In this document: piece after piece, positions 1 through 64,000 of the stretch | How positions within the stretch are numbered: the first letter of the stretch is position 1 | Layout of the letters: the number at the start of each line of letters is the position of its first letter | Origin: Butyrivibrio sp. | Lineage (GTDB): Bacteria; Bacillota; Clostridia; Lachnospirales; Lachnospiraceae | Length of the DNA stretch: 64,000 nucleotides | Assembly (NCBI GenBank): GCA_015056565.1 | Contig: SVGB01000009.1 | Coordinates: 7,859-71,858 of the forward strand | Reading direction: 5' to 3' | The notes under the pieces: generated by a model | Told to the model about the DNA's origin: nothing | What the model saw: the letters and a program-made list of their open reading frames with translations, nothing else | Database searches by the model: none | Made by a program: the position numbers and the translations under genes

Positions 1-240
1 GAAGCCAAAAAGAAGGCTGAAGAGGAAGCCAAAAAGAAGGCTGAAGAGGAAGCCAAAAAGAAGGCTGAAGAGGAAGCCAAAAAGAAGGCTGAAGAGGAAG
101 CTAAAAAGAAAGCTGAAGAAGAGGAAGCCAAAAAGAAGGCTGAGGAAGAGGAAGCTAAAAAGAAGGCTGAGGAAGAGGAAGCAAAAAGGAAGGCTGAAGA
201 AGAGGAAAGAAAGAAGGCCGAAGAAGAGAAAGAAAAGTCC
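1..240 (+). repeat. 24-bp tandem repeat inside the charged-repeat gene
   Basis: Units starting at 1, 25, 49 and 73 are identical 24-mers. The unit at 97 has a few substitutions, and later units expand to 27 bp by an extra GAG/GAA codon. Each 24-mer encodes EAKKKAEE, so gain or loss of units keeps the frame. Confidence 0.85.
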
Positions 241-372
241 GAAACAGAGGAAGATGAATCCAAAGAGGAAGACAAGGATAAAAGCGGACAGGGCAGCAGT
301 GAGGAAACTGAAAAAGAAGAATCATCTGGTCAGTCTGAGGGCGATACCGGAAATCAGCCGGAAGGAGAATAA
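1..372 (+). CDS. C-terminal part of a Lys/Glu/Ala-repeat protein (5' end outside window)
   Basis: The reading frame is open from base 1 and stops with TAA at 370-372. The first 80 or so residues are tandem octapeptides of the EAKKKAEE type, later EEEAKKKAEE, followed by an acidic Ser/Glu/Gln/Gly-rich tail ending in PEGE. This composition predicts a long, highly charged, single alpha-helical stalk or coiled coil, as in TolA-like linkers and some cell-wall or surface proteins. The functional N-terminal domain lies outside the window, so no function can be assigned. The repeat units are almost identical at DNA level, so copy number may vary between strains. An intrinsic terminator follows 25 bases after the stop. 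Confidence 0.75.
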   Translation, partial: EAKKKAEEEAKKKAEEEAKKKAEEEAKKKAEEEAKKKAEEEEAKKKAEEEEAKKKAEEEEAKRKAEEEERKKAEEEKEKSETEEDESKEEDKDKSGQGSSEETEKEESSGQSEGDTGNQPEGE

Positions 373-397
373 GAAGATAACGAAGAGGAAAGCTCAA

Positions 398-430
398 AAA
401 AGGAAGCTAGATAAATACTAGCTTCCTTTT
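398..430 (+). terminator. Intrinsic terminator after the repeat protein
   Basis: A 13-bp perfect stem (398-410 with 418-430) with a 7-base loop. The stem runs from AAAAGGAAGCTAG to its exact complement and ends in TTTT. It can act in both directions and separates the repeat gene from the islet to its right. Confidence 0.85.
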
Positions 431-434
431 ATGT

Positions 435-453
435 AGTAGCGAGAGGGGGACTT
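435..453 (+). repeat. Distal att-like direct repeat (copy of tRNA-Met 3' end)
   Basis: These 19 bases (agtagcgagagggggactt) are identical to 2555-2573, which covers the acceptor and part of the T arm of tRNA-Met on the minus strand. A tRNA 3'-end duplication this far from the intact tRNA is the usual footprint of site-specific integration. The copy is followed by a 7-bp inverted repeat, GGACTTC (448-454) with GAAGTCC (465-471). Confidence 0.7.
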
Positions 454-548
454 CACCCTTTAACGAAGTCCTAGAAACCACAAGAAAGGAGGATTCCAGG
501 ACTGCCAATCATCAAAGTAACCAATGAAAAAATACAAAGTAACCAAAG

Positions 549-773
549 TTACATATTTAGTACTGCTTCTTTAAGCTCCAATTCAGTCTTGACAAAGCTG
601 TAAGGCTCATATTCACCATATGCAGAAGGTCTGCTGATAGTTACGAGCTGTATTCTATCAAGTCCTACTTTTGAAATGAGTTCTTTTTTGAGTGCAACAA
701 GTTCAGGACCGTGCTTAGTCTTTAATGCTACACAACCTCTTTTGTTTATATCTTTAGCTACGAGATAGCACAT
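549..773 (-). CDS. Small conserved-looking protein, third gene of the nucleotidyltransferase/RelA-like operon
   Basis: A 74-residue soluble protein starting MCYLVAKDINK. It has a strong ribosome site (AGGAGGTG on the minus strand, about 780-787), so it is translated independently although its first 20 bases overlap the end of the RelA/SpoT-like gene. It resembles small Firmicutes proteins I associate with the DUF6718 family, but I could not check this. No catalytic motif or membrane segment is visible. Because it is last in a three-gene overlapping operon, it could be an accessory or antitoxin component; this is inference only. Confidence 0.7.
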   Translation of the reverse strand: MCYLVAKDINKRGCVALKTKHGPELVALKKELISKVGLDRIQLVTISRPSAYGEYEPYSFVKTELELKEAVLNM

Positions 774-1368
774 CTTTTAACACCTCCTCAAAATCTATAT
801 CGGATTTTATATTTCCAAGTTCATACTCTTTTCGCATTATCTTACCGACTGAATTATCATATCCCTTCTTATACAGGAATGAATGTAACCAGTTATTTAA
901 TTGTCTATCATAATATGTGTTGTACTGAATTTCAATAGGATAATGGTAGTGGTCTATCTGAAAGTATACGTGAACTCCTCTGTATCCGTCATCATTTGAT
1001 TTACCCATAGACATATCTGCAACTCGGAAGTTCTTTTCGTTACTTAATGCCAATATATCTGAGTATGAATCACATAGAGACCTAAAACCTAGTAAATCAT
1101 TAAATACTTTTTCTGCAAGGGTATCTGGGTAGTATCTTTCATATTTGTGATGAGCAGACTGTTCTGACTTTATCCTGTAGTCTACAGCTATGCTATCAAG
1201 GATTTCTCCCTGAGTGTCATAAAAGCTTATGGCATTATCTACATCCTTGAGCAGTGATGATTTATCAAAGTGATGCAGATTCTTTTTTAAGCTTATATCT
1301 AGCTCTGATTTATATGAAAGTATGCTAAGTATCTCAGTTGAGAGACCATCTTTTTCGAGCAGATTCAA
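754..1368 (-). CDS. RelA/SpoT synthetase-domain protein, possible toxic small alarmone synthetase-like enzyme
   Basis: A 204-residue protein with a RelA/SpoT nucleotidyltransferase core. It has YRIKSEQSAHHKYERY (64-79, the RxKS...K ATP-binding segment), DLLGFRSL (91-98), DGYRGVHVYF (127-136) and PIEIQYNT (144-151, the EIQ strand). There is no HD hydrolase, TGS or ACT domain, so it is single-domain like the small alarmone synthetases and toxSAS toxins. Known members make (p)ppGpp or ppApp, or pyrophosphorylate tRNA. The start is TTG at 1368, overlapping the stop of the upstream nucleotidyltransferase gene as TTGA, which suggests translational coupling. The substrate cannot be read from sequence. 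Confidence 0.75.
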   Translation of the reverse strand: MNLLEKDGLSTEILSILSYKSELDISLKKNLHHFDKSSLLKDVDNAISFYDTQGEILDSIAVDYRIKSEQSAHHKYERYYPDTLAEKVFNDLLGFRSLCDSYSDILALSNEKNFRVADMSMGKSNDDGYRGVHVYFQIDHYHYPIEIQYNTYYDRQLNNWLHSFLYKKGYDNSVGKIMRKEYELGNIKSDIDFEEVLKDVLSRS

Positions 1369-1667
1369 ATTCTGATACCATCCTTCAATATGTTTTTATA
1401 GAACTCAGAAGATTTATCAATTTCTCGCTCTTCATAGACATCCACATCCTTACCAGACAAGTCATATAGCTCATCAGCTATGCAAAAAACATCCGTAGGG
1501 TCAAAGCCTTTGCCTCCCAATACCACAATATCGATATCAGATTCTTCAGTAGCTTCTCCTCTGGCATAAGAACCAAACAGGATAGCTCCTTTGGCTGAAT
1601 ACTTTTTAAGGAGAGGTTTGACTAGCTCTTTGATATCATCAACTGTATATTTTTCTAATACAACCAT
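1365..1667 (-). CDS. MNT-type minimal nucleotidyltransferase (putative antitoxin)
   Basis: A 100-residue single-domain protein with the polymerase-beta-type signature GSYARGEATEESDIDIVV, giving the GS motif and the DxD metal-binding aspartates. The C-terminus (FYKNILKDGIRI) is typical of MNT partners of HEPN toxins, which AMPylate their toxin. Here the next gene is not a HEPN protein but a RelA/SpoT-domain protein, with a 4-base TTGA overlap. A likely minus-strand promoter has its -10 (TATAAT) at 1717-1722. The family assignment is firm; the antitoxin role is inferred from order and coupling. Confidence 0.9.
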   Translation of the reverse strand: MVVLEKYTVDDIKELVKPLLKKYSAKGAILFGSYARGEATEESDIDIVVLGGKGFDPTDVFCIADELYDLSGKDVDVYEEREIDKSSEFYKNILKDGIRI

Positions 1668-1716
1668 CCTAAAATCCTCTTATCTAATAACAAGGAAACA
1701 TAATCTTTACAAGCCT

Positions 1717-1722
1717 ATTATA
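1717..1722 (-). promoter_or_regulatory. -10 box of the MNT/RelA-like operon
   Basis: On the minus strand this is a perfect TATAAT about 50 bases upstream of the MNT start codon. The hexamer 17 bases further upstream (AAGACA) is a poor -35. Confidence 0.5.
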
Positions 1723-1779
1723 GCATTTCTATGGGTTCATGTCTTTTTGTTTACCTCTAAATATATCCTATGAACTACC

Positions 1780-2090
1780 ATGACCGATGACATCGGAAAT
1801 GGTTTCAACAATACCTTGCGGTATAGTAAGGCACGTTCACGGTGCCACTACTCCGTCAGGCAAAGCCCTTCGGCATACTTGAAAATGTTATTTGATGCGC
1901 TTATGGCGCGTGGGAACTAACACCTTGTATATTTTATGCACCACAGGTCCTTGGTTTGTTAGATTCGTGGTACAACCCTATATATACAGTTTTCAACGTT
2001 CCGATTAAGTTATTCTATCGCAAACAACTGTTCGTGTAAAGGCGATTCATCCCACAACCGACTTCATCGGAAGGGGTTTTCTCGCTGAAT
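1780..2090 (+). mobile_element. IS200/IS605-type right-end / omega-RNA-like remnant (no tnpB)
   Basis: This stretch has no convincing gene. Its end, 2041-2085, reads GGCGATTCATCCCACAACC, a short CCGA/TCGG hairpin, then GGGGTTTTCTCGCTG. That layout (GCGATTCATCCC, hairpin, GGG, TTCTCGC) is what I know from right ends of IS605/IS1341-type elements, where the end overlaps the omega-RNA used by TnpB. No TnpB-coding sequence is present, so this would be a solo end or decayed copy. An ORF at 1780-1920 (46 codons) shows nothing recognisable. The left boundary is a guess; the core at 2041-2085 is the supported part. Confidence 0.45.
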
Positions 2091-2143
2091 TTTATAATGA
2101 ATATAATATGTTTAATAAAAGTATTGTAATGAAATGCCTGCAA

Positions 2144-2172
2144 AGAAAAAAGCCAGGAATAATCCTGACTTT
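2144..2172 (-). terminator. Minus-strand intrinsic terminator
   Basis: On the minus strand the stem AGTCAGG / CCTGGCT (one G-U pair) has a 6-base loop and is followed by TTTTTT. It lies downstream of the DUF5688 fragment and was probably that gene's own terminator. Confidence 0.7.
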
Positions 2173-2226
2173 TCTCTTTTAGTCATAATCCATAAGCCGT
2201 AGATTCTGACTTTGGAAGAACTATGC

Positions 2227-2490
2227 TTAAGAAACGTTTGCAAGCTCTGTTGCAAATGCGTATCCCTCATCTTTACGCTCCAGAATGAAATATCTGTTAT
2301 CCAGAAAATCTTCCTGGCTGACAACTTCTTTGTTAACTGATGTGATTATCTCATTTAGAGAGTTTATTGTGCATTCTGAAACCAGTTCTCTTTCGATAAG
2401 GATTAGTTCGTGGACTGATGAGGGTATTACCACGATATCTCCTTTGAATGTAGTTAAGAGCTTCTTTTCTACATTGGGACGGAGTACCAT
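2227..2490 (-). pseudogene. C-terminal fragment of a DUF5688-like protein
   Basis: The open frame runs upstream into the tRNA, where it is meaningless; the plausible part begins at Met 2490 and gives about 87 residues. The core (VIPSSVHELILIE...LNEIITSVNKEVVSQEDFLDNRYFIL) resembles the end of DUF5688 proteins, which are common and usually several hundred residues long in Lachnospiraceae (PSS.HEV.L, then ...MV..VN...V..EE.LSD..Y). The N-terminal bulk is missing, and the sequence starts directly after the tRNA terminator, so this is most likely a truncated relic within the islet. A short translated protein cannot be excluded. Confidence 0.55.
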
Positions 2491-2503
2491 AAATGAACCG
2501 AAA

Positions 2504-2543
2504 CAAAAAAGACCGGAAGTGCCTAAAATTAGGCATTTCCGGA
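2504..2543 (-). terminator. Terminator of the tRNA-Met gene
   Basis: On the minus strand a 12-bp stem with one G-U-type mismatch (2542-2531 with 2524-2513) and a 6-base loop is followed by a T-rich run. It lies 14 bases beyond the tRNA 3' end, which fits a single-gene tRNA transcript. Confidence 0.8.
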
Positions 2544-2556
2544 TCTTATAACCAAG

Positions 2557-2630
2557 TAGCGAGAGGGGGACTTGAACCCTCGACACCGCGGGTATGAACC
2601 GCGTGCTCTAGCCAGCTGAGCTACCTCGCC
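2557..2630 (-). tRNA. tRNA-Met (anticodon CAT)
   Basis: The minus strand folds as a cloverleaf. The acceptor is GGCGAGG with TCTCGCT, and the D arm is GCTCAGCTGGCTAGAGC. The anticodon stem-loop is GCGGTTCATACCCGC with anticodon CAT, and the T arm is GAGGGTTCAAGTCCCCC. The discriminator is A, and CCA is not encoded (the next bases are CTT). The length is 74. It looks like elongator tRNA-Met, but tRNA-Ile2 with lysidine at CAT cannot be fully excluded by eye. Its 3' end doubles as the attachment-site-like repeat (2555-2573). Confidence 0.9.
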
Positions 2631-2662
2631 ATAAGTGCCTGCTCATTGGAGCCGACTAAGAT

Positions 2663-2692
2663 AATATAACGCGAAAACACCCATATTGTCAA
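2663..2692 (-). promoter_or_regulatory. Promoter of tRNA-Met
   Basis: On the minus strand, TTGACA (2692-2687), an 18-base spacer and TATATT (2668-2663) lie about 33 bases upstream of the mature tRNA 5' end. This is close to the sigma-A consensus. Confidence 0.8.
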
Positions 2693-2777
2693 CAACTAAT
2701 TTGCGATTTTTATTCCTTTTCTTTTCGACAACATCCTGTGTTAGTATTATCTATAGAATCATTGGTGGGAGTAGAGT

Positions 2778-4640
2778 ATGAAAGAGAAACTATTGACCTT
2801 GTCACAGCTATGCAAAGAGCTGTCCATATCTTATGCAACAGGCAGAAACTGGCTAAGGCTCGGGAAAATAACTCCCACATCCACAGAAAGCGGCTCTGCG
2901 CTGTTTAATACTTCCTACATAGATACGCTCAAAAACGAAATCGAAAAAGGAACTAACGCTTCCCTTAAGAGTCGCAGAAACAAGAAGTACAGATCAGGAT
3001 TTGAGCTGTATGAATCCTACGTTTCCAAATCTTCTCCAAACATCGGGACAGTATCAGTAATTGTAAATTATATAAAAGATAATGAAATTGAAGTGACAGA
3101 AGAGATACTTTTAGCACTTCTTTTTGACTGTGCGGGCAAACTTATAAAAGACAAGTACAAAGAAGAAAACGGTATCTATTGCCAAATAAATTATCTTGAT
3201 GTAGACATAGACTGCTTTGCTAAGCTTTCAAAGTCTCATCCAGATCTCTTTTCCTCAAACTATACATACATTCCCACAGAGGATACCCTTGGACTTCTCT
3301 ACATCTCTTTAAGTAGTCTTAAGAACAGGAAAGAGAAGGGGGCATATTACACACCTACAGAGGTTGTGAACAGCCTTATCAGCAATCTCTTTTCCGAAAA
3401 AGACATCAAATCAAAAGAGATAATAGACCCCTGCTGCGGGACTGGAAACTTCATTCTGCAGCTTCCGGAGACTGTAAAGAGCGAGAATGTATATGCCAAT
3501 GATATCGATGATATAAGCGTAAAGCTGGCAAGGATCAACTATGCTCTTAAGTACGATATCAGTGACAGAGATATGGTCATAAGTCACATTACTCAGTCGG
3601 ATTTTCTCATTGATATGAAGGAAAAGAAATACGACATTATCCTTGGCAATCCCCCGTGGGGGAGCGAAGTTCCCTACGACGCTTTTGTTGAAAAAGCTGT
3701 AAAAAGCCTTAAGGACAATGGACATCTTTCCTTTGTGCTTCCTGAATCCATACTTGGTGTAAAATCCCATAAGAAGATCAGGGAGTTCATGATGTCATCC
3801 TGCAGGCTAAGTTACGTGGAGTATCTTGGAGAAGCCTTCCATGGGGTTCAGTGTCCATCCATCATTCTGCATGCGCAGGTTACTAAAGAAAGATTTACCA
3901 CTAAAGGCCTTGTGGTAAATGATGGAATAAATACTTTTACCATAGACACTGACCGCGTCGTATCAGCTGATTCTCTGAGCCTTAAGATAACTGATCAAGA
4001 GTACGCGCTGATCAAAAAGATAATGGATGCTAAAAACAAGGCTACACTTAAGGGTAACGCGCTTTTTGGTCTTGGAATCGTGACAGGAGACAACAAAAGA
4101 TATATATCGCAGGTCAAGACGCCTGATAATGAGCCCGTGCTTAAGGGGGCTGATATAGAGAAATACAGGTATAATGCAGCGGAGAACTATATCTCTTTTA
4201 CCCCGGAAAAGTTCCAACAAGTGGCGCCGGAGCACATCTACAGGGCAAAAGAAAAACTCCTGTATAAATTTATCAGCAGTGACCTGGCATTTGCCTATGA
4301 CGATAAGGGAACGCTGTCATTAAACAGTTGCAACATCCTGATCCCGCAGATCCCGGGACTTTCAATAAAGTATGTGATGGCAGTCCTCAATTCCAGTGCT
4401 GCGCAGTTTGTTTATTCCAAGCTGTTTGGCTCTGTCAAGGTACTTCGTTCGCACCTTGAGCAGATTCCAATACCTATTGCTGATGACAGGAAACAAAAAG
4501 AGATCATAGCTTATGTTGAAAAGATCATTAAAGCTAAAAAACCTCAGAAGGAAATAGAAAAGACCCTGGATAAAAAGATAGCTGAACTATACGGCTTGAC
4601 AGGCGATGAGTACCAGATGATAAAGGCTTCTTTAAAGTGA
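2778..4640 (+). CDS. Orphan N6-adenine DNA methyltransferase with N-terminal HTH
   Basis: A 620-residue protein. Residues 1-60 (LTLSQLCKELSISYATGRNWLRLG) look like a MerR/excisionase-type helix-turn-helix. The methyltransferase core has motif I DPCCGTGNF (from D217, SAM binding) and the catalytic motif NPPW (from N291), typical of gamma-class N6-adenine enzymes such as M.TaqI and type IIG proteins. The C-terminal third (about 400-600) resembles a TaqI-like target-recognition domain. No PD-(D/E)XK nuclease motif is visible in the protein and no restriction gene lies beside it, so it appears solitary. The start is set by GGTGGGAG seven bases before ATG. It sits immediately beside the tRNA-Met integration site and may be accessory DNA too. 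Confidence 0.85.
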   Translation: MKEKLLTLSQLCKELSISYATGRNWLRLGKITPTSTESGSALFNTSYIDTLKNEIEKGTNASLKSRRNKKYRSGFELYESYVSKSSPNIGTVSVIVNYIKDNEIEVTEEILLALLFDCAGKLIKDKYKEENGIYCQINYLDVDIDCFAKLSKSHPDLFSSNYTYIPTEDTLGLLYISLSSLKNRKEKGAYYTPTEVVNSLISNLFSEKDIKSKEIIDPCCGTGNFILQLPETVKSENVYANDIDDISVKLARINYALKYDISDRDMVISHITQSDFLIDMKEKKYDIILGNPPWGSEVPYDAFVEKAVKSLKDNGHLSFVLPESILGVKSHKKIREFMMSSCRLSYVEYLGEAFHGVQCPSIILHAQVTKERFTTKGLVVNDGINTFTIDTDRVVSADSLSLKITDQEYALIKKIMDAKNKATLKGNALFGLGIVTGDNKRYISQVKTPDNEPVLKGADIEKYRYNAAENYISFTPEKFQQVAPEHIYRAKEKLLYKFISSDLAFAYDDKGTLSLNSCNILIPQIPGLSIKYVMAVLNSSAAQFVYSKLFGSVKVLRSHLEQIPIPIADDRKQKEIIAYVEKIIKAKKPQKEIEKTLDKKIAELYGLTGDEYQMIKASLK

Positions 4641-4667
4641 GAAGTTTGGTGCAATATCTGGGCAGAA

Positions 4668-4729
4668 ACGCTCCACTGAATGAGATATAATCCGAGAATA
4701 GAGGAATTAAATCTCATCCATTGGAGCGT
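4668..4729 (+). promoter_or_regulatory. Promoter with 19-bp imperfect inverted repeat upstream of the GH39 gene
   Basis: The left arm (4668-4686) and right arm (4711-4729) match as inverted repeats at 16 of 19 positions. A perfect TATAAT (4686-4691) lies between them. The right arm contains the Shine-Dalgarno GGAG. The layout suggests a two-site operator, with one arm over the -10/-35 spacer and one over the initially transcribed region and ribosome site. The regulator is unknown. Confidence 0.55.
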
Positions 4730-4734
4730 ATTTT

Positions 4735-6237
4735 ATGAAAACAGAAAAGATCGTAGTAGATCAAAATACAAACGTACCATTCAATAACAATGTAGATTAC
4801 TGCGTAGGCACAGGGCGTCTTGGCCTTGCACTGACAGAGGAATATTTAAAAGAGCTTGAGTTTGTTCAGGACATGATCGGCTTTTCTTATATAAGAGGTC
4901 ATGGACTTTTTTGCGATGATGTTTCAATCTATCACGAGTATGAGGAAGATGGAGTAACAAAAGTAGAGTACAACTACACTTACATTGACAGGATCATTGA
5001 CAGCTTCCTGAGGCTCAATATCCGCCCATACTTAGAGCTTGGTTTTATGCCGGAAGCTCTTGCAAGCGGCACCCAGACTGTATTTTACTGGAAGGGCAAC
5101 ACAACACCTCCCAAGGACTACAAAAAATGGACAGATATGGTTATAGCTCTTTTGTCCCACTTAATGACAAGGTACGGCGAAGAAGTGGTGACCTGGCCCA
5201 TAGAAGTCTGGAATGAGCCTAATCTTCCAGGATTTTGGTATGAAGCTGACATGGAGGAGTACTTTAAGCTGTTTAAAGAAACTTTCACTGCCATCAAAGC
5301 ATTTGACGAGCGCTTTAAGATTGGTGGACCTGCCATTTGCGGAGTGAAAGATGCTGAGTGGATCAAGGCATTTCTTGATTTTTGCAAAAGAGAAGGAATC
5401 TGCCCTGACAGGATTACAAGGCACCACTACACTGTAGATTTTCCTGAGAGGGTGGGCCATTATGACTACTCAAAGCTTCAGGATTCCAACGAGCGCTTTG
5501 ATAGTCTCAAGGTAACAAGGGACATCGTTGATTCCTACGAGGAATTTAAGGACCTTCCGATCCACCTTACGGAGTTTAGTACTTCCTATACTCCCAAGGG
5601 TGTTATCCATGACACCAACATAAATGCAGCTTATCTTGCAGGCCAGCTTTCAAGGCTTGGGGATGTGAATGAAGCATACTCCTACTGGACCTTTGGAGAT
5701 GTGTTTGAGGAGCAGGGAGTTCCAACATCTCTTTTCCATGGAGGTTTTGGTCTTGTGGCGGCAGGAAATATACCAAAGCCAACCTTCTGGACCTTCTACT
5801 TTTACAAGCAGCTGAAACTTTTTGGAAGCGACTGCATCCACAGGGATGACAACACTGTGATCATAAAGGGCGAAGAGGGCTATGCTGGTATTCTCTGGAA
5901 TATAGATGGAGAAGATACAGAAAAAGAAATAACGCTGCCTGCAGCAGATGGGGCAGAGCAGTCACTTATTGTCAAGACTGTGGATGAGGAAACTACAAAC
6001 CCTCTAAAGCTCTGGCACGATATCGGAGAGCCTTCCTATCCAACCAAAGAGGAAACAGAGCTGATAAAAAGCGCTGCCTACCCGCTTGTTAAAAGCAGCA
6101 TAGTAGCGCCTGTAGATGGAAGAGCAGCCATAACCCTCACTGTAAGAAGAAACGGAGTAGTTTACTTTACCCTCAGCAAAAGAAATCTCACAGCGGACAG
6201 GGGATATGACTACGACAGAGTAGTTTCTTTTCACTGA
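4735..6237 (+). CDS. xynB: GH39 family glycosidase, probable beta-xylosidase
   Basis: A 500-residue cytoplasmic protein (no signal peptide), the usual length for bacterial GH39 beta-xylosidases. These release xylose from the non-reducing end of imported xylo-oligosaccharides with retention. The general acid/base is Glu161 in VWNEPN and the nucleophile is Glu280 in LTEFS. The conserved RGHG (about 53-56) and RHHY (from about 230) segments are also present. A beta-sandwich C-terminal region follows the barrel. It stands alone, convergent with the two-component genes, 14 bases from the next stop codon. Some GH39 members act on other sugars, so the substrate is probable rather than certain. Confidence 0.88.
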   Translation: MKTEKIVVDQNTNVPFNNNVDYCVGTGRLGLALTEEYLKELEFVQDMIGFSYIRGHGLFCDDVSIYHEYEEDGVTKVEYNYTYIDRIIDSFLRLNIRPYLELGFMPEALASGTQTVFYWKGNTTPPKDYKKWTDMVIALLSHLMTRYGEEVVTWPIEVWNEPNLPGFWYEADMEEYFKLFKETFTAIKAFDERFKIGGPAICGVKDAEWIKAFLDFCKREGICPDRITRHHYTVDFPERVGHYDYSKLQDSNERFDSLKVTRDIVDSYEEFKDLPIHLTEFSTSYTPKGVIHDTNINAAYLAGQLSRLGDVNEAYSYWTFGDVFEEQGVPTSLFHGGFGLVAAGNIPKPTFWTFYFYKQLKLFGSDCIHRDDNTVIIKGEEGYAGILWNIDGEDTEKEITLPAADGAEQSLIVKTVDEETTNPLKLWHDIGEPSYPTKEETELIKSAAYPLVKSSIVAPVDGRAAITLTVRRNGVVYFTLSKRNLTADRGYDYDRVVSFH

Positions 6238-6251
6238 CCATCATAAGTAGA

Positions 6252-7556
6252 TCAGACTTTACGAAGAAGCAGCTCCACAACAAAACCGTTGTCGTTGTAG
6301 TATTCCATTCCGCCGCCCTGTTTGTTCATATACATCTTGCATAGGAACAGGCCAAGGCCGTACCCGGATTTACCTGCTGAATTCTTGCCTCGGTAGTATT
6401 TTTCTGAGATAAGAGGAAGGTCGCTATCTGGAACACCCGGGCCTTCATCGCGGATCTTTATCTTGATAAAGCTTCCTGTTTTTCCATCCTCCATAAGGAT
6501 GTCTTTAGTCTGTGAAAAAGTTACTGTAATGTCTGTTCCGGCGTATTTGGCAGAATTACTGATAATGTTTTCAATAACCTGATCCATTCTCTGTCTGTCC
6601 ATGTAAACCAGGCAGGGATGGATATGGTTTTCCATAATGATATTTCCAAAGGAAGAAAGGCTCTTTATCCGATCCTCCAGGATCACTGTGCTCTCTTCAC
6701 TGACTGTAACTTCGATTTTTTCTATATCTTCAAGACTTGCATGCATCACATCGCTCATAAGGGAGCTTACGCTCCCTGCCTTGGCGTTAATGGTCCTGAT
6801 CTTATCAAGAGTATCAGAGTATTCGGCAGTGTCTTGTTCACCCGCTTCTTTTATTTTCCTTGAATACTTAAGATCTAAAACTTCGCAGGTTGCACCTATA
6901 ACAGCAAGAGGAGTCTTTATGTCATGGCTAAGGCCCTGGATCAGCTCTTTTCTTGCAATCTCACCTTTTCGCTCCCTGTCGATAGATAGCTTTACCTGTT
7001 CCCTCATCATGTCATAGCCTTCAACGAAGCTTCCGAACATGTTGGTCTTTCTGATGGGAAGAGGCTTATCAAGATCGCCCTTTGCGATATCCGTTGCAAA
7101 ATCCTTAAGTTCTTTTATGGGCTTTAAAAAGACTCTGTACATGTAGAACAATAGAAGATATCCGGCCAAAAGGACAGCTCCCCAAAGAATTGCTGCAGCC
7201 CTCATAAACTGACTTCTTGCACTTATGAAGTTTTCTTCCTTGTCATTGAAGGCAACTTTTCCAATGTACTTACCGTCTACTTCAAGGTCAAGGATAAGAG
7301 CGCCGCTTGAGTAAAGAGAAGCCAGTTCCGGATCATTTATTTTTTTTGAAAGTATGATCTGACAGGAGTATTTTTCCTCAGCGAAGGTTTCGGGCATTCC
7401 ACTTTCCAGATCCTGCTCAACCTGGTAAAGAAGGTCATTATAATAAACGATATCTCTTTTGCCATAAGCAGTTTTGCGGCTTAAGTGGCAGAAGAATACC
7501 AGAATGATCAGCATGAATATGGTAAAAGAAATGAATATCCGTCTTAAACTTTTCAT
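6252..7556 (-). CDS. Sensor histidine kinase of the ABC-exporter operon
   Basis: A 434-residue kinase. An N-terminal membrane helix (about 8-25) and a second helix (about 118-142) enclose an extracytoplasmic sensor region of roughly 90 residues. A HAMP-like linker follows, then HisKA with LSHDIKTP (phospho-acceptor His) and a HATPase domain with N-box NIISNSAKY, DEGPGVP and GYGLGLFLC. It is the last gene of the operon and overlaps the response-regulator gene by four bases (ATGA). By position it should sense the compound handled by the adjacent exporter, or envelope stress; the ligand is unknown. Confidence 0.9.
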   Translation of the reverse strand: MKSLRRIFISFTIFMLIILVFFCHLSRKTAYGKRDIVYYNDLLYQVEQDLESGMPETFAEEKYSCQIILSKKINDPELASLYSSGALILDLEVDGKYIGKVAFNDKEENFISARSQFMRAAAILWGAVLLAGYLLLFYMYRVFLKPIKELKDFATDIAKGDLDKPLPIRKTNMFGSFVEGYDMMREQVKLSIDRERKGEIARKELIQGLSHDIKTPLAVIGATCEVLDLKYSRKIKEAGEQDTAEYSDTLDKIRTINAKAGSVSSLMSDVMHASLEDIEKIEVTVSEESTVILEDRIKSLSSFGNIIMENHIHPCLVYMDRQRMDQVIENIISNSAKYAGTDITVTFSQTKDILMEDGKTGSFIKIKIRDEGPGVPDSDLPLISEKYYRGKNSAGKSGYGLGLFLCKMYMNKQGGGMEYYNDNGFVVELLLRKV

Positions 7557-8266
7557 GATAGCTCTAATATATATCCCGTTCCCCAGACTGTCTTAATAAG
7601 CTTTGGCTCATTGGGATTTTCCTCAATCTTTTCACGCAGTTTCCTGATGTGGACGTTCAGGGTACTGTCACTGAAAAAAGTATCTCCCCACACTTCATCG
7701 AAAAGTACTTCTTTTTTGACGATAGTGTCGTGGTGTTTGTACAGGCAGTCAAGAAGAGCATATTCCTTGGCCTTTAATGGGATGCTTTGTCCCTTTATGA
7801 TAACGGACATGGTGGGATAGTCCATGTAAAAGCTATTATCCTCGCCGCTATCAGAAGACGCAGGATCAGAAACTCCGTTCTGGCCAGCTTCTTTCATCTG
7901 GGCAATGCGCTTTAAGTTTACCTTGACCTTTGCAAGAAGAACAGACAGGCTATAGGGCTTTTTGACGTAGTCATCGCCGCCTATGGAAAGAGCTATAAGT
8001 ACATCGTCATCGCTCTGCCTTGCACTAATAAAGAGTATTGGAAGCTGCATGTCTTCCCTTAGCTTTTTACAGACATCAAAACCTGATCCATCTCCTAAAT
8101 TGATATCAAGAAGGATCAGGTCAGCGGTGTTTCCCTCTTCAAAGAAAGCAAGGCAGGATGCGGCGCTTTCTACATACTGCGTAGAAACGTCAAACATCCT
8201 GAAATACTCCGCCGTCATTTTTGCAAGTTCAATTTCATCATCCACAATAAGACAGTTGTAATGCAT
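7553..8266 (-). CDS. OmpR/PhoB-family response regulator
   Basis: A 237-residue protein: a receiver domain (1-120) with acidic pocket DDE (9-11), phospho-acceptor Asp54 in LILLDINLG and a conserved Lys (YVKKPYS), then a winged-helix DNA-binding domain ending in VWGTGYILE. It lies 37 bases after the permease gene and overlaps the kinase gene. It probably controls the operon through the TTAAGAC direct repeats seen over the -35 region upstream of the adaptor gene. Confidence 0.92.
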   Translation of the reverse strand: MHYNCLIVDDEIELAKMTAEYFRMFDVSTQYVESAASCLAFFEEGNTADLILLDINLGDGSGFDVCKKLREDMQLPILFISARQSDDDVLIALSIGGDDYVKKPYSLSVLLAKVKVNLKRIAQMKEAGQNGVSDPASSDSGEDNSFYMDYPTMSVIIKGQSIPLKAKEYALLDCLYKHHDTIVKKEVLFDEVWGDTFFSDSTLNVHIRKLREKIEENPNEPKLIKTVWGTGYILELS

Positions 8267-8303
8267 AATTTATCTCCGTATGGATTATTGTAACATAAAC
8301 AGT

Positions 8304-10682
8304 CTATTCTTCGGTGATCATCTTTACAGGTTCAAGGCCTTTTATCCTGCGGCCAATAAGTCCCGATGTGATAAGGGCAACACCAATGATAATAACCGCT
8401 GTGAAAAGATATGATACAGGAGCTATATTAAAGTCTATCCTCTTAAATCCAAATATCATAAATGTGCCGACCATGAGCTTGCTTCCAAGGAAAGGAGACA
8501 GCACAAGACCTAAAGCCACACCAATAAGAATTGAAGGAATATTGGACAGCATGACCTGAAGGATCAGGTCTTTTGAGGTAAAGCCTAAAGCTTTGCTTAC
8601 ACCAAGGTTTCTCCACTGCTTATTGATATTTGTGCGAACGATCAGGGATTCTACAAAGGCCACGATCAGGATCGTAAGTAGGCTTACAAAGTAGGCGAAG
8701 AGTTTGATGCCACTTGTGATAAGGCCCACAGTCTGGTGAGCTGCCACCTGATAATCAGTTACAGTGACCTCTGGATAAACATCCTTAAATTCTTTTTCAA
8801 ATTCGGCAAAAGAAGCGCCCGGTTTAAGCTGCACACAAACCTGCATTGAATCTGGAACAGTAGTGACCTTAGTAAGGCCATCGATTGTCATAAAGGCCAT
8901 CATCCCCATGTTGTTCATGGTCTGGCAGATACCGCATACGATGAAGGATTCATCAGCCATATCGTTTCTTACAGTCACAACGTCTCCAAGGGAAACACCA
9001 AGTCTTGATGCTGCATTTGTTGCCAGCATGACTTCGTTGGGGTGTTTTGGCCAGCGGCCCTCTATAATGGATCCTCCAATGATGTTTGAGGTGTCTGAAA
9101 AGGACCTGGTTGTGATATTCTGCTTGTTCTTTTTATGAGAGTAGTTTACGCCCATCCAGATCTCTCGCCTGGTATTTTCAACGGTTTTCATGTTTCTTAC
9201 AGTTTCTTCCATGCTCTCATCACCAGAGAAAAATGCATCATAAACATCAAAACCGCCAATGTTAAGAACGCCTTCATCATTGCCAAAAGTGTCAGTCATT
9301 CCAAAGGCCACCACTGACGAAATGGAGAGGATCATCATGATAAAGATTATTCCAAGCTGGTTTTTAAATCTTCCAAAAGTATCCTTAAGTGACAGTGTCA
9401 CTGCGATGGGAAGATTAGTCTTATCAAAGGAAAAGAGATTCTTCTTGTAATTGTGGGTGTTAACGCCGCCTCTAAGCGCTGAAAGGACGCTGACCTTACT
9501 GTATTCCCGTCCGAGCAGGAGAGTAAGACAAGCTACGACCAGGCAAAATCCCAGGAAAACTGAGAGTACCACTATTGTGTTTACCGGCTGATTCCAGGTA
9601 AGCCCAAGAGTGATAAGGATAAGTATCCCGATCTTATCAAGAAGAAGGGCACCAACAAGGATTCCTACAGCTGCGCCAAGCCCCGAGATCATAAGGAGCT
9701 GGAACAACAGGATAAGGACCAGTTCCCTGACTGTGTAGCCGGAAGCCTCCATGATGGCTGTGTTTTTCATGTTAGTCATGATGAAGTTCTTTACGCTGAA
9801 GTTGATGATGACGATGGCTATAGCAAGGATGATAACAGCGAAAAGAAATATCAGCGCCACGAAAGTAAATGGAAGTATCATGGAACCGGTCTTCATGAGC
9901 TCAGCTGGAAGGATGTTAGTGCCTGGTATCTCAAAATCCAGATTTGCTTTTGAGTAGTCATTGTACCAGTTAAGGAGCTCATCACCTATGCTGTCTGAGA
10001 GCTTATTGGTATCGATATGTTTCTTTTTGGCAGTGTCAGTCAACTGGGTTTTTACGTACCTGCTGTCATATGCTCCTTTTGGGTTTTCAAAGCGCAGGGT
10101 TTCGTACATCTTGTCAGATACATATATCTTGTAGGTCCCCATGTTCATTGGCGAGCAAAAGAGATTATCCTCGTTGTAGCCTGCAACTTTAAAGTCGTAG
10201 ATGTTGTCGCCAATCTTTAGCTGAAAGGTGGATCCTATTTTAAAGGCTGAGCCAAGAGATATTGGAATAACTATGTCGTCTCCGGAAAAACCTGAAGCAT
10301 CAATACTCATAGTCTGGATCTTCTGGGGCTTTTCATAGCTGCTTACAAACAGGGGATATTCAATCCAGTTTTTGCTCCCTTTTAGTCTGTACTTTGAGCT
10401 GCAATCAAGATATTCCTCCATCTCATAGTTTTTGAAATATACATTGCCCTTTATGAGCTCTTCCAATTTAGCAATTGCAGGCTCAGAGTAGCCTGTAATG
10501 ATAAAAATGTCAGCGGCATTTATCTTTTCCATGTTGGTGTCGATGACTTTTCCTGTGTCAGCTAGAAATGAAGCGCTGATAAAGATAAAGAGAGAGGACA
10601 GGACCGATAGTATGAAGAAAGTGATCATGTCACTTTTTTGTTTTTTGATATTGTTTTTTGCGATAAAGAAAAATCTGTACAT
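8304..10682 (-). CDS. ABC transporter permease with two FtsX-type domains
   Basis: A 792-residue membrane protein. It has an N-terminal helix, a large extracytoplasmic domain (about 40-260), three helices (about 270-390), a fourth near 435-460, a second extracytoplasmic domain (about 470-640) and three C-terminal helices. This is the duplicated FtsX/MacB-like architecture of Gram-positive peptide exporters and resistance transporters. It pairs with the ATPase just upstream (31-base gap). With the adaptor, ATPase and two-component genes it forms a self-contained export or detoxification module. Confidence 0.9.
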   Translation of the reverse strand: MYRFFFIAKNNIKKQKSDMITFFILSVLSSLFIFISASFLADTGKVIDTNMEKINAADIFIITGYSEPAIAKLEELIKGNVYFKNYEMEEYLDCSSKYRLKGSKNWIEYPLFVSSYEKPQKIQTMSIDASGFSGDDIVIPISLGSAFKIGSTFQLKIGDNIYDFKVAGYNEDNLFCSPMNMGTYKIYVSDKMYETLRFENPKGAYDSRYVKTQLTDTAKKKHIDTNKLSDSIGDELLNWYNDYSKANLDFEIPGTNILPAELMKTGSMILPFTFVALIFLFAVIILAIAIVIINFSVKNFIMTNMKNTAIMEASGYTVRELVLILLFQLLMISGLGAAVGILVGALLLDKIGILILITLGLTWNQPVNTIVVLSVFLGFCLVVACLTLLLGREYSKVSVLSALRGGVNTHNYKKNLFSFDKTNLPIAVTLSLKDTFGRFKNQLGIIFIMMILSISSVVAFGMTDTFGNDEGVLNIGGFDVYDAFFSGDESMEETVRNMKTVENTRREIWMGVNYSHKKNKQNITTRSFSDTSNIIGGSIIEGRWPKHPNEVMLATNAASRLGVSLGDVVTVRNDMADESFIVCGICQTMNNMGMMAFMTIDGLTKVTTVPDSMQVCVQLKPGASFAEFEKEFKDVYPEVTVTDYQVAAHQTVGLITSGIKLFAYFVSLLTILIVAFVESLIVRTNINKQWRNLGVSKALGFTSKDLILQVMLSNIPSILIGVALGLVLSPFLGSKLMVGTFMIFGFKRIDFNIAPVSYLFTAVIIIGVALITSGLIGRRIKGLEPVKMITEE

Positions 10683-10713
10683 TTTTCTTTTCCTTTCAAA
10701 TTAGAGATAAGGA

Positions 10714-11529
10714 TCACCATCCCATATCCTGAAGGAAATTCTTTAGGTTCTGATGGCGTTTTTTTGCTGTTTCAAGATCTGGATTTGACTCATCCTTGTA
10801 GTCGCCTGCATAGGGGCCAAGTTCGATCTCATCACTTATCACTCCGTCAGATAAGTAGATGATCCTGTTGCCTCTTTCAGCGGCCTTGATGGTGTGAGTT
10901 ACCATTACTATGCTCTGGCCTTCGTTATTAAGATCAGAGAGTATATTAAGGACATTTTCAGTGTTCTGGGAGTTAAGAGCACCAGTTGGCTCGTCGGCGA
11001 AAAGAATTTCTGGCGAGTTGATGACGCCTCTTACGACTGCTACACGCTGTTGCTGACCTCCAGACATCTGGGTTGGGAATTTCCTGAAATCGCTTTCCCC
11101 GATCTCAACGTTGTTCAATAGTTTTTTTGCCTTTTCTGCAAGAGCTTTTCTGTCAGTGGTTTTTAAAAGTCCGCAGACCATTACATTATCAAGGGCGCTC
11201 ATGCTGTCATTTAAATAGTTTTGCTGAAATACAAATCCCACATGGTTGCGCCTGAACATAGCAAGCTTATCGTTACTATATGTGGAGATCTCAGTCTCTT
11301 TTTCACCCTCTGTAAAATATGTGATGGTGCCCATACTGGGTCTGTCCATTCCAGAAAGAGCGTACAAAAGAGTGCTCTTTCCGGAGCCGGAATTACCCAT
11401 TATTACTGTAAAATCCCCCTTATAGATGGAGAGGTTTAAGTTCTTTAGTACGTGCTGCTGAAGAGTGCCGTTTGAAAATGTTTTGGACAGATCCCTTGCA
11501 ATTAGTATTTTCTCTTTTTGAAGATTCAT
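10714..11529 (-). CDS. ABC transporter ATPase, MacB/LolD-like
   Basis: A 271-residue ATP-binding subunit with Walker A GNSGSGKST, Q-loop FVFQQ, signature MSGGQQQRVAVVRG, Walker B ILFADEPTGALN and switch His in MVTHTIKAAERG. The DEPTGAL[ND] form marks the MacB/LolCDE/FtsE-type exporter branch. A C-terminal extension of about 45 residues after the core is charged and of unknown role. The gene starts 4 bases within the end of the adaptor gene (ATGA overlap). Confidence 0.93.
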   Translation of the reverse strand: MNLQKEKILIARDLSKTFSNGTLQQHVLKNLNLSIYKGDFTVIMGNSGSGKSTLLYALSGMDRPSMGTITYFTEGEKETEISTYSNDKLAMFRRNHVGFVFQQNYLNDSMSALDNVMVCGLLKTTDRKALAEKAKKLLNNVEIGESDFRKFPTQMSGGQQQRVAVVRGVINSPEILFADEPTGALNSQNTENVLNILSDLNNEGQSIVMVTHTIKAAERGNRIIYLSDGVISDEIELGPYAGDYKDESNPDLETAKKRHQNLKNFLQDMGW

Positions 11530-12914
11530 TGTTTATTCACCTTTATGCCCATTCCGTCAGTTATTTCTTCGGTGTCTCTCCATACAACGAGACTTCCTTC
11601 TGTAAGGCCATCTTTGATCTCTACCATGTCGTCGTTTCTTATGCCGCACTCAACAAATTTTTTGGTGGCTTTTCCGTCATTTGCAACAAAGACGTAGCTT
11701 CCTTCCTCATCTTCGCTGAGAGCTTCCAAAGGAATGCGGATAACTTCATCAAGGTTCGCGGTGTTTATCCTGGCCTTGGCTTCAAGACCCAGGATTATGG
11801 CATCATCTGGCTTGTCCAAAGTGATCTCAATACCAATTCCTGTGCCGGTTCCTGAATCCTTGGTCATTCTCTCGATTCTTGAAACTTTTCCGGTGTAGTC
11901 CTTATTTTTTATATTGACAGTAGCAGTCTGGCCTTCTTCAATATTCACTATATCATACTTATTTACACTGCTTTTGATGATAACATCAGATATAGATTTA
12001 AGTGTGAGAAGTTTAGCACCTCTCTGTACATCGCTTCCTTCTGTGGTGCCGATCTCAGTGACGATTCCATCAAACTCAGCTCTGATGCCTTCCTTGGCAG
12101 CTGCGAGATAGGAGAGCTTTTCGCTGCTTGAAAGTTCGTTTGCTTCCTTGACAGCCTGAAGTCTTTCTTTTTCGCCCTTTGTCATGATCCCGTTCACAGT
12201 GCTTGCCTTTTGACTTGTCATTTCAGCTTTGTACTCCTTAAGGTCAGTAAGCTGAAGGTTTAAGGAATTGAGGTCCTCCTGCATTTTTACAATCTCAGGA
12301 GCATATTGCTGCTCGTAGGCGTTGGTCTGGATCAGCATTCTTAGGTTTTCATATTCGTCTGAATCTGGCTCATCTTCCCACTCTATAAGGGAAACCTGGA
12401 GCTTGGCACCAAAGTCAGCAAGGGAAGCTTTCTTTTCAGCCAGGCTGTTCTGGGTTTTTGTGATCAGCGCCTCAGTATCAGCTATCTGCTGATTTAGTAC
12501 TGCAAGATTTGTCTTGGCTTCGTTATATAATCCTGCAGTTCTTCCTGATGCCTGCATGGAGCCTTCGTAGCTGCCAAGATCTGCCTTTACCGAAAGGTTT
12601 GCCATTGTTTCAAGTCTTTCAAGCTCTTCAGAGTCGTAGGAGATCAGCAGATCGCCCTTTTTTACAAAGTCACCTTCCTTAACAAGGATTTTTCCAACCT
12701 TTGCATCGATGTCGCAGAAGTAGATCTTGTCGGTGTTGCTTTCAACAGTACCGTTTACTTCAATTTCGCTTTCAAGACAACCTCTTTCGGCCTGATATGC
12801 GCTTACTGACATGGCTGCATTGGAACTGATCGACACACCTCCAATAGCAATAACAGCGACTATAGCAGAAGATATAAGTATTATTTTCTTTTTACCTTTT
12901 ATCATTTCAATCAT
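11526..12914 (-). CDS. HlyD/MacA-type membrane-fusion adaptor
   Basis: A 462-residue protein with one N-terminal membrane helix (about 10-30), a split biotinyl/lipoyl-like domain (KVGKILVKEGDFVKKGDLL, and its partner half near 285), a coiled-coil hairpin between them (about 120-275), and a beta-barrel with a membrane-proximal C-terminal domain. MacA-like adaptors in Firmicutes work with FtsX-type permeases at the outer face of the membrane. It is the first gene of the five-gene operon. Confidence 0.88.
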   Translation of the reverse strand: MIEMIKGKKKIILISSAIVAVIAIGGVSISSNAAMSVSAYQAERGCLESEIEVNGTVESNTDKIYFCDIDAKVGKILVKEGDFVKKGDLLISYDSEELERLETMANLSVKADLGSYEGSMQASGRTAGLYNEAKTNLAVLNQQIADTEALITKTQNSLAEKKASLADFGAKLQVSLIEWEDEPDSDEYENLRMLIQTNAYEQQYAPEIVKMQEDLNSLNLQLTDLKEYKAEMTSQKASTVNGIMTKGEKERLQAVKEANELSSSEKLSYLAAAKEGIRAEFDGIVTEIGTTEGSDVQRGAKLLTLKSISDVIIKSSVNKYDIVNIEEGQTATVNIKNKDYTGKVSRIERMTKDSGTGTGIGIEITLDKPDDAIILGLEAKARINTANLDEVIRIPLEALSEDEEGSYVFVANDGKATKKFVECGIRNDDMVEIKDGLTEGSLVVWRDTEEITDGMGIKVNKQ

Positions 12915-12952
12915 TTTCTTTCCCCTTTACTTAATCGTTTACGTTTGATCTG

Positions 12953-12990
12953 ATCATACTTTACTTCAAAGTCTGGTCTTAAGTCTTAAG
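12953..12990 (-). promoter_or_regulatory. Promoter and probable response-regulator site of the exporter operon
   Basis: On the minus strand, TATGAT (12958-12953) is a plausible -10. Two overlapping copies of CTTAAGAC (within 12990-12976) cover the -35 position, which itself is poor (TAAGAC). Direct repeats at a weak -35 are typical for OmpR-family activators. Confidence 0.5.
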
Positions 12991-13018
12991 CTGTCTCTTG
13001 TGTAATTATTAATTGATC

Positions 13019-13036
13019 CTTAACTGATCGGTTAAG
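13019..13036. promoter_or_regulatory. Small palindrome between divergent promoters
   Basis: CTTAAC and GTTAAG flank TGATCG. It lies between the exporter promoter and the promoter of the nucleoside-hydrolase leader and could bind a regulator of either. Confidence 0.3.
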
Positions 13037-13043
13037 AAAGGTG

Positions 13044-13072
13044 TTGAAATCTTAAAAAAAGTATTGTACAAT
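13044..13072 (+). promoter_or_regulatory. Promoter of the nucleoside hydrolase / ECF operon
   Basis: TTGAAA (13044-13049), a 17-base spacer and TACAAT (13067-13072). It drives a leader of about 130 bases that carries the hairpin and terminator described next. Confidence 0.75.
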
Positions 13073-13088
13073 CCATAAGCGCATTAAA

Positions 13089-13190
13089 CGACAGTTCATT
13101 TGTACCTTCCTGTCGCTAAACAAAACCAGGACTACATGGAATACTTTTGTCTTTTTATGTAGCTCTGCGATCCGCAGAGTTTTTTTGTTG
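13089..13190 (+). promoter_or_regulatory. Riboswitch-like leader (possible preQ1-I type) with intrinsic terminator
   Basis: A 6-bp hairpin (CGACAG 13089-13094 with CTGTCG 13110-13115) has a 15-base loop beginning UUC and is followed by an A-rich tail (TAAACAAAACCA). Within the loop, UUUGU can pair with ACAAA in the tail, giving an H-type pseudoknot. This matches the general plan of the small preQ1-I aptamer. A second hairpin (CTACAT/ATGTAG, 13132-13162) leads directly into a perfect 7-bp terminator (CTCTGCG/CGCAGAG, 13163-13179) with seven T residues, only about 25 bases before the start codon. The attenuator is plainly visible; the ligand class is a guess supported by the downstream genes. 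Confidence 0.5.
13163..13186 (+). terminator. Leader terminator (attenuator)
   Basis: A perfect 7-bp GC-rich stem, 3-base loop and T7 run lie upstream of the nucleoside hydrolase start. As no gene precedes it, its role must be conditional termination. Confidence 0.85.
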
Positions 13191-13210
13191 CCTTTTTTGG
13201 AGATTAACTG

Positions 13211-14164
13211 ATGGAGAAGATCATTATTGACTGTGATCCCGGGATAGACGACAGCCTCGCAATAATGCTGGCTTTAAACAGTCCGGAGGTTGAGGTTGTC
13301 GGCATTACTATAGTGGCAGGCAATTCGCCTTGCGAACTTGGATTTAAGAACGCTAAAAGAGTCCTTAAGTTCCTGGGAAGACTGGATGTTCCTGTATATG
13401 TCGGTGCAGACAGACCAAGAGTAAGAGAATACGTAAATGCCCTTGATACTCACGGAAGCGACGGACTGGGAGAGAGCTTTTTGCCGGAAGTACCTGATCA
13501 GATGATCCCTGATTTGTCCGCAGCAGAGTTTATGTCACAGACCCTTAAAGGGGGAGATGTATCAGTTATAGCCCTGGGACCTCTTACGAACCTGGCAGAT
13601 ATTATTGACAGGGACAGAGAAGTTTTTTTATCCATTAAAAGACTCGTGTCCATGGGCGGAAATTTCAGAAGCCATGGGAACTGCTCTCCGGTCGCAGAGT
13701 ATAACTACTGGGAAGATCCTGATAGCGCCAAAGTGGTATTTAATGCCATGTATGAGGCGGGGCGGGAGATTGAGATGGTCGGCCTTGATGTCACCAGAAA
13801 GATTGTACTTACCTACGACATCCTTGATGAGATGAAAAGAAAGAACCCTGTAGTTGGGGACTTTGTGGAGAAGATCACGAACTTCTATTTCAAGTTCCAT
13901 TGGGAGTGGGAGCATATAAGAGGCTGCGTTATCAACGATCCTCTGGCTGTGGCACAGTTTATTGATCAGTCCATCCTGTCAGGATTTTCTGCATTTACGG
14001 ATGTGGAGACTCTCGGAATATCAATTGGTCAGACAGTAGTGGACTCCATGGGATTCTACCGAAAAGAGAGCAATGCTCTTATTTACACCAAGGTTAATGA
14101 GAAAGCGTTTTGGGATTTGTTTTTGCCAAGAATTTTAGGAATAAAAGGAGAAAGTAATGAGTAA
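13211..14164 (+). CDS. Inosine/uridine-preferring-type nucleoside hydrolase, possible queuosine hydrolase (QueK-like)
   Basis: A 317-residue cytoplasmic enzyme with the calcium-binding signature DCDPGIDD (7-14), the later NYWEDPDSA (active-site Asn/Glu/Asp) and NDPLAVA (active-site Asp). The family splits N-glycosidic bonds of nucleosides to base and ribose. It overlaps the following ECF S-component gene by 8 bases. Nucleoside hydrolases next to ECF transporters under preQ1-type control are described as queuosine-salvage enzymes in Clostridia, and the leader here fits that. Simple purine or pyrimidine nucleoside salvage is the alternative. Confidence 0.88.
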   Translation: MEKIIIDCDPGIDDSLAIMLALNSPEVEVVGITIVAGNSPCELGFKNAKRVLKFLGRLDVPVYVGADRPRVREYVNALDTHGSDGLGESFLPEVPDQMIPDLSAAEFMSQTLKGGDVSVIALGPLTNLADIIDRDREVFLSIKRLVSMGGNFRSHGNCSPVAEYNYWEDPDSAKVVFNAMYEAGREIEMVGLDVTRKIVLTYDILDEMKRKNPVVGDFVEKITNFYFKFHWEWEHIRGCVINDPLAVAQFIDQSILSGFSAFTDVETLGISIGQTVVDSMGFYRKESNALIYTKVNEKAFWDLFLPRILGIKGESNE

Positions 14165-14738
14165 CAACGTAAAGAAACTGACATTTATAGCTCTTTCAGT
14201 AGCTATTAACATTGTAGGAAGCAAGATAGCTCTGCTTCTTAGCCTTCCTATCTTTTTAGACAGCATAGGAACAATGCTTGCAGGTATTGCACTTGGACCT
14301 GTGGCAGGAGGTCTTACAGCACTTGTTGGCGGACTTATAAACGGAGTGTTGGGCGATGTTTACGCCATCTATTTCTCCATAAGCGGAGTTTTAATGGGAG
14401 TCATTGCAGGACTTGTTTTCCATGAAAAGAAAAATACGATTCCTTCACTTTTCTGGAAATGCCTGATAGTTACATTGCCTGCATCAGCTCTTTCAGCCTG
14501 CATTGAGACCTTCCTTTTTGGCGGGATCACATCAGCGGTTGTGACTACCTTTATTATCCAGGCTCTCTCACAGACTGCCCTCAAGCTCTTTGGCGGAGCA
14601 TTCCTTACACAGGCGATCACAGACTATGTAGATAAGCTCATCGCCATTGTGCTTGTAGTTGTAAGCATGAGAAGTCTTCCTTATGAACTTACTCATTTTG
14701 AGAAAAAAGAAAAACAGGAAGCAGCAGTTACCAGATAA
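14157..14738 (+). CDS. ECF transporter S component (substrate-binding membrane subunit)
   Basis: A 193-residue hydrophobic protein with about five to six membrane helices and the glycine-rich ALGPVAGGLTALVGGLINGVLGD segment (helix-loop region, here split across residues 44-66) typical of the ECF-ribofla_trS / COG4720 type S components. It needs a shared EcfA/EcfA'/EcfT module that is not in this window. Its coupling to a nucleoside hydrolase suggests uptake of a nucleobase or nucleoside, possibly a queuosine precursor. Confidence 0.8.
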   Translation: MSNNVKKLTFIALSVAINIVGSKIALLLSLPIFLDSIGTMLAGIALGPVAGGLTALVGGLINGVLGDVYAIYFSISGVLMGVIAGLVFHEKKNTIPSLFWKCLIVTLPASALSACIETFLFGGITSAVVTTFIIQALSQTALKLFGGAFLTQAITDYVDKLIAIVLVVVSMRSLPYELTHFEKKEKQEAAVTR

Positions 14739-15372
14739 AGTTGGATTTTAGCTGCTCGCCGTTATCAATAAGAAGATCCTGACCGGTCATACTCTTATTG
14801 ATGTTTGTAAGATAATAGGAAAGATCAGCAATTTCTTCTGCCTGGGCCCACTTATTAAGAAGCGTCTCATCATGGCATTTCTTCATAAGATCAGGATCAT
14901 CCATGATATGGGCATTTAGTGGTGTATATACGCCGCCGGCAGATATGCTGTTTGATGTGGCGCCGTACTTCGCAATACGAAGTGCGGTGTTTTTCATATA
15001 TGTAACTACGCCGCCCTTGCTGGCAGCGTACTCTGGAAACTCTGCGCCATTGGATGCGCTGGAAGAGGCCATAAAAAGTACAGACTTTATATCATCCTGA
15101 AAAGCGTACCTTTCTGTAACCTTAATAGTTGCCTTTAGATTTACATCAATAACTAAAGGCCCCTCCTGGATCCCTGCATTATTGATGAGCACATTGATGC
15201 CTTCGATTTCTGGAAGATTCTCACTAATATCAACAATTTCATGCCTGTAAGAGGCCGAGCTAAAACCCGCCTCTTTAATATCAAAGCCAATAACTTCATG
15301 GCCCATCTCTACATATTTTTTTGCACATGCAAGCCCGATTCCCTGGCTTGCTCCGGTAATAAGTATTCTCAT
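14728..15372 (-). CDS. Short-chain dehydrogenase/reductase
   Basis: A 214-residue Rossmann protein with TGASQGIG (6-13, NAD(P) binding), NNAG (64-67) and the catalytic YAASK (Tyr115, Lys119), preceded by a serine-rich MASSSAS segment. It is somewhat short for the classical SDR class (about 250). The family oxidises or reduces hydroxyl/keto groups on very varied substrates, so no specific role can be given. It converges on the ECF gene with an 11-base overlap. Confidence 0.85.
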   Translation of the reverse strand: MRILITGASQGIGLACAKKYVEMGHEVIGFDIKEAGFSSASYRHEIVDISENLPEIEGINVLINNAGIQEGPLVIDVNLKATIKVTERYAFQDDIKSVLFMASSSASNGAEFPEYAASKGGVVTYMKNTALRIAKYGATSNSISAGGVYTPLNAHIMDDPDLMKKCHDETLLNKWAQAEEIADLSYYLTNINKSMTGQDLLIDNGEQLKSNFIW

Positions 15373-15469
15373 GCCCTTAAGTATACCATAGTTTCGAAAA
15401 GCTTTAGATAAAAAGCACGTAATATGTTGTAGAATAGATATATACGGTTTTTAGATAGGAGGGAATAAT

Positions 15470-16777
15470 ATGTGGGCTTTTGAGACAAGCTTTTACCAGA
15501 TTTATACTTTGGGATTTTGTGGTGCGCCATTTGAAAATGACGGGAAATTGGAGCATAGGATACTTAAGGTTATAGACTGGATTCCTCACCTTAAAAAGCT
15601 GGGGGTAGGCGCGGTTTTGTTCAATCCTGTGTTTGAGTCGGATACCCACGGATATAATACAAGGGATTATAGGAAGATTGATGTAAGACTTGGCACTAAT
15701 GATGATTTTAAGAAGGTGTGCAAGGCTCTCCACAAAGAGGGCATAAAGGTTGTTCTTGATGGAGTGTTTAATCACGCAGGAAGAGGCTTTTTTGGATTTA
15801 AGGACGTACTGGAGAAAAGGTGGGATTCACCCTATAAAGACTGGTTCAATATAAACTTTGATGGAAACAGCAACTACAATGACGGATTGTGGTACGAAGG
15901 ATGGGAAGGCAACTACGATCTGGTAAAGCTTAATCTCAGAAATCCTGCAGTCACAGATTATCTTATGGAGAGCGTTAAGTTCTGGATCGATGAATTTGGA
16001 ATTGACGGGCTTAGGCTTGATGTTGCTTACTGCGTTGATACATACTTCCTTAAGAGATTAAGATATGAGACAGGTAATTGGAAGGAAGACTTCTTCCTTA
16101 TGGGAGAGATGATCGGAGGAGATTATAACAGGATCATGGGAGATGACACCTGTCATTCTGCCACTAACTATGAGTGCTACAAGGGAATGTTCTCTGCGCT
16201 TAACAGCATGAACCTGTTTGAGATAATCCATTCACTTTTGCGTCAGTTTGGGCCTGAGAACTGGACTTTATACAAAGGAAAGCATCTGTTATCTTTTGTT
16301 GACAATCACGATGTATCAAGGATTGCCAGCACATTGAATAATCCGGCTCATCTTAAGCTCATCTATACTCTTATGTTTGGAATGCCTGGTATTCCAACAA
16401 TCTACTATGGCAGTGAGTGGGGAGAAAAAGCTGACAAGTCCCAGGGAGATCCGGCACTTAGACCTTGCTTCGAAGAGCCACAGTGGAATGAGCTTACTGA
16501 CCATATCGCTGCTTTGTGCAAAGCTCAAAAAGGGGCTTCGTCACTTAACTATGGAGGCTTTAAATCCCTTGTACTTACGAACAGGCAGTGCATTTTTGAA
16601 AGAGAGAGTGCTGATGACAGGGTAATGGTGGTGATCAATGCTGATGAAAATCCTTATCACGCGCACTTTGATGCCAGGGCAGGAAGAGCAAAAGACCTGA
16701 TAACAGGCGCAGAAGTTGATTTTGGCGGAGGACTGGAGATACCAGGGTACACTTCGTATATACTCAGGCCATTTTAA
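15470..16777 (+). CDS. GH13 alpha-amylase-family enzyme, cytoplasmic
   Basis: A 435-residue TIM-barrel protein without a signal peptide. The catalytic triad is visible: nucleophile Asp184 in GLRLDVAY, acid/base Glu213 in LMGEM, and transition-state Asp281 in FVDNHD. The region DGVFNHAGRGFFGF is conserved region I, resembling maltogenic amylase, cyclomaltodextrinase and neopullulanase-like enzymes. It lacks the N-terminal starch-binding domain of that group. It probably degrades imported malto-oligosaccharides. GGAGGG lies 8 bases before ATG. Confidence 0.87.
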   Translation: MWAFETSFYQIYTLGFCGAPFENDGKLEHRILKVIDWIPHLKKLGVGAVLFNPVFESDTHGYNTRDYRKIDVRLGTNDDFKKVCKALHKEGIKVVLDGVFNHAGRGFFGFKDVLEKRWDSPYKDWFNINFDGNSNYNDGLWYEGWEGNYDLVKLNLRNPAVTDYLMESVKFWIDEFGIDGLRLDVAYCVDTYFLKRLRYETGNWKEDFFLMGEMIGGDYNRIMGDDTCHSATNYECYKGMFSALNSMNLFEIIHSLLRQFGPENWTLYKGKHLLSFVDNHDVSRIASTLNNPAHLKLIYTLMFGMPGIPTIYYGSEWGEKADKSQGDPALRPCFEEPQWNELTDHIAALCKAQKGASSLNYGGFKSLVLTNRQCIFERESADDRVMVVINADENPYHAHFDARAGRAKDLITGAEVDFGGGLEIPGYTSYILRPF

Positions 16778-16908
16778 GCGGAATAAAAAGCTCTTTTAGC
16801 CTTACGACAAATATTCATTATTTCTATCTGACAAACCACATTATTCTATTAGTTTCTAATGACCTGATGACATAGAATATTGTTATTCGGATCATGGAGG
16901 GATATAGA

Positions 16909-19368
16909 GTGAAGATCTATTTTGACAAGCTTTACAAGGATGACAGAAAAAAAGAATTATGTGGTATATGTGTTCCACTTAGGAAAGGAGCACTTAACAA
17001 GGACGACATTGACACAGTGACTATCCTGGATGTCGACAGGAAGGTTCCTTCCCAGACGCACATTACGTCCACATGGGAAGATGGATCAGTCCGCTATATT
17101 TATACGCATTTTTTGGCAGATCTTCCAGGTAATGCTAAAAAAGAGCTTCTGATGACCTTTAAGGGCGACAGAGATTTTGAGCTAGTAAAAGGTGCTGCAG
17201 ATAGTGATGCTTTAGACGTTATTTGCGCTAAAAGTGAAGGCGAGAGGATCTTTATAGAAAACGGATCTCTTAAGCTGTCTGTAAAAAACGGATCCCAGGA
17301 TCTTTTTGAGACTTTTTCTTATGGTGAAAAAAGCTTTGATAAGAGCCAGTTTGTGGGACCATTTGTAACAATAGATGGAGAGAGGCTTAAAACAGTCTTT
17401 GACGAGTGGAAGCTTGTAAAAGAAGGTCCTTTATTTTCAGTCCTTCAGGGAAAAGGAAGATGCAGTGGCAGCAAAAATTCCTTTTCAGGTGAAGGCATAA
17501 AGTTTGAAATGCGTATTTCCATTACTGCAGGAAAACCCTGGATGGATATGGGATTTCGCTTCATAAATGCTACTGATGGTGATATAAAACCAGATGATAT
17601 TGTTTTTGCAGTTAAGGCCTTTGGGGCGGAAGATATCTCTTTGGAGAGCCCTGAGTATATCAGCGAGAAGGTGGATTCAACCGGCTGTGGTGATACCAAA
17701 AAGACAGACGTATCAGGTGATATTGTAAAAACAACCGGCATAAAAGACCTTCCAGGATATGACTTTTCAGATAACAGTCAGTCAGATAGTCCAAGAACTA
17801 TTGTTGCAAGCTCCAACTACAGGACTGATTTTGTTATAAGTCAGACTGGCAGTGCGCTGGATAGCACTATAACTGCGGAAAAACTGCAGAAAATTGCCAA
17901 TGAGCATTTTGCTGAAGTGTTCTATGGCACTTATTTTGCTGATCATACGGATCCTTCTGAGAATATCGGAGTCTGCGCTACAGTTTTCCAGGCTTTCCAG
18001 AATTTCCCCAAGGCTGTAAGAAGTGATAAAAACGGAGTTGTGGTATTTCTTTTGCCGGATCAGTACAAAAATGCAGACAAAACAAGTGCTTCTCCTGTGG
18101 TATTTGCATCAGGAATGGCAAGAGAGCAGAGATTTTTGCTAAGCTTCCATGAAGCCAGTATGCCAATATATGAACTTGATAACAGGAGCATCATCTATCA
18201 GATGCCTGACGAGCCATATATTTTGCCAGAAGTCTTTGAAAAAGCAGAAGTTATGCCTGATATCTTTTTGGGATGCGATGAGGCAGATGACGATGTGGAG
18301 ATATCCCTTATTGAAAAAGCTGACGGCCATGCAAGATGCTATGGGATGCTGAATTTTGGTGATGCACCTGACCCCGGATACACGGAGCAGGGCAGGGGAA
18401 ATGGAAATCTTGTCTGGACTAACAATGAGTATGACTATCCCCATGCTATGTATATGATGTATGCAAGAAGCGGCGTAAGGCGCTTTTTAGACTATGCAAA
18501 CGTGGCAGCCTGGCATTGGATGGATGTTGACGTGTGCCATTACTCCAGCAATCCTCTAAGGGTTGGAGGTCAGTGGGAGCACACAAGGCGCCACACAGGC
18601 GGTTCTGAAGGCGCAGCTGGCTCCCAGGGCGAGATGGTCTGCAGCCATGAGTGGGTTGAGGGGCTTATTGACCTCTATCATTTTACAGGGGATGAAAGAG
18701 CCCTTGAAACTGCTATTGGAATTGGCGAAAACGTCTTAAGACTTTTAGATACACCTATGTACCAGGTTGCGGGAGAGAGTAGTGCCAGGGAAACTGGATG
18801 GGCGCTCAGGACTCTGACAGCTCTTTTTGTTGAGACTCACGATGAGAAGTGGCTCTCAAAATGTGAATGGATAGTGTCTCAGTTTAAGGCATGGAACGAG
18901 AGATATGGAGGATGGCTTGCACCCTATACAGACAACACAACCATAAGAGTCGGTTTTATGATCTCTGTGGCAGTGGGCTCTCTTATGCGCTATTACAGGG
19001 TATTTCCTTCTGATGAATTAAAAGAAATGATGGTAAGAGCCATTGATGATCTTATAGACAACTTTATGACTCCTCAGGGCATATTTGTATATAAAGAGCT
19101 TCCAAGTCTTTCAAGAAATGGCACAAATACTCTTTTGCTGGAGGCTATGGCTATTGGATATGAGCTTACCGGTGATGAGAAGTATCTTGACCATGGTAAA
19201 AAGACCTTTAGAAGATCCTACGGTGAATCGCGCTCTTTGTCAGGAAGTAAGCGCATCGTAGAGGATTCTGTCATAGCAGGTCAGGGAGCTCCCAAGAATT
19301 TTGCCCAGAGCTTTTTGCCAATCACCAGTTTTTATGTGAAGTTGGCGAGAGCAAATAAGTTGTTGTGA
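16909..19368 (+). CDS. PL26-like RIFT-barrel / alpha-alpha-toroid polysaccharide lyase
   Basis: About 820 residues, cytoplasmic by lack of a signal peptide. The N-terminal half looks all-beta; the C-terminal half (from about 450) is a helical toroid with NNEYDYPHAMYMMYARSG, AWHWMDVDVCHYSS and GGQWEHTRRHTGG. Such motifs occur in the PcRGLX-type exo-rhamnogalacturonan lyase family (PL26) and relatives. It would trim imported pectic or ulvan-like oligosaccharides from an end. I prefer GTG at 16909 over ATG at 16894: GGAGGG (16896-16901) lies 7 bases before GTG, while nothing resembling a ribosome site precedes the ATG. Confidence 0.65.
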   Translation: MKIYFDKLYKDDRKKELCGICVPLRKGALNKDDIDTVTILDVDRKVPSQTHITSTWEDGSVRYIYTHFLADLPGNAKKELLMTFKGDRDFELVKGAADSDALDVICAKSEGERIFIENGSLKLSVKNGSQDLFETFSYGEKSFDKSQFVGPFVTIDGERLKTVFDEWKLVKEGPLFSVLQGKGRCSGSKNSFSGEGIKFEMRISITAGKPWMDMGFRFINATDGDIKPDDIVFAVKAFGAEDISLESPEYISEKVDSTGCGDTKKTDVSGDIVKTTGIKDLPGYDFSDNSQSDSPRTIVASSNYRTDFVISQTGSALDSTITAEKLQKIANEHFAEVFYGTYFADHTDPSENIGVCATVFQAFQNFPKAVRSDKNGVVVFLLPDQYKNADKTSASPVVFASGMAREQRFLLSFHEASMPIYELDNRSIIYQMPDEPYILPEVFEKAEVMPDIFLGCDEADDDVEISLIEKADGHARCYGMLNFGDAPDPGYTEQGRGNGNLVWTNNEYDYPHAMYMMYARSGVRRFLDYANVAAWHWMDVDVCHYSSNPLRVGGQWEHTRRHTGGSEGAAGSQGEMVCSHEWVEGLIDLYHFTGDERALETAIGIGENVLRLLDTPMYQVAGESSARETGWALRTLTALFVETHDEKWLSKCEWIVSQFKAWNERYGGWLAPYTDNTTIRVGFMISVAVGSLMRYYRVFPSDELKEMMVRAIDDLIDNFMTPQGIFVYKELPSLSRNGTNTLLLEAMAIGYELTGDEKYLDHGKKTFRRSYGESRSLSGSKRIVEDSVIAGQGAPKNFAQSFLPITSFYVKLARANKLL

Positions 19369-19388
19369 CAGAATAATTGTTATATAAT
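19360..19388 (+). promoter_or_regulatory. Promoter of the EAL gene, predicting a leaderless transcript
   Basis: TTGTTG (19360-19365), a 17-base spacer and a perfect TATAAT (19383-19388). The expected transcription start coincides with the ATG at 19395, and no Shine-Dalgarno is present. Confidence 0.55.
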
Positions 19389-19394
19389 CAATTT

Positions 19395-21296
19395 ATGGAA
19401 ATACGTACACCTATTATTGCAATTTTAGTACTGACCATTCTTATGGTGATCTACCTGAGGAAAAACATCCCTCAGGTCTTTTCAACGCGCGTGTTTTTTG
19501 GCTTTCTTATCTCAGTTTGCCTTTGTCTTGTGAGCGAGATCATAGAATGTGCAGTATTTACTCATCTTGATTCGTCCTTTAGGGTTCTTAGAAGGACTAC
19601 GCAGGGCTTTTATGTTGGAACGCTTATTCTGTGCGTTTTCATGATGTCACTGTATGTTTATGCCAAGGTGACTCTTGGAAGGATGATCTCCAAGCTTGCC
19701 ATTGCGCTTATGACGATGCCTGGAATACTGGCCGTTATAGCAGTAATTGTTGGCGAGATATACTACACCAGAAGTGCTTCAGGTCAGTATTACAGCTATG
19801 GACCTGCGGTTCATGTCTGCTACATTGTGGGATTTTGCTATATCATCGTCACTTTGATCTATGTTATAGCAAACAGGAAGAGGATACACTTTGAAGAATT
19901 CAGAGCTATTACAGTGGGGCTCCTGATCTGGCTTGCTCTTGTAACGTTCCAGTATACAGTTCATGGGTTCCAGGTTTCAGCCATCGGGATCATGCTGATG
20001 GCCCTGATCCTTTTTTTGGCTATGGAAAATCCCAAGGAATTCTATGAAAAGAATATGCCAAATATCAGGAACAGAGAAGCTTTTACTCTTACACTGGTTG
20101 AAAAATTTGGTTTTAAACAGAACTTTTTTATAGCCTCAGTTATCTTTACTGGAAGAACCTCTGTCTTATCCGGAGAAGATCGTCAGCGCCTTATTGATCT
20201 GCAGACTATAGTAGCTCAGAAGGCTTCTCTGGATCTTGGAATAGAGGCGTATCTTTCAGACTGGAATGCTCTTTCCTTTGTGATAAAAGAGCCAAAGAAG
20301 GTTGAGGCTCTCATGTCCATGATAGGAAATTACAAGGACAACACCAATAATTACAAGCTGACATATTCAGTTTTGGAGGTTCCAAAGTGCACAGAAAATG
20401 TGGATGAAGCACTTCAGATCCTTTCCTATGTTGCGGGAGAATATGTCTATACCCAGTCAGCCCCTAATCTTGTTATCAACAAGACTATTGTTGACAGGAT
20501 GGTCTACAGGAACAGTGTAGAAGATGTGGTCAGACAGGCTGTCATCGATAAGGCATTTGACGTATATTACCAGCCGATCCTAAGCGTCAAGGAAGGCAGA
20601 TTTACATCAACTGAAGCTCTTGTAAGACTTAGACAACCCAAGTCAGAGAACTACATTTCTCCTGAAGACTTTATCCCTATTGCTGAAAAGTGTGGTCTTA
20701 TCAAGGATATTGACGACCTGGTATTTGAAAAGGTCTGCTCCTTCATCGCAAGGGAAAATCTTTCAAGCTACGGTGTAAAAACAGTAGAAGTCAATCTTTC
20801 TGGTCACGAAGTTGTAGATAAACAGACCTATGCAAGGCTCCTTGGCAAGATGGAGAAATATCACATTCCTCCCAAGTTCATCAACTTTGAGATCACTGAG
20901 ACAGCGTATATAAATAACGATGATACATTCAAAGAAAATGTCCAAAAGCTCAAAGATATGGGAAGTACCTTCTCAATGGACGACTTTGGATCAGGTTATT
21001 CAAACCTTCTTGAGCTTCTTAAGATGGATTACAAGCTTGTTAAGATGGACAAGGAATTTGTCTGGAACTGTCTTGATAAGACAAAACCTGAAAACCAGCG
21101 CATGCTCGAGTATTCGATAAGCTTTCTTAAGGATTATGGACTCCATATTCTTGCGGAAGGTGTAGAAACTGTAGAACAGGCTGAAACTTTGGTTGAAAAA
21201 GGTGTAGAATACTTACAGGGATTTTATTATTCAAGACCGATACCAGAAAACGAATATATTGAGTTTCTTAAGGCACAGAAAGGAGAAAGGCAATGA
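19395..21296 (+). CDS. Membrane-bound EAL-domain c-di-GMP phosphodiesterase
   Basis: A 634-residue protein. About seven membrane helices occupy residues 1-210, a degenerate GGDEF-like region (no GGDEF motif) 215-360, and an EAL domain 375-630. The EAL domain keeps the catalytic set: TEALVRL (Glu407), NLSGHE, FEITETA, DDFGSGYSN, KMDKEF, AEGVET and QGFYYSRP. It should hydrolyse c-di-GMP to pGpG in response to a membrane-side signal. A longer frame exists from TTG at 19377, but it lies across the -10 box, so ATG at 19395 is chosen. The next gene overlaps the stop by 4 bases. Confidence 0.9.
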   Translation: MEIRTPIIAILVLTILMVIYLRKNIPQVFSTRVFFGFLISVCLCLVSEIIECAVFTHLDSSFRVLRRTTQGFYVGTLILCVFMMSLYVYAKVTLGRMISKLAIALMTMPGILAVIAVIVGEIYYTRSASGQYYSYGPAVHVCYIVGFCYIIVTLIYVIANRKRIHFEEFRAITVGLLIWLALVTFQYTVHGFQVSAIGIMLMALILFLAMENPKEFYEKNMPNIRNREAFTLTLVEKFGFKQNFFIASVIFTGRTSVLSGEDRQRLIDLQTIVAQKASLDLGIEAYLSDWNALSFVIKEPKKVEALMSMIGNYKDNTNNYKLTYSVLEVPKCTENVDEALQILSYVAGEYVYTQSAPNLVINKTIVDRMVYRNSVEDVVRQAVIDKAFDVYYQPILSVKEGRFTSTEALVRLRQPKSENYISPEDFIPIAEKCGLIKDIDDLVFEKVCSFIARENLSSYGVKTVEVNLSGHEVVDKQTYARLLGKMEKYHIPPKFINFEITETAYINNDDTFKENVQKLKDMGSTFSMDDFGSGYSNLLELLKMDYKLVKMDKEFVWNCLDKTKPENQRMLEYSISFLKDYGLHILAEGVETVEQAETLVEKGVEYLQGFYYSRPIPENEYIEFLKAQKGERQ

Positions 21297-21730
21297 ACGA
21301 GGCTCTATATGATGCAGTATTTTCTTACGGAGAAAAAAAGATTGATCCATTTGCGCAGTGTTGCGTAGATTTTGACAGGATCATATCAGACATGAGATTG
21401 GTAGGTTATGAGATCAATTCTTTGAATATCGTCCAACAGATAATGCTTGAACAACTTGATGCTCTCCTTAAGATCAAGGGACAGATAATCGAGTCTACCA
21501 TGGATCTTGAAAACAGGGATGAATTCTGCAGGGGGAAATATGGTCTTTCGTTCAAGGATATTGACGCCCTTGACCCAACCCACGACATAGAGTGGGATAT
21601 TAAGAGCGGTCAGGTTATCTTTTTCCTGTCCCACGAGGCAAAACATAAAGAAGAAGCCTATTTCATCCTCTTCAAGAAATCTTTTGACGCCTTCACAAGT
21701 AAGACTGGATTTAATTACATCAGCAACTGA
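21293..21730 (+). CDS. Hypothetical protein coupled to the EAL gene
   Basis: A 145-residue acidic soluble protein, not recognised. It begins in an ATGA overlap with the EAL gene behind GGAGAAAGG, so the two are translationally coupled. No membrane segment or known motif is seen; three cysteines lie in the N-terminal half (QCCVDF and EFCRG). It may act with the EAL protein, for example as an adaptor or effector. Confidence 0.8.
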   Translation: MNEALYDAVFSYGEKKIDPFAQCCVDFDRIISDMRLVGYEINSLNIVQQIMLEQLDALLKIKGQIIESTMDLENRDEFCRGKYGLSFKDIDALDPTHDIEWDIKSGQVIFFLSHEAKHKEEAYFILFKKSFDAFTSKTGFNYISN

Positions 21731-21743
21731 TAAGGATCAAGAG

Positions 21744-22310
21744 ATGATCTTAGAGACTGCAAGACTAATACTAAGAGGCTGGAAAGATGAAGATGCTTCC
21801 AGCCTCTTTAAATATGCCTCCGATAAGAGAGTCGGACCAGCTGCAGGCTGGATTCCCCACAAGGATGAAAATTATTCCAGGGCAGTTATAAGAGTTGTGT
21901 TTTCAGGACCGGAAGTCTACGCTATTTGCTTAAAGGGAAGAGAAGAGGAACCCATAGGAAGCATCAGCTTAACTCTTGAGGGAAGTCCCGAAAGACCACT
22001 TGGTGACAACGAAGCTGAGCTGGGGTACTGGGTAGCAGCTCCCTTCTGGAACCGGGGGATCGCAACAGAAGCGGCAAAAGAGATGATCCGCCACGGCTTT
22101 GAAGACCTTAATCTATCAGGTATCTACTGCGCCTATTTTCAGGGGAACGACAGGAGTAAAAAAGTTCAAGAAAAATGCGGGTTTAAATACCACCACACCA
22201 ATGAATCCCGCAAGGTTCTGATGCTGAAAGAAACTAGGGTTGAGCACATGAATCTGCTCACTTCAGGTGACTGGGAGAACATAAAAAAGTCACACTTTTT
22301 TCAAGATTAA
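21744..22310 (+). CDS. GNAT-family N-acetyltransferase (RimJ/RimL-like)
   Basis: A 189-residue acetyltransferase beginning MILETARLILRGWKDEDA, the typical start of RimJ-type enzymes. The acetyl-CoA region is AELGYWVAAPFWNRGIATEA (about 95-114), followed by NDRSKKVQEKCGFKY. It probably acetylates an N-terminal or side-chain amine; the substrate is unknown. An upstream extension to 21684 is possible but has no better ribosome site. Confidence 0.87.
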   Translation: MILETARLILRGWKDEDASSLFKYASDKRVGPAAGWIPHKDENYSRAVIRVVFSGPEVYAICLKGREEEPIGSISLTLEGSPERPLGDNEAELGYWVAAPFWNRGIATEAAKEMIRHGFEDLNLSGIYCAYFQGNDRSKKVQEKCGFKYHHTNESRKVLMLKETRVEHMNLLTSGDWENIKKSHFFQD

Positions 22311-22364
22311 ATATTACAAAAAAAGTAATATTATGTTATAATCTATACACTGAAAGCGCTTCCA
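22310..22364 (+). promoter_or_regulatory. Promoter of the CarD-like gene with inverted repeat and cre-like site
   Basis: TTACAA (22314-22319), a 17-base spacer and TATAAT (22337-22342). An 8-bp inverted repeat AATATTAC (22310-22317) / GTAATATT (22325-22332) covers the -35 and spacer. TGAAAGCGCTTCCA (22351-22364), just after the expected start, matches the CcpA cre consensus in all but the outermost position. Confidence 0.6.
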
Positions 22365-22405
22365 ATAGGTTGTTTTTTGTTGTTTAAATATATAAGGAGG
22401 AACAT

Positions 22406-22924
22406 ATGTTAAAAATTGGAGAATGCGTAATTTACGGCAGTCACGGTCTGTGCAGCGTTCGTGATATACTGGTTCCGTCTTTCCTTGAGAGGGGAAAAGA
22501 AAAACAGTATTATCAGATGGTTTCCGCGGTAGATGCAGGAAGTGTTCTCTATGTTCCGGTTGATGGTGCAGAAGACAAGATCCGTCAGGTTATAACCAGA
22601 ACTGATGCGGAAGGGCTTATCGACGAAATTGAATTTACACCTGAGCTTGAGCTTCCAGAAGGCAAAAAGGCTGAGCCTGCTATCATGGAAGTCATCAAGA
22701 GGAATGTTGCAGAAGAAATGATGAGTCTTGTTAAGTCTCTTCGCAAGATCAAGGCCACAAGGGAGGCTGAGGGCAAGAAGTTTGCATCCTTAAGCGAAAA
22801 ACATCTTCTTATGGCTGAGAAGCTCTTATATACAGAGCTTGCATTTGCACTTAAAACCGAGAAGGATGACATTAAATCCAAAGTTCTTTCTGAACTTTCA
22901 CAGTTACCACTTGAGACTGCTTAA
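22406..22924 (+). CDS. CarD/CdnL-family transcription regulator
   Basis: A 172-residue protein. Residues 1-60 form the RNA polymerase-interacting Tudor-like domain (MLKIGECVIYGSHGLCSVRD... YYQM), followed by an all-helical C-terminal domain rich in Lys/Arg. CarD-type proteins bind RNAP beta and DNA at the upstream edge of the bubble and tune promoter opening. A strong ribosome site (AAGGAGG) precedes the ATG. A terminator overlaps the stop codon. Confidence 0.85.
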   Translation: MLKIGECVIYGSHGLCSVRDILVPSFLERGKEKQYYQMVSAVDAGSVLYVPVDGAEDKIRQVITRTDAEGLIDEIEFTPELELPEGKKAEPAIMEVIKRNVAEEMMSLVKSLRKIKATREAEGKKFASLSEKHLLMAEKLLYTELAFALKTEKDDIKSKVLSELSQLPLETA

Positions 22925-22940
22925 TGCAGTCTCTTTTTTA
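22913..22940 (+). terminator. Terminator of the CarD-like gene, overlapping its stop codon
   Basis: A perfect 8-bp stem (GAGACTGC/GCAGTCTC) with loop TTAAT is followed by T6. The TAA stop lies in the loop. Confidence 0.9.
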
Positions 22941-22973
22941 TGCTCATAAGTTCCGAAAGCACGCTCTTTTTGG

Positions 22974-23002
22974 TTGCAATAAGGAACTGTCTTTTGTAAA
23001 AT
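22974..23002 (+). promoter_or_regulatory. Promoter of the AlaX-like gene, predicting a leaderless transcript
   Basis: TTGCAA (22974-22979), a 17-base spacer and TAAAAT (22997-23002). The ATG at 23010 is 7 bases after the -10, the expected transcription start, and no Shine-Dalgarno precedes it. Confidence 0.55.
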
Positions 23003-23009
23003 GTAATCT

Positions 23010-24197
23010 ATGGCGAATACTTTAGAGCTTTACTACGAAAGTGCATATTTAAAGGAATTTGATGCCACTGTCTTATCCTGTACCGAGGGCGGCGATGGCT
23101 CTTTTTTTGTGTGTCTTGACAGAACTGCATTTTTCCCTGAGCAGGGAGGACAGAGCTGTGATAAGGGCGTTATCATTGACAGAAACGGCAAAGAACACGC
23201 TGTTAAGTATGTGTCCATACAAGACGGAGTTATCACTCATTGTCTGGACAGCTCTTTTTCTGAAGGGGAATGCGTCCATGGCGTTATAGATTTCACCCAT
23301 AGATTCAGCAACATGCAGCAGCACACTGGAGAACATATTTTTTCAGGAATTGTAAACAGCCGTTTTGGCTATGACAATGTGGGATTTCATTTAAGTGACA
23401 GTGAAGTGACCATGGACTATAATGGGCAACTTACAGAAGAAGATATCAGAGAGGTTGAAACTTTAGTCAATGAAGCCATCTGGGCCAATGTAGAGGTTAT
23501 CTGTTCATTTCCTTCAGATGAAGAGCTTTCTAAAACAGACTACAGGAGTAAAAAAGAGCTGACAGGAGCTATCAGGATAGTTACTATTCCAGGATACGAT
23601 GTCTGCGCATGCTGTGCACCACATGTTTTAAAGACAGGAGAAATTGGCCTTCTTAAAGTGGTGAAGGCTCAGAATTATAAAGGCGGCACAAGAATCAGCA
23701 TTCTTTGTGGCAAGAGAGCCCTTGAATATATTTCATTGGAACATGGCATTGTCGATGACCTTGTAAGGATATTTACAACAAGTCAGGATAATATCATATC
23801 ATCTGTTGAGAAGCTAAAAAGCGAGCTTTCAGCTTGTAAGGGACAGATGGCAGAGCTTCAGAACAGGCTTCTTGATCATGAGATCAGGGAAGTGGACAGT
23901 GAGCTTAAGAATGTCTTTTTGGTAAAAGAAGCCTTTTTAGATCAGAATGTTATAAGAAAAACTGTTAACCTGCTTTCTGCGTCCCATCCAGGTTTTTGCG
24001 GAGTATTTGCTGGTGATGATAAAAATGGATACAGATATATCATAGCATCAGGCACAGACAGTAAGGATGCCAGGCAGCTGCAGAAGGTGCTGAGCCAGGA
24101 GTTTGGTGCAAAGGGCGGCGGAAATAGCCCTATGATCCAGGGAAGCCTTAGTGGCATCGATATAAAGGCAGTAATTAACAGGTGTCAGGAGTTTTAA
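23010..24197 (+). CDS. Alanyl-tRNA editing protein (AlaX type II, with DHHA1-like C-terminus)
   Basis: A 395-residue protein homologous to the editing and C-terminal parts of alanyl-tRNA synthetase, without the aminoacylation core. The zinc/catalytic motifs are HTGEH (about 104-108) and CACCAPH (about 195-201). A coiled-coil stretch (about 255-295) precedes a DHHA1-like domain with the glycine-rich GAKGGGNSPMIQG. It hydrolyses Ser-tRNA(Ala) or Gly-tRNA(Ala) in trans. It is first of a short run with azlCD, which follows after one base. Confidence 0.9.
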   Translation: MANTLELYYESAYLKEFDATVLSCTEGGDGSFFVCLDRTAFFPEQGGQSCDKGVIIDRNGKEHAVKYVSIQDGVITHCLDSSFSEGECVHGVIDFTHRFSNMQQHTGEHIFSGIVNSRFGYDNVGFHLSDSEVTMDYNGQLTEEDIREVETLVNEAIWANVEVICSFPSDEELSKTDYRSKKELTGAIRIVTIPGYDVCACCAPHVLKTGEIGLLKVVKAQNYKGGTRISILCGKRALEYISLEHGIVDDLVRIFTTSQDNIISSVEKLKSELSACKGQMAELQNRLLDHEIREVDSELKNVFLVKEAFLDQNVIRKTVNLLSASHPGFCGVFAGDDKNGYRYIIASGTDSKDARQLQKVLSQEFGAKGGGNSPMIQGSLSGIDIKAVINRCQEF

Positions 24198-24198
24198 T

Positions 24199-24927
24199 AT
24201 GAAAAGCACTACTAAAAATGAATTTTTGGAAGGATGCAAAGATGCTATTCCAATTTGTCTTGGATATATAGCAGTGTCCTTTGCCTTTGGTATAGAGGCT
24301 TCCAAGATAGGCATGACAACTTTTCAGGCGGCGATGACATCACTTCTTAATGTCACAAGTGCAGGACAGTTCTCAGCCCTTGATGTTATAGCAAGAAACG
24401 GAAGTTTTATAGAACTTGCTATATTACAGTTTATTATCAATCTCAGATATATGCTTATGAGCACAGCACTATCTCAAAAGCTCTCATCCAAGGTGGGAAC
24501 TCTTCAGAGATTGGGCATCAGTTATGGAGTAACAGATGAGATTTTTGCCCTCAGTTACTTTAGAAAAGGAAACCTAAATCCTCTTTATTCCTATGGTCTT
24601 ATAATAACTTCTGTTTTTGGATGGGTGTTTGGAACGGTGCTTGGTGCTTTTTCAGGACAGATACTTCCTGAGAGACTGATAAGCTGCCTGGGACTTGCAA
24701 TCTATGGAATGTTCATTGCTATCATCATTCCTGATACCAGGACAAACAGGGCGGTTTTGTGGACTGTTGTATCAGCCATGGCTCTTTCAAGCGTCTTTAC
24801 TTACGTTCCTGTGATAGCAAGATATATTTCATCGGGATTCAGGATCATTATAATAACAGTTGTTGTGGCAGCATTTGCAGCGTATTTTGCACCTGTCCAG
24901 GAAGAAAAGGAGGAGATAGAGAAGTGA
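24199..24927 (+). CDS. azlC: AzlC-type branched-chain amino acid exporter, large subunit
   Basis: A 242-residue membrane protein with about six to seven helices. It has the AzlC signature near the N-terminus (GCKDAIPICLGYIAVSFAFG) and the conserved NLRYMLMS segment. With AzlD it exports branched-chain amino acids or their analogues. GTGA overlap with azlD shows coupling. Confidence 0.88.
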   Translation: MKSTTKNEFLEGCKDAIPICLGYIAVSFAFGIEASKIGMTTFQAAMTSLLNVTSAGQFSALDVIARNGSFIELAILQFIINLRYMLMSTALSQKLSSKVGTLQRLGISYGVTDEIFALSYFRKGNLNPLYSYGLIITSVFGWVFGTVLGAFSGQILPERLISCLGLAIYGMFIAIIIPDTRTNRAVLWTVVSAMALSSVFTYVPVIARYISSGFRIIIITVVVAAFAAYFAPVQEEKEEIEK

Positions 24928-25229
24928 GCAGAGTTTATCTTTATATCCTTTTAATGGCAGGCGTTACATATCTCATAAGGGCGCTCCCCCTTACACTTAT
25001 AAGGAGGGAGATAAATAGCAGGTTTATCAGATCTTTTTTGCATTACGTACCATATGCTACTCTTGCAGCAATGACATTTCCTGCTATACTAAATGCCACA
25101 GATTATCTTATTTCTTCACTGATAGGATTTTTGGTAGCACTCGTACTTGCTTTCAATAAAAAGAGCCTTCTTACAGTTGCTGGTTTTGCCTGTCTGGCTG
25201 CCTTTGTTGTAGAACTCTTTTTATATTGA
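24924..25229 (+). CDS. azlD: AzlD-type small subunit of branched-chain amino acid exporter
   Basis: About 101 residues with four hydrophobic segments and the AzlD-type motif MAGVTYLIRALPL. The start is GTG at 24924 within the azlC stop (GTGA), behind AAGGAGGAG. A longer frame from 24759 is only the azlC shadow. Confidence 0.88.
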   Translation: MSRVYLYILLMAGVTYLIRALPLTLIRREINSRFIRSFLHYVPYATLAAMTFPAILNATDYLISSLIGFLVALVLAFNKKSLLTVAGFACLAAFVVELFLY

Positions 25230-25271
25230 TGGCTGATGATCATAATTTAATTTAGAAATGAGGAACTTAAC

Positions 25272-25817
25272 ATGCGTATAGGAATGGGATACGATGTACA
25301 TAAGCTTGTAGAGGGCAGAGATCTTATAATCGGAGGGGTGAAGATTCCCTATGAGAAGGGACTTTTAGGACACTCTGATGCAGATGTTCTCCTTCATGCT
25401 ATAATGGATGCGATTTTAGGAGCAGCGGCTCTTGGGGACATTGGCAAGCATTTTCCTGATACTGATCCAAAATATAAGGGAGCTGACTCCATAATGCTTC
25501 TTAAGGAAGTTGCAGATCTTGTGGACAAGGAGCATTATGTTATTGAGAATATCGATGCTACGATAATTGCCCAGGCGCCTAAGATGAGACCATTTATTGA
25601 TGAGATGAGGATCAATATAGCTCAGGCTCTTAGGATCTCTTTGGCTCAGGTCAATGTCAAGGCAACAACAGAGGAGGGGCTTGGATTTACAGGCTCAGGA
25701 GAAGGCATTTCCTCTCAGGCGATATGTCTTTTGACAAGCCCAATGGATACCTTCAGCGCAGTTTATGGGGATGATGCATCAGGCTGTTGCAGGTGTCAGG
25801 GCTGTGATAGAGGATGA
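25272..25817 (+). CDS. ispF: 2-C-methyl-D-erythritol 2,4-cyclodiphosphate synthase
   Basis: 181 residues. The enzyme closes CDP-ME-2-phosphate to MEcPP in the non-mevalonate isoprenoid pathway. The metal ligands DVH (8-10) and a later His in LLGHSDADV are present, plus the signature [15 protein letters not shown]. Usual length is about 158; here a 20-residue tail ends in a Cys-rich segment ([11 protein letters not shown]) not expected for the family. A frameshift near 25770 or a genuine extension could explain it. Confidence 0.92.
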
Positions 25818-25849
25818 TAGTAGGAAAAAGATTGCAAGGAGTAAAATAA

Positions 25850-27277
25850 ATGGCTGAGAGATTTAGTTTTTACAATTCACTTACAAGAAATGTTGACGAG
25901 TTTGTACCACGCATACCTGGCAAAGTATCAATGTACACCTGCGGACCAACTGTTTATCACTACGCTCATATCGGTAATATCAGAACATATATCATGCAGG
26001 ACGTTCTTGTGAAGGCCCTTGGCTTTGCAGGCTACGATGTAAAGAGAGTTATGAACATAACTGATGTTGGACATCTTTCATCTGATGCTGATACAGGTGA
26101 AGACAAGATGCTTGCCGGAGCAAAGAGAGAGCACAAATCTGTTATGGAAATCGCCAGGTTTTATACAGATGCTTTCTTTAAGGATTTTGCAGCTGTTGGC
26201 AATAAAAAACCAGATGTTATAGAACCTGCGACCAACTGCATTCCTGAGTTTATCCATATGATCGAAGTGCTGCTGGAGAAGGGATTTGCTTACCAGGCAG
26301 GTGGAAATATCTATTTTGATACAAGCAAGCTTGATGATTACTATGTTTTTTCTTCTGCGATTGAGAAGGAACAGCTTGAAATTGGCGTTCGTGACGATGT
26401 AGAAGAGGATACCAATAAAAAGAACAAGACTGACTTTGTACTTTGGTTTACCAAGTCAAAGTTTGAAGATCAGGCTCTTAAGTGGGACAGCCCATGGGGA
26501 GTTGGCTACCCGGGATGGCACATTGAGTGCTCATGCATTTCCATGAAGCATCTTGGAGAGTATATCGATATCCACTGCGGTGGTGTTGACAACATGTTCC
26601 CACATCACACCAACGAGATAGCTCAGTCTGAGAGCTACCTTGGCCATAAGTGGTGCAGCTACTGGTTCCACTCAAACCACTTAAATGACAGAGCAGGTAA
26701 GATGAGCAAGTCAAAGGGTGCAGTTCTCACTGTGTCAGTTCTTCAGGAGAAGGGATATGATCCTTTGGTTTACAGGTTCTTCTGCCTTCAGTCACACTAC
26801 AGGAAGCCTCTTGAGTTTTCGTTTGATGCTCTGGATCAGGCTGCTACTGTATTTGATAAGCTGGTTAAACGTGTAGCTGAGCTTAAGAATGACGGTGAAG
26901 TTGATGAAACTGTTAAGAAGGATTTAGAGGGCAAGTTCCTTGACGCTATTTCTAATGACCTTAACACTTCAATGGCTATAACAGTTCTTTATGATGCACT
27001 TAAGGCTGATACCAGTGACGCAACCAAGCTTGCTCTTGTGGAGAGCTTTGACAGAGTTCTTTCACTGGCTCTTATTGATCATGCTAAAAAGCTTAAGGAA
27101 GGATCATCTGACGTTGATCCTGAGCTTCTTAAATACATCGAGGAGCAGATAGCTAAGAGAACTGAGGCAAAAAAGAATAAGGACTTTGCAACTGCTGATG
27201 CTATAAGAGATGAGCTTATGCAAAAAGGTATTGAGATCAAGGATACCCGCGAAGGAGTTAAATGGCAGATAGTTTAA
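25850..27277 (+). CDS. cysS: Cysteinyl-tRNA synthetase
   Basis: 475 residues. Class I synthetase with HIGH-type HIGN (about 41-44), KMSKS (KMSKSKG, about 285) and zinc ligands (Cys in CGPTVYH, and CSCISMKHLG, HTNE). It charges tRNA-Cys. It starts the cysS-mrnC-rlmB-sigH order typical of Clostridia and overlaps mrnC by 16 bases. Confidence 0.96.
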   Translation: MAERFSFYNSLTRNVDEFVPRIPGKVSMYTCGPTVYHYAHIGNIRTYIMQDVLVKALGFAGYDVKRVMNITDVGHLSSDADTGEDKMLAGAKREHKSVMEIARFYTDAFFKDFAAVGNKKPDVIEPATNCIPEFIHMIEVLLEKGFAYQAGGNIYFDTSKLDDYYVFSSAIEKEQLEIGVRDDVEEDTNKKNKTDFVLWFTKSKFEDQALKWDSPWGVGYPGWHIECSCISMKHLGEYIDIHCGGVDNMFPHHTNEIAQSESYLGHKWCSYWFHSNHLNDRAGKMSKSKGAVLTVSVLQEKGYDPLVYRFFCLQSHYRKPLEFSFDALDQAATVFDKLVKRVAELKNDGEVDETVKKDLEGKFLDAISNDLNTSMAITVLYDALKADTSDATKLALVESFDRVLSLALIDHAKKLKEGSSDVDPELLKYIEEQIAKRTEAKKNKDFATADAIRDELMQKGIEIKDTREGVKWQIV

Positions 27278-27702
27278 ATGAGTACATCAATTCCAGGTTT
27301 GGAATTGAGTCTAAGGATATAAGAACCTATTCGCCGCTTACACTGGCGTATATTGGTGATGCAGTTTTTGACCTTGTCATAAGGTCTGTTCTGGTGAACA
27401 AGGGCAATACAGCGGTCAATAATCTGCATAAAAAAGCAAGCGCTATTGTAAAAGCCCCCACTCAATCAAGAATTGCAGCATCAATAATGAATGATATGAC
27501 CGAGGAGGAAAGAGATATATTCAGAAGGGGCAGAAACTCCAAGCCCCATACCAAGGCCAAGAATGCATCTGCTATAGAGTATCTTGAAGCTACGGGATTT
27601 GAGGCGGTTTTTGGTTTTTTGTATCTTAAGGGCGACATGGACCGTATAATGGAGCTTATAGTTCTTGGAGTAGAAAGAGCTGATCTGTCTGATACTTTGT
27701 AA
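27262..27702 (+). CDS. mrnC: Mini-ribonuclease 3
   Basis: 146 residues. It has the RNase III catalytic domain without the dsRNA-binding domain (LTLAYIGDAVFDLVIRS with the acidic signature, and KNASAIEYLEATGFEAVFGFLYL). It matures 23S rRNA. It starts at an ATG inside cysS behind GAAGGAG. Confidence 0.95.
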   Translation: MADSLNEYINSRFGIESKDIRTYSPLTLAYIGDAVFDLVIRSVLVNKGNTAVNNLHKKASAIVKAPTQSRIAASIMNDMTEEERDIFRRGRNSKPHTKAKNASAIEYLEATGFEAVFGFLYLKGDMDRIMELIVLGVERADLSDTL

Positions 27703-27716
27703 ATAGAGGTTATCCA

Positions 27717-28475
27717 ATGGAAAAAGAGATGAATGTTCAGGGGAACGAAGAGAAGATCGAGGGCAGAAATGCCGTTATTGAGGCTTATCGTTCCGGAAAA
27801 ACAATTGATAAGATATATATACTTGATGGATGTCAGGATGGTCCTGTTTCAACCATCAGAAGAGAGGCCAAGAAAAATGGCACTCTCATTAAGTTTGTGA
27901 GCAGGGAACGCCTTGATCAGATGTCAGAGACTGGCAAGCATCAGGGAGTTATCGCTATTGCTGCCGCTTACAAATATTCAGAGATGGAAGATGTTTTTGA
28001 ACTGGCGAAGCTTAGAGGTGAGGATCCGTTTGTGTTTATCCTTGACAATATTGAGGACCCCCATAATCTTGGAGCTATCATCAGAACAGCCAATCTTTCC
28101 GGTGCACACGGAGTCATTATTCCAAAGAACAGAGCGGTTGGACTTACAGCTACTGTAGCCAAGGCTTCAGCCGGAGCATTAAACTACACTCCAGTTGTGA
28201 AGGTTACAAATATTGCCAGCACAATAGAGTCCTTAAAGGACAAGGGACTTTGGTTTGCCTGTGCGGATATGGGCGGCACCAGAATGTATGACCTTAATCT
28301 TAAAGGCCCTATCGGTCTTGTTATTGGCAATGAGGGCAGCGGAGTATCAAGGCTTGTCAGGGAAAAGTGTGATATGATCGCATCTATCCCCATGAAGGGA
28401 GATATTGATTCGCTGAATGCGTCAGTAGCTGCAGGAGTACTTGCTTTTGAGGTGGTAAGACAAAGGAGCCTTTGA
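27717..28475 (+). CDS. rlmB: 23S rRNA 2'-O-ribose methyltransferase, TrmH/RlmB family
   Basis: 252 residues. An N-terminal substrate-binding domain (GRNAVIEAYRSGKTIDKIYI) is followed by the SPOUT knot with LDNIEDPHNLGAIIRTA, GLVIGNEGSGVS and SIPMKGDIDSLNASVAAGV. It probably methylates G2251 of 23S rRNA. Its stop codon shares one base with the sigH start. Confidence 0.93.
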   Translation: MEKEMNVQGNEEKIEGRNAVIEAYRSGKTIDKIYILDGCQDGPVSTIRREAKKNGTLIKFVSRERLDQMSETGKHQGVIAIAAAYKYSEMEDVFELAKLRGEDPFVFILDNIEDPHNLGAIIRTANLSGAHGVIIPKNRAVGLTATVAKASAGALNYTPVVKVTNIASTIESLKDKGLWFACADMGGTRMYDLNLKGPIGLVIGNEGSGVSRLVREKCDMIASIPMKGDIDSLNASVAAGVLAFEVVRQRSL

Positions 28476-29095
28476 TGAGTGATTTAAGGTTTGACAGCAT
28501 GGATGATGAACAGCTGATCATTCAGATACATGATGGAGGAAACAATGAAATTGTGGACTACATCATGAATAAATACAAAGATCTTGTCAGAAAAAAAGCA
28601 GCATCTATGTATATTCTTGGAGCAGACAGGGACGATCTTATCCAGGAGGGCATGATAGGACTGTTTAAAGCAGTGCGGGACTATGATGCTGGAAGGGATG
28701 CCAGCTTTTCAACTTTTGCAGATCTGTGTATCTCAAGGCAGATGTATTCTGCTATAAAGTCCCTTTCAAGAAAAAAGCATATGCCCCTGAACAGCTATAT
28801 ATCAATATATGCAAGCAGAGAAGACTCTGATCAGGGCAGTGATATTTCTCTTGAAGAGATCCTTGAATCAGATTCGAAGCTTATTCCTGAGCAGTATGTA
28901 CTTGACCAGGAAAATCTTAAGATCCTTGAGGAAAACATTGATAAGGATTTAAGTGAGCTGGAAAGACAGGTCCTTGACCTTTATATAACCGGCATGACCA
29001 TAAAAAAGATAGCAGGAGTGCTGGGCAGAGACGAGAAGTCTACAGACAATGCCATGCAGAGAGTACGAGCCAAATTAAAGAAATATCTCAAATAA
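28475..29095 (+). CDS. sigH: Sigma-70-family factor, SigH type
   Basis: 206 residues with region 2 (YKDLVRKKAASMYILGADRDDLIQEGMIGLFKAVRDYD) split by the usual core-binding and -10 recognition parts, and region 4 (LSELERQVLDLYITGMTIKKIAGVLGR). The gene order after rlmB is that of sigH (sigma-30) in Clostridia. ATG at 28475 follows AAGGAG by 7 bases; a TTG at 28472 is not needed. Confidence 0.9.
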   Translation: MSDLRFDSMDDEQLIIQIHDGGNNEIVDYIMNKYKDLVRKKAASMYILGADRDDLIQEGMIGLFKAVRDYDAGRDASFSTFADLCISRQMYSAIKSLSRKKHMPLNSYISIYASREDSDQGSDISLEEILESDSKLIPEQYVLDQENLKILEENIDKDLSELERQVLDLYITGMTIKKIAGVLGRDEKSTDNAMQRVRAKLKKYLK

Positions 29096-29102
29096 AAAGT
29101 GC

Positions 29103-29262
29103 TTGCTTTGAAGAAGATTGTATGCTATATTTATATAGCTGTTGTAAAACAGTGGTAACTATTGTTGATTTTTGCAAATCACAGCGTCAGGTACTTAAGT
29201 GTACTGATGAGATATCTGTCGGAAACAGATATGATAATTTAGATATAGTGAGGTGAGAAGAT
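29103..29262 (+). promoter_or_regulatory. Promoter and structured leader of rpmE (L31)
   Basis: TTGCTT (29103-29108), a 17-base spacer and TATATT (29126-29131). The leader of about 125 bases contains a hairpin around 29188-29206 (CAGGTAC/GTGTACTG) and a perfect 8-bp hairpin ATATCTGT/ACAGATAT (29212-29232) shortly before the ribosome site. Several L31 leaders in Firmicutes bind L31 itself for autoregulation; this one may be such a leader. Confidence 0.55.
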
Positions 29263-29469
29263 ATGAGACAGGACATCCAGCCAGAATTCCATCAGGCAAC
29301 AGTTACTTGCAACTGCGGTAACACATTCACTGTTGGATCAACTAAGAGCGAGATCCACGTAGAAATTTGCTCAAAGTGCCATCCTTTCTACACAGGAACT
29401 CAGAAGGCTACAGCTGCTCGTGGACGTATTGATAAGTTCAACAAGAAATACGGCATGGACAACAAGTAA
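29263..29469 (+). CDS. rpmE: Ribosomal protein L31 (zinc form)
   Basis: 68 residues. It has the four zinc-ligand cysteines of the C+ form (Cys16, Cys18, Cys36, Cys39), the [13 protein letters not shown] signature and the basic tail [12 protein letters not shown]. It binds the large subunit near the central protuberance. Confidence 0.97.
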
Positions 29470-29500
29470 TTCAAGGTTCATAAGTTTAGTAGAAACTTTA

Positions 29501-29533
29501 GAGGTTGAGGCAATAGCCTCGGCCTCTTTTTTT
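29501..29533 (+). terminator. Terminator after rpmE
   Basis: An 11-bp stem GAGGTTGAGGC / GCCTCGGCCTC (two G-U pairs) with loop AATA is followed by T7. Confidence 0.88.
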
Positions 29534-29554
29534 CAATATGAATTGGGGAAAGCT

Positions 29555-30547
29555 ATGAAGAAACGTAAGATAAGACATTATTCCGGAATCGGCGGACAGG
29601 CGGTTTTGGAAGGTGTGATGATGAAAAATAAGGACATGTATGCTGTTGCTGTAAGAAAGCCTGGAGGCGACGTGGCTGTTGAGGTTGATGAGTATCATGG
29701 TATCGCCTATGGCAGCAAGCTCCTTAATATACCTTTTGTAAGGGGAGTATTTGTATTTATTGATTCACTTATTCTGGGACTTAAATCCCTTAACTATTCA
29801 TCATCTTTCTATGAGGAAACTGATGAAAAGCCCAGCAAGCTGGATGAAGAGATAGACAAGGTCTCCAGTGGCCATGAGGACACATTCCTTATGGTTGTGA
29901 CGACGCTTATCTCATTTATATTTGCAATAGCTCTTTTCATGGTACTTCCATATGCACTTTCGGAGTTTATTTCAAAGTATGCAAGAAACGAGTCTATTGT
30001 GGCTATCATTGAAGGAGTTTTCAGAATTCTGATCTTTATCGTTTATATACTGCTGATATCAAGGATCAAGGATATCAAAAGGCTCTTTATGTATCACGGC
30101 GCTGAACATAAGTGCATCAACTGTATTGAAAAGGGAAGACCTCTTACTGTACATAATGTTAAGCGCAGCTCAAGACTTCATAAGAGATGCGGAAGCAGCT
30201 TTATCCTGTTTGTAATGCTCATCAGTATAGTTCTGTTTTTCTTTATCAGAGTAGATTCCTATGTTTGGAGAGTTGCTATAAGAATTCTTCTGATTCCTGT
30301 AATATCAGGTATTTCCTACGAGATAATAAGACTTGCAGGTAAGACAGATTTCTTTTTGATAAGGATCATATCAGCTCCAGGGCTATGGCTTCAGAGACTT
30401 ACGACCAAGGAACCTGATGAGGACATGATCCAGGTAGCCATCAAGTCAGTTGAGGCTGTCTTTGACTGGAAGGAGTTTTTAAAGGATTCCTTTGGTTATG
30501 AGATAGATGATAGCTGGCTGGAGGATGGAGACGAGGTTAAGGAGTGA
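29555..30547 (+). CDS. DUF1385 (YqhQ-like) membrane protein
   Basis: About 330 residues starting MKKRKIRHYSGIGGQAVLEGVMMK, the conserved start of the family. It has four to five membrane helices, one near 58-75 and others at about 110-270, and the conserved YHGAEHKCINCIEKGR and RLHKRCGSSF segments. It lies before prmC-prfA as in many Clostridia. The function is not established; it may bind a metal through the His/Cys residues. The start is ATG at 29555 behind TTGGGGA. Confidence 0.88.
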   Translation: MKKRKIRHYSGIGGQAVLEGVMMKNKDMYAVAVRKPGGDVAVEVDEYHGIAYGSKLLNIPFVRGVFVFIDSLILGLKSLNYSSSFYEETDEKPSKLDEEIDKVSSGHEDTFLMVVTTLISFIFAIALFMVLPYALSEFISKYARNESIVAIIEGVFRILIFIVYILLISRIKDIKRLFMYHGAEHKCINCIEKGRPLTVHNVKRSSRLHKRCGSSFILFVMLISIVLFFFIRVDSYVWRVAIRILLIPVISGISYEIIRLAGKTDFFLIRIISAPGLWLQRLTTKEPDEDMIQVAIKSVEAVFDWKEFLKDSFGYEIDDSWLEDGDEVKE

Positions 30548-30559
30548 AAAAGGCCACTT

Positions 30560-31399
30560 ATGAACTATAAAGGTGCCTATGAATTTGGAATAAAAGAACT
30601 TGAAAAAGCCGGGATTGTTGAAGCTAAGCTTGATGCCCGGCTTCTTTTAGAGCGCATTTGCGAAACTGACCACAGTGATCTTTTTGCTCACCCAGACAGG
30701 GAGCTGACAGAAAAAGAACTTGATGGCTTTATGGAGTTTATTGCAAGAAGAGCAAAGAGAGAACCGGTTGCTTACATTCTTGGGCAATGGGAGTTTATGG
30801 GGCTTACCTTTGATGTGTCAGGTGATGTGCTGATTCCTGAGCAGGACAGTGAATTCCTTGTGGAAGAGGCGCTTAGGCACTGTGAGGATGGTATGAACTT
30901 TCTGGATCTTTGCACGGGCTCAGGCTGCATTGCTCTTAGTATACTGAATTTTACCAATAACACCAGGGCAATTTGCACTGATATTTCGAAGGAAGCTCTT
31001 TTGGTGGCTTCGAAAAATGCAGAAAAGCTTGGCCTATCAGAGAGAGCTGACTTTTTAGAGACGGATCTTTTTCCAAAAGAGGTTAAAAAGTTTGACCTGA
31101 TCGTCTCAAATCCGCCTTATATTGCAAGTGACGTCATTGGGATGCTTGCTCCCGAGGTTAAGGACTATGAGCCAAGGCTTGCCCTTGACGGGGATAGTGA
31201 CGGACTTGGTTTTTATAAGAGGATAGTTGCTATGGCTCCGTCATACCTTTATTCCAGTGGCTATCTCATAATGGAAATAGGATATGACCAGGCAGAGACT
31301 GTCAAAAAGCTCCTTGAAGAAAATGGCAGCTATCATGAAATTGAAGTGGTCAAGGATTTTTCCGGAAATGACAGAGTGATCAAGGCTTGCTTCTACTAG
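30560..31399 (+). CDS. prmC: Release factor glutamine methyltransferase
   Basis: 279 residues. N-terminal helical domain, then a Rossmann methyltransferase with FLDLCTGSGCIALSI (SAM binding) and the catalytic NPPYI motif (VSNPPYIAS). It methylates the GGQ glutamine of release factors; the target gene prfA follows directly. Confidence 0.95.
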   Translation: MNYKGAYEFGIKELEKAGIVEAKLDARLLLERICETDHSDLFAHPDRELTEKELDGFMEFIARRAKREPVAYILGQWEFMGLTFDVSGDVLIPEQDSEFLVEEALRHCEDGMNFLDLCTGSGCIALSILNFTNNTRAICTDISKEALLVASKNAEKLGLSERADFLETDLFPKEVKKFDLIVSNPPYIASDVIGMLAPEVKDYEPRLALDGDSDGLGFYKRIVAMAPSYLYSSGYLIMEIGYDQAETVKKLLEENGSYHEIEVVKDFSGNDRVIKACFY

Positions 31400-31448
31400 C
31401 GACGCATAAAACAGTAGCAGAGCATATGATCATTTTGGAGGAAAAGAG

Positions 31449-32519
31449 ATGTTTGACAAACTAGAAGGAATTATCAGAAGATACGAAGATATAAATATGA
31501 TGCTGGTGGACCCATCAGTGGTCTCGGATCAGGAAAAGTTCAGGAATCTCATGAAAGAGCAGAAGAACTTAGAGCCCATCGTCAGTTCTTTTACTGAATA
31601 CAAGAAGTGCAAGCAGACCATAGAAGACAGCTTGCTTATGCTTGACGAGGAATCAGATCCTGAGATGAAGGAAATGCTTAGACAGGAACTTGCTGATGCT
31701 AAGGACAGACTGCCTGCAATGGAAGAGAAGCTTAAGATTCTGCTCCTTCCCAAGGATCCAAACGACGAAAAGAACGTTATTGTAGAAATACGAGCAGGAG
31801 TAGGCGGCGATGAAGCTGCGCTGTTTGCTGCAGATATGTACAGGCTATATACCAGATATGCTGAGAGACAGGGCTGGAAGATCGAGACCATGAGTATGGA
31901 GGATATCGGAATAGGAGGTATCAAGGATGTGAGCTTTATGATCAAGGGCTATGGCGCTTACTCAAGGCTTAAGTTTGAGAGTGGAGTTCACAGAGTACAG
32001 AGGATCCCTGCCACCGAATCCGGAGGAAGGATCCATACTTCAGCAATAACAGTTGCTATTATGCCTGAAGTTGAGGATGTGGCTGTTGAGATAGATTTAA
32101 ATGACTGTAAATTTGACGTGTTCAGGGCTTCTGGAAATGGAGGCCAGTGCGTAAATACCACGGACTCAGCGGTCAGACTTACTCATATTCCCACAGGCAT
32201 TGTAATATCTTGTCAGGATGAAAAGAGCCAGCAGCAGAATAAGGCCAAGGCTTTAAAGGTTTTAAGAGCCAAGCTCTACGAGATGGAGCAGGAGAGACAA
32301 CACGGTGAAGAGGCTGAGCTTAGAAGAAACCAGGTAGGTTCAGGCGACAGGTCAGAAAAGATCAGAACCTACAACTTCCATCAGGGAAGAGTTACTGATC
32401 ACCGCATTGGTCTTACGCTGTACAAGATAGATCAGATAATGGATGGGGATATTGATGAAATAATCGACGGACTCATCGCTGCAGACCAGGCAGATAAACT
32501 GCTGCAGATGGCAGACTGA
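31449..32519 (+). CDS. prfA: Peptide chain release factor 1
   Basis: 356 residues. The catalytic GGQ is at 231-233 (SGNGGQCVN) and the PxT-type stop-codon reader is PATESGG. It terminates translation at UAA/UAG and is modified by PrmC encoded just upstream. Confidence 0.96.
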
Positions 32520-32612
32520 TTAAAATAATCTGTTGAAGCGTATATTTTTATGGTGTAAAATTATTATGATACGTGATTAAATTGTTTAACTGCGTGATCT
32601 GAATGGAGGCTT

Positions 32613-32972
32613 ATGGACGCTGGTTTTAAGTCAGAACTAATTGCATGGGGTGTTGACTGGGATGAGATTCTGGACAGATTCATGGGCAATGAAGATCTTA
32701 TCGCCAAGTTCATGTTCAAGTTTCTGGCAGATCAGAACATGAATGACCTGACCAAGTACCTGGCAGAGGGTAATGTTTCAGAAGCTTTTAAGGCTGTCCA
32801 TACTCTAAAGGGTGTCGGCGCTAACCTTGGACTTAAGGGATTTCTTACTCCTGTATGCGAGCTTACAGAGATTTTAAGAGCTGGTTCCATGGAGGGCTAC
32901 AAGGAAAAGTACGATCAGATCAAGCCTAAATATGATGAACTTATCAATATTTTGACCAAATACAGCGGCTGA
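32613..32972 (+). CDS. Stand-alone HPt phosphotransfer protein
   Basis: 119 residues, all-helical, with the HPt motif AVHTLKGVGANLG; the phospho-accepting histidine is His63. It would shuttle phosphate between a hybrid kinase and a response regulator. No partner is adjacent. Its stop codon abuts the stop codon of the convergent DUF5721 gene with no base between. Confidence 0.88.
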   Translation: MDAGFKSELIAWGVDWDEILDRFMGNEDLIAKFMFKFLADQNMNDLTKYLAEGNVSEAFKAVHTLKGVGANLGLKGFLTPVCELTEILRAGSMEGYKEKYDQIKPKYDELINILTKYSG

Positions 32973-33473
32973 TCATAAGATATCTGTTTCTATACCGTTT
33001 GATTCTAGAAAGCTTGGGATGTAGTTATCCCAGGCTTTTTCTGCTTCTTTATCCAGTGTGAAGATACTGTAGTTAACACCGGTTGTGATCACAACTTCTC
33101 CAGATGAAAACTTAATATTTATTCCCAAAGACACCTGATCCATGGTAATATCACTGTCAATTGTCTCGAAAAGAGAAGCTTTTTGCTGATCATCAAGGCG
33201 AAGGATAAACTTAAATCCAAGGGGAGTTTGTCTGCCTTTTATGAGTTCCAAGCAGATAGGACGGAGCTTTTCCCATTTTGAAAACTCCTCTTTGGGACAG
33301 GCATCATCCTCTTCATTTGCATTTTTGTAAAAATCCTTATGGATGCGTCCGTCTATGGTGAATGTATTATAGGTGTCGATAACAACTTCCTCTGTAAGGA
33401 AATTGTCGAAAAGCTCGCTGGTAAGAAGTTTTGCCATAAAATTCTTTTGTTTCATTACTTTTATTGCTATCAT
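32973..33473 (-). CDS. DUF5721 family protein
   Basis: 166 residues, soluble. It matches what I know of the Lachnospiraceae DUF5721 family (MIAIKVMKQKNFMAKLL, VIDTYNTFTIDGRIHKDFY, LIKGRQTPLGFKF, TTGVNYSIFTLDKEAE..WD). No function is known. It is divergent from the LacI-type regulator gene. Confidence 0.8.
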   Translation of the reverse strand: MIAIKVMKQKNFMAKLLTSELFDNFLTEEVVIDTYNTFTIDGRIHKDFYKNANEEDDACPKEEFSKWEKLRPICLELIKGRQTPLGFKFILRLDDQQKASLFETIDSDITMDQVSLGINIKFSSGEVVITTGVNYSIFTLDKEAEKAWDNYIPSFLESNGIETDIL

Positions 33474-33628
33474 TATTTCTCCTTGATATTAAAGATTTAT
33501 CACAGGGTAAAAAACAATTTTCTACCTTAAAGAAGTTGTATTTTTAATCAAATTAATGGGCTATAATTAAATTGTGCTCTTATTTTTTTGGTGTTACAAC
33601 AGTTAAGTTTACTACAAGAGAGGTATTT

Positions 33629-34648
33629 ATGGCAAAAAGCGTAAGATTAAGGGATATTGCAGAGCGTGTTGGCGTAAGTACGGTTACAGTATCAAAGGCT
33701 CTTTCTGGTCAAAAGGGAATGAGCGATGCTCTCAGAGAGAAGATCCACTCCCTGGCAAGTGAGATGGGCTATGTTCCACCAATATCTCGTAAGACTGACA
33801 GCTCAAAGCAGAGCTATACTATTGGCGTTGTTATTGCTGAACAGTATATGAGCGAATTCAGTGGCTTTTACAATAAGCTCCACCAGCAGGTTTCTCAGCT
33901 GGCTATGGATAGGGGCTGCTTTACCATGCTTGAAGTTGTTTCAGATAGGGCTCAGGAAAACAGACAGGTGCCAAGGATTGTTTTGGACAAGAAGGTTGAA
34001 GGCATTCTGGTCATAGGAAGGCTCCGGGAAGAGTACCTTAGTGAGATCAAAAATCAGAGCGGTATACCAATGGTTTACCTGAATTTCTGCAACCACACAG
34101 GAGATGAGGATGCAGTAATAGCTGATAGTTACAATGGCTCATATTGTCTTACCAATTATCTGTTTGAAAAGGGACATAAAAAGATTGCTTTTGTAGGAAC
34201 TGTTATGGCTTCTGGCGCCATTACCGACAGATATTTTGGTTATAGAAAATCACTTTTAGAGCATGGAGTGGAATTCAGACAGGACTGGGTTATAGATGAC
34301 AGAGATACTGATAATGGTCCTATAGATTCTATAAAATTCTTTAAACTTCCTGATGAGATGCCGACAGCATTTGTGTGCAACTGCGATCTTACAGCCAGTG
34401 TTATGATCAAGAAACTCCTTGATAAAGGCTATAAGGTTCCGGAGAATATCTCGGTTGTTGGCTTTGACAATTTTGTTTATCCTGGAATGTGTGATATTAA
34501 GATCACAACCTATGGTATAGATACCTACGAGATGTGCAGAAATGCAGTCCTTAACCTGATCCGCAAGATTAGCAGAGAACGCTATCGCCAGGGAATTATG
34601 ATCCTGGTAGGACACCTTATTGAGGGTGAGAGCGTAAAAGCAATCTAG
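33629..34648 (+). CDS. LacI/GalR-family transcription regulator
   Basis: About 339 residues. An N-terminal helix-turn-helix (VRLRDIAERVGVSTVTVSKALSG, split as LRDIAERVGVSTVTVSKAL) and hinge are followed by a periplasmic-binding-protein-like sugar-sensing domain. It starts at ATG 33629 behind AGAGAGG. TATAAT at 33562-33567 is a likely -10. No sugar operon is adjacent, so the target is unknown. The last 32 bases overlap the convergent LytTR gene. Confidence 0.92.
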   Translation: MAKSVRLRDIAERVGVSTVTVSKALSGQKGMSDALREKIHSLASEMGYVPPISRKTDSSKQSYTIGVVIAEQYMSEFSGFYNKLHQQVSQLAMDRGCFTMLEVVSDRAQENRQVPRIVLDKKVEGILVIGRLREEYLSEIKNQSGIPMVYLNFCNHTGDEDAVIADSYNGSYCLTNYLFEKGHKKIAFVGTVMASGAITDRYFGYRKSLLEHGVEFRQDWVIDDRDTDNGPIDSIKFFKLPDEMPTAFVCNCDLTASVMIKKLLDKGYKVPENISVVGFDNFVYPGMCDIKITTYGIDTYEMCRNAVLNLIRKISRERYRQGIMILVGHLIEGESVKAI

Positions 34649-35357
34649 TCTGCTCAATTGAATTTCTATAAGTAAAAGAGACTTTCAAGGTGACGTTATT
34701 ATCAAGAGTAACTTTGCCAAAGGAAGTCTTTTTTATATGGTTTACATTTACTATTCCGTAGTCATTGACAGGGCACATCTGTGGGAAGTCCACACACTGG
34801 TCATAGAAATTAACAATATCCTCAATTATTGAAATCTTGCGATCTTCCGTAAGATAAACGTCAAGTTCGGATTTTGAAGTCTGGGTTCTGGTGACACAGA
34901 TTATGTCGTCGCCCCTTGCATAGATAGTCTCCTTTTGACCTCTGAGTTCTATTGTGGGGATGACTACACCTGTTTTTTCCTTGATGGTATCCACCATGGC
35001 TGTAAGTTCAGATACCTTAAGGGGCTTATCCAGATAGTAGATGTTGGTGTTTGTAATGCCGGCCTCTTTGGCCAGCTCCTTGTAGTTTATAGTAGAAGAG
35101 CACATGATTATGGGACGGACTATTCCTACTGACAAAAGTTTTTTTAACACTTCAAAGCCATTGCAGGCTTCGTCAGTCATATCAATAAAAAGTCCGTGGT
35201 ACATCTGCGGGCGCTGCATAAAAGCTTCTACATTGCCATAGGAATCAATGTAGATGCGCTCACCAGTTTCTTTGAAGATACGGTCGGACTGTCGGCCAAG
35301 AAGCCTCTCAGTCTGCTTTCTATCGGCAATATTGTCATCACAAACTGCTAAATGCAT
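34617..35357 (-). CDS. LytTR-family response regulator
   Basis: 246 residues. Receiver domain with DD (7-8) and phospho-acceptor Asp59 in LFIDM; the Lys is in YLDKPLK. A LytTR DNA-binding domain occupies about 140-240. No histidine kinase is adjacent. It follows argG and DUF1294 on the same strand. Confidence 0.88.
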   Translation of the reverse strand: MHLAVCDDNIADRKQTERLLGRQSDRIFKETGERIYIDSYGNVEAFMQRPQMYHGLFIDMTDEACNGFEVLKKLLSVGIVRPIIMCSSTINYKELAKEAGITNTNIYYLDKPLKVSELTAMVDTIKEKTGVVIPTIELRGQKETIYARGDDIICVTRTQTSKSELDVYLTEDRKISIIEDIVNFYDQCVDFPQMCPVNDYGIVNVNHIKKTSFGKVTLDNNVTLKVSFTYRNSIEQTRLLLRSHPQ

Positions 35358-35370
35358 AAATGTCTCCCTT

Positions 35371-35664
35371 TTACATGAACTTGAATTCTAAAGGACTAAA
35401 GTGGAGCAGCACAGCGGCAAGAAGCTGCAGGATCAGGATAAGTGGCATTCCGAATTTGAAGTACCAGTGTTTGGTCTTATGATGGAAAATTCTCATGCCA
35501 AGTATGGATCCTAAACTGCCGCCAATAAGAGCAATAGCAAAAAGGGTTGCCTCAGGGATACGAAAAGCGCTGCGCTGAGCCCTTTTCTTATCAATTCCCA
35601 TTGAGGCAAACCCTATGATATTCATTACTATTAAAAATCCTGCAAGATAGAAGATGGATTTCAT
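35371..35664 (-). CDS. DUF1294 small membrane protein
   Basis: 97 residues with three hydrophobic segments and the DUF1294 pattern GIDKKRAQRSAFRIPEATL, GGSLGSILGMRIFHHKTKHWYF (in two halves around residue 50). Function unknown. It begins 3 bases after the argG stop. Confidence 0.88.
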   Translation of the reverse strand: MKSIFYLAGFLIVMNIIGFASMGIDKKRAQRSAFRIPEATLFAIALIGGSLGSILGMRIFHHKTKHWYFKFGMPLILILQLLAAVLLHFSPLEFKFM

Positions 35665-35667
35665 CTA

Positions 35668-36891
35668 TTATTTGTTTTTGGCTACTTCCTGCATCTTCAT
35701 TGCACGAACTTTTGATGAAAGACCAAACAGATTGATGAAGCCTTCAGCATCATGGTGGTCATAGAGATCTCCGGTCTTGAAAGAAGCAATGCTCTCATTG
35801 TAGAGAGAATATGGAGACTTGGTACCAGCCTTGATGATATTGCCCTTGTAAAGCTTGAAGGTTACTTCACCGGTAACATATTTCTGAGTGGACTCGATAA
35901 ATGCCTGCTCGGCTTCACGAAGAGGAGTGAACCATTTCCCTTCATAAACTAGATCTGCAAACTTGTTGCCCATATCCTTCTTCATTGTATAGGTATCGCG
36001 GTCCAAAATCAACTCTTCAAGCTGCTGATGTGCCTCGTAGAGAATGGTTCCGCCAGGTGTCTCATAGACGCCACGGGATTTCATTCCAACCACACGGTTT
36101 TCTACGATATCTACGATACCGATTCCGTTTTCACCACCAAGCTTGTTGAGGGTACGGATGATATCAGAAACCTTCATTTCTTTTCCATTTACAGACTTTG
36201 GAACACCACCTTCAAATGTCATTGTAACAGTGGTTGGTGTATCAGGAGCATCTTCTGGTGTCTTCCCAAGAACAAGCAGGTGCTTGTAGTTAGGCTCAAG
36301 GGATGGATCCTCAAGCTCAAGTCCCTCGTGAGAGATATGCCAGAGATTCCTGTCGCGGCTATAGCTTGAATCTGCTGAGAATGGAAGGTTGATGCCGTGC
36401 TGTCTGCAATACTCGATCTCAGACTCACGGGAATCCATTGTCCACTTGTCATTTCTCCATGCAGCGATGATCTTGATATCAGGAGCAAGTGCTTTGATTC
36501 CAAGTTCGAAACGGATCTGGTCGTTACCCTTACCTGTAGCACCGTGGCAGATTGCTACAGCGTCTTCTTTTCTTGCAATCTCAACAAGCTTCTTGGCGAT
36601 AAGTGGACGAGCCATTGAAGTTCCAAGCAGATACTTGTTCTCGTAAACAGCGTGAGCCATTACGCAGGGAACAATGTATTCGTCGCAGAACTCATCAACA
36701 ACATCCAGGATGTAGAGCTTGCTGGCACCGCAGCTTATTGCTCTTTCGTTAAGACCATCAAGCTCTTCTTCCTGTCCACAGTCGATGCAGACGCAAACAA
36801 CTTCATAATCGAAGTTTTCTTTGAGCCATGGAATGATAGCAGTAGTATCAAGTCCACCAGAGTACGCAAGGATTACTTTTTCTTTAGCCAT
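35668..36891 (-). CDS. argG: Argininosuccinate synthase
   Basis: 407 residues. It condenses citrulline and aspartate with ATP. The P-loop-like PP motif AYSGGLDTTA (9-18) and the conserved ATGKGNDQIRFE and SRDRNLWHISHEG segments are clear. Its promoter faces the argC promoter across a shared operator. argH is not in the window. Confidence 0.97.
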   Translation of the reverse strand: MAKEKVILAYSGGLDTTAIIPWLKENFDYEVVCVCIDCGQEEELDGLNERAISCGASKLYILDVVDEFCDEYIVPCVMAHAVYENKYLLGTSMARPLIAKKLVEIARKEDAVAICHGATGKGNDQIRFELGIKALAPDIKIIAAWRNDKWTMDSRESEIEYCRQHGINLPFSADSSYSRDRNLWHISHEGLELEDPSLEPNYKHLLVLGKTPEDAPDTPTTVTMTFEGGVPKSVNGKEMKVSDIIRTLNKLGGENGIGIVDIVENRVVGMKSRGVYETPGGTILYEAHQQLEELILDRDTYTMKKDMGNKFADLVYEGKWFTPLREAEQAFIESTQKYVTGEVTFKLYKGNIIKAGTKSPYSLYNESIASFKTGDLYDHHDAEGFINLFGLSSKVRAMKMQEVAKNK

Positions 36892-36997
36892 GTTTAGGTT
36901 CCTCTTCTTTCTTTTATAAATTGATTTTTAATAAATGAATTATGGTATACTTTTGTTTGTGGCAGATTAAAATACATCAATCGCCGCTCTGAAAGAT

Positions 36998-37116
36998 AAT
37001 ATAAACCCAAAATGTATAAAATGCAATAGAAATTTGCATAAATATTTAAAAAGTGATAATTATATGCATAAATATTTATGATTTCTATTGCAATATTCAT
37101 TTTTTGGACTTATACT
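36998..37116. promoter_or_regulatory. Divergent argG / argC promoters with symmetric ArgR-like operator
   Basis: Minus promoter: TTGCAT (37026-37021), 17 bases, TATATT (37003-36998). Plus promoter: TTGCAA (37088-37093), 17 bases, TATACT (37111-37116). Both -35 boxes sit in a 12-bp inverted repeat, TGCAATAGAAAT (37022-37033) and ATTTCTATTGCA (37081-37092). Between them are two direct copies of TGCATAAATATTTA (37035-37048 and 37065-37078), very like ArgR boxes. Confidence 0.8.
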
Positions 37117-37152
37117 GAAACAAGTTATTAGTTCGAAAGAAGGGCAGAAAGT

Positions 37153-38205
37153 ATGATAAAGGTTGGAATTATTGGTTCTACAGGTTACGCAGGAGCCGAG
37201 ATAGTAAGGCTTATTCAGGGTCATCCAGAGGCTGAGGTCGTTTGGTATGGATCCAGAAGTTACATTGATGAAAATTACAGTAGTATATATGGAAATCTTT
37301 TTGAACTTGTAGATGCACAATGTATGGATGACAACATGGACGAGCTTTCCAAAAAGGCAGATGTGATATTTACAGCAACACCTCAGGGGCTCTGCGCATC
37401 ACTTGTCAATGAAGATATCTTAAAAAACACCAAGATCATTGATCTTTCAGCTGATTTCAGATTAAAGGATGTTTCTGTTTACGAAAAGTGGTACAAGATC
37501 GAGCACAAAGCTCCACAGTATATTGAGGAAGCGGTTTACGGCCTTTGTGAGATAAACAGGGATAAGATAAAGAATGCCAGGATCGTAGCAAATCCAGGCT
37601 GCTATACAACCTGCTCGATCCTTACAGCTTATCCACTTATTAAAGAAGGACTCATTGATCCGGATACACTTATTGTAGATGCGCTTTCCGGAGTTTCAGG
37701 GGCTGGAAGAGGAGCAAAGGTTGCAAATCTTTACTGTGAAGTCAATGAGTCAGCCAAGCCCTACGGAGTAGCAAACCACAGACATACTCCTGAAATAGAG
37801 GAGCAGCTTTCTTATGCAGCTGGAAAAGAGATGGTCATAAACTTCACACCTCATCTCGTTCCAATGAACAGAGGAATCCTTGCTACTGAGTATGCATCTC
37901 TCAATGTAAAGAACGGTTCTCTCCCTTCAAAGGATGACATAAGAGCTGCCTATGAAAAGTACTACAAGAATGAGAAATTCATAAGACTCCTTCCAGATGG
38001 TGTATATCCTGAGACCAGATGGGTAGAAGGAAGTAACTATGTTGATATCGGATTCAAGATTGATGAAAGAACAAAAAGAGTCATTATGATGGGCACCATC
38101 GACAATCTTGTAAAAGGTGCTGCAGGTCAGGCGGTTCAGAATATGAACATCTTATTTGGCCTTGACGAAATGACAGGACTTTCACTGGTTCCACTTTTCC
38201 CGTGA
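37153..38205 (+). CDS. argC: N-acetyl-gamma-glutamyl-phosphate reductase
   Basis: 350 residues. NADPH-binding GSTGYAGAEIVRL (8-20) and catalytic cysteine in VANPGCYTTCSIL. It is the first gene of argC-GNAT-argJ-argB-argD. Confidence 0.97.
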   Translation: MIKVGIIGSTGYAGAEIVRLIQGHPEAEVVWYGSRSYIDENYSSIYGNLFELVDAQCMDDNMDELSKKADVIFTATPQGLCASLVNEDILKNTKIIDLSADFRLKDVSVYEKWYKIEHKAPQYIEEAVYGLCEINRDKIKNARIVANPGCYTTCSILTAYPLIKEGLIDPDTLIVDALSGVSGAGRGAKVANLYCEVNESAKPYGVANHRHTPEIEEQLSYAAGKEMVINFTPHLVPMNRGILATEYASLNVKNGSLPSKDDIRAAYEKYYKNEKFIRLLPDGVYPETRWVEGSNYVDIGFKIDERTKRVIMMGTIDNLVKGAAGQAVQNMNILFGLDEMTGLSLVPLFP

Positions 38206-38242
38206 TCAGGGAAATGATCTTATTATATGAAGAGGATTAGCT

Positions 38243-38686
38243 ATGGTTCGGGTAATGACATGTGAAGACTATGATGAAGTATATAAACTATGGATGTCCA
38301 TCCATGGATTTGGCATCAGGTCTATGGACGATTCGAGAGAGGGAATCGAGAGATTTTTAAAGAGAAATCCAACCACAAGTGCTGTCTACGAGCAGGATGG
38401 AAAAATAGTAGGTGCTATTTTATGTGGTCATGATGGCAGAAGAGCCTGCCTGTATCATGTATGCGTAAGCGAAGAGTACAGAATGCATGGCATAGGCAAG
38501 AAAATGGTGAATTTTTGCTGTGAACAGCTCAAAAAAGAGCATATCAATAAGGTATGTCTCAACGCCTTTATCACGAACACTGTAGGTAACAAGTTCTGGC
38601 AAAAAATGGGCTGGACCCTCAGAGATGATATGAATTATTACGATTACGTACTAAATACTGAAAATCTGACAATATTTAACAAATGA
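38243..38686 (+). CDS. GNAT acetyltransferase inside the arginine operon
   Basis: 147 residues with acetyl-CoA loop motif VSEEYRMHGIGKKMV (about 74-88) and the later FWQKMGW segment. It sits between argC and argJ and overlaps the long argJ frame, so it is cotranscribed. It could be a short N-acetylglutamate synthase that primes the cycle. Chance insertion of an unrelated acetyltransferase is possible. Confidence 0.85.
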   Translation: MVRVMTCEDYDEVYKLWMSIHGFGIRSMDDSREGIERFLKRNPTTSAVYEQDGKIVGAILCGHDGRRACLYHVCVSEEYRMHGIGKKMVNFCCEQLKKEHINKVCLNAFITNTVGNKFWQKMGWTLRDDMNYYDYVLNTENLTIFNK

Positions 38687-38709
38687 TCCTAAATAAACAG
38701 GAGGCATAC

Positions 38710-39933
38710 ATGAAGATCATAGAAGGTGGCGTTACATCTGCAAAAGGCTTTGAAGCTGCTTGCTGCGAAGCTGGTATCAAATATAAGGACAGGACAGATA
38801 TGGCCCTGGTCTTTTCAAAAAAGCCCTGCGTATCAGCAGGAACCTTTACATCAAATGTTGTTAAGGCTGCATGTGTACAGTGGGATCAGAAAATAGTTGC
38901 TTCTAATGAGCCTATTCATGCAGTTGTAGTAAATTCTGGAATTGCCAATGCCTGCACAGGAAAAGAAGGTTTTGATGCCTGTGAGAAGACTGCGAAGGCT
39001 GTTGAAAAAACTTTAAACGTCCCATATTCATCAGTTGCTGTAGCATCTACTGGTGTTATAGGAATGCAGCTTCCAGTTGAAAAGCTTACAGCTGGAGTTG
39101 AAAAAATGAGCACTTTACTTGATAGCAGCATCCAGGCAGGAACAGCTGCCTCCAAGGCTATCATGACTACAGATACAGTTAACAAGGAGGTTGCAGTTAC
39201 CTTTGAAGCTGGCGGGGCTACAGTCACTCTTGGAGGAATGAGCAAGGGCTCAGGAATGATCCATCCCAATATGTGTACTATGCTCGCTTTCCTTACAACA
39301 GATCTTGCTATAAGTAAATCTCTTTTGCAGGAAGCTGTTTCTGAGGTGGTTAAGGACTCTTTTAACATGATAACTGTTGACGGAGATACCTCCACCAATG
39401 ACACACTTCTTGTTATGGCTAATGGAGAGGCTCTTAATAAAAAGATCACAGAAAAGGGACAGGACTATGAAAGCTTTAAAGAAGCTCTTTTCTATGTATG
39501 CACCTTTCTTGCCAAGAAAATGGCGGCAGACGGAGAGGGCGCAAGTAAGCTCTTTGAAGCCAAAGTGGTAAATGCCAAGTCAAAAGAGGATGCAAGAATC
39601 CTTTCAAGAGCTATTGTTGGATCGAATCTTTCCAAGGCAGCTATTTTTGGATGCGATGCCAACTTTGGAAGATTCCTTTGTGCAATGGGATATTCCGGAT
39701 CAGATTTTGACCAGAACGATGTTGAACTGTTCTTTGAAAGTGCAAATGGAAGACTACAGGTCTTTGACAAGGGAACACCTATTGTATTTGATGAGGATAA
39801 GGCGCTTGAGATCATGAAGGCTGATGCAGTCACAGTATTTGTGGACATGCACGAAGGAACAGATGAGGCTACAGCCTGGGGATGTGACCTTACTTATGAC
39901 TATGTAAAGATAAATGCAGATTACAGGAGCTAA
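38710..39933 (+). CDS. argJ: Bifunctional glutamate N-acetyltransferase / amino-acid N-acetyltransferase
   Basis: About 407 residues. It transfers acetyl from acetylornithine to glutamate and can use acetyl-CoA. The self-cleavage region [16 protein letters not shown] contains the nucleophilic Thr; Cys precedes it where Ala is commonest. ATG at 38710 follows CAGGAGG by 6 bases, so the longer frame from 38683 is rejected. Confidence 0.95.
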
Positions 39934-39943
39934 GGAGACTATC

Positions 39944-40843
39944 ATGGACAAGGATATGCAGGATGTACTTAAAAAGGCTGAAGTATTAGTAGAGGCTCTG
40001 CCTTATATTCAGAAGTTTAACAGAAAGATAATTGTTGTTAAGTATGGCGGAAGCGCTATGAGCAATCAGGAACTTCAAAAGAATGTGATAACAGATGTTA
40101 CTCTTTTGAAACTTGTCGGTTTTAAGCCAATTATCGTTCATGGCGGCGGAAAGGCAATAAGCTCTTGGGTTTCTAAGGTCGGAAAAGAGGCTGAGTTTGT
40201 AAATGGCCTTAGAGTTACTGACTCAGAGACTATGGAAATTGCTGAGATGGTACTTGGAAGAGTCAATAAGCAGCTTGTTACCATGGTTCAGGAGCTTGGC
40301 GTAAAGGCTATAGGTATCAGCGGCAAGGACAGCGGACTACTTCATGTCACCAAGAAACTGTCCGGAGGACAGGATATAGGCTATGTTGGTGAGGTCGACA
40401 GAGTTGATCCCAAGGTTTTATATGACCTTTTGGATAACGACTATCTTCCGATCATTGCTCCAATTGGACTTGATGATAAGTTTGACACATATAATATCAA
40501 TGCAGACGACGCTGCATGCGCAATTGCAAAGGCTGTTGGCGCTGACAAGCTTGCATTCCTTACTGATATAGAGGGTGTTTACAAGGATATCAAGGATCCA
40601 TCCACATTTATCTCAAGACTTACCTGCTCAGAGGCAGATGCTCTTATTTCAAGCGGCAATATTGGCGGTGGAATGCTTCCTAAGCTTGCAAATTGTACAG
40701 ATGCTGTAAGAGGCGGTGTTAACAGAGTCCACATCCTTGATGGCAGGATTGCTCATTGCCTGCTTCTTGAGATCTTTACAAACAAAGGTATTGGAACAAT
40801 GTTCATGGCTGACAATGATGACCTGGCAAGTGCCGGGGCTTAA
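39944..40843 (+). CDS. argB: Acetylglutamate kinase
   Basis: About 299 residues of the amino-acid kinase family: [15 protein letters not shown], and [10 protein letters not shown] near the C-terminus. The last is part of the region bearing arginine-feedback features in the longer form. ATG at 39944 follows AAGGAG; the frame from 39914 is not used. Confidence 0.96.
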
Positions 40844-40858
40844 GAGGAGATTACTGTA

Positions 40859-42058
40859 ATGAGTGAAATGATGCAGAACTATATTGATGAAGCAGAAAAG
40901 GATCTTTTGCACACATATAACAGATACCAGATTGTTTTAGACCACGGCGATGGGGTGTATCTTTATGATATCGATGGAAAAAAGTATCTTGATTTTGTGT
41001 CAGGTATCGCTGTTTTTGCACTTGGATACAATAACAAGAGTTATAATGACGCTCTAAAGGATCAGATAGATAAGCTCCTTCATACATCAAATTACTACTA
41101 CAATGTTCCTGCAATAGAGGCTGCCAGGAAGATCAAGGAAGCTTCAGGAATGGACAGGGTGTTCTTTACAAACAGTGGAGCAGAGGCTGTTGAAGGCGCA
41201 TTAAAGGCCGCAAGGAAGTACGCCTTTTTGAAGGATGGAAAAACTGACCACGAGATAATAGCCATGAATCACTCCTTCCATGGAAGGACCTTCGGCGCAC
41301 TTTCTGTAACTGGTAATCCACATTACAGGGAAGCTTTTGAGCCAATGATAGGCAATATAAAGTTTGCAGATCTTAATGATTTTGACAGCGTACTAAACTG
41401 TGTGAATGATAAGACATGTGCCATCATCATGGAGACAGTACAGGGTGAGGGCGGAATTCATCCCGCTACCGACGATTTCCTTAAGAAAGTAAGAAAGCTC
41501 TGCGATGAGAAGGATATTTTGCTTATCCTTGATGAGATACAGTGCGGAATGGGCAGATGCGGCTATATGTATGCATGGCAGAAATATGGCGTTAAGCCGG
41601 ATATCATGACCACCGCCAAGGCTCTTGGATGCGGCGTTCCTGTAGGAGCATTTCTTTTGACAGAAAAAGTTGGTAAAGCTTCTCTGGTTGCAGGCGACCA
41701 TGGAACTACTTATGGAGGAAATCCCTTTGCCTGTGCTGCGGTTTCCAAAGTTCTTGATTTATTCAAAGAGGACAATATAATAGATAATGTGAATCAGGTG
41801 GCTCCATATTTGGAGAAGCGACTTGACGAGCTTAAGGACAAATATGAATTTATCGTAGACAGACGTGGTATGGGATTTATGCAGGGTCTTGTTTTTGACA
41901 GACCTGTTTCTGACGTGATCAGTAAAGCACTTGAAAAAGGACTTATCCTTATTAACGCAGGCTCTGATATAATAAGATTTGTTCCACCGCTTGTAATTAC
42001 TAAGGAGAATGTTGATGACATGATATCCATACTGGATTCATGTTTGGAGTCTTTATGA
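40859..42058 (+). CDS. argD: Acetylornithine aminotransferase
   Basis: 399 residues. PLP fold-type I: NSGAEAVEGALK, HSFHGRTFGALSVTG, LDEIQCGMGR and the PLP lysine in TTAKALGCG. It ends in an ATGA overlap with the next gene. Confidence 0.95.
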   Translation: MSEMMQNYIDEAEKDLLHTYNRYQIVLDHGDGVYLYDIDGKKYLDFVSGIAVFALGYNNKSYNDALKDQIDKLLHTSNYYYNVPAIEAARKIKEASGMDRVFFTNSGAEAVEGALKAARKYAFLKDGKTDHEIIAMNHSFHGRTFGALSVTGNPHYREAFEPMIGNIKFADLNDFDSVLNCVNDKTCAIIMETVQGEGGIHPATDDFLKKVRKLCDEKDILLILDEIQCGMGRCGYMYAWQKYGVKPDIMTTAKALGCGVPVGAFLLTEKVGKASLVAGDHGTTYGGNPFACAAVSKVLDLFKEDNIIDNVNQVAPYLEKRLDELKDKYEFIVDRRGMGFMQGLVFDRPVSDVISKALEKGLILINAGSDIIRFVPPLVITKENVDDMISILDSCLESL

Positions 42059-43584
42059 AACTTCGTGTTCGTATCATTTCTATAATTTTTGTTGCACTGG
42101 CTCTGGCGGGCACCTATGTATATGCCCGCTCAGACAGGAGCATTTTTGAGGATTACTCTTTCTTTTCCCGCAATAAGACTACAATAAGACTGTGGTATAC
42201 AGATGATTCTTTGACGCCTTACCTTCAGAGCAAGGCGGTAGCTTATTCTGAGTTAAACAGCAAGGTTCGAATCGAGCCTGTGCTTGTTTCTGGCCTTGAA
42301 TACCTGGAGGCAGTTGGCAAGGCTTCTGTAAACGAAGATAATTTCCCGGATTTATATATAATAACAAACGATTCTCTTGAAAAGGCTTATCTTGCTGGCC
42401 TTGCCAAGGATATAGAAGATGATGGATTCTTGCTAAAAGGTGATTTTCCTGCTGCGGCACTTAACTCTGTGACCTACAAGGATAAAAAAGTTGCCTATCC
42501 ATTTTATTTTGAAACCAGTACGCTGATCTACAATAAGACCTATCTCGAGAACATGGCTACAGAGAATCTTCAGTCAGAGATAGATATCAAGGAGGGCGAG
42601 GCTGCTCAGGCAGAAATAGATGCTGCTGAGAATGCAGAGTCTTCTGAAAATGAAGAATCTTCAGAGAATGAGGAAATATCTGAAGAAGAGGCTATGGAAG
42701 AAGATACAAGCTCAGAGATCACCCAGGGAATGATCGATGAGGCGGTGGCAGAGAGTCTTCCTCTTAATATTTCTGATATCCTTAAATTTGCTGAGAATTA
42801 CAACGCACCTGAGCAGGTCGAGGCTGTCTTTGAGTGGGATGTAACAGACATCTTCTACAATTATTTCTTTGTAGGCAACTACATGAATGTTGGCGGAGCT
42901 GCTGGCGACAACCTTGAACTTTTTGATATTTACAATACTGATACCATAAGCTGCATGAAGATCTATCAGCAGCTCAATCAGTTCTTTGCCATAGATCCCA
43001 AGCAGATCGACTATGACACTGTTGTTCAGGAATTCATTGATGGTAAGGTGGTATTTACAATAGCAACCACAGACATCATGAAAAAGATCGAGGATGCCAA
43101 GGCTTCAGGAGAATGTAACTTTGAATTTGAGGTTGCAGATATGCCAGGACTTACTGACGACTTTGGCTCAAGAACAATGTCTGTTACTGAGTGCCTTGTG
43201 GTAAATGGATATTCTGAAAACACAAATGAAGCTGAGGATGTTGCAAGGTATCTTTGCGGTGATAATTCCGGAGATATTTATAAGCTCAGTAATAAGCTTG
43301 CAGCTCACGATGGTGTAAACTACGACGACCCAAGGCTCAATACTTTTGTCTCAGTTTATGCTGACTCAGTTCCAATGCCCAAGACTATAGAGACCAGCAA
43401 CCTTTGGATGGAGCTTGAGATTGCATTTACCAATATCTGGAATGGTGCTGACTGTAATTCTACACTTAAGGCAGTCTCTGAGAGCATTAAGACTCAGATC
43501 ACCGGAACAGAGTACACAGAAACTACAATTCCTGATCCTGATGACGAAGCGATCACAGCGGGACTTGTAGAAGATGATGATTAA
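42055..43584 (+). CDS. Extracellular solute-binding-like protein with acidic insert
   Basis: 509 residues. The N-terminal hydrophobic segment (6-24) looks like a signal anchor or signal peptide; there is no lipobox cysteine. The body (IRLWYTDDSLTPYLQ... YEALDLYIITND-like region, then KKVAYPFYFETSTLIYNKTYL) resembles family 1 sugar-binding proteins. An unusual low-complexity Glu/Ser/Ala stretch (about residues 180-230) interrupts it. It is coupled to argD (ATGA), yet no permease or ATPase is adjacent, so an import role is uncertain. Confidence 0.75.
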   Translation: MKLRVRIISIIFVALALAGTYVYARSDRSIFEDYSFFSRNKTTIRLWYTDDSLTPYLQSKAVAYSELNSKVRIEPVLVSGLEYLEAVGKASVNEDNFPDLYIITNDSLEKAYLAGLAKDIEDDGFLLKGDFPAAALNSVTYKDKKVAYPFYFETSTLIYNKTYLENMATENLQSEIDIKEGEAAQAEIDAAENAESSENEESSENEEISEEEAMEEDTSSEITQGMIDEAVAESLPLNISDILKFAENYNAPEQVEAVFEWDVTDIFYNYFFVGNYMNVGGAAGDNLELFDIYNTDTISCMKIYQQLNQFFAIDPKQIDYDTVVQEFIDGKVVFTIATTDIMKKIEDAKASGECNFEFEVADMPGLTDDFGSRTMSVTECLVVNGYSENTNEAEDVARYLCGDNSGDIYKLSNKLAAHDGVNYDDPRLNTFVSVYADSVPMPKTIETSNLWMELEIAFTNIWNGADCNSTLKAVSESIKTQITGTEYTETTIPDPDDEAITAGLVEDDD

Positions 43585-43655
43585 TCATTGAATTATTCTT
43601 TTTAAAATAATAGAATAGATAAGCATGGATGGGGCCCTACGATTTAGGAGGAATC

Positions 43656-44327
43656 ATGCAAAAAAGAATTATATCAGCAATATTATTGGCGCTTGTCTTA
43701 TCAGGATGTGCGCCATCAGGAAAAGAGATCATTCTGACCGATGCGGCAGATACCGCTTCAGTTACAGATGTAGCAGCTTCTGATGAGGCTTTTGCTCAAA
43801 GCAGTAAAGAGCCTTCTGCAGATGCACCTGCTCCTTTGGAAGAAGTCCATAAGGAGATAGAAACAATATTTATATATGTCTGCGGGGCAGTTGAGAAGCC
43901 AGGAGTATATGAACTGCCAGAGGGCAGCCGCATAGTGGACGCTGTAGATGCTTGCGGCGGATTTTCAGATGATGCAGATGAGACTTATGTGAATCTGGCA
44001 GCCAAACTTGATGATGGGATAAAGCTCTTTATTCCAACAATTGAGGAAACCAGGGAGCAGCAAACTTCCACGCAAATAGATACCTTTGATAAAGGCGAAA
44101 GCTCTTTTGACGGAGGTAGTGATAGCAGTAATAGCGGACTTATAAACATAAATCGTGCTACGAAAGAAGAACTTACACTTCTTCCGGGAATTGGCAATAG
44201 TACTGCGGAAAAGATAATTAGCTACAGAGAACAGCATGGATCATTTAAGTCGATAGAGGATATCATGAACGTTTCCGGGATCAAGGATAAGCTTTTTTCC
44301 AAGATCAAGGATCATATAACGGTTTGA
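43656..44327 (+). CDS. comEA: ComEA-like DNA-binding competence protein, lipoprotein form
   Basis: About 223 residues. The lipobox LSGCAP near residue 17 predicts a lipid anchor instead of the usual membrane helix. A SLBB domain (VCGAVEKPGVYELPEGSRI) follows, then a Ser/Gly linker and a double helix-hairpin-helix (ININRATKEELTLLPGIGNS) that binds duplex DNA. It works with ComEC, encoded 3.2 kb downstream on the same strand. AGGAGG sets ATG 43656. Confidence 0.9.
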   Translation: MQKRIISAILLALVLSGCAPSGKEIILTDAADTASVTDVAASDEAFAQSSKEPSADAPAPLEEVHKEIETIFIYVCGAVEKPGVYELPEGSRIVDAVDACGGFSDDADETYVNLAAKLDDGIKLFIPTIEETREQQTSTQIDTFDKGESSFDGGSDSSNSGLININRATKEELTLLPGIGNSTAEKIISYREQHGSFKSIEDIMNVSGIKDKLFSKIKDHITV

Positions 44328-44348
44328 TTAAGATGGAATGGTGATGTT

Positions 44349-45029
44349 ATGAGTAAAAAAGCGCTGGTTGTTGATGATGAAAAGGCAATAGTAAAGGGAA
44401 TCAAGTTCAGCCTGGAACAGGATGACATTGTTGTTGACTGTGCCTATGATGGGCAGGAAGCGCTAGATATGGCAAGAGAGACAGAATATGACATCATCCT
44501 TTTAGATGTTATGCTGCCTAAACTTACAGGATTTGAGGTATGTCAGCAGATCAGGGAGTTTTCAAATGTTCCTATCATAATGCTCACTGCTAAGGGCGAT
44601 GACATGGACAAGATCCTTGGCCTTGAGTACGGCGCTGATGATTACATCACCAAACCTTTTAATATCCTTGAGGTCAAGGCAAGGATCAAGGCTATCATCA
44701 GGAGAACAGTAAGGACTACTGATACAGCCAAGGTTATGACCTTTGGCGATCTTAAGCTCAACGAAGAGTATAGAAGAGTATTTGTTAAGGATAAAGAGAT
44801 CAATGTTACAAGCAGGGAATATGAGCTGCTTGAACTTTTGGCGTCTACACCAGGTAAAACCTATTCCAGAGAGGAACTTCTTGAGACCATCTGGGGAAGC
44901 GATTACCCTGGAGATGAGAGAACCGTAGATGTTCACATCAGAAGACTTAGAGAGAAACTTGAGAATAATCCAAGCGAGCCAAGATATGTTCGCACCAAGT
45001 GGGGCGCTGGATACTATTTCCAGGCATGA
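44349..45029 (+). CDS. OmpR-family response regulator
   Basis: 226 residues with DDE (9-11), phospho-acceptor Asp53, KPF, and a winged helix ending in RTKWGAGYYF. High similarity in style to WalR/PhoP. It pairs with the kinase gene that overlaps or abuts its stop. Confidence 0.93.
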   Translation: MSKKALVVDDEKAIVKGIKFSLEQDDIVVDCAYDGQEALDMARETEYDIILLDVMLPKLTGFEVCQQIREFSNVPIIMLTAKGDDMDKILGLEYGADDYITKPFNILEVKARIKAIIRRTVRTTDTAKVMTFGDLKLNEEYRRVFVKDKEINVTSREYELLELLASTPGKTYSREELLETIWGSDYPGDERTVDVHIRRLREKLENNPSEPRYVRTKWGAGYYFQA

Positions 45030-46528
45030 TTATGGACAAAACTAGTGGTTTTAGGATAAGTGGTATATATAAAAGTCTTAGAGTACGATTCTTTGTGATA
45101 GTTTTCCTGACAGGACTTATTTCCTGTCTTGTTATGCATTCTGTCATTCTGGACAGCTATGAGAATCGTGCAGTCAATGTAAAATCAACTGAGGCACAGA
45201 CGCAGTTGCGTATTCTTGCCAATCACCTCATTGTTTCAAATTACCTTCAGGACACTTCTTCTGAGGTTATTAATGCTGAGCTTGATATGCTGGCCAATTT
45301 GTATGATGGACGTGTGATCGTTATAAACGACGATCTTAAGGTTGTTAAGGACACTTACAATATCAGCCAGGGCAAGACCATAATTTCTGAAGAGGTAGTT
45401 AACTGCTTAAAAACTGGTTCCAAGGGAACTGTATCCAAATATGACCAGGCAAATGGATATATTGAGATCGTTACTCCGATCATCGAAAGTGAAGATATCG
45501 AGGAAGAGGACGTATCTGTTTCTGGTAAGGTAAGCGAAGTGGTCAGAGGCGTTCTGCTTACCAGTGTTTCAACTGAAACAATTGCTGTGACACTGGAAAT
45601 TCTTAGTAGAAGAGCTCAGATACTGGAAGTTGTCATTATCCTTATTATCCTTTTGTTTGCTGCCTGGGTTTCTATCATGCTCCTTAGACCATTCGACAGG
45701 ATCACAACTGCCATCAATGATGTTAAGGCTGGTTATACAGATGAGCCTATTGTGGGACCTAACTATCTGGAGACTGAGCAGATCATCAATGCTTTCAATG
45801 CGCTGCTCAGGCGAATGAAGGTTTTGGACGATTCAAGACAGGAATTTGTTTCCAATGTCTCCCATGAGCTCAAAACTCCTATCACATCAATGAAGGTGCT
45901 TGCAGATTCTCTTTTAGCCCAGGAGGATGTTCCAAATGAGGTCTATAGAGAGTTTATGACTGACATAGGAGCTGAGATTGACAGAGAGGACAAGATCATC
46001 AATGATCTGCTGGCGCTTGTTAAGATGGACAAAAAAGCGTCTGGTCTTAATATAACTTCGGTGGATGTGGTCAATCTTACAGAGATCGTGCTAAAGAGAC
46101 TTCGCCCCATTGCAAGGAAGCACAATATTGAGCTTACCCTTGAGAGCAAAAGAGCGATAACAGCAGAAATTGACGAAGTCAAGATATCTCTGGTAATCAT
46201 GAACCTGGTAGAAAATGCGATCAAATACAATAAGGATGAGGGATGGGTCAAAGTAGAACTTGATGCGGACCATCAGTTTTTCTATGTAAAAGTGATCGAT
46301 TCAGGCTACGGAATTCCTGAGGAGTCACTTGATCACATTTACGAAAGATTCTACAGAGTTGATAAATCAAGGAGCAGAGAGATCGGTGGAACAGGTCTTG
46401 GCCTTTCTATAGCGAGAAATGCTGTGCTTATGCACAGAGGCACCATCGATGTAGAAAGTGTTGTAGACGAAGGAACTACCTTTACAGTCAAGATCCCTCT
46501 TACAAGCACCCTGGCTCTTGCCAAATGA
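45026..46528 (+). CDS. Sensor histidine kinase (WalK/PhoR-like)
   Basis: About 500 residues. Membrane helices near 20-42 and 195-215, an extracytoplasmic sensor of about 150 residues, HAMP, HisKA (NVSHELKTPITSMK) and HATPase (NLVENAIKYN, DSGYGIPEE, GTGLGLSIAR). The start may be ATG 45026 (ATGA overlap) or ATG 45032; neither has a strong ribosome site. Confidence 0.92.
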   Translation: MIMDKTSGFRISGIYKSLRVRFFVIVFLTGLISCLVMHSVILDSYENRAVNVKSTEAQTQLRILANHLIVSNYLQDTSSEVINAELDMLANLYDGRVIVINDDLKVVKDTYNISQGKTIISEEVVNCLKTGSKGTVSKYDQANGYIEIVTPIIESEDIEEEDVSVSGKVSEVVRGVLLTSVSTETIAVTLEILSRRAQILEVVIILIILLFAAWVSIMLLRPFDRITTAINDVKAGYTDEPIVGPNYLETEQIINAFNALLRRMKVLDDSRQEFVSNVSHELKTPITSMKVLADSLLAQEDVPNEVYREFMTDIGAEIDREDKIINDLLALVKMDKKASGLNITSVDVVNLTEIVLKRLRPIARKHNIELTLESKRAITAEIDEVKISLVIMNLVENAIKYNKDEGWVKVELDADHQFFYVKVIDSGYGIPEESLDHIYERFYRVDKSRSREIGGTGLGLSIARNAVLMHRGTIDVESVVDEGTTFTVKIPLTSTLALAK

Positions 46529-46548
46529 TAATTTAGAACGGAACAATT

Positions 46549-47496
46549 ATGAGATTTGGAAATGGTATAAAAAACAGAATAATCTCTTTTGCCATGGCAC
46601 TTACAATGCTAAGCCTTGTGGTCACAGGCTGTCAGAAAAAGGAAGCAGTAAATCCTGACTCATTTAAGATCTTCTATGTCAACAATTCTGAGACAGGGAT
46701 CATGGCTGTGGACTATGCGATACAAAGCGATAAGTCGGATATCGATGCAGTTATTTCAGAACTGATCGAGCAGCTTGGAACCATGAGTGAGAGAAGGCAG
46801 TACGAGGCTCCCCTTACCGGAGAAGTCAATCTTATTGGGTACACAATTGCCGATAAGCTCCTTACTCTTAATTTTGATACCAGATATCTTGATATTGGAA
46901 GGACAGTGGAGGTTCTGGACAGAGCAGCTATAGTAAGGACTTTTACCCAGCTTGATGATATTGAATATGTAAGTTTCCAGGTGGAGGGCGCTCCGCTTAC
47001 AGATCACTATGGGAATATCATTGGCAATATGTCAGCAGATACATTCATCTTCAATGTTGGTAATGAGATAAATACTTACGAGAAGGTTGAGCTTAAGCTG
47101 TACTTTGCCAACGAAACAGGAGATAAGCTTGTCCCTGTGTACAGATCTGTTGTGTATAACAGTAACATCTCTATGGAAAGACTGGCGGTAGAGCAGATAA
47201 TAAGCGGACCTAACACTGATATCTGTTTCCCGACCATATCAAAAGACAGCAAAATTAACAGCATAAGCGTCAAGGATGGAGTTTGCTATATAGACTTTGA
47301 CGCAGCTTTTTTAAGTGAGCCTTATAATGTCACTGCACAGGTGGCTCTTTATTCCCTTGTAAATACAATTGCAGAGTTCTCTGATGTTAATAAAGTGGCT
47401 TTTTCAGTAAATGGAAATTCCACCTTTACCTTCATGGATTTTTCCATCTCAGGACCTTACGAGAGAAACCTGGATATAATTGAGGACTCTAACTGA
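46549..47496 (+). CDS. GerMN-domain lipoprotein
   Basis: 315 residues. The lipobox VTGCQ (about 25-29) predicts a lipoprotein. Two GerMN domains follow (about 60-165 and 190-300; second with VCYIDFDAAFL). GerMN proteins occur in sporulation/germination (GerM) and, next to kinases, in envelope sensing as with LpqB. Position after the kinase suggests an envelope partner of the two-component system. Confidence 0.87.
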   Translation: MRFGNGIKNRIISFAMALTMLSLVVTGCQKKEAVNPDSFKIFYVNNSETGIMAVDYAIQSDKSDIDAVISELIEQLGTMSERRQYEAPLTGEVNLIGYTIADKLLTLNFDTRYLDIGRTVEVLDRAAIVRTFTQLDDIEYVSFQVEGAPLTDHYGNIIGNMSADTFIFNVGNEINTYEKVELKLYFANETGDKLVPVYRSVVYNSNISMERLAVEQIISGPNTDICFPTISKDSKINSISVKDGVCYIDFDAAFLSEPYNVTAQVALYSLVNTIAEFSDVNKVAFSVNGNSTFTFMDFSISGPYERNLDIIEDSN

Positions 47497-47513
47497 TATA
47501 GGAGTTATAATAT

Positions 47514-49925
47514 TTGAAACGACCGTTGTGCCTTCTGGCAATTCTAGTGACGGTAGCTGCATTTTTTCTAAATGTCTTTAAATACAGTAGTGTCATAGCA
47601 GAAAATGGCCCTTCCGACAAGAGCTATATGGAACTTGTTGGAAAGGTCCAGAACAAGGAACTTAAAAAGGACTTATCTGGCAATGACATTTCTGTGATCT
47701 ATCTTATTCCGACTGGACAGGAAAATAGGGACTTTGAGATGGTCCAATGTTATCTGGATCCTTCTATGAGTCTGGCCCCATCAATAGGAGAGTATGTAAG
47801 AGTTTGCGGCAAGGTAAAAACATTCTCTCGTCCAACCAATCCTGGGGAGTTCGACAGCTACCTGTATTATTCCACACTGAAAATTTCATATAGGCTTACA
47901 GGTACTACTATCCTTGAAACTGGTGGAAAGAAAAGCCTTTACAAAGAAAGCCTTTACCAGGTAAAGATCTTTTTTGAAGGGGCTCTTGATAAGATACTAT
48001 CTGAAAAAGATTCCTCCATCATGAAGGCGATGATCCTAGGAGACAGGGCTTTTATCGATGAAGAGACTAAGGATATGTATAAAAACAGTGGTATTATGCA
48101 TACTCTGGCGGTGTCAGGTCTTCACATTTCTATTATTGGAATGGGACTATACAGACTCTTAAAAGCATTAATGGAGGTACTGCTTGGATTTGTGCGCCTT
48201 AAGCTGCCTGGAGGGAAAAGGACGATGCTATCTGGCTTTTTTTGGAAAGGGTTGCCTACGGGGATAGCTATACTTGTAATGTACTCCTATGGCATTATGT
48301 GCGGAATGGGATCTTCATCATTCAGGGCAATATGCATGTTTATAATAAGATTGCTGGCGCCTATGGCAGGAAGAACCTATGATGTCCTCAGTGCACTTTC
48401 AGTGGCAGCAATACTGCTTTTGCTGGATCAGCCTCTTTACCTGTACAACAGCGGCTTTTTGTTTTCGTTTGGAGCAGTTGTCGGACTTACGGTGATAAAA
48501 CCTGCACTCAGGCCAATGGGGCATTATACCGCAGATAAGATCAGGTTTGTAGACGACAGGGAAAATGATACGCTTATTACCTTTATCAAGGACTATGTGC
48601 TAAAAACAATTGATGCTCTTTGCACGGGACTTGCAATAATGCTGGCAACACTACCTGTCTACGCTATGTTTTACTACACTTATCCTGTACATTCTATTTT
48701 ACTGAACCTTCTGGTAATACCTCTTATGACAATCCTTATGCTTGCTGGAATACTGGCGATGCTTCTTGGGGCGATAATTCCCTTTCTTGGATATGTTCCA
48801 GGCTTTTTGGTCCATGTGATCTTGTACTTTTATAAGGTGATCAGTTCATTTGAAACTGTGAATGGCAGTTTTACCTGGTACATGGGACACTCTGACAGCT
48901 ATCAGGTTGTTTTATACCTGGCACTGATTGTTGGATTTCTTGCTTTTTCCAACCTGTTTACAGGGGATAAAGATATAAAGATCGCAGGAACTTTGCTTAA
49001 GCTATCACCCAAAAAACTGGATGCGCTAAGGCTCTTAATCCTTGTAACTGGAATAGTGGTACTGACTTTCAGAAATGATCCTGAACTTGAGATCAACATG
49101 ATAGATGTAGGGCAGGGGGACGGAATTGTAATTTCCTGTGAGGGAAAACATCTGCTTATTGATGGTGGCAGTACCTCAAAAAAGAATGTTGGTAAGTATC
49201 AGATCATTCCGTTTCTTAAATACAAGGGCATTGGAAAGCTCGACGCTGTGGTTCTTACCCATGAGGATTTAGATCATCTGAGCGGGATATTGGAGATAAT
49301 GGATGACATGGAAAAGGGCGGAATAAAGATCCTAAAGGTGATTCTGCCGGAGGTATCTGAAAGCTCAAGAGGAGAAGCTTATCACAGGTTAGAAAACAGG
49401 GCAAAAGAGCTGTCTATTCCGGTGCTATATATCAATAAGGGAGAAGAATTTGATCTTGGAAGTGCACATTTTACATGCCTTAACCCGGAAGCAGACATGA
49501 GCACACGGAGCGCTAATGCCTATTCAACTGTACTGTATATGGAGTATCAAAGAAATGCAGTATTAAGGAAGAGCGGCGCGAGAGTATTTAAAGCTCTTTT
49601 TACCGGCGATGTGGAAGAAAACGGTCAGGAATGTCTGAAAAGAGTTCTTTTAATGAACCCTGAAAAATACAAGGATATCAATATTCTTAAGGTGGCTCAT
49701 CATGGTTCACAGTACACTACAGATGAGGAGTTTCTTAAGATTATAGATCCTGATGTTGCACTGATATCCTGCGGAAAGGACAATTCCTATGGTCATCCTC
49801 ACAAGGAGCTTATTGACAGGCTCAAACACTATGGCGCAGAGATATATAGAACTGATACAGGAGGGGAGATAAATATCACGATAGATAATGATAAGATCAT
49901 CCTGAAACAATATTTGGAAGAATAA
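47514..49925 (+). CDS. comEC: ComEC/Rec2 DNA-uptake channel with metallo-beta-lactamase-like domain
   Basis: 803 residues. N-terminal helices and OB-like region, competence domain (LGDRAFIDEETKDMYKNSGIMH, in two parts, and the LAVSGLHI motif), multiple helices to about 510, then an MBL-fold domain with MIDVGQGDG and LTHEDLDHLSG, likely a nuclease. The start is TTG at 47514, nine bases after AGGAG. It forms the single-strand DNA channel. Confidence 0.93.
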   Translation: MKRPLCLLAILVTVAAFFLNVFKYSSVIAENGPSDKSYMELVGKVQNKELKKDLSGNDISVIYLIPTGQENRDFEMVQCYLDPSMSLAPSIGEYVRVCGKVKTFSRPTNPGEFDSYLYYSTLKISYRLTGTTILETGGKKSLYKESLYQVKIFFEGALDKILSEKDSSIMKAMILGDRAFIDEETKDMYKNSGIMHTLAVSGLHISIIGMGLYRLLKALMEVLLGFVRLKLPGGKRTMLSGFFWKGLPTGIAILVMYSYGIMCGMGSSSFRAICMFIIRLLAPMAGRTYDVLSALSVAAILLLLDQPLYLYNSGFLFSFGAVVGLTVIKPALRPMGHYTADKIRFVDDRENDTLITFIKDYVLKTIDALCTGLAIMLATLPVYAMFYYTYPVHSILLNLLVIPLMTILMLAGILAMLLGAIIPFLGYVPGFLVHVILYFYKVISSFETVNGSFTWYMGHSDSYQVVLYLALIVGFLAFSNLFTGDKDIKIAGTLLKLSPKKLDALRLLILVTGIVVLTFRNDPELEINMIDVGQGDGIVISCEGKHLLIDGGSTSKKNVGKYQIIPFLKYKGIGKLDAVVLTHEDLDHLSGILEIMDDMEKGGIKILKVILPEVSESSRGEAYHRLENRAKELSIPVLYINKGEEFDLGSAHFTCLNPEADMSTRSANAYSTVLYMEYQRNAVLRKSGARVFKALFTGDVEENGQECLKRVLLMNPEKYKDINILKVAHHGSQYTTDEEFLKIIDPDVALISCGKDNSYGHPHKELIDRLKHYGAEIYRTDTGGEINITIDNDKIILKQYLEE

Positions 49926-49963
49926 AAAACGGAACTATGAAGATCATTCATAGTCCCGTTTGG
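49926..49963. terminator. Bidirectional terminator between comEC and nrdD
   Basis: The inverted repeat AACGG-AACTATGAA / TTCATAGT-CCCGTT has a short loop and A/T runs at both ends. It serves two convergent genes. Confidence 0.8.
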
Positions 49964-49973
49964 CTTATTAGGT

Positions 49974-52382
49974 TTATGATACCTGACTGTTCTGAATCCA
50001 GGATTTGATGTCTGATACACCAAGTACCTTCTGGAATCTATCTCCCTCCTGAATTACAAGAGTAGGAGCCTGCATGATTCCAAACTTTTCAACAAGTTCA
50101 GGATGCTCATTGGCATCAAGTGTCTTGTAGACTACTCCGGCCTTGTCCAGGAGTGATCCGGCAATCTTGCAGTTAGGGCAGGTGGTTGTCTTAAAGAGCA
50201 TCACTGTGCCGCCTGTAACATTAGATCCGCTGTTGCTTGATTCAGTGTTTGACTTCTTAACAGCTGCTTCTACGAAGCTGATCTTCTTTGGACCTTCGTG
50301 AGTAAGGTGAGAGTTGCCAATGTTATAAACTCGTCTGTCCTTGTATTCCTGAGCCTTACCGTCATTCCAGTTAGCAACAGGGCGGTAGTAGCCGGTAATT
50401 CGGCTGTAAACTTCTGTTTTGGCTCCGCAGTGTGGGCAAACAGCCTGCTCCCCTGAAAGATATCCGTGCTCCTTACAAACTGAATAAGTAGGAGACATGG
50501 TGTAGTAAGGAAGCTTGTAGTTCTCAGCAATCTTGCGTACGAGGCTTGCAGCTGACTTCCAATCAGGAAGCTTCTCCCCAAGGAAGGCATGGAATACTGT
50601 TCCTGATGTGTAAAGTGTCTGGAGCTCATCCTGAATATCAAGTGCAGAGAAAATATCCTCTGTATAGCCAACAGGAAGGTGTGAAGAGTTGGTGTAATAA
50701 GGAGTTCCATTCATATTGGCTGTTATGATATCCGGATACATCTCTTTGTCGTGCTTAGCAAAGCGGTAAGTGGTGGACTCTGCAGGTGTTGCTTCAAGGT
50801 TAAAGAGCTCGCCTTCATACATGGTCTGATAGTCAGACAGGCGCTCTCTCATGTGGTTCAATACCAGCTTTGAAAACTCTACAGTCTTAGGATTGGTCAT
50901 GTCTACACCAAGCCAGTTAGCGTTAAGACCAACTTCGTTCATGCCAATGAGTCCGATAGTAGAGAAGTGGTTATCAAATCCGCCAAGATATCTCTTGGTG
51001 TATGGGTACAGACCCTGTTCAAGGAGCTTGTTGATGACCTGTCTCTTGGTGTGAAGACTTCTTGCAGCAACATCCATAAGGTGATCAAGTCTCTTGAAGA
51101 AATCTTCCTGATCCTTAGCAAGGTAAGCAATCCTTGGCATGTTGATGGTTACTACTCCGATAGAGCCAGTAGATTCACCAGATCCAAAGAAACCACCTGA
51201 TTTTTTACGGAGCTCTCTAAGGTCGAGACGAAGTCTGCAGCACATACTTCTTACATCAGAAGGCTCCATGTCAGAGTTGATGTAATTTGAGAAGTAAGGA
51301 GTGCCATACTTGGCTGTCATTTCAAACAGGAGCTTGTTGTTCTCTGTTTCGCTCCAATCAAAATCACGTGTTATAGAATATGTTGGGATAGGATACTGGA
51401 ATCCACGTCCGTTGGCATCACCCTCGATCATGATCTCGATGAATGCCTTGTTGACCATATCCATTTCCTTCTGGCAATCGCCATAGGTGAAATCAAGTTC
51501 TTTTCCACCAACGATGCAGTTTAAGTTCTTTAAGTCGTTAGGTACAGTCCAGTCAAGGGTAATGTTAGAAAATGGAGCCTGGGTTCCCCAACGGCTTGGA
51601 GTATTGACGCCGTATACAAAGGACTGGATGCACTGCTTAACCTCTTTATAGGAGAGGTTATCCACTTTAACAAAAGGTGCAAGGTAGGTATCGAATGAAG
51701 AGAATGCCTGAGCGCCAGCCCATTCATTCTGCATAATACCAAGGAAGTTTACCATCTGGTTGCAGAGAGTGGAAAGATGTCCGGCTGGTGAAGATGTGAT
51801 CTTGCCTGGAACTCCACCAAGACCTTCCTGGATAAGCTGCTTGAGACTCCAGCCTGCGCAGTAGCCTGTAAGCATTGAAAGATCATGAATATGTATAGCA
51901 GCACTTCTGTGAGCGTTTGCTATTTCATCGTCATAAACTTCTGAAAGCCAGTAATTGGCTGTGATGGCGCCAGAATTAGAAAGAATGAGTCCACCTACAG
52001 AATATGTGACAGTAGAGTTCTCTTTAACACGCCAGTCATTGATCTTAAGGTAATCGTCAACGATATCTTTGTAGTTTAAAAGCGCAGAGTTAACGTTACG
52101 TACCTTCTCACGCTGCTTACGATATAGGATATAAGCTTTGGAAACATCAGAATATCCAGACTCGGAAAGGACCTTCTCGACACTGTCCTGGATCTCCTCG
52201 ACAGTGATCTTGCCATCCTTAACCTTGGATTCGAAATCTGAAGCTACTCGAAGAGAGATGAGATCTATCACGCTTGAGTGATAATCTTTTTCAAGAGCGA
52301 CAAATGCTTTTGTGATGGCTGCAGATATTTTTGCGATATTAAACTCCGCAATTGTGCCATCTCTTTTGACAACCTGGTACAT
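49974..52382 (-). CDS. nrdD: Anaerobic ribonucleoside-triphosphate reductase with C-terminal glutaredoxin-like domain
   Basis: 802 residues. ATP-cone (1-90), large glycyl-radical barrel, a zinc-type cysteine cluster (CKEHG... CPHCG) and the radical site RITGYYRPV followed by WNDGK. After about residue 715 a glutaredoxin/thioredoxin-like domain is fused, with redox motif CPNC (Cys735, Cys738) and QAPTLVI (cis-Pro). The fused domain could re-reduce the active site, as expected for the thioredoxin-dependent NrdD branch. Activated by the radical-SAM protein encoded upstream. Confidence 0.93.
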   Translation of the reverse strand: MYQVVKRDGTIAEFNIAKISAAITKAFVALEKDYHSSVIDLISLRVASDFESKVKDGKITVEEIQDSVEKVLSESGYSDVSKAYILYRKQREKVRNVNSALLNYKDIVDDYLKINDWRVKENSTVTYSVGGLILSNSGAITANYWLSEVYDDEIANAHRSAAIHIHDLSMLTGYCAGWSLKQLIQEGLGGVPGKITSSPAGHLSTLCNQMVNFLGIMQNEWAGAQAFSSFDTYLAPFVKVDNLSYKEVKQCIQSFVYGVNTPSRWGTQAPFSNITLDWTVPNDLKNLNCIVGGKELDFTYGDCQKEMDMVNKAFIEIMIEGDANGRGFQYPIPTYSITRDFDWSETENNKLLFEMTAKYGTPYFSNYINSDMEPSDVRSMCCRLRLDLRELRKKSGGFFGSGESTGSIGVVTINMPRIAYLAKDQEDFFKRLDHLMDVAARSLHTKRQVINKLLEQGLYPYTKRYLGGFDNHFSTIGLIGMNEVGLNANWLGVDMTNPKTVEFSKLVLNHMRERLSDYQTMYEGELFNLEATPAESTTYRFAKHDKEMYPDIITANMNGTPYYTNSSHLPVGYTEDIFSALDIQDELQTLYTSGTVFHAFLGEKLPDWKSAASLVRKIAENYKLPYYTMSPTYSVCKEHGYLSGEQAVCPHCGAKTEVYSRITGYYRPVANWNDGKAQEYKDRRVYNIGNSHLTHEGPKKISFVEAAVKKSNTESSNSGSNVTGGTVMLFKTTTCPNCKIAGSLLDKAGVVYKTLDANEHPELVEKFGIMQAPTLVIQEGDRFQKVLGVSDIKSWIQNSQVS

Positions 52383-52444
52383 AAAAACCCCCCTTACAAT
52401 ACATACGATGAATATAAATATACGATATCACAAGAGGCGATGGT

Positions 52445-52491
52445 CGTCAATATATAGATAGTGATATTTAATCAGACACAAGATATAGTGG
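52445..52491 (-). promoter_or_regulatory. Two NrdR-like boxes upstream of nrdD
   Basis: ACACAAGATATAGTGG (52476-52491) and a second site with core CAATATATAG (within 52445-52460) start 31 bases apart. NrdR boxes are 16-bp AT-rich palindromes of the ACAC...GTGT type spaced about three helical turns. On the minus strand the second box includes TTGACG, a good -35 for nrdD. Confidence 0.7.
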
Positions 52492-52584
52492 TTTAAAAAG
52501 ATTGAGACCATAGCTTATCATTATAGCGTTCGTTATTCCTCGGGAAAAAACTATGGTCAAAAAGCAGTAAAATAGCGGGATGGA

Positions 52585-53280
52585 TTAATCAGATACACCT
52601 CTAAGGAGCGCGGAATCAACATCTTTTTTTACTATCTCTAAAAAGGCTTCCATATCCTCGTTTTTGGGGGCATAAAGTTCTTTTCCGGGAACTGTATCCC
52701 GCATGGTGAACTGCTGCAGGTAATAAGCCTTTGCGCCCTGTATCATAGCACCGATCCGCTCAAAGTCCTCCTTATCATGGAGACCACCAACAACAGTTGT
52801 TCTAAACTCGTAGTCCACTCCGGAATTCATAATGACTGATATGCTTCTTTTGATAATTGAGGTGTCTATACCATCAAATCCCGTAGTTACAGGGTATTTC
52901 TCTAATGAGTTTTTGATATCCATTGCTATGTAATCGAGAAGTCCCTGGTCAATAAGGCTTTTGAGCATATCCGGATGATAACCATTTGTGTCCAGCTTTA
53001 CCCTGTAGCCCATTTCCCTGATCTTTCTTATAAACACATCAATATCTTTATGGAGCAGAGGCTCTCCGCCTGATATGCATACTCCGTCCAGGAGTCCTTT
53101 TCTTTTGCCTAGAAATGCAAAAAACTCTTCATCGTCCATTGCAGGCTTTGCTGTGCCATCCACCAGTTCATAGTTGTGGCAGTAGGGGCACTTAAAGTCA
53201 CATCCATTTAGGAATACAGTACAGGCGACAAGTCCTGGATAATCAAGAAGAGTCATTTTCTGAAGACCATATATCAACAT
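52585..53280 (-). CDS. nrdG: Anaerobic ribonucleotide reductase activating protein (radical SAM)
   Basis: About 232 residues. Radical-SAM cluster CDFKCPYC (CxxxCxxC), GGEP motif (ISGGEPLL). It installs the glycyl radical on NrdD. The YGLQKMTLLDYPG start is typical of the NrdG2-type subfamily found with clostridial NrdD. Met at 53280 follows GGGAG; the longer frame to 53334 is rejected. Confidence 0.92.
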   Translation of the reverse strand: MLIYGLQKMTLLDYPGLVACTVFLNGCDFKCPYCHNYELVDGTAKPAMDDEEFFAFLGKRKGLLDGVCISGGEPLLHKDIDVFIRKIREMGYRVKLDTNGYHPDMLKSLIDQGLLDYIAMDIKNSLEKYPVTTGFDGIDTSIIKRSISVIMNSGVDYEFRTTVVGGLHDKEDFERIGAMIQGAKAYYLQQFTMRDTVPGKELYAPKNEDMEAFLEIVKKDVDSALLRGVSD

Positions 53281-53378
53281 TTTGTGTCTCCCTTCGAAAC
53301 GTTCATAACTTTTTGGGCAGATATAGTATATCAAAAAACATCATTTATATGTTAACATATAAGTCGAGGTGCTTTTGT

Positions 53379-54404
53379 ATGGCTGTTAAGACATCGGATT
53401 TTCCTGCTAAGCAGAAACAATTTAATGAAGATATATCATCTGGTAATTTTAAATGCTGTTACCTCATATATGGAGACGAGGCTTACCTTCGCCTGCAGAA
53501 CAGGGACAAGATAGTTAAGGCTCTTGGAGGCACAGAGTCCTCCATGAATTTTAACAGGTATGAGGGTGACAATATAAATCCTCTTGAGATCATCGATATG
53601 GCTGAGACAATGCCATTTCTTTCTGACAGGAGGATCATTCTTGTAGAGAACAGCGGCTTTTTCAAAAATGGATGTCCTGAGCTTGCTGAGTATCTAAAGG
53701 CTTCATCAGAGTCTACTATTTTGATATTTGTAGAAAAAGATGTGGATAAGAGAAAGGACATTTATAAAGCTCTTTCTAAGACTGGATTTGAGATAGACTG
53801 CAGTACGCAGGATGACGATATGTTAAAGCGCTGGATTGCCTCAAGGTTTTCTGGTGAGGGGAAAAAGATATCTCCAAGAGCTCAGGCAGTACTTCTTGAC
53901 CGGGTTGGAACCGATATGTCCAATCTGGCCACAGAAATAGAAAAACTTATATGCTATTGCATAGACAGAAATGAGATCACAGAAGAAGATATCAGCGCAG
54001 TATGTGCCAACTATCTTACCAGCAGAATATTCGATATGACAGATGCCATATCCTCACAGGATCAGAGGCGGGCAATGGAGCTGTACTACGATCTTCTTGC
54101 TTTAAAGGAACCTCCAGCCAAGATCCTTGCTCTTATCACAAGGCAGTTTAACATTATGCTGCAGATCAAGGAAATGACGGAAAACAGGCGGGACAAGGCT
54201 CAGATGGCATCTGCACTTAAGATAGCACCATTTCTTGTGGGCAAGTACCAGGCCTGGGCAAGAAGTTTTTCTTTTGATCAGCTAAGGCAGGCTTTGGAAC
54301 TGTGCGCTTCAAATGATGAGGCTGTTAAGACCGGTAAACTTGACTATGTCATCAGCGTTGAGATGGTAATAATAGGGTGCACATCCATTGGAAAAGCTGT
54401 GTGA
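53379..54404 (+). CDS. holA: DNA polymerase III delta subunit
   Basis: About 341 residues. Clamp-loader delta with YLIYGDEAYL near the N-terminus, the AAA-like LEGDN..PLEIIDMAETMPFLSDRR region and a helical C-terminal collar. It opens the beta clamp. Start ATG 53379 behind GAGGTG; the longer frame from 53313 crosses the promoter. Confidence 0.92.
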   Translation: MAVKTSDFPAKQKQFNEDISSGNFKCCYLIYGDEAYLRLQNRDKIVKALGGTESSMNFNRYEGDNINPLEIIDMAETMPFLSDRRIILVENSGFFKNGCPELAEYLKASSESTILIFVEKDVDKRKDIYKALSKTGFEIDCSTQDDDMLKRWIASRFSGEGKKISPRAQAVLLDRVGTDMSNLATEIEKLICYCIDRNEITEEDISAVCANYLTSRIFDMTDAISSQDQRRAMELYYDLLALKEPPAKILALITRQFNIMLQIKEMTENRRDKAQMASALKIAPFLVGKYQAWARSFSFDQLRQALELCASNDEAVKTGKLDYVISVEMVIIGCTSIGKAV

Positions 54405-54472
54405 CAGATTTGAAATAATGTATCTGTTGTCTTATACTATACAGTTGTTAAAGGCATAGAAAAGGGGAGACT

Positions 54473-55009
54473 ATGGGAGAAAGACCAAGACCACAAGAGA
54501 TTTACAGACATTTTAAGGGTAACATGTATCAGATTATTACCATTGCAACTCACTCTGAAACCAGGGAAGAGATGGTGGTATATCAGGCTCTTTACGGTGA
54601 TTACAGGGTTTATGTAAGACCACTTGATATGTTTATGTCAGAGGTTGACAGGCAGAAGTACCCGGATGTGACCCAGAAGATGAGATTTGAAAAGGTAAAT
54701 CTTAAGGATGCAGCAAGTAAGAAAGACTATTCAACTTCATCACAGGTTATGAATAAGACTGTGGATGAGGAAGCATCAGAGCTTAATCTTGATCCGCTTG
54801 TTATCCAGTTTATGGACGCTGACCTGGCTGTTGAGAAAGGCGAGATCTTATCCAAGCTTCGTCCTACAATAACAAATGATATGATTGATATCATGGCTCT
54901 TTCAGTGGGCGTTGTCATCAATGAAGGTGACGTATACGACAGATACAATGACCTTAGAAACTGCCTTGCAACAATGGAAAAATATGAAAGTACCAGATTA
55001 AGGAGTTAA
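54473..55009 (+). CDS. DUF1653-domain protein
   Basis: 178 residues. The N-terminal 65 residues (GERPRPQEIYRHFKGNMYQI, then MVVYQALYGDYRVYVRPLDMF) are a DUF1653 domain; the rest is acidic and helical with no known motif. Function unknown. A close neighbour of the glycosyltransferase gene (4-base gap). Confidence 0.87.
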   Translation: MGERPRPQEIYRHFKGNMYQIITIATHSETREEMVVYQALYGDYRVYVRPLDMFMSEVDRQKYPDVTQKMRFEKVNLKDAASKKDYSTSSQVMNKTVDEEASELNLDPLVIQFMDADLAVEKGEILSKLRPTITNDMIDIMALSVGVVINEGDVYDRYNDLRNCLATMEKYESTRLRS

Positions 55010-55013
55010 TATA

Positions 55014-56039
55014 ATGAAACTATTATCAATTGCAGTACCATGCTACAATTCACAGGATTATATGAGAAAGTGCATCGATTCTCTGCTTGTTGGTGGAGAA
55101 GAGGTAGAGATCCTCATTGTCGATGATGGCTCCAAGGACAGAACAGCAGAGATTGCAGATGAGTATGCAAAAAAATATCCGACAATCTGCAAAGCCATCC
55201 ATAAACCAAACGGAGGCCATGGCTCAGCTGTTAATGCTGGAATAGAGAATGCCACAGGACTTTATTTCAAGGTAGTTGACTCAGATGACTGGGTAAAGGA
55301 GATCGCTTATAGAAAGATCCTCAGTACCCTTGCTGAACTTGCTGGCGGTGATGTACAGCTTGACCTTCTTATCAGCAACTTTGTATATAACAAGGTTGGA
55401 GAGAAACGCCACAAGGTAATGCGCTACAACACAATGTTCCCCATTGAGCAGATCTTTACATGGAAGGATGTAAAGAGAACACCAAAGGGACATTACCTTT
55501 TGATGCATTCAGTTATCTACAGGACCAAACTCCTTAGGCAGTGTGGCCTTAAGCTTCCTGAGCACACATTCTATGTAGATAATATTTATGTTTTTAACCC
55601 ACTTCCATTTGTTAAGAACATGTATTATCTGGATATTAATTTCTATTATTACTACATTGGCAGAGAGGATCAGTCTGTTAACCAGAAGATCATGCTCTCA
55701 AGAATAGATCAGCAGCTTCGCGTCAACAAGCTTATGGTTGACTACTATGTAGAGAACTATGGCATGATCAGATCTCAGAAGGAGAGACATAAGTATATGT
55801 TCAACTATCTTGAGATCATTACAGCAATATCATCTGTTCTTTTAATTACTGAGGATACCAAGGAGAATCTTAGAAAACGTCAGGAACTTCTTGAGTACAT
55901 CAAGGAAAAGAACTTCCTTCTGTATTGCAAGATCAGATACAGCATTGAGGGAACCTACATTTATCTTCCTGGAAAGGGAGGACGTAAGATCACTCTGGCC
56001 GGATACAAACTTCTTCAGAAGATATTCCATTTCAATTGA
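55014..56039 (+). CDS. Family 2 glycosyltransferase
   Basis: 341 residues. GT-A fold with VPCYNSQDYM, DDGSKDRT and the VDSDDW metal/nucleotide motif. Cytoplasmic or membrane-associated; acceptor unknown. No polysaccharide cluster surrounds it, so it may modify a lipid or teichoic acid together with the neighbouring PAP2 and lipid-kinase proteins. Confidence 0.9.
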   Translation: MKLLSIAVPCYNSQDYMRKCIDSLLVGGEEVEILIVDDGSKDRTAEIADEYAKKYPTICKAIHKPNGGHGSAVNAGIENATGLYFKVVDSDDWVKEIAYRKILSTLAELAGGDVQLDLLISNFVYNKVGEKRHKVMRYNTMFPIEQIFTWKDVKRTPKGHYLLMHSVIYRTKLLRQCGLKLPEHTFYVDNIYVFNPLPFVKNMYYLDINFYYYYIGREDQSVNQKIMLSRIDQQLRVNKLMVDYYVENYGMIRSQKERHKYMFNYLEIITAISSVLLITEDTKENLRKRQELLEYIKEKNFLLYCKIRYSIEGTYIYLPGKGGRKITLAGYKLLQKIFHFN

Positions 56040-56060
56040 TGATTTTGGATGGTTTTATCA

Positions 56061-56084
56061 AAATTTGCGATAAATCGTAAATTT
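56061..56084. promoter_or_regulatory. AT-rich near-palindrome between GT2 and PAP2 genes
   Basis: AAATTTGCGAT and ATCGTAAATTT face each other with one mismatch. It lacks a clear T-run, so it could be an operator for the PAP2 gene or a weak terminator. Confidence 0.4.
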
Positions 56085-56173
56085 TATTGTCAGAATTGTC
56101 ATTTACTTTATTTTTTTGAGTGTTACAATATTTTTCAACGTGAAGTTCTTTTACTTGAAAAATGAGGGAAATT

Positions 56174-56884
56174 ATGAAAAAGAAATATGAAAATTGGATA
56201 GGAAGGGCGGTAGACAAGAGCCTTGTAAGAGATCTCTTATGGCTTTCTATACCGATACTGATTTATGCGCCGATCTACATGATCTGGTTCATATTCCTGG
56301 AGAAACATACCTTTTCCCACTATTCTGTGATCCACACAGCAATAGATGACATGATACCATTTCAGGAGATTTTTGTAATACCTTATTACACCTGGTTTTT
56401 ATACGTATCAGTTACGCTTTTGTTTTTCCTATTATCACTAGACCTTGAGAGCTACTACAAAAACTTTATATTCCTGGCAACAGGTATGACCGTGTTCCTT
56501 GTAATATCAACCCTGTTCCCTAACATGCATATGCTAAGACCTGCAGTGCTTCCCAGGGACAATTTCTTTACAGGACTTGTACAGATAATTTATAACCATG
56601 ATACAGCAGCCAACCTCTGGCCAAGCATTCATGTTTACAATTCTGTAGGAACAATGATAGCAGTTCATCATTCCAAGAAGATAGGAAGAGTAGGAGAGAT
56701 CATAAGTGATCTTATCGGAATCTCCATCATCCTCTCAACAATGTTCATCAAGCAGCATTCAGTGTACGATGTGGTTACAGCCCTTATAATGGCTATAGTT
56801 CTTTACATCATGTTCTATCACACATCCATGCTTGAGAATTTCTGCAGAGGCCAGGAAGAGAAGCTAGCGCTTAGATACAACTAA
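56174..56884 (+). CDS. PAP2-superfamily membrane phosphatase
   Basis: About 236 residues with five to six helices. It retains the PAP2 motifs ANLWPSIHVYNS and IKQHSVYDVV (catalytic His residues). It is likely a lipid phosphatase, for example for phosphatidate or undecaprenyl-PP. GAGGG sets ATG 56174. Confidence 0.87.
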   Translation: MKKKYENWIGRAVDKSLVRDLLWLSIPILIYAPIYMIWFIFLEKHTFSHYSVIHTAIDDMIPFQEIFVIPYYTWFLYVSVTLLFFLLSLDLESYYKNFIFLATGMTVFLVISTLFPNMHMLRPAVLPRDNFFTGLVQIIYNHDTAANLWPSIHVYNSVGTMIAVHHSKKIGRVGEIISDLIGISIILSTMFIKQHSVYDVVTALIMAIVLYIMFYHTSMLENFCRGQEEKLALRYN

Positions 56885-56908
56885 ATACTTATGTGATATA
56901 ATATAAGA

Positions 56909-56939
56909 ACCTCAATTACTTAAGTAATTGAGGTTTTTG
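56909..56939. terminator. Palindromic terminator after the PAP2 gene
   Basis: A perfect 11-bp stem (ACCTCAATTAC/GTAATTGAGGT, loop TTAA) with a T5 tail. A possible TATAAT lies just upstream (about 56897). Confidence 0.8.
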
Positions 56940-56950
56940 TGAGGTTATGT

Positions 56951-57922
56951 ATGTATTATTGTATTGTTAACCCCTCCGCAAGGTCAGGTAAGGGAAAAGA
57001 TATTTGGAACAGACTTGAGTACAAATTCCTGGAAAAGAGCCTTGAATATGAGGTTCATCTCACCAAGGGACCAGGACATGCTACAAGAATTGCAAAAAAG
57101 CTTACAGAGAATTTAGATCCTGAAAAGGACAGCCTTGTAAAACTTGTAGTTATGGGCGGCGATGGCACATTAAATGAAGTCATGAATGGAATCATGGACT
57201 TTGAAAGGACTCTTGTTGGATATATTCCCATAGGATCATCCAATGATTTTGCCAGGGATCTTGCTTACCCGGGGAATATTGATGTACTTATTGACAGGAT
57301 AGTAGAGGGCAAAAAGGTCAGAGCCTTGGATCTTGGAAGAGTTACCTTTAATTCCATGACAGGCCCTATGTCAAGGCTACACGATGACAGCGCATCTACT
57401 TCAAGGATCTTTGATGTCAGCTCAGGAATTGGATTTGACGCTGCTGTATGTGAAGAGGCTCTTGCCTCAGGAACAAAGAATTTCCTGAACAAGATAGGCC
57501 TTGGCAAACTCACCTACGGAATGATAGCCATAAGACAGCTTCTTAAGGCTCAAAAGGTTCCCTGCGATATAGTGCTTGATGATGGCAAGACCATTCATCT
57601 TGACAGGTTTATCTTTATAGCAGCCATGATCCATCACTATGAGGGCGGCGGCTTCAACTTTGCTCCCAAGGCAGACCTTACAGATGGCAAGTTTGATCTG
57701 TGCTTTGCGGGAGATATGCCTCCTGCAAGGATGATGTTTGCACTTCCATTTTCTTTTTTTGGAAACTACTACTGGATCAAAGGAATTGGTCATTATGTAA
57801 CAAGTAAGGCAACCATCAGATGCGATGAGCCCATGTGGGTACACACTGACGGAGAGGTATCTGTTAAGTCAGATAACATCACATTTGAGTGCCTCAAGGA
57901 AAAACTTCAGCTTATGAACTAG
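56951..57922 (+). CDS. Diacylglycerol-kinase-family lipid kinase (YegS/BmrU-like)
   Basis: About 323 residues. NPSARSGKGKD and the ATP-binding GGDGTLNEVMNGI motif, then the PIGSSNDFARDL substrate region. It phosphorylates diacylglycerol or a related lipid. ATG at 56951 follows GAGG; a GTG at 56939 is rejected. Confidence 0.9.
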   Translation: MYYCIVNPSARSGKGKDIWNRLEYKFLEKSLEYEVHLTKGPGHATRIAKKLTENLDPEKDSLVKLVVMGGDGTLNEVMNGIMDFERTLVGYIPIGSSNDFARDLAYPGNIDVLIDRIVEGKKVRALDLGRVTFNSMTGPMSRLHDDSASTSRIFDVSSGIGFDAAVCEEALASGTKNFLNKIGLGKLTYGMIAIRQLLKAQKVPCDIVLDDGKTIHLDRFIFIAAMIHHYEGGGFNFAPKADLTDGKFDLCFAGDMPPARMMFALPFSFFGNYYWIKGIGHYVTSKATIRCDEPMWVHTDGEVSVKSDNITFECLKEKLQLMN

Positions 57923-57933
57923 GTATAAAAAAA

Positions 57934-57969
57934 GGACAATATCATGTAGATGGTATTGTCCATTTTTTT
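57934..57969 (+). terminator. Terminator after the lipid-kinase gene
   Basis: A 10-bp stem GGACAATATC / GGTATTGTCC (one G-U) with an 8-base loop and T7. Confidence 0.88.
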
Positions 57970-58072
57970 ATCTGGATTTTTTTAAGGGATTATGATACGA
58001 TATGCGAAGTGTGTTGCTTTAATACATTAAACTGTAAATGTGCTTCAGAACTAATTTTCAGGAGGATAGGGT

Positions 58073-59311
58073 ATGTATTCATTGGAAGAAGTAAGAAAGG
58101 TTGATCCTGAGATCGCTTCTCTCATCGAGGAGGAAGTTGAGCGCCAGAACAATCACATTGAGCTGATCGCATCAGAGAACTGGACAAGTAAGGCAGTAAT
58201 GTCTGCTATGGGCAGTCCTCTCACCAACAAGTACGCTGAGGGTCTTCCGGGGAAAAGATACTACGGCGGATGTTATGTTGTAGATAAGGTAGAGAACATT
58301 GCAAGAGACAGAGCAAAAGAACTGTTCCACTGCGACTATGCTAACGTTCAGCCACACTCAGGAGCTCAGGCCAATCTAGCAGTTCAGTTTGCTCTTCTTA
58401 AGCCAGGCGATACCATTATGGGTATGAACCTTGAGCAGGGCGGACATCTTACTCATGGTAGCAGCGCCAACATCTCCGGATCATACTTCAATATTGTTCC
58501 TTACGGAGTTGATGACAACGGCATTCTTGACTATGACAATATGTACAAACTTGCAGTAGAGCACAAGCCTAAGCTCATCATCGCAGGAGCTTCTGCATAC
58601 TGCAGAACTATTGATTTCAAGAAATTCAGAGAGGCTGCTGATGCATGTGGCGCAGTTCTCATGGTAGATATGGCTCACATAGCAGGCCTTGTAGCTGCAG
58701 GACTTCATCCAAGTCCTTTCCCTTATGCAGACGTTGTTACAACAACAACTCACAAAACACTTCGTGGACCAAGAGGCGGACTGATCCTTTGGAACCAGGA
58801 AGCTCAGGATAAGTTCAAGTTCAACAAGGCAGTATTCCCTGGAATCCAGGGCGGACCACTTGAGCATGTTGTTGCTGCTAAGGCTATCTGCTTTAAAGAA
58901 GCTCTTTCACCTGAGTTCAAGGTATATGCCCAGAACATCGTCGACAACGCAAAGGCTCTTTGCGATGGTCTGATGAAGAGAGGCATCAAGATCGTATCAG
59001 GCGGTACAGACAATCACCTTATGCTTGTTGATCTGACCAATTTCGGACTTACAGGAAAAGAAGTAGAAGCGTGGCTTGACGATGCTCACATTACTGCAAA
59101 CAAGAATACAATACCTAATGAAAAACAGTCTCCATTTGTTACCAGCGGTATAAGACTTGGAACACCTGCTGTAACAACAAGGGGCATGAACACTGAAGAT
59201 ATGGATCAGATCGCTGAGGCTATCGCGATTGTCATCAAGAACAAGGGTGAGAAGAACGATGAAGCAAGAGCAATCATCAAGAAGCTGACAGACAAATATC
59301 CTCTTGATTGA
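58073..59311 (+). CDS. glyA: Serine hydroxymethyltransferase
   Basis: 412 residues. PLP enzyme making glycine and methylene-THF. Conserved [17 protein letters not shown] and the PLP-lysine segment [15 protein letters not shown]. It is followed by a terminator and then the 800-base non-coding region. Confidence 0.97.
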
Positions 59312-59327
59312 ATATATGAAAAGATTT

Positions 59328-59362
59328 AAGGAACCAGAGAGCAGATTTCCGGTTCCTTTTTT
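59328..59362 (+). terminator. Terminator after glyA
   Basis: Stem AAGGAACC / GGTTCCTT with a loop of about 15 bases and T6. Confidence 0.85.
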
Positions 59363-59590
59363 GTGGGTTCCGGGAGAAAATTCTGTCAATTTAGTAGTTA
59401 CTTTTTTGACCCCGAAATGAAATGTGTCAAAATTTGTAACAATTATAATACAGATACTGTGTGGGGTTATTCAGAGAGAAAAGAAATATACAGAATTGTT
59501 CATATTGAATAAACAATTAGAATAAATAACAGAATATAAGATAATTTAAACGTAGTATTCAAAATAATTAAAAGATTTATTGAAAATGTA

Positions 59591-59619
59591 TTGACAAATT
59601 ACTAGCGGATAAATATAAT
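59591..59619 (+). promoter_or_regulatory. Consensus sigma-A promoter of the non-coding transcript
   Basis: TTGACA (59591-59596), exactly 17 bases, TATAAT (59614-59619). This is the best promoter in the window; expected start near 59626. Confidence 0.9.
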
Positions 59620-59957
59620 AAAACCATCAAGAGATACTTATAAGATATCCAATTACTTCTCACCTGGTATATAGAGCAAACAGAGCCGGGGGGAGAAAGA
59701 AAGGCAGGTACACTCCAAAGGGATAGGTAATTAAAATATTCAGAGAAAGGATGGTACGGTCCACCAAACTAAGTAGATCAGTTTTATAAAAAGTTTTAAG
59801 AAATACCAGTTACACCAGATTTTCAAGTAATACCACTACAGCGCTTCAAGTACATGATAAGTGGTTCGGACAAGTAAAAATTCGTGAACTTGCAACCACA
59901 CGCATATGAATGCAAAAGTTAATGGAAAGATGAGGCTGAGAATTGGAGGAAGGTCCG

Positions 59958-59999
59958 TTGGACGTAATAACATTTGAATTAGATGAGTACTCGGCATAA
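59958..59999 (+). CDS. Possible 13-codon micro-ORF inside the structured RNA
   Basis: GGAGGA (59945-59950) lies 7 bases before TTG at 59958. The frame encodes MDVITFELDEYSA (start read as Met) and ends with TAA at 59997-59999, at the foot of the terminator. The start codon sits partly in the loop of a 4-bp hairpin (GTCC/GGAC). The peptide is acidic. A second short frame (ATG 59930) encodes the basic MRLRIGGRSVGRNNI but has a poor ribosome site. Translation is unproven. Confidence 0.4.
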   Translation: MDVITFELDEYSA

Positions 60000-60039
60000 G
60001 GGCAGAAGCAGGTAATATCGATGAAGCTTCTGCCCTATT
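59999..60039 (+). terminator. Terminator of the non-coding transcript
   Basis: A perfect 11-bp stem AGGGCAGAAGC (59999-60009) / GCTTCTGCCCT (60026-60036) with a 16-base loop and a short T-rich tail. Confidence 0.85.
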
Positions 60040-60109
60040 TGTATGTTTATATCTGATCATTTGTGGTATTATATTGCTCAGAAAAAGTTTTGATGGTGGG
60101 AATAAACAG

Positions 60110-61399
60110 ATGGCAAGATTAGAAGAACAGGATTTTGATGAAAAGAGGCTGGTTCGCAGACAGAGAAGGAAGAAGAGCCAGCTTATTGCATATATAATAC
60201 TGGCAGCAACCTGTCTGGTAGTATTTGGCGGATGCGCAGTTCTTATCTATTTTTTAAATGGTGTTATAAAAACCGGGGGTAAATCTGAGGAAACTGTAGC
60301 AGTTGAAGAGCAGGTAGAGGAAGAAGTAAGTCAGGTGATCGAAACGCCGGAAGTTGTTCAGGAACCTGAAGAATACACTGAGGAAGATATGCTTGGTGAC
60401 ATAGTGGGGAGCGTCATTGAAGAGCAGTCCCTTGAGGATAAGGTAGCTGGACTGTTCATCATAACTCCTGAGCAGCTAACTGGTGTGGACACAGCGGTCA
60501 AAGCTGGATCTGGCACTCAGGAGGCCCTCAGCAGCTATGCAGTTGGTGGAATAGTATATTCACCCAAGAACATCAAGAATGCTGATCAGATCAAAACGAT
60601 GCTTGATGATACAGTATCCATGAGCAAGTATCCAATCTTCACACTTCTTTCTGATCAGGGCAATATGTCCGATTCAGTAAAAGATACTTTGGCCCTTCAT
60701 CCGGATATCGATATAACAGACAGTGAGACAGCATATCAGGCTGGAACACAGGTTGGATCAGAACTATTTAAATGCGGCTTTAACAGCACAGTTGCGCCTT
60801 TGGTTGATATGACTCAGGAGGGACATTTCAGCCAAGATATAGATCTTGCCAAGGACGCTGCAGCTGGATTTGCTAAGGGACTTACAGAGTCAGGTATTCT
60901 TTCCTGCAGTTACATGTTCCCGTTAAAGGGCGATACCTTGTCAGGCATGGGAAGTAGTGATAAGAGCAAGGATGACCTGGTTTTAAACGAGTATGAGGTA
61001 TTTAAGAACGTAATTGATTCTGGCTATGCCGGAGCGATCATGGTATCTAACGTATCGCTTCCAAATGTGACAAATGACAATACTCCGGCATCTTTGTCGG
61101 ATATCATCATCACTGAGGAGCTTCGAGGGACTCTTGGCTATGACGGAATAGTCATAACAGCTCCATTAAATGAAGGAGCCATAACAGAGTACTACACATC
61201 TGGTGAAGCTGCTGTGGCTGCTATCAAGGCTGGTGCAGATATGATCTACATACCTGAGGACTTTACTGAAGCTTATAATGCTGTCCTTGAAGCCGTTTCA
61301 AGCGGAAGTATCAGTCAGGACAGATTAAACGAGTCTTTGAGGCGTATATATAGTGTTAAGTACGCTGACAGGGTAGATGAGATATCGTCCGAGAACTGA
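60110..61399 (+). CDS. Membrane-anchored GH3/NagZ-like protein, probably catalytically inactive
   Basis: About 430 residues. Basic cytoplasmic start, one membrane helix (about 27-50), an acidic Glu/Val linker (to about 100), then a GH3 TIM barrel like NagZ (EEQSLEDKVAGLFIITPEQL, AVGGIVYSPKNI, LSDQGN). The NagZ motif KHFPGHG is replaced by YMFPLKGDT, and the position of the nucleophilic Asp (normally TD) is Ala351 in VITAPLNEGAI. It may be a binding or scaffold pseudoenzyme for cell-wall fragments. ATG 60110 is preferred over the longer frame from 60074. Confidence 0.8.
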   Translation: MARLEEQDFDEKRLVRRQRRKKSQLIAYIILAATCLVVFGGCAVLIYFLNGVIKTGGKSEETVAVEEQVEEEVSQVIETPEVVQEPEEYTEEDMLGDIVGSVIEEQSLEDKVAGLFIITPEQLTGVDTAVKAGSGTQEALSSYAVGGIVYSPKNIKNADQIKTMLDDTVSMSKYPIFTLLSDQGNMSDSVKDTLALHPDIDITDSETAYQAGTQVGSELFKCGFNSTVAPLVDMTQEGHFSQDIDLAKDAAAGFAKGLTESGILSCSYMFPLKGDTLSGMGSSDKSKDDLVLNEYEVFKNVIDSGYAGAIMVSNVSLPNVTNDNTPASLSDIIITEELRGTLGYDGIVITAPLNEGAITEYYTSGEAAVAAIKAGADMIYIPEDFTEAYNAVLEAVSSGSISQDRLNESLRRIYSVKYADRVDEISSEN

Positions 61400-61408
61400 A
61401 TATACAAA

Positions 61409-61441
61409 TAAAAAGCTGCTCTTATAAGCAGCTTTTTTTAT
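61409..61441. terminator. Terminator between the GH3-like gene and yitT-like gene
   Basis: Stem AAAAAGCTGCT / AGCAGCTTTTT with loop CTTATA and a T-run; usable from both convergent genes. Confidence 0.9.
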
Positions 61442-61451
61442 GCCAAAATGA

Positions 61452-62342
61452 TCAGTCTCTTGGACGCATATAGAAGTTACCGGTTATTTCTTCGGTTCTT
61501 ACGGAATTGATAAAGGCCCCAGGATCAAGCTCTTTTATCTTGGGGATCAGCTTCCTGGTGTCTGAGGCGCTGACTATGGAGTAGACAATTTTTTTATTCT
61601 TGTGGGCAAAAGAACCTTCTCCGTCAATAAGTGTTGCGCCATGTCCGCAGGTATCATATATGAGCGAACATACCTGATCGGGAACATCAGTGATGATGAA
61701 AAGAGTCTTTTGCTGATAAGTTCTGTAAAGAGTATGAAGAGCAGTAGTTGTAACAAACTGGAATATCATAGAGTAAAGAGCCTTGTCCCAACCAAACAAC
61801 AGTCCTGCAATTGTGAGGATTACTGTATTTCCTGCCAGGATATATGGAAATGCATCGATACCTTTTTTCTGGGAAAGGAAAATGGAGATAAAATCTGTTC
61901 CGCCGCTGGTGGCATCCACGTTCAGGCACATTGTTATGGCAATTGCATTTAAAAGACCGCCAAATACAGCTGCTAAAAGCTCATCGTTTGTAAAAGCGTA
62001 AGATGGCAGAAGATCGACGAACAGGCCATTGGCAATTACCATTATCATGGAAAATAAAGTGAACCTCTTACCAATGAACCTAAAGCCAATATAGACTGGT
62101 ATGGCATTAAGGATCACATTGATGGGCGTAAATGGGATTGTAATATAAAAGAATTTCAGGGCAATCCTCTGAATTATAATGGTAAGACCTGTTGCACCAC
62201 CAGGGTACAGGCCTCCGGCATGTACAAAGGAATTGATATTGACCGCCATCACGAAGGCTGCAAGGATTACAACTGCAAAGCGGACAACATCTTTTTTCAG
62301 AGCTTCCTTCAGATTGTATTTGCTCTTGGTGCTTGATTCCAT
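61452..62342 (-). CDS. YitT-family membrane protein
   Basis: 296 residues. Five to six helices with the family motif GGLYPGGATGLTIIIQ and DATSGGTDFIS, then a cytoplasmic DUF2179 domain (about 205-290). Function unknown. GGAGAG lies upstream of ATG. Confidence 0.9.
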   Translation of the reverse strand: MESSTKSKYNLKEALKKDVVRFAVVILAAFVMAVNINSFVHAGGLYPGGATGLTIIIQRIALKFFYITIPFTPINVILNAIPVYIGFRFIGKRFTLFSMIMVIANGLFVDLLPSYAFTNDELLAAVFGGLLNAIAITMCLNVDATSGGTDFISIFLSQKKGIDAFPYILAGNTVILTIAGLLFGWDKALYSMIFQFVTTTALHTLYRTYQQKTLFIITDVPDQVCSLIYDTCGHGATLIDGEGSFAHKNKKIVYSIVSASDTRKLIPKIKELDPGAFINSVRTEEITGNFYMRPRD

Positions 62343-62398
62343 ACACGCTCTCCAAATTTGGATTATTTAGCTTAAGTATACATCATTAAGTCCTGCAT

Positions 62399-63196
62399 TC
62401 AAGGCTTTAACTCATATATGGCAGGTGATATATCAACTTTCATATACAGGTCAGCGTACTGTGAAGGAGATAAGTCTTCGATGTAGTTTTGCACAAAGTT
62501 CTTTTTGATCCCGTTCTTTATCAGGATATCTGCAGCTTTGTTGTAGGCAATAGCTGCTTCGTATTCTGTTCTGTAATTACCGATCACGTAATTGCTCTTT
62601 ATATGTATAACGGATTTATACCTTACAAAGCCTCTGAAATTATACTGTCGGACACCCATGTATCTGTTGAGAACGATGATGTTTTCGTACCTGAGGTCAT
62701 TGTGGTCGTCGTTTGCAAAGATATAGTCCCTGCCTTCAACTGCATAGCTCTTTATGCCATAGCGGGAAAGGATAGAAATCTGACTTCCGTAGTCCGCTAC
62801 AAACAGATGGTTTCCCCTCTGCATGATCTTGTGAGATGAATAGTAAAAAAGGTCATCTATATCGAACTTAAGTATATTTACAGGTGAAAGGAAGTACAGG
62901 AAATATTTCTTTTCAAGGTAGATGGGATTTGAGATGTACATTCCCTTGTCCCTGAAGTTTATAAGGCTTACAAACTTTTCAAAGGGCAGATGCATTGACT
63001 TGTTATAAGATGAGATAGTAATATTGTCATCTTCAAGGACTGCTGCTGCGTCTTTATAAACTTTGGAGGCAGTATCTGCGTCGGAAAAGCTTCCAAGAGC
63101 GATATGCTTTCCACAATATGTGATAGATGCACGAAAAGATGGCGTTCCATCCTTTAAAGTTGTGGAATATACCCCAACATATTTTTTTTTGCTCAT
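62399..63196 (-). CDS. Tandem AP2-domain protein with HNH-like centre
   Basis: 265 residues. Two AP2/ERF-like DNA-binding domains: 6-54 (YVGVYSTTLKDGTPSFRASI ... SDADTASKVYKDAA) and 179-226 (YMGVRQYNFRGFVRYKSVIH ... EYEAAIAYNKAADIL). Between them, residues 126-178 (GNHLFVADYG ... AVEGRDYIFANDDHNDLRYE NI) resemble an HNH endonuclease unit with the DHNDLRYEN end but lacking clear His pairs. It recalls AP2-HNH homing enzymes; it is probably a DNA-binding protein or degenerate nuclease. Confidence 0.75.
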   Translation of the reverse strand: MSKKKYVGVYSTTLKDGTPSFRASITYCGKHIALGSFSDADTASKVYKDAAAVLEDDNITISSYNKSMHLPFEKFVSLINFRDKGMYISNPIYLEKKYFLYFLSPVNILKFDIDDLFYYSSHKIMQRGNHLFVADYGSQISILSRYGIKSYAVEGRDYIFANDDHNDLRYENIIVLNRYMGVRQYNFRGFVRYKSVIHIKSNYVIGNYRTEYEAAIAYNKAADILIKNGIKKNFVQNYIEDLSPSQYADLYMKVDISPAIYELKP

Positions 63197-63315
63197 TTTT
63201 CCCCCAAATGATCTGGTATTATGGTATACTTTATCAAAATTTACTTTTATACATTAACGTGTATAAGAGTATTGTATATGAAATAACTTATCAGTGTCAA
63301 AACGGAGGAGAGAAA

Positions 63316-64000
63316 ATGTCTAAGGAAGTTTTGTATTCAAGTACAAGAGGAGACAAGGGCTGCATCAGGGCGTCCCAGGCTATCTTAAGGGGACTTGCGC
63401 CAGACGGAGGCCTTTATGTACCAGATCATATTCCTCATTTGGAAAAGACACTTGGAGAAATATCAGGTCTTTCATATCAGGAGACGGCTTATGAAGTAAT
63501 GAAGCTGCTTCTTACAGACTACACAGAGGAAGAGCTCAAGTACTGCATATCTCATGCCTATGATTCCAAGTTTGATACAGAGGAGATCGCGCCATTATCT
63601 GAGGCCGGCGGAGCATATTTCCTTGAGCTGTACCACGGTGCAACAATAGCTTTTAAGGATATGGCACTGTCCATTCTTCCATATCTTATGACTACAGCAG
63701 CTAAAAAGAATTCCATCCAGAATGAAATAGTCATCCTTACAGCAACAAGTGGAGATACAGGTAAGGCAGCACTTGCAGGCTTTGCTGAGGTACCTGGCAC
63801 AAGGATCATTGTCTTTTACCCTAAGCACGGTGTAAGTCCTATCCAGGAACAGCAGATGGTCACACAGAAGGGCCAGAACACCTGCGTAATCGGCATTGAA
63901 GGAAACTTTGATGATGCCCAGACTGGTGTTAAAAAGATATTTACTGATCCTGAGCTGGCAAAGTACATGGATTCCAAGGGATTCCAGTTTTCATCAGCTA
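63316..64000 (+). CDS. thrC: Threonine synthase, 5' part (continues past window)
   Basis: 228 codons are visible. PLP lysine in GATIAFKDMAL and the nucleotide-binding TATSGDTGKAALAGF match threonine synthase, which converts O-phosphohomoserine to threonine. GGAGGAGA precedes ATG 63316. The 3' end lies outside the window. Confidence 0.95.
   Translation, partial: MSKEVLYSSTRGDKGCIRASQAILRGLAPDGGLYVPDHIPHLEKTLGEISGLSYQETAYEVMKLLLTDYTEEELKYCISHAYDSKFDTEEIAPLSEAGGAYFLELYHGATIAFKDMALSILPYLMTTAAKKNSIQNEIVILTATSGDTGKAALAGFAEVPGTRIIVFYPKHGVSPIQEQQMVTQKGQNTCVIGIEGNFDDAQTGVKKIFTDPELAKYMDSKGFQFSSA

Follow-up and report, generated by a model that had tools for sequence, protein, structure and literature searches.

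The window, a 64,000-nucleotide stretch of Butyrivibrio DNA, contains more than 400 bases without an ordinary gene between a promoter-like sequence and a hairpin. The locus raises the question of whether a structured RNA is made there, whether it belongs to a known class and with what it might work. Large structured RNA classes in bacteria are few, and most of them have no known job.

A candidate RNA gene with a consensus promoter

The elements that delimit the locus are as follows.

59591–59619, plus strand: predicted promoter of the sigma-70 type, TTGACA-17-TATAAT, matching the consensus at 12/12 positions
59626–60042, plus strand: putative RNA of about 415 nt, from aligned relatives; no Rfam match
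59999–60036, plus strand: predicted terminator hairpin AGGGCAGAAGC...GCUUCUGCCCU, 11 bp, from the sequence and the stop-to-stem distances

The sequence-only reading had described this promoter, over 400 bases lacking an ordinary gene and an 11-bp terminator, and was right on each point. The longest ORF beginning with ATG, GTG or TTG within or across 59626–60040 has 74 codons and lies on the minus strand. The terminator hairpin is followed by a weak U-tract (ATTTGT), owing to which it was absent from the output of a terminator scanner. The 5′ end of the RNA was placed from the −10 box and the 3′ end from the hairpin. TTGACA is kept in 28/28 genus loci, the aligned relatives from the DNA search. 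The folding energy of the single sequence is ordinary (z = −0.85), and the case for an RNA therefore rests on comparison. By eye, the terminator stem is similar across genera (CGGGUGUCGAU...AUUGAUGCCCG; loci L108–L117 and L139–L153), beyond what a terminator needs.

The RNA family within Lachnospiraceae

A DNA search of 61 genomes gave matches in 30, of which 28 were homologous loci among the 37 genus genomes searched (that of the window included), indicating that conservation of the locus is beyond chance. The remaining two matches (L029 and L030) span 38 and 27 bases only. A pattern scan of GTDB genomes returned 73 stretches, 51 with the 3′ domain of the RNA; three Butyrivibrio stretches (L068, L075 and L090) end before this domain, and the other 19, which lack it, were taken as chance. 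With the window's own locus and ten loci from other genera included, the 3′ domain was present in 62/84 loci searched. Viral contigs yielded none with the core pattern.

Three covariance models of the 3′ domain, R1, R2 and R3, were used for the census. R1 matched 12/299 family genomes. R2 matched 24/392 order genomes and 3/196 class genomes, the latter three all in the genus of the window; its matches L136 and L138, in other families of the order, look by eye like protein-coding DNA and are still counted in the raw tally. R3 matched 28/397 family genomes, corresponding to 26/334 sampled Lachnospiraceae genera, a raw tally that still includes two matches resembling chance (L151 and L154). Within the genus, R3 matched 69/79 genomes, and 44/47 of those with completeness of 90% or more and contamination of 5% or less. 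These counts are lower bounds, as the model misses diverged members. The results suggest that the RNA family is confined to Lachnospiraceae and patchy within it; that the family is real is almost certain. In one genome (G172 C57:183439–184342; L146, L155 and L213) the RNA is duplicated in tandem, the copies lying about 750 bases from each other and the first-copy match being followed by a second stretch that resembles a Shine-Dalgarno sequence and start, ahead of the hairpin.

The RNA matches no Rfam family

Scanning the whole window with Rfam 15 (4227 families) at the covariance gathering cut-off gave only a tRNA at 2557–2630, and no match overlapping 59626–60042 was obtained up to E = 10. 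Within these library scans, the OLE model matched neither the window nor the RNA, the raiA model (RF03072) had no match in the window, and the bacterial RNase P models had none at the RNA. Nor did 6S (RF00013) match at the RNA. The earlier reading had named a match to a known Rfam family as a finding that would refute it, and none was obtained.

Descent from a known large RNA (RNase P, 6S, raiA or OLE), followed by divergence, has only the size and 'ornate' look of the present RNA in its favour. Against this reading, besides the lack of any overlapping Rfam match, a 6S match occurs elsewhere in 8/8 genus genomes, over the cut-off in 6, and RNase P-type matches (RF00011) occur elsewhere in 4/8, with 0 over the cut-off. 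The raiA model matched 0/8 genus genomes but also 0/14 control genomes. Descent from one of these RNAs is very improbable. A 6S RNA gene is present on the same contig, about 5 kb past the end of the window (G000 C26:76850–77057).

A literature search, most subscription papers being outside its scope, found no report of the RNA. By these comparisons the RNA is new, matching no curated family. The proposal of a non-coding RNA whose class is new or little known gains support at the sequence level from the lack of an Rfam match, from covariation and from the promoter box kept in all 28 genus loci, although independence of the RNA from the downstream gene is a candidate property only. To our knowledge, no structured RNA with a mini-ORF-in-terminator design has been described.

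Conserved helices and repeated modules

The following structural elements were predicted from the aligned relatives.

59657–59697, plus strand: hairpin P1, UUCUCC/GGAGAA; 3/6 pairs doubly changed; window copy one base short
59839–59938, plus strand: helix P0, CAGC (59839–59842)/GCUG (59935–59938), enclosing the 3′ domain; 3/4 pairs doubly changed
59861–59899, plus strand: helix P2, GUGGUU/AACCAC; 5/6 pairs doubly changed in 58 distinct rows
59902–59913, plus strand: hairpin P3, GCAU/AUGC; 4/4 pairs doubly changed, 100% paired
59953–59963, plus strand: hairpin P4, GUCC/GGAC, around a start codon; 98–99% paired, nearly invariant
59703–59723, plus strand: module 1, GGNAGGUANNNUCCAAAGGGA; AGGUA and UCCAAA invariant in 28/28 genus loci
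59745–59765, plus strand: module 2, GAAAGGAUGGUACGGUCCACC; judged by eye, other genera carry a similar module

Compensatory changes were found in four helices, P1, P0, P2 and P3. P1 occurs as UUCUCC/GGAGAA, UUCAGC/GCUGAA and UUCGGA/GCCGAA, and P0 as CAGC/GCUG, CAAC/GUUG and UGAC/GUCA. P4, which hardly varies, is a conserved rather than a proven helix. In alignment A4 (58 distinct rows), 96.3% of cells in the three 3′-domain helices were paired and 9/14 pairs were doubly changed; the covariation score was reached by 0/500 shuffles, and the number of further pair types was ordinary (335/500). In A5, 11/14 pairs of the 3′-domain helices were doubly changed. A4 and A5 were fitted to the model structure, while A6, a plain MAFFT alignment of the whole RNA from 25 relatives, was not. 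In A6, in which L028 is misaligned in P1 and P0, the five helices had 96.0% of cells paired and 9/24 pairs doubly changed, with covariation reached by 0/500 shuffles; sliding the partners by 1–3 columns lowered pairing to 31–43%. With MI/APC covariation, the 28-row alignment gave too much noise for pairs to be ranked.

Six helices had been proposed from the single sequence. Two of them stood, GCAT/ATGC (100% paired) and GTCC/GGAC (99%), while AATTAC/GTAATT, ACCTG/CAGGT and ACCACT/AGTGGT, with 62.9%, 39.6% and 57.3% of cells paired, were rejected. CAAGT/ACTTG had 72.7% of cells paired, with few different letters in three of its five pairs. These last four helices were jointly paired in 56.7% of cells against 53.7% in shuffles (0/500 as high); their covariation was no better than that of shuffles (93/500) and far below that of two of six slid versions. 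UUCUCC/GGAGAA, CAGC/GCUG and GUGGUU/AACCAC fit in place of the failed helices. The homologues thus do covary, as the earlier reading had proposed to check, though through partly different helices.

Three Shine-Dalgarno-like modules of the form GGNAGGUANNNUCC (GGUAC) are present in Butyrivibrio, the third being the start of a mini-ORF. In other genera, either the first or the second is usually present, as judged by eye.

A mini-ORF ending at the terminator

A short reading frame that the sequence-only reading had missed lies at the 3′ end of the RNA.

59945–59949, plus strand: Shine-Dalgarno sequence GGAGG of the mini-ORF; GGAGG/GAGGU-type ahead of the start in 79/79 loci
59958–59999, plus strand: mini-ORF with UUG start, LDVITFELDEYSA, present in 79/79 loci; UAA at 59997–59999

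In the window, the last base of the UAA lies inside the terminator stem. The comparison covered 79 loci, which are mutually related; repeats with the same peptide and the same 60 upstream bases had been removed. The start codon was UUG in 72 loci and AUG in 7, usually 8–11 nt from the Shine-Dalgarno sequence. The first in-frame stop fell between −13 and +1 from the stem in 79/79 loci, compared to 4/79 and 6/79 in the other frames, and in 63/79 it fell between −4 and +1. The loci encode 64 distinct peptides of 5–23 codons, and other genera mostly have the shortest form (MDQEV, MDSIV, LDSIV or LDSAV).

The exchange of UUG and AUG, the frame kept through changes in length and the constant Shine-Dalgarno sequence argue for translation of the mini-ORF. 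Since no peptide is conserved, it may be the act of translating that matters rather than the product. Alternatively, the mini-ORF could be untranslated, with the start, a GAY codon and the stop kept because the GUCC/GGAC hairpin and the terminator constrain them at the RNA level. The GAY codon does overlap P4, and one clade of Butyrivibrio conserves GUACUCGG even in the third positions of its codons. However, such constraints would not be expected to keep one frame open over 5–23 codons and 64 distinct peptides, nor to keep a Shine-Dalgarno sequence in every locus and allow AUG in place of UUG in seven, making this explanation quite improbable. The earlier suggestion of a long dual-function transcript may accordingly hold in its dual-function half, a small ORF being present.

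The lasting neighbour encodes an Arg-tailed GH3 protein

The gene downstream of the RNA has the following features.

60110–61399, plus strand: linked gene whose product has an Arg-rich tail, one hydrophobic (TM-like) segment and a GH3 domain (NagZ-like; PF00933, E = 1.6e-37)
60143–60181, plus strand: Arg-rich juxtamembrane motif KRLVRRQRRKKSQ of the GH3 protein, from sequence comparison

Conserved synteny with glyA had been proposed as a check. Upstream of the RNA, glyA was found in 43/52 Butyrivibrio loci (the window's own and 51 from the pattern scan) and in 0/10 loci of other genera, so that glyA fails as a functional link outside Butyrivibrio. A GH3 homologue occurred within 1200 nt downstream in 54/62 loci, including 8/10 in other genera; of the eight loci without one, three had less than 450 nt of sequence. 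The GH3 gene is usually the next gene and on the same strand. As judged from gene order, the lasting neighbour of the RNA is the gene for the downstream predicted membrane GH3 protein and not glyA. Further along the window, an ORF on the minus strand (62399–63196, 265 aa, starting MSKKKYVGVYSTTLKDG) matched no Pfam family; we presume that its product resembles an AP2-type domain.

The tail follows the pattern RRxRRxRNQIxAY (DEKRLVRRQRRKKSQLIAY in the window and, for example, KERRAYRRKRRIRNQIISY in relatives) and directly precedes the hydrophobic segment; it would lie in the cytosol, with that segment in the membrane. It was present in 53/54 Butyrivibrio GH3 rows by regular expression and by eye in the 54th (L129). 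Among rows from RNA-bearing genomes of other genera it was present in 19/23; the four exceptions are L212, truncated by the end of its contig, and L215, L216 and L217, which are second GH3 genes. Basic N-termini also occur in other GH3 proteins (L158, L161, L166, L182 and L183). A protein search with GH3 residues 1–75 found 47 proteins, all PF00933, and no other kind of tail-bearing protein among the proteins of similar length searched.

The prediction that the tail marks the presence of the RNA was tested in 114 genomes of the family (40 + 74) that are absent from the list of RNA matches; these gave 45 GH3 loci, with alignments from 44 (none for L169). The strict tail was present in five loci (L156, L160, L175, L176 and L195), and upstream of all but L156 was a diverged RNA with a mini-ORF and hairpin. 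The four mini-ORFs encode LDSEVV, LDSEF, LDSIV and LDIEV, and the model E-values of these RNAs, with filters off, were 3e-6 to 1e-3. None of the other 40 loci had a mini-ORF at a strong hairpin. A looser tail pattern matched 9/45 loci, the strict five and L166, L177, L182 and L183, and four of the nine had the RNA; none was found at L166, L182 and L183, which have basic stretches, and none adjoins L177, a close tail variant, or L198, with a weaker tail. The association of strict tail and RNA had a hypergeometric probability of 1e-4 (35 loci, strict tail only). At L156 (G082, reverse strand, 1150–1480), a promoter-like stretch and a hairpin are kept and the core of the RNA is gone, as if deleted.

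RNA and tail-bearing protein also occur together without being adjacent. The protein was encoded 1.3–6 kb downstream of the RNA in G498, G917 (a shorter protein), G267, G894 and G101. In G010, G017 and G292 its gene was on a different contig. Two genomes had the RNA and no GH3 match: G097, in which the RNA is near a contig end, and G022, which is 72% complete.

Loss of the GH3 active site in Butyrivibrio

The Asp of the ITD motif, which we take to be the GH3 nucleophile, was lost at the corresponding position in 32/53 tail-bearing Butyrivibrio rows. It was lost in 3/19 tail-bearing rows from other RNA-bearing genera and, in RNA-less genomes, in 2/33 tail-less and 1/8 tail-bearing rows. In the GH3 protein encoded in the window, GIVITAPLNEG and SYMFPLKGDT stand in place of the GIVITDALNMG and KHFPGHGDT of many relatives, and this copy probably lacks the catalytic residues. 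The membrane GH3 protein thus looks like a pseudoenzyme in many Butyrivibrio. In the rows compared, the tail outlives the active site in this genus, while most other genera keep both. Because catalytic residues are often lost while the tail stays, it seems to be the tail, and not the enzyme, that is selected in Butyrivibrio, as if an enzyme had been turned into something else.

Possible roles of the RNA and its partner

The tentative reading that we favour, with a probability of about 37%, is that the RNA works with the Arg-tailed membrane protein, as OLE RNA does with OapA. The RNA would be made from its own promoter and act with the membrane protein encoded beside or near it, whose cytosolic tail would bind it and keep it on the inner side of the membrane. 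A ribosome loaded at the 3′ end would make a peptide of 5–23 residues without fixed sequence and come to a stop at the terminator hairpin; what counts would be translation as such, for example by reporting initiation capacity or by opening or closing the 3′ hairpin. In favour of an RNA–protein complex are the covariation, the stop-at-stem geometry, the GH3 linkage, the outcome of the tail prediction, the non-adjacent pairs and the loss of Asp, and an RNA that travels with such a protein hints at a new RNA–protein machine. A complex accounts for the tail and explains why enzyme function is lost in Butyrivibrio and why the pair persists when separated, but it leaves the position of the stop codon at the terminator unexplained.

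OLE RNA, as set out in excerpts of its description, is bound by OapA, a membrane protein encoded by the next gene and bearing positive residues on its cytoplasmic face (PMC12265935). The likeness is that of a large structured Bacillota RNA with its own gene, whose commonest downstream neighbour encodes a membrane protein with a positive cytoplasmic side (same excerpts). That neighbour feature appears to be present here by analogy, with the topology read from sequence and the protein not being OapA. The present RNA differs in lacking an OLE covariance match and carrying a mini-ORF, and binding by its partner is only proposed; OapA has four TM helices, whereas the partner here has one TM-like segment and a GH3 domain. 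The raiA-motif RNA (ModT, RF03072) is likewise, in the excerpted account, a conserved structured Bacillota RNA with its own terminator; besides the missing match in the window, it differs in that those excerpts mention no mini-ORF for it (PMC11706538).

Against a complex, tail and RNA may co-occur only through one orthologous gene that keeps its own leader. Arg and Lys beside a TM helix also follow from the positive-inside rule. The tails of L177 and L198 lack an adjoining RNA, no GH3 match accompanies the RNA in G097 and G022, and the catalytic Asp is kept in most other genera (16/19). A scaffold would not need its stop codon to abut the terminator, a feature that fits better with the main rival, a somewhat unlikely one, in which the RNA is a cis-acting, translation-gated attenuator, the leader of the membrane GH3 operon. 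In leader-peptide attenuators such as tnaC, a short ORF is located near a terminator. Here a ribosome on the mini-ORF would shield the 5′ arm of the terminator so that RNA polymerase reads on, and the upstream structure would set whether the Shine-Dalgarno sequence is open. The geometry required of a short ORF able to block a terminator appears to be present, as the stop lies within 1 nt of the stem, or inside it, in 79/79 loci, and the GH3 gene is usually next on the same strand. The pyrBI attenuator offers the same likeness of a short ORF near an intrinsic terminator that a ribosome can block. As precedent for a ribosome at the stop blocking the terminator, termination in E. coli fell from about 90% to less than 10% when a stop codon was shifted so as to lie 5 bp ahead of a terminator, according to excerpts of one study (PMC4824070). 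By the same excerpts, however, terminators about 100 bp or less from a start work well, escaping a ribosome that has not yet caught up, with pausing, as in pyrBI, the exception (PMC4824070). An extended −10 box directly 3′ of the terminator in 25/64 loci, against 3.0 expected from base shuffles, also speaks against a leader, since the GH3 gene would often seem to be served by a separate promoter; the copy in the window (60040–60109) does not match the strict pattern. Moreover, the RNA is kept ahead of a long ORF on the opposite strand (L009, L010 and L111) and where other genes intervene before GH3. Unlike leader-peptide attenuators, it has about 200–600 nt with conserved structure ahead of the ORF, its peptide is unconserved, the downstream gene often has its own −10 box, and the RNA is kept without the gene.

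Another reading is a trans-acting dual-function RNA, the structured part acting on other mRNAs or the ribosome and the mini-ORF setting ribosome binding, with the GH3 neighbour a bystander. RNAIII, a structured regulatory RNA that encodes a small peptide, is of this kind, and the present RNA resembles it; its ORF differs in having 5–23 codons at the extreme 3′ end and a variable peptide. The RNA's apparent promoter and terminator, its persistence without an adjoining GH3 gene and its three Shine-Dalgarno-like GGUAC modules would fit, but the association of strict tail and RNA would then be coincidence, and this reading is unlikely. Either of the two leading mechanisms, complex or leader, would place the RNA in a known kind of system, that of an RNA with a membrane-protein partner or that of an attenuator.

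Returning to the favoured RNA–protein complex, its fullest form, in which a homologue of cell-wall hydrolases, catalytically dead in many Butyrivibrio, docks the RNA through its tail and the RNA holds a ribosome on its own 5–23-codon ORF, is distinctly doubtful; if true, translation capacity would be coupled to the cell envelope. The locus offers three handles, namely mini-ORF translation that changing one codon could abolish, a single candidate partner whose putative RNA-binding motif is the size of a peptide, and hosts that can be cultured, as named Butyrivibrio isolates are among the pattern-scan matches.
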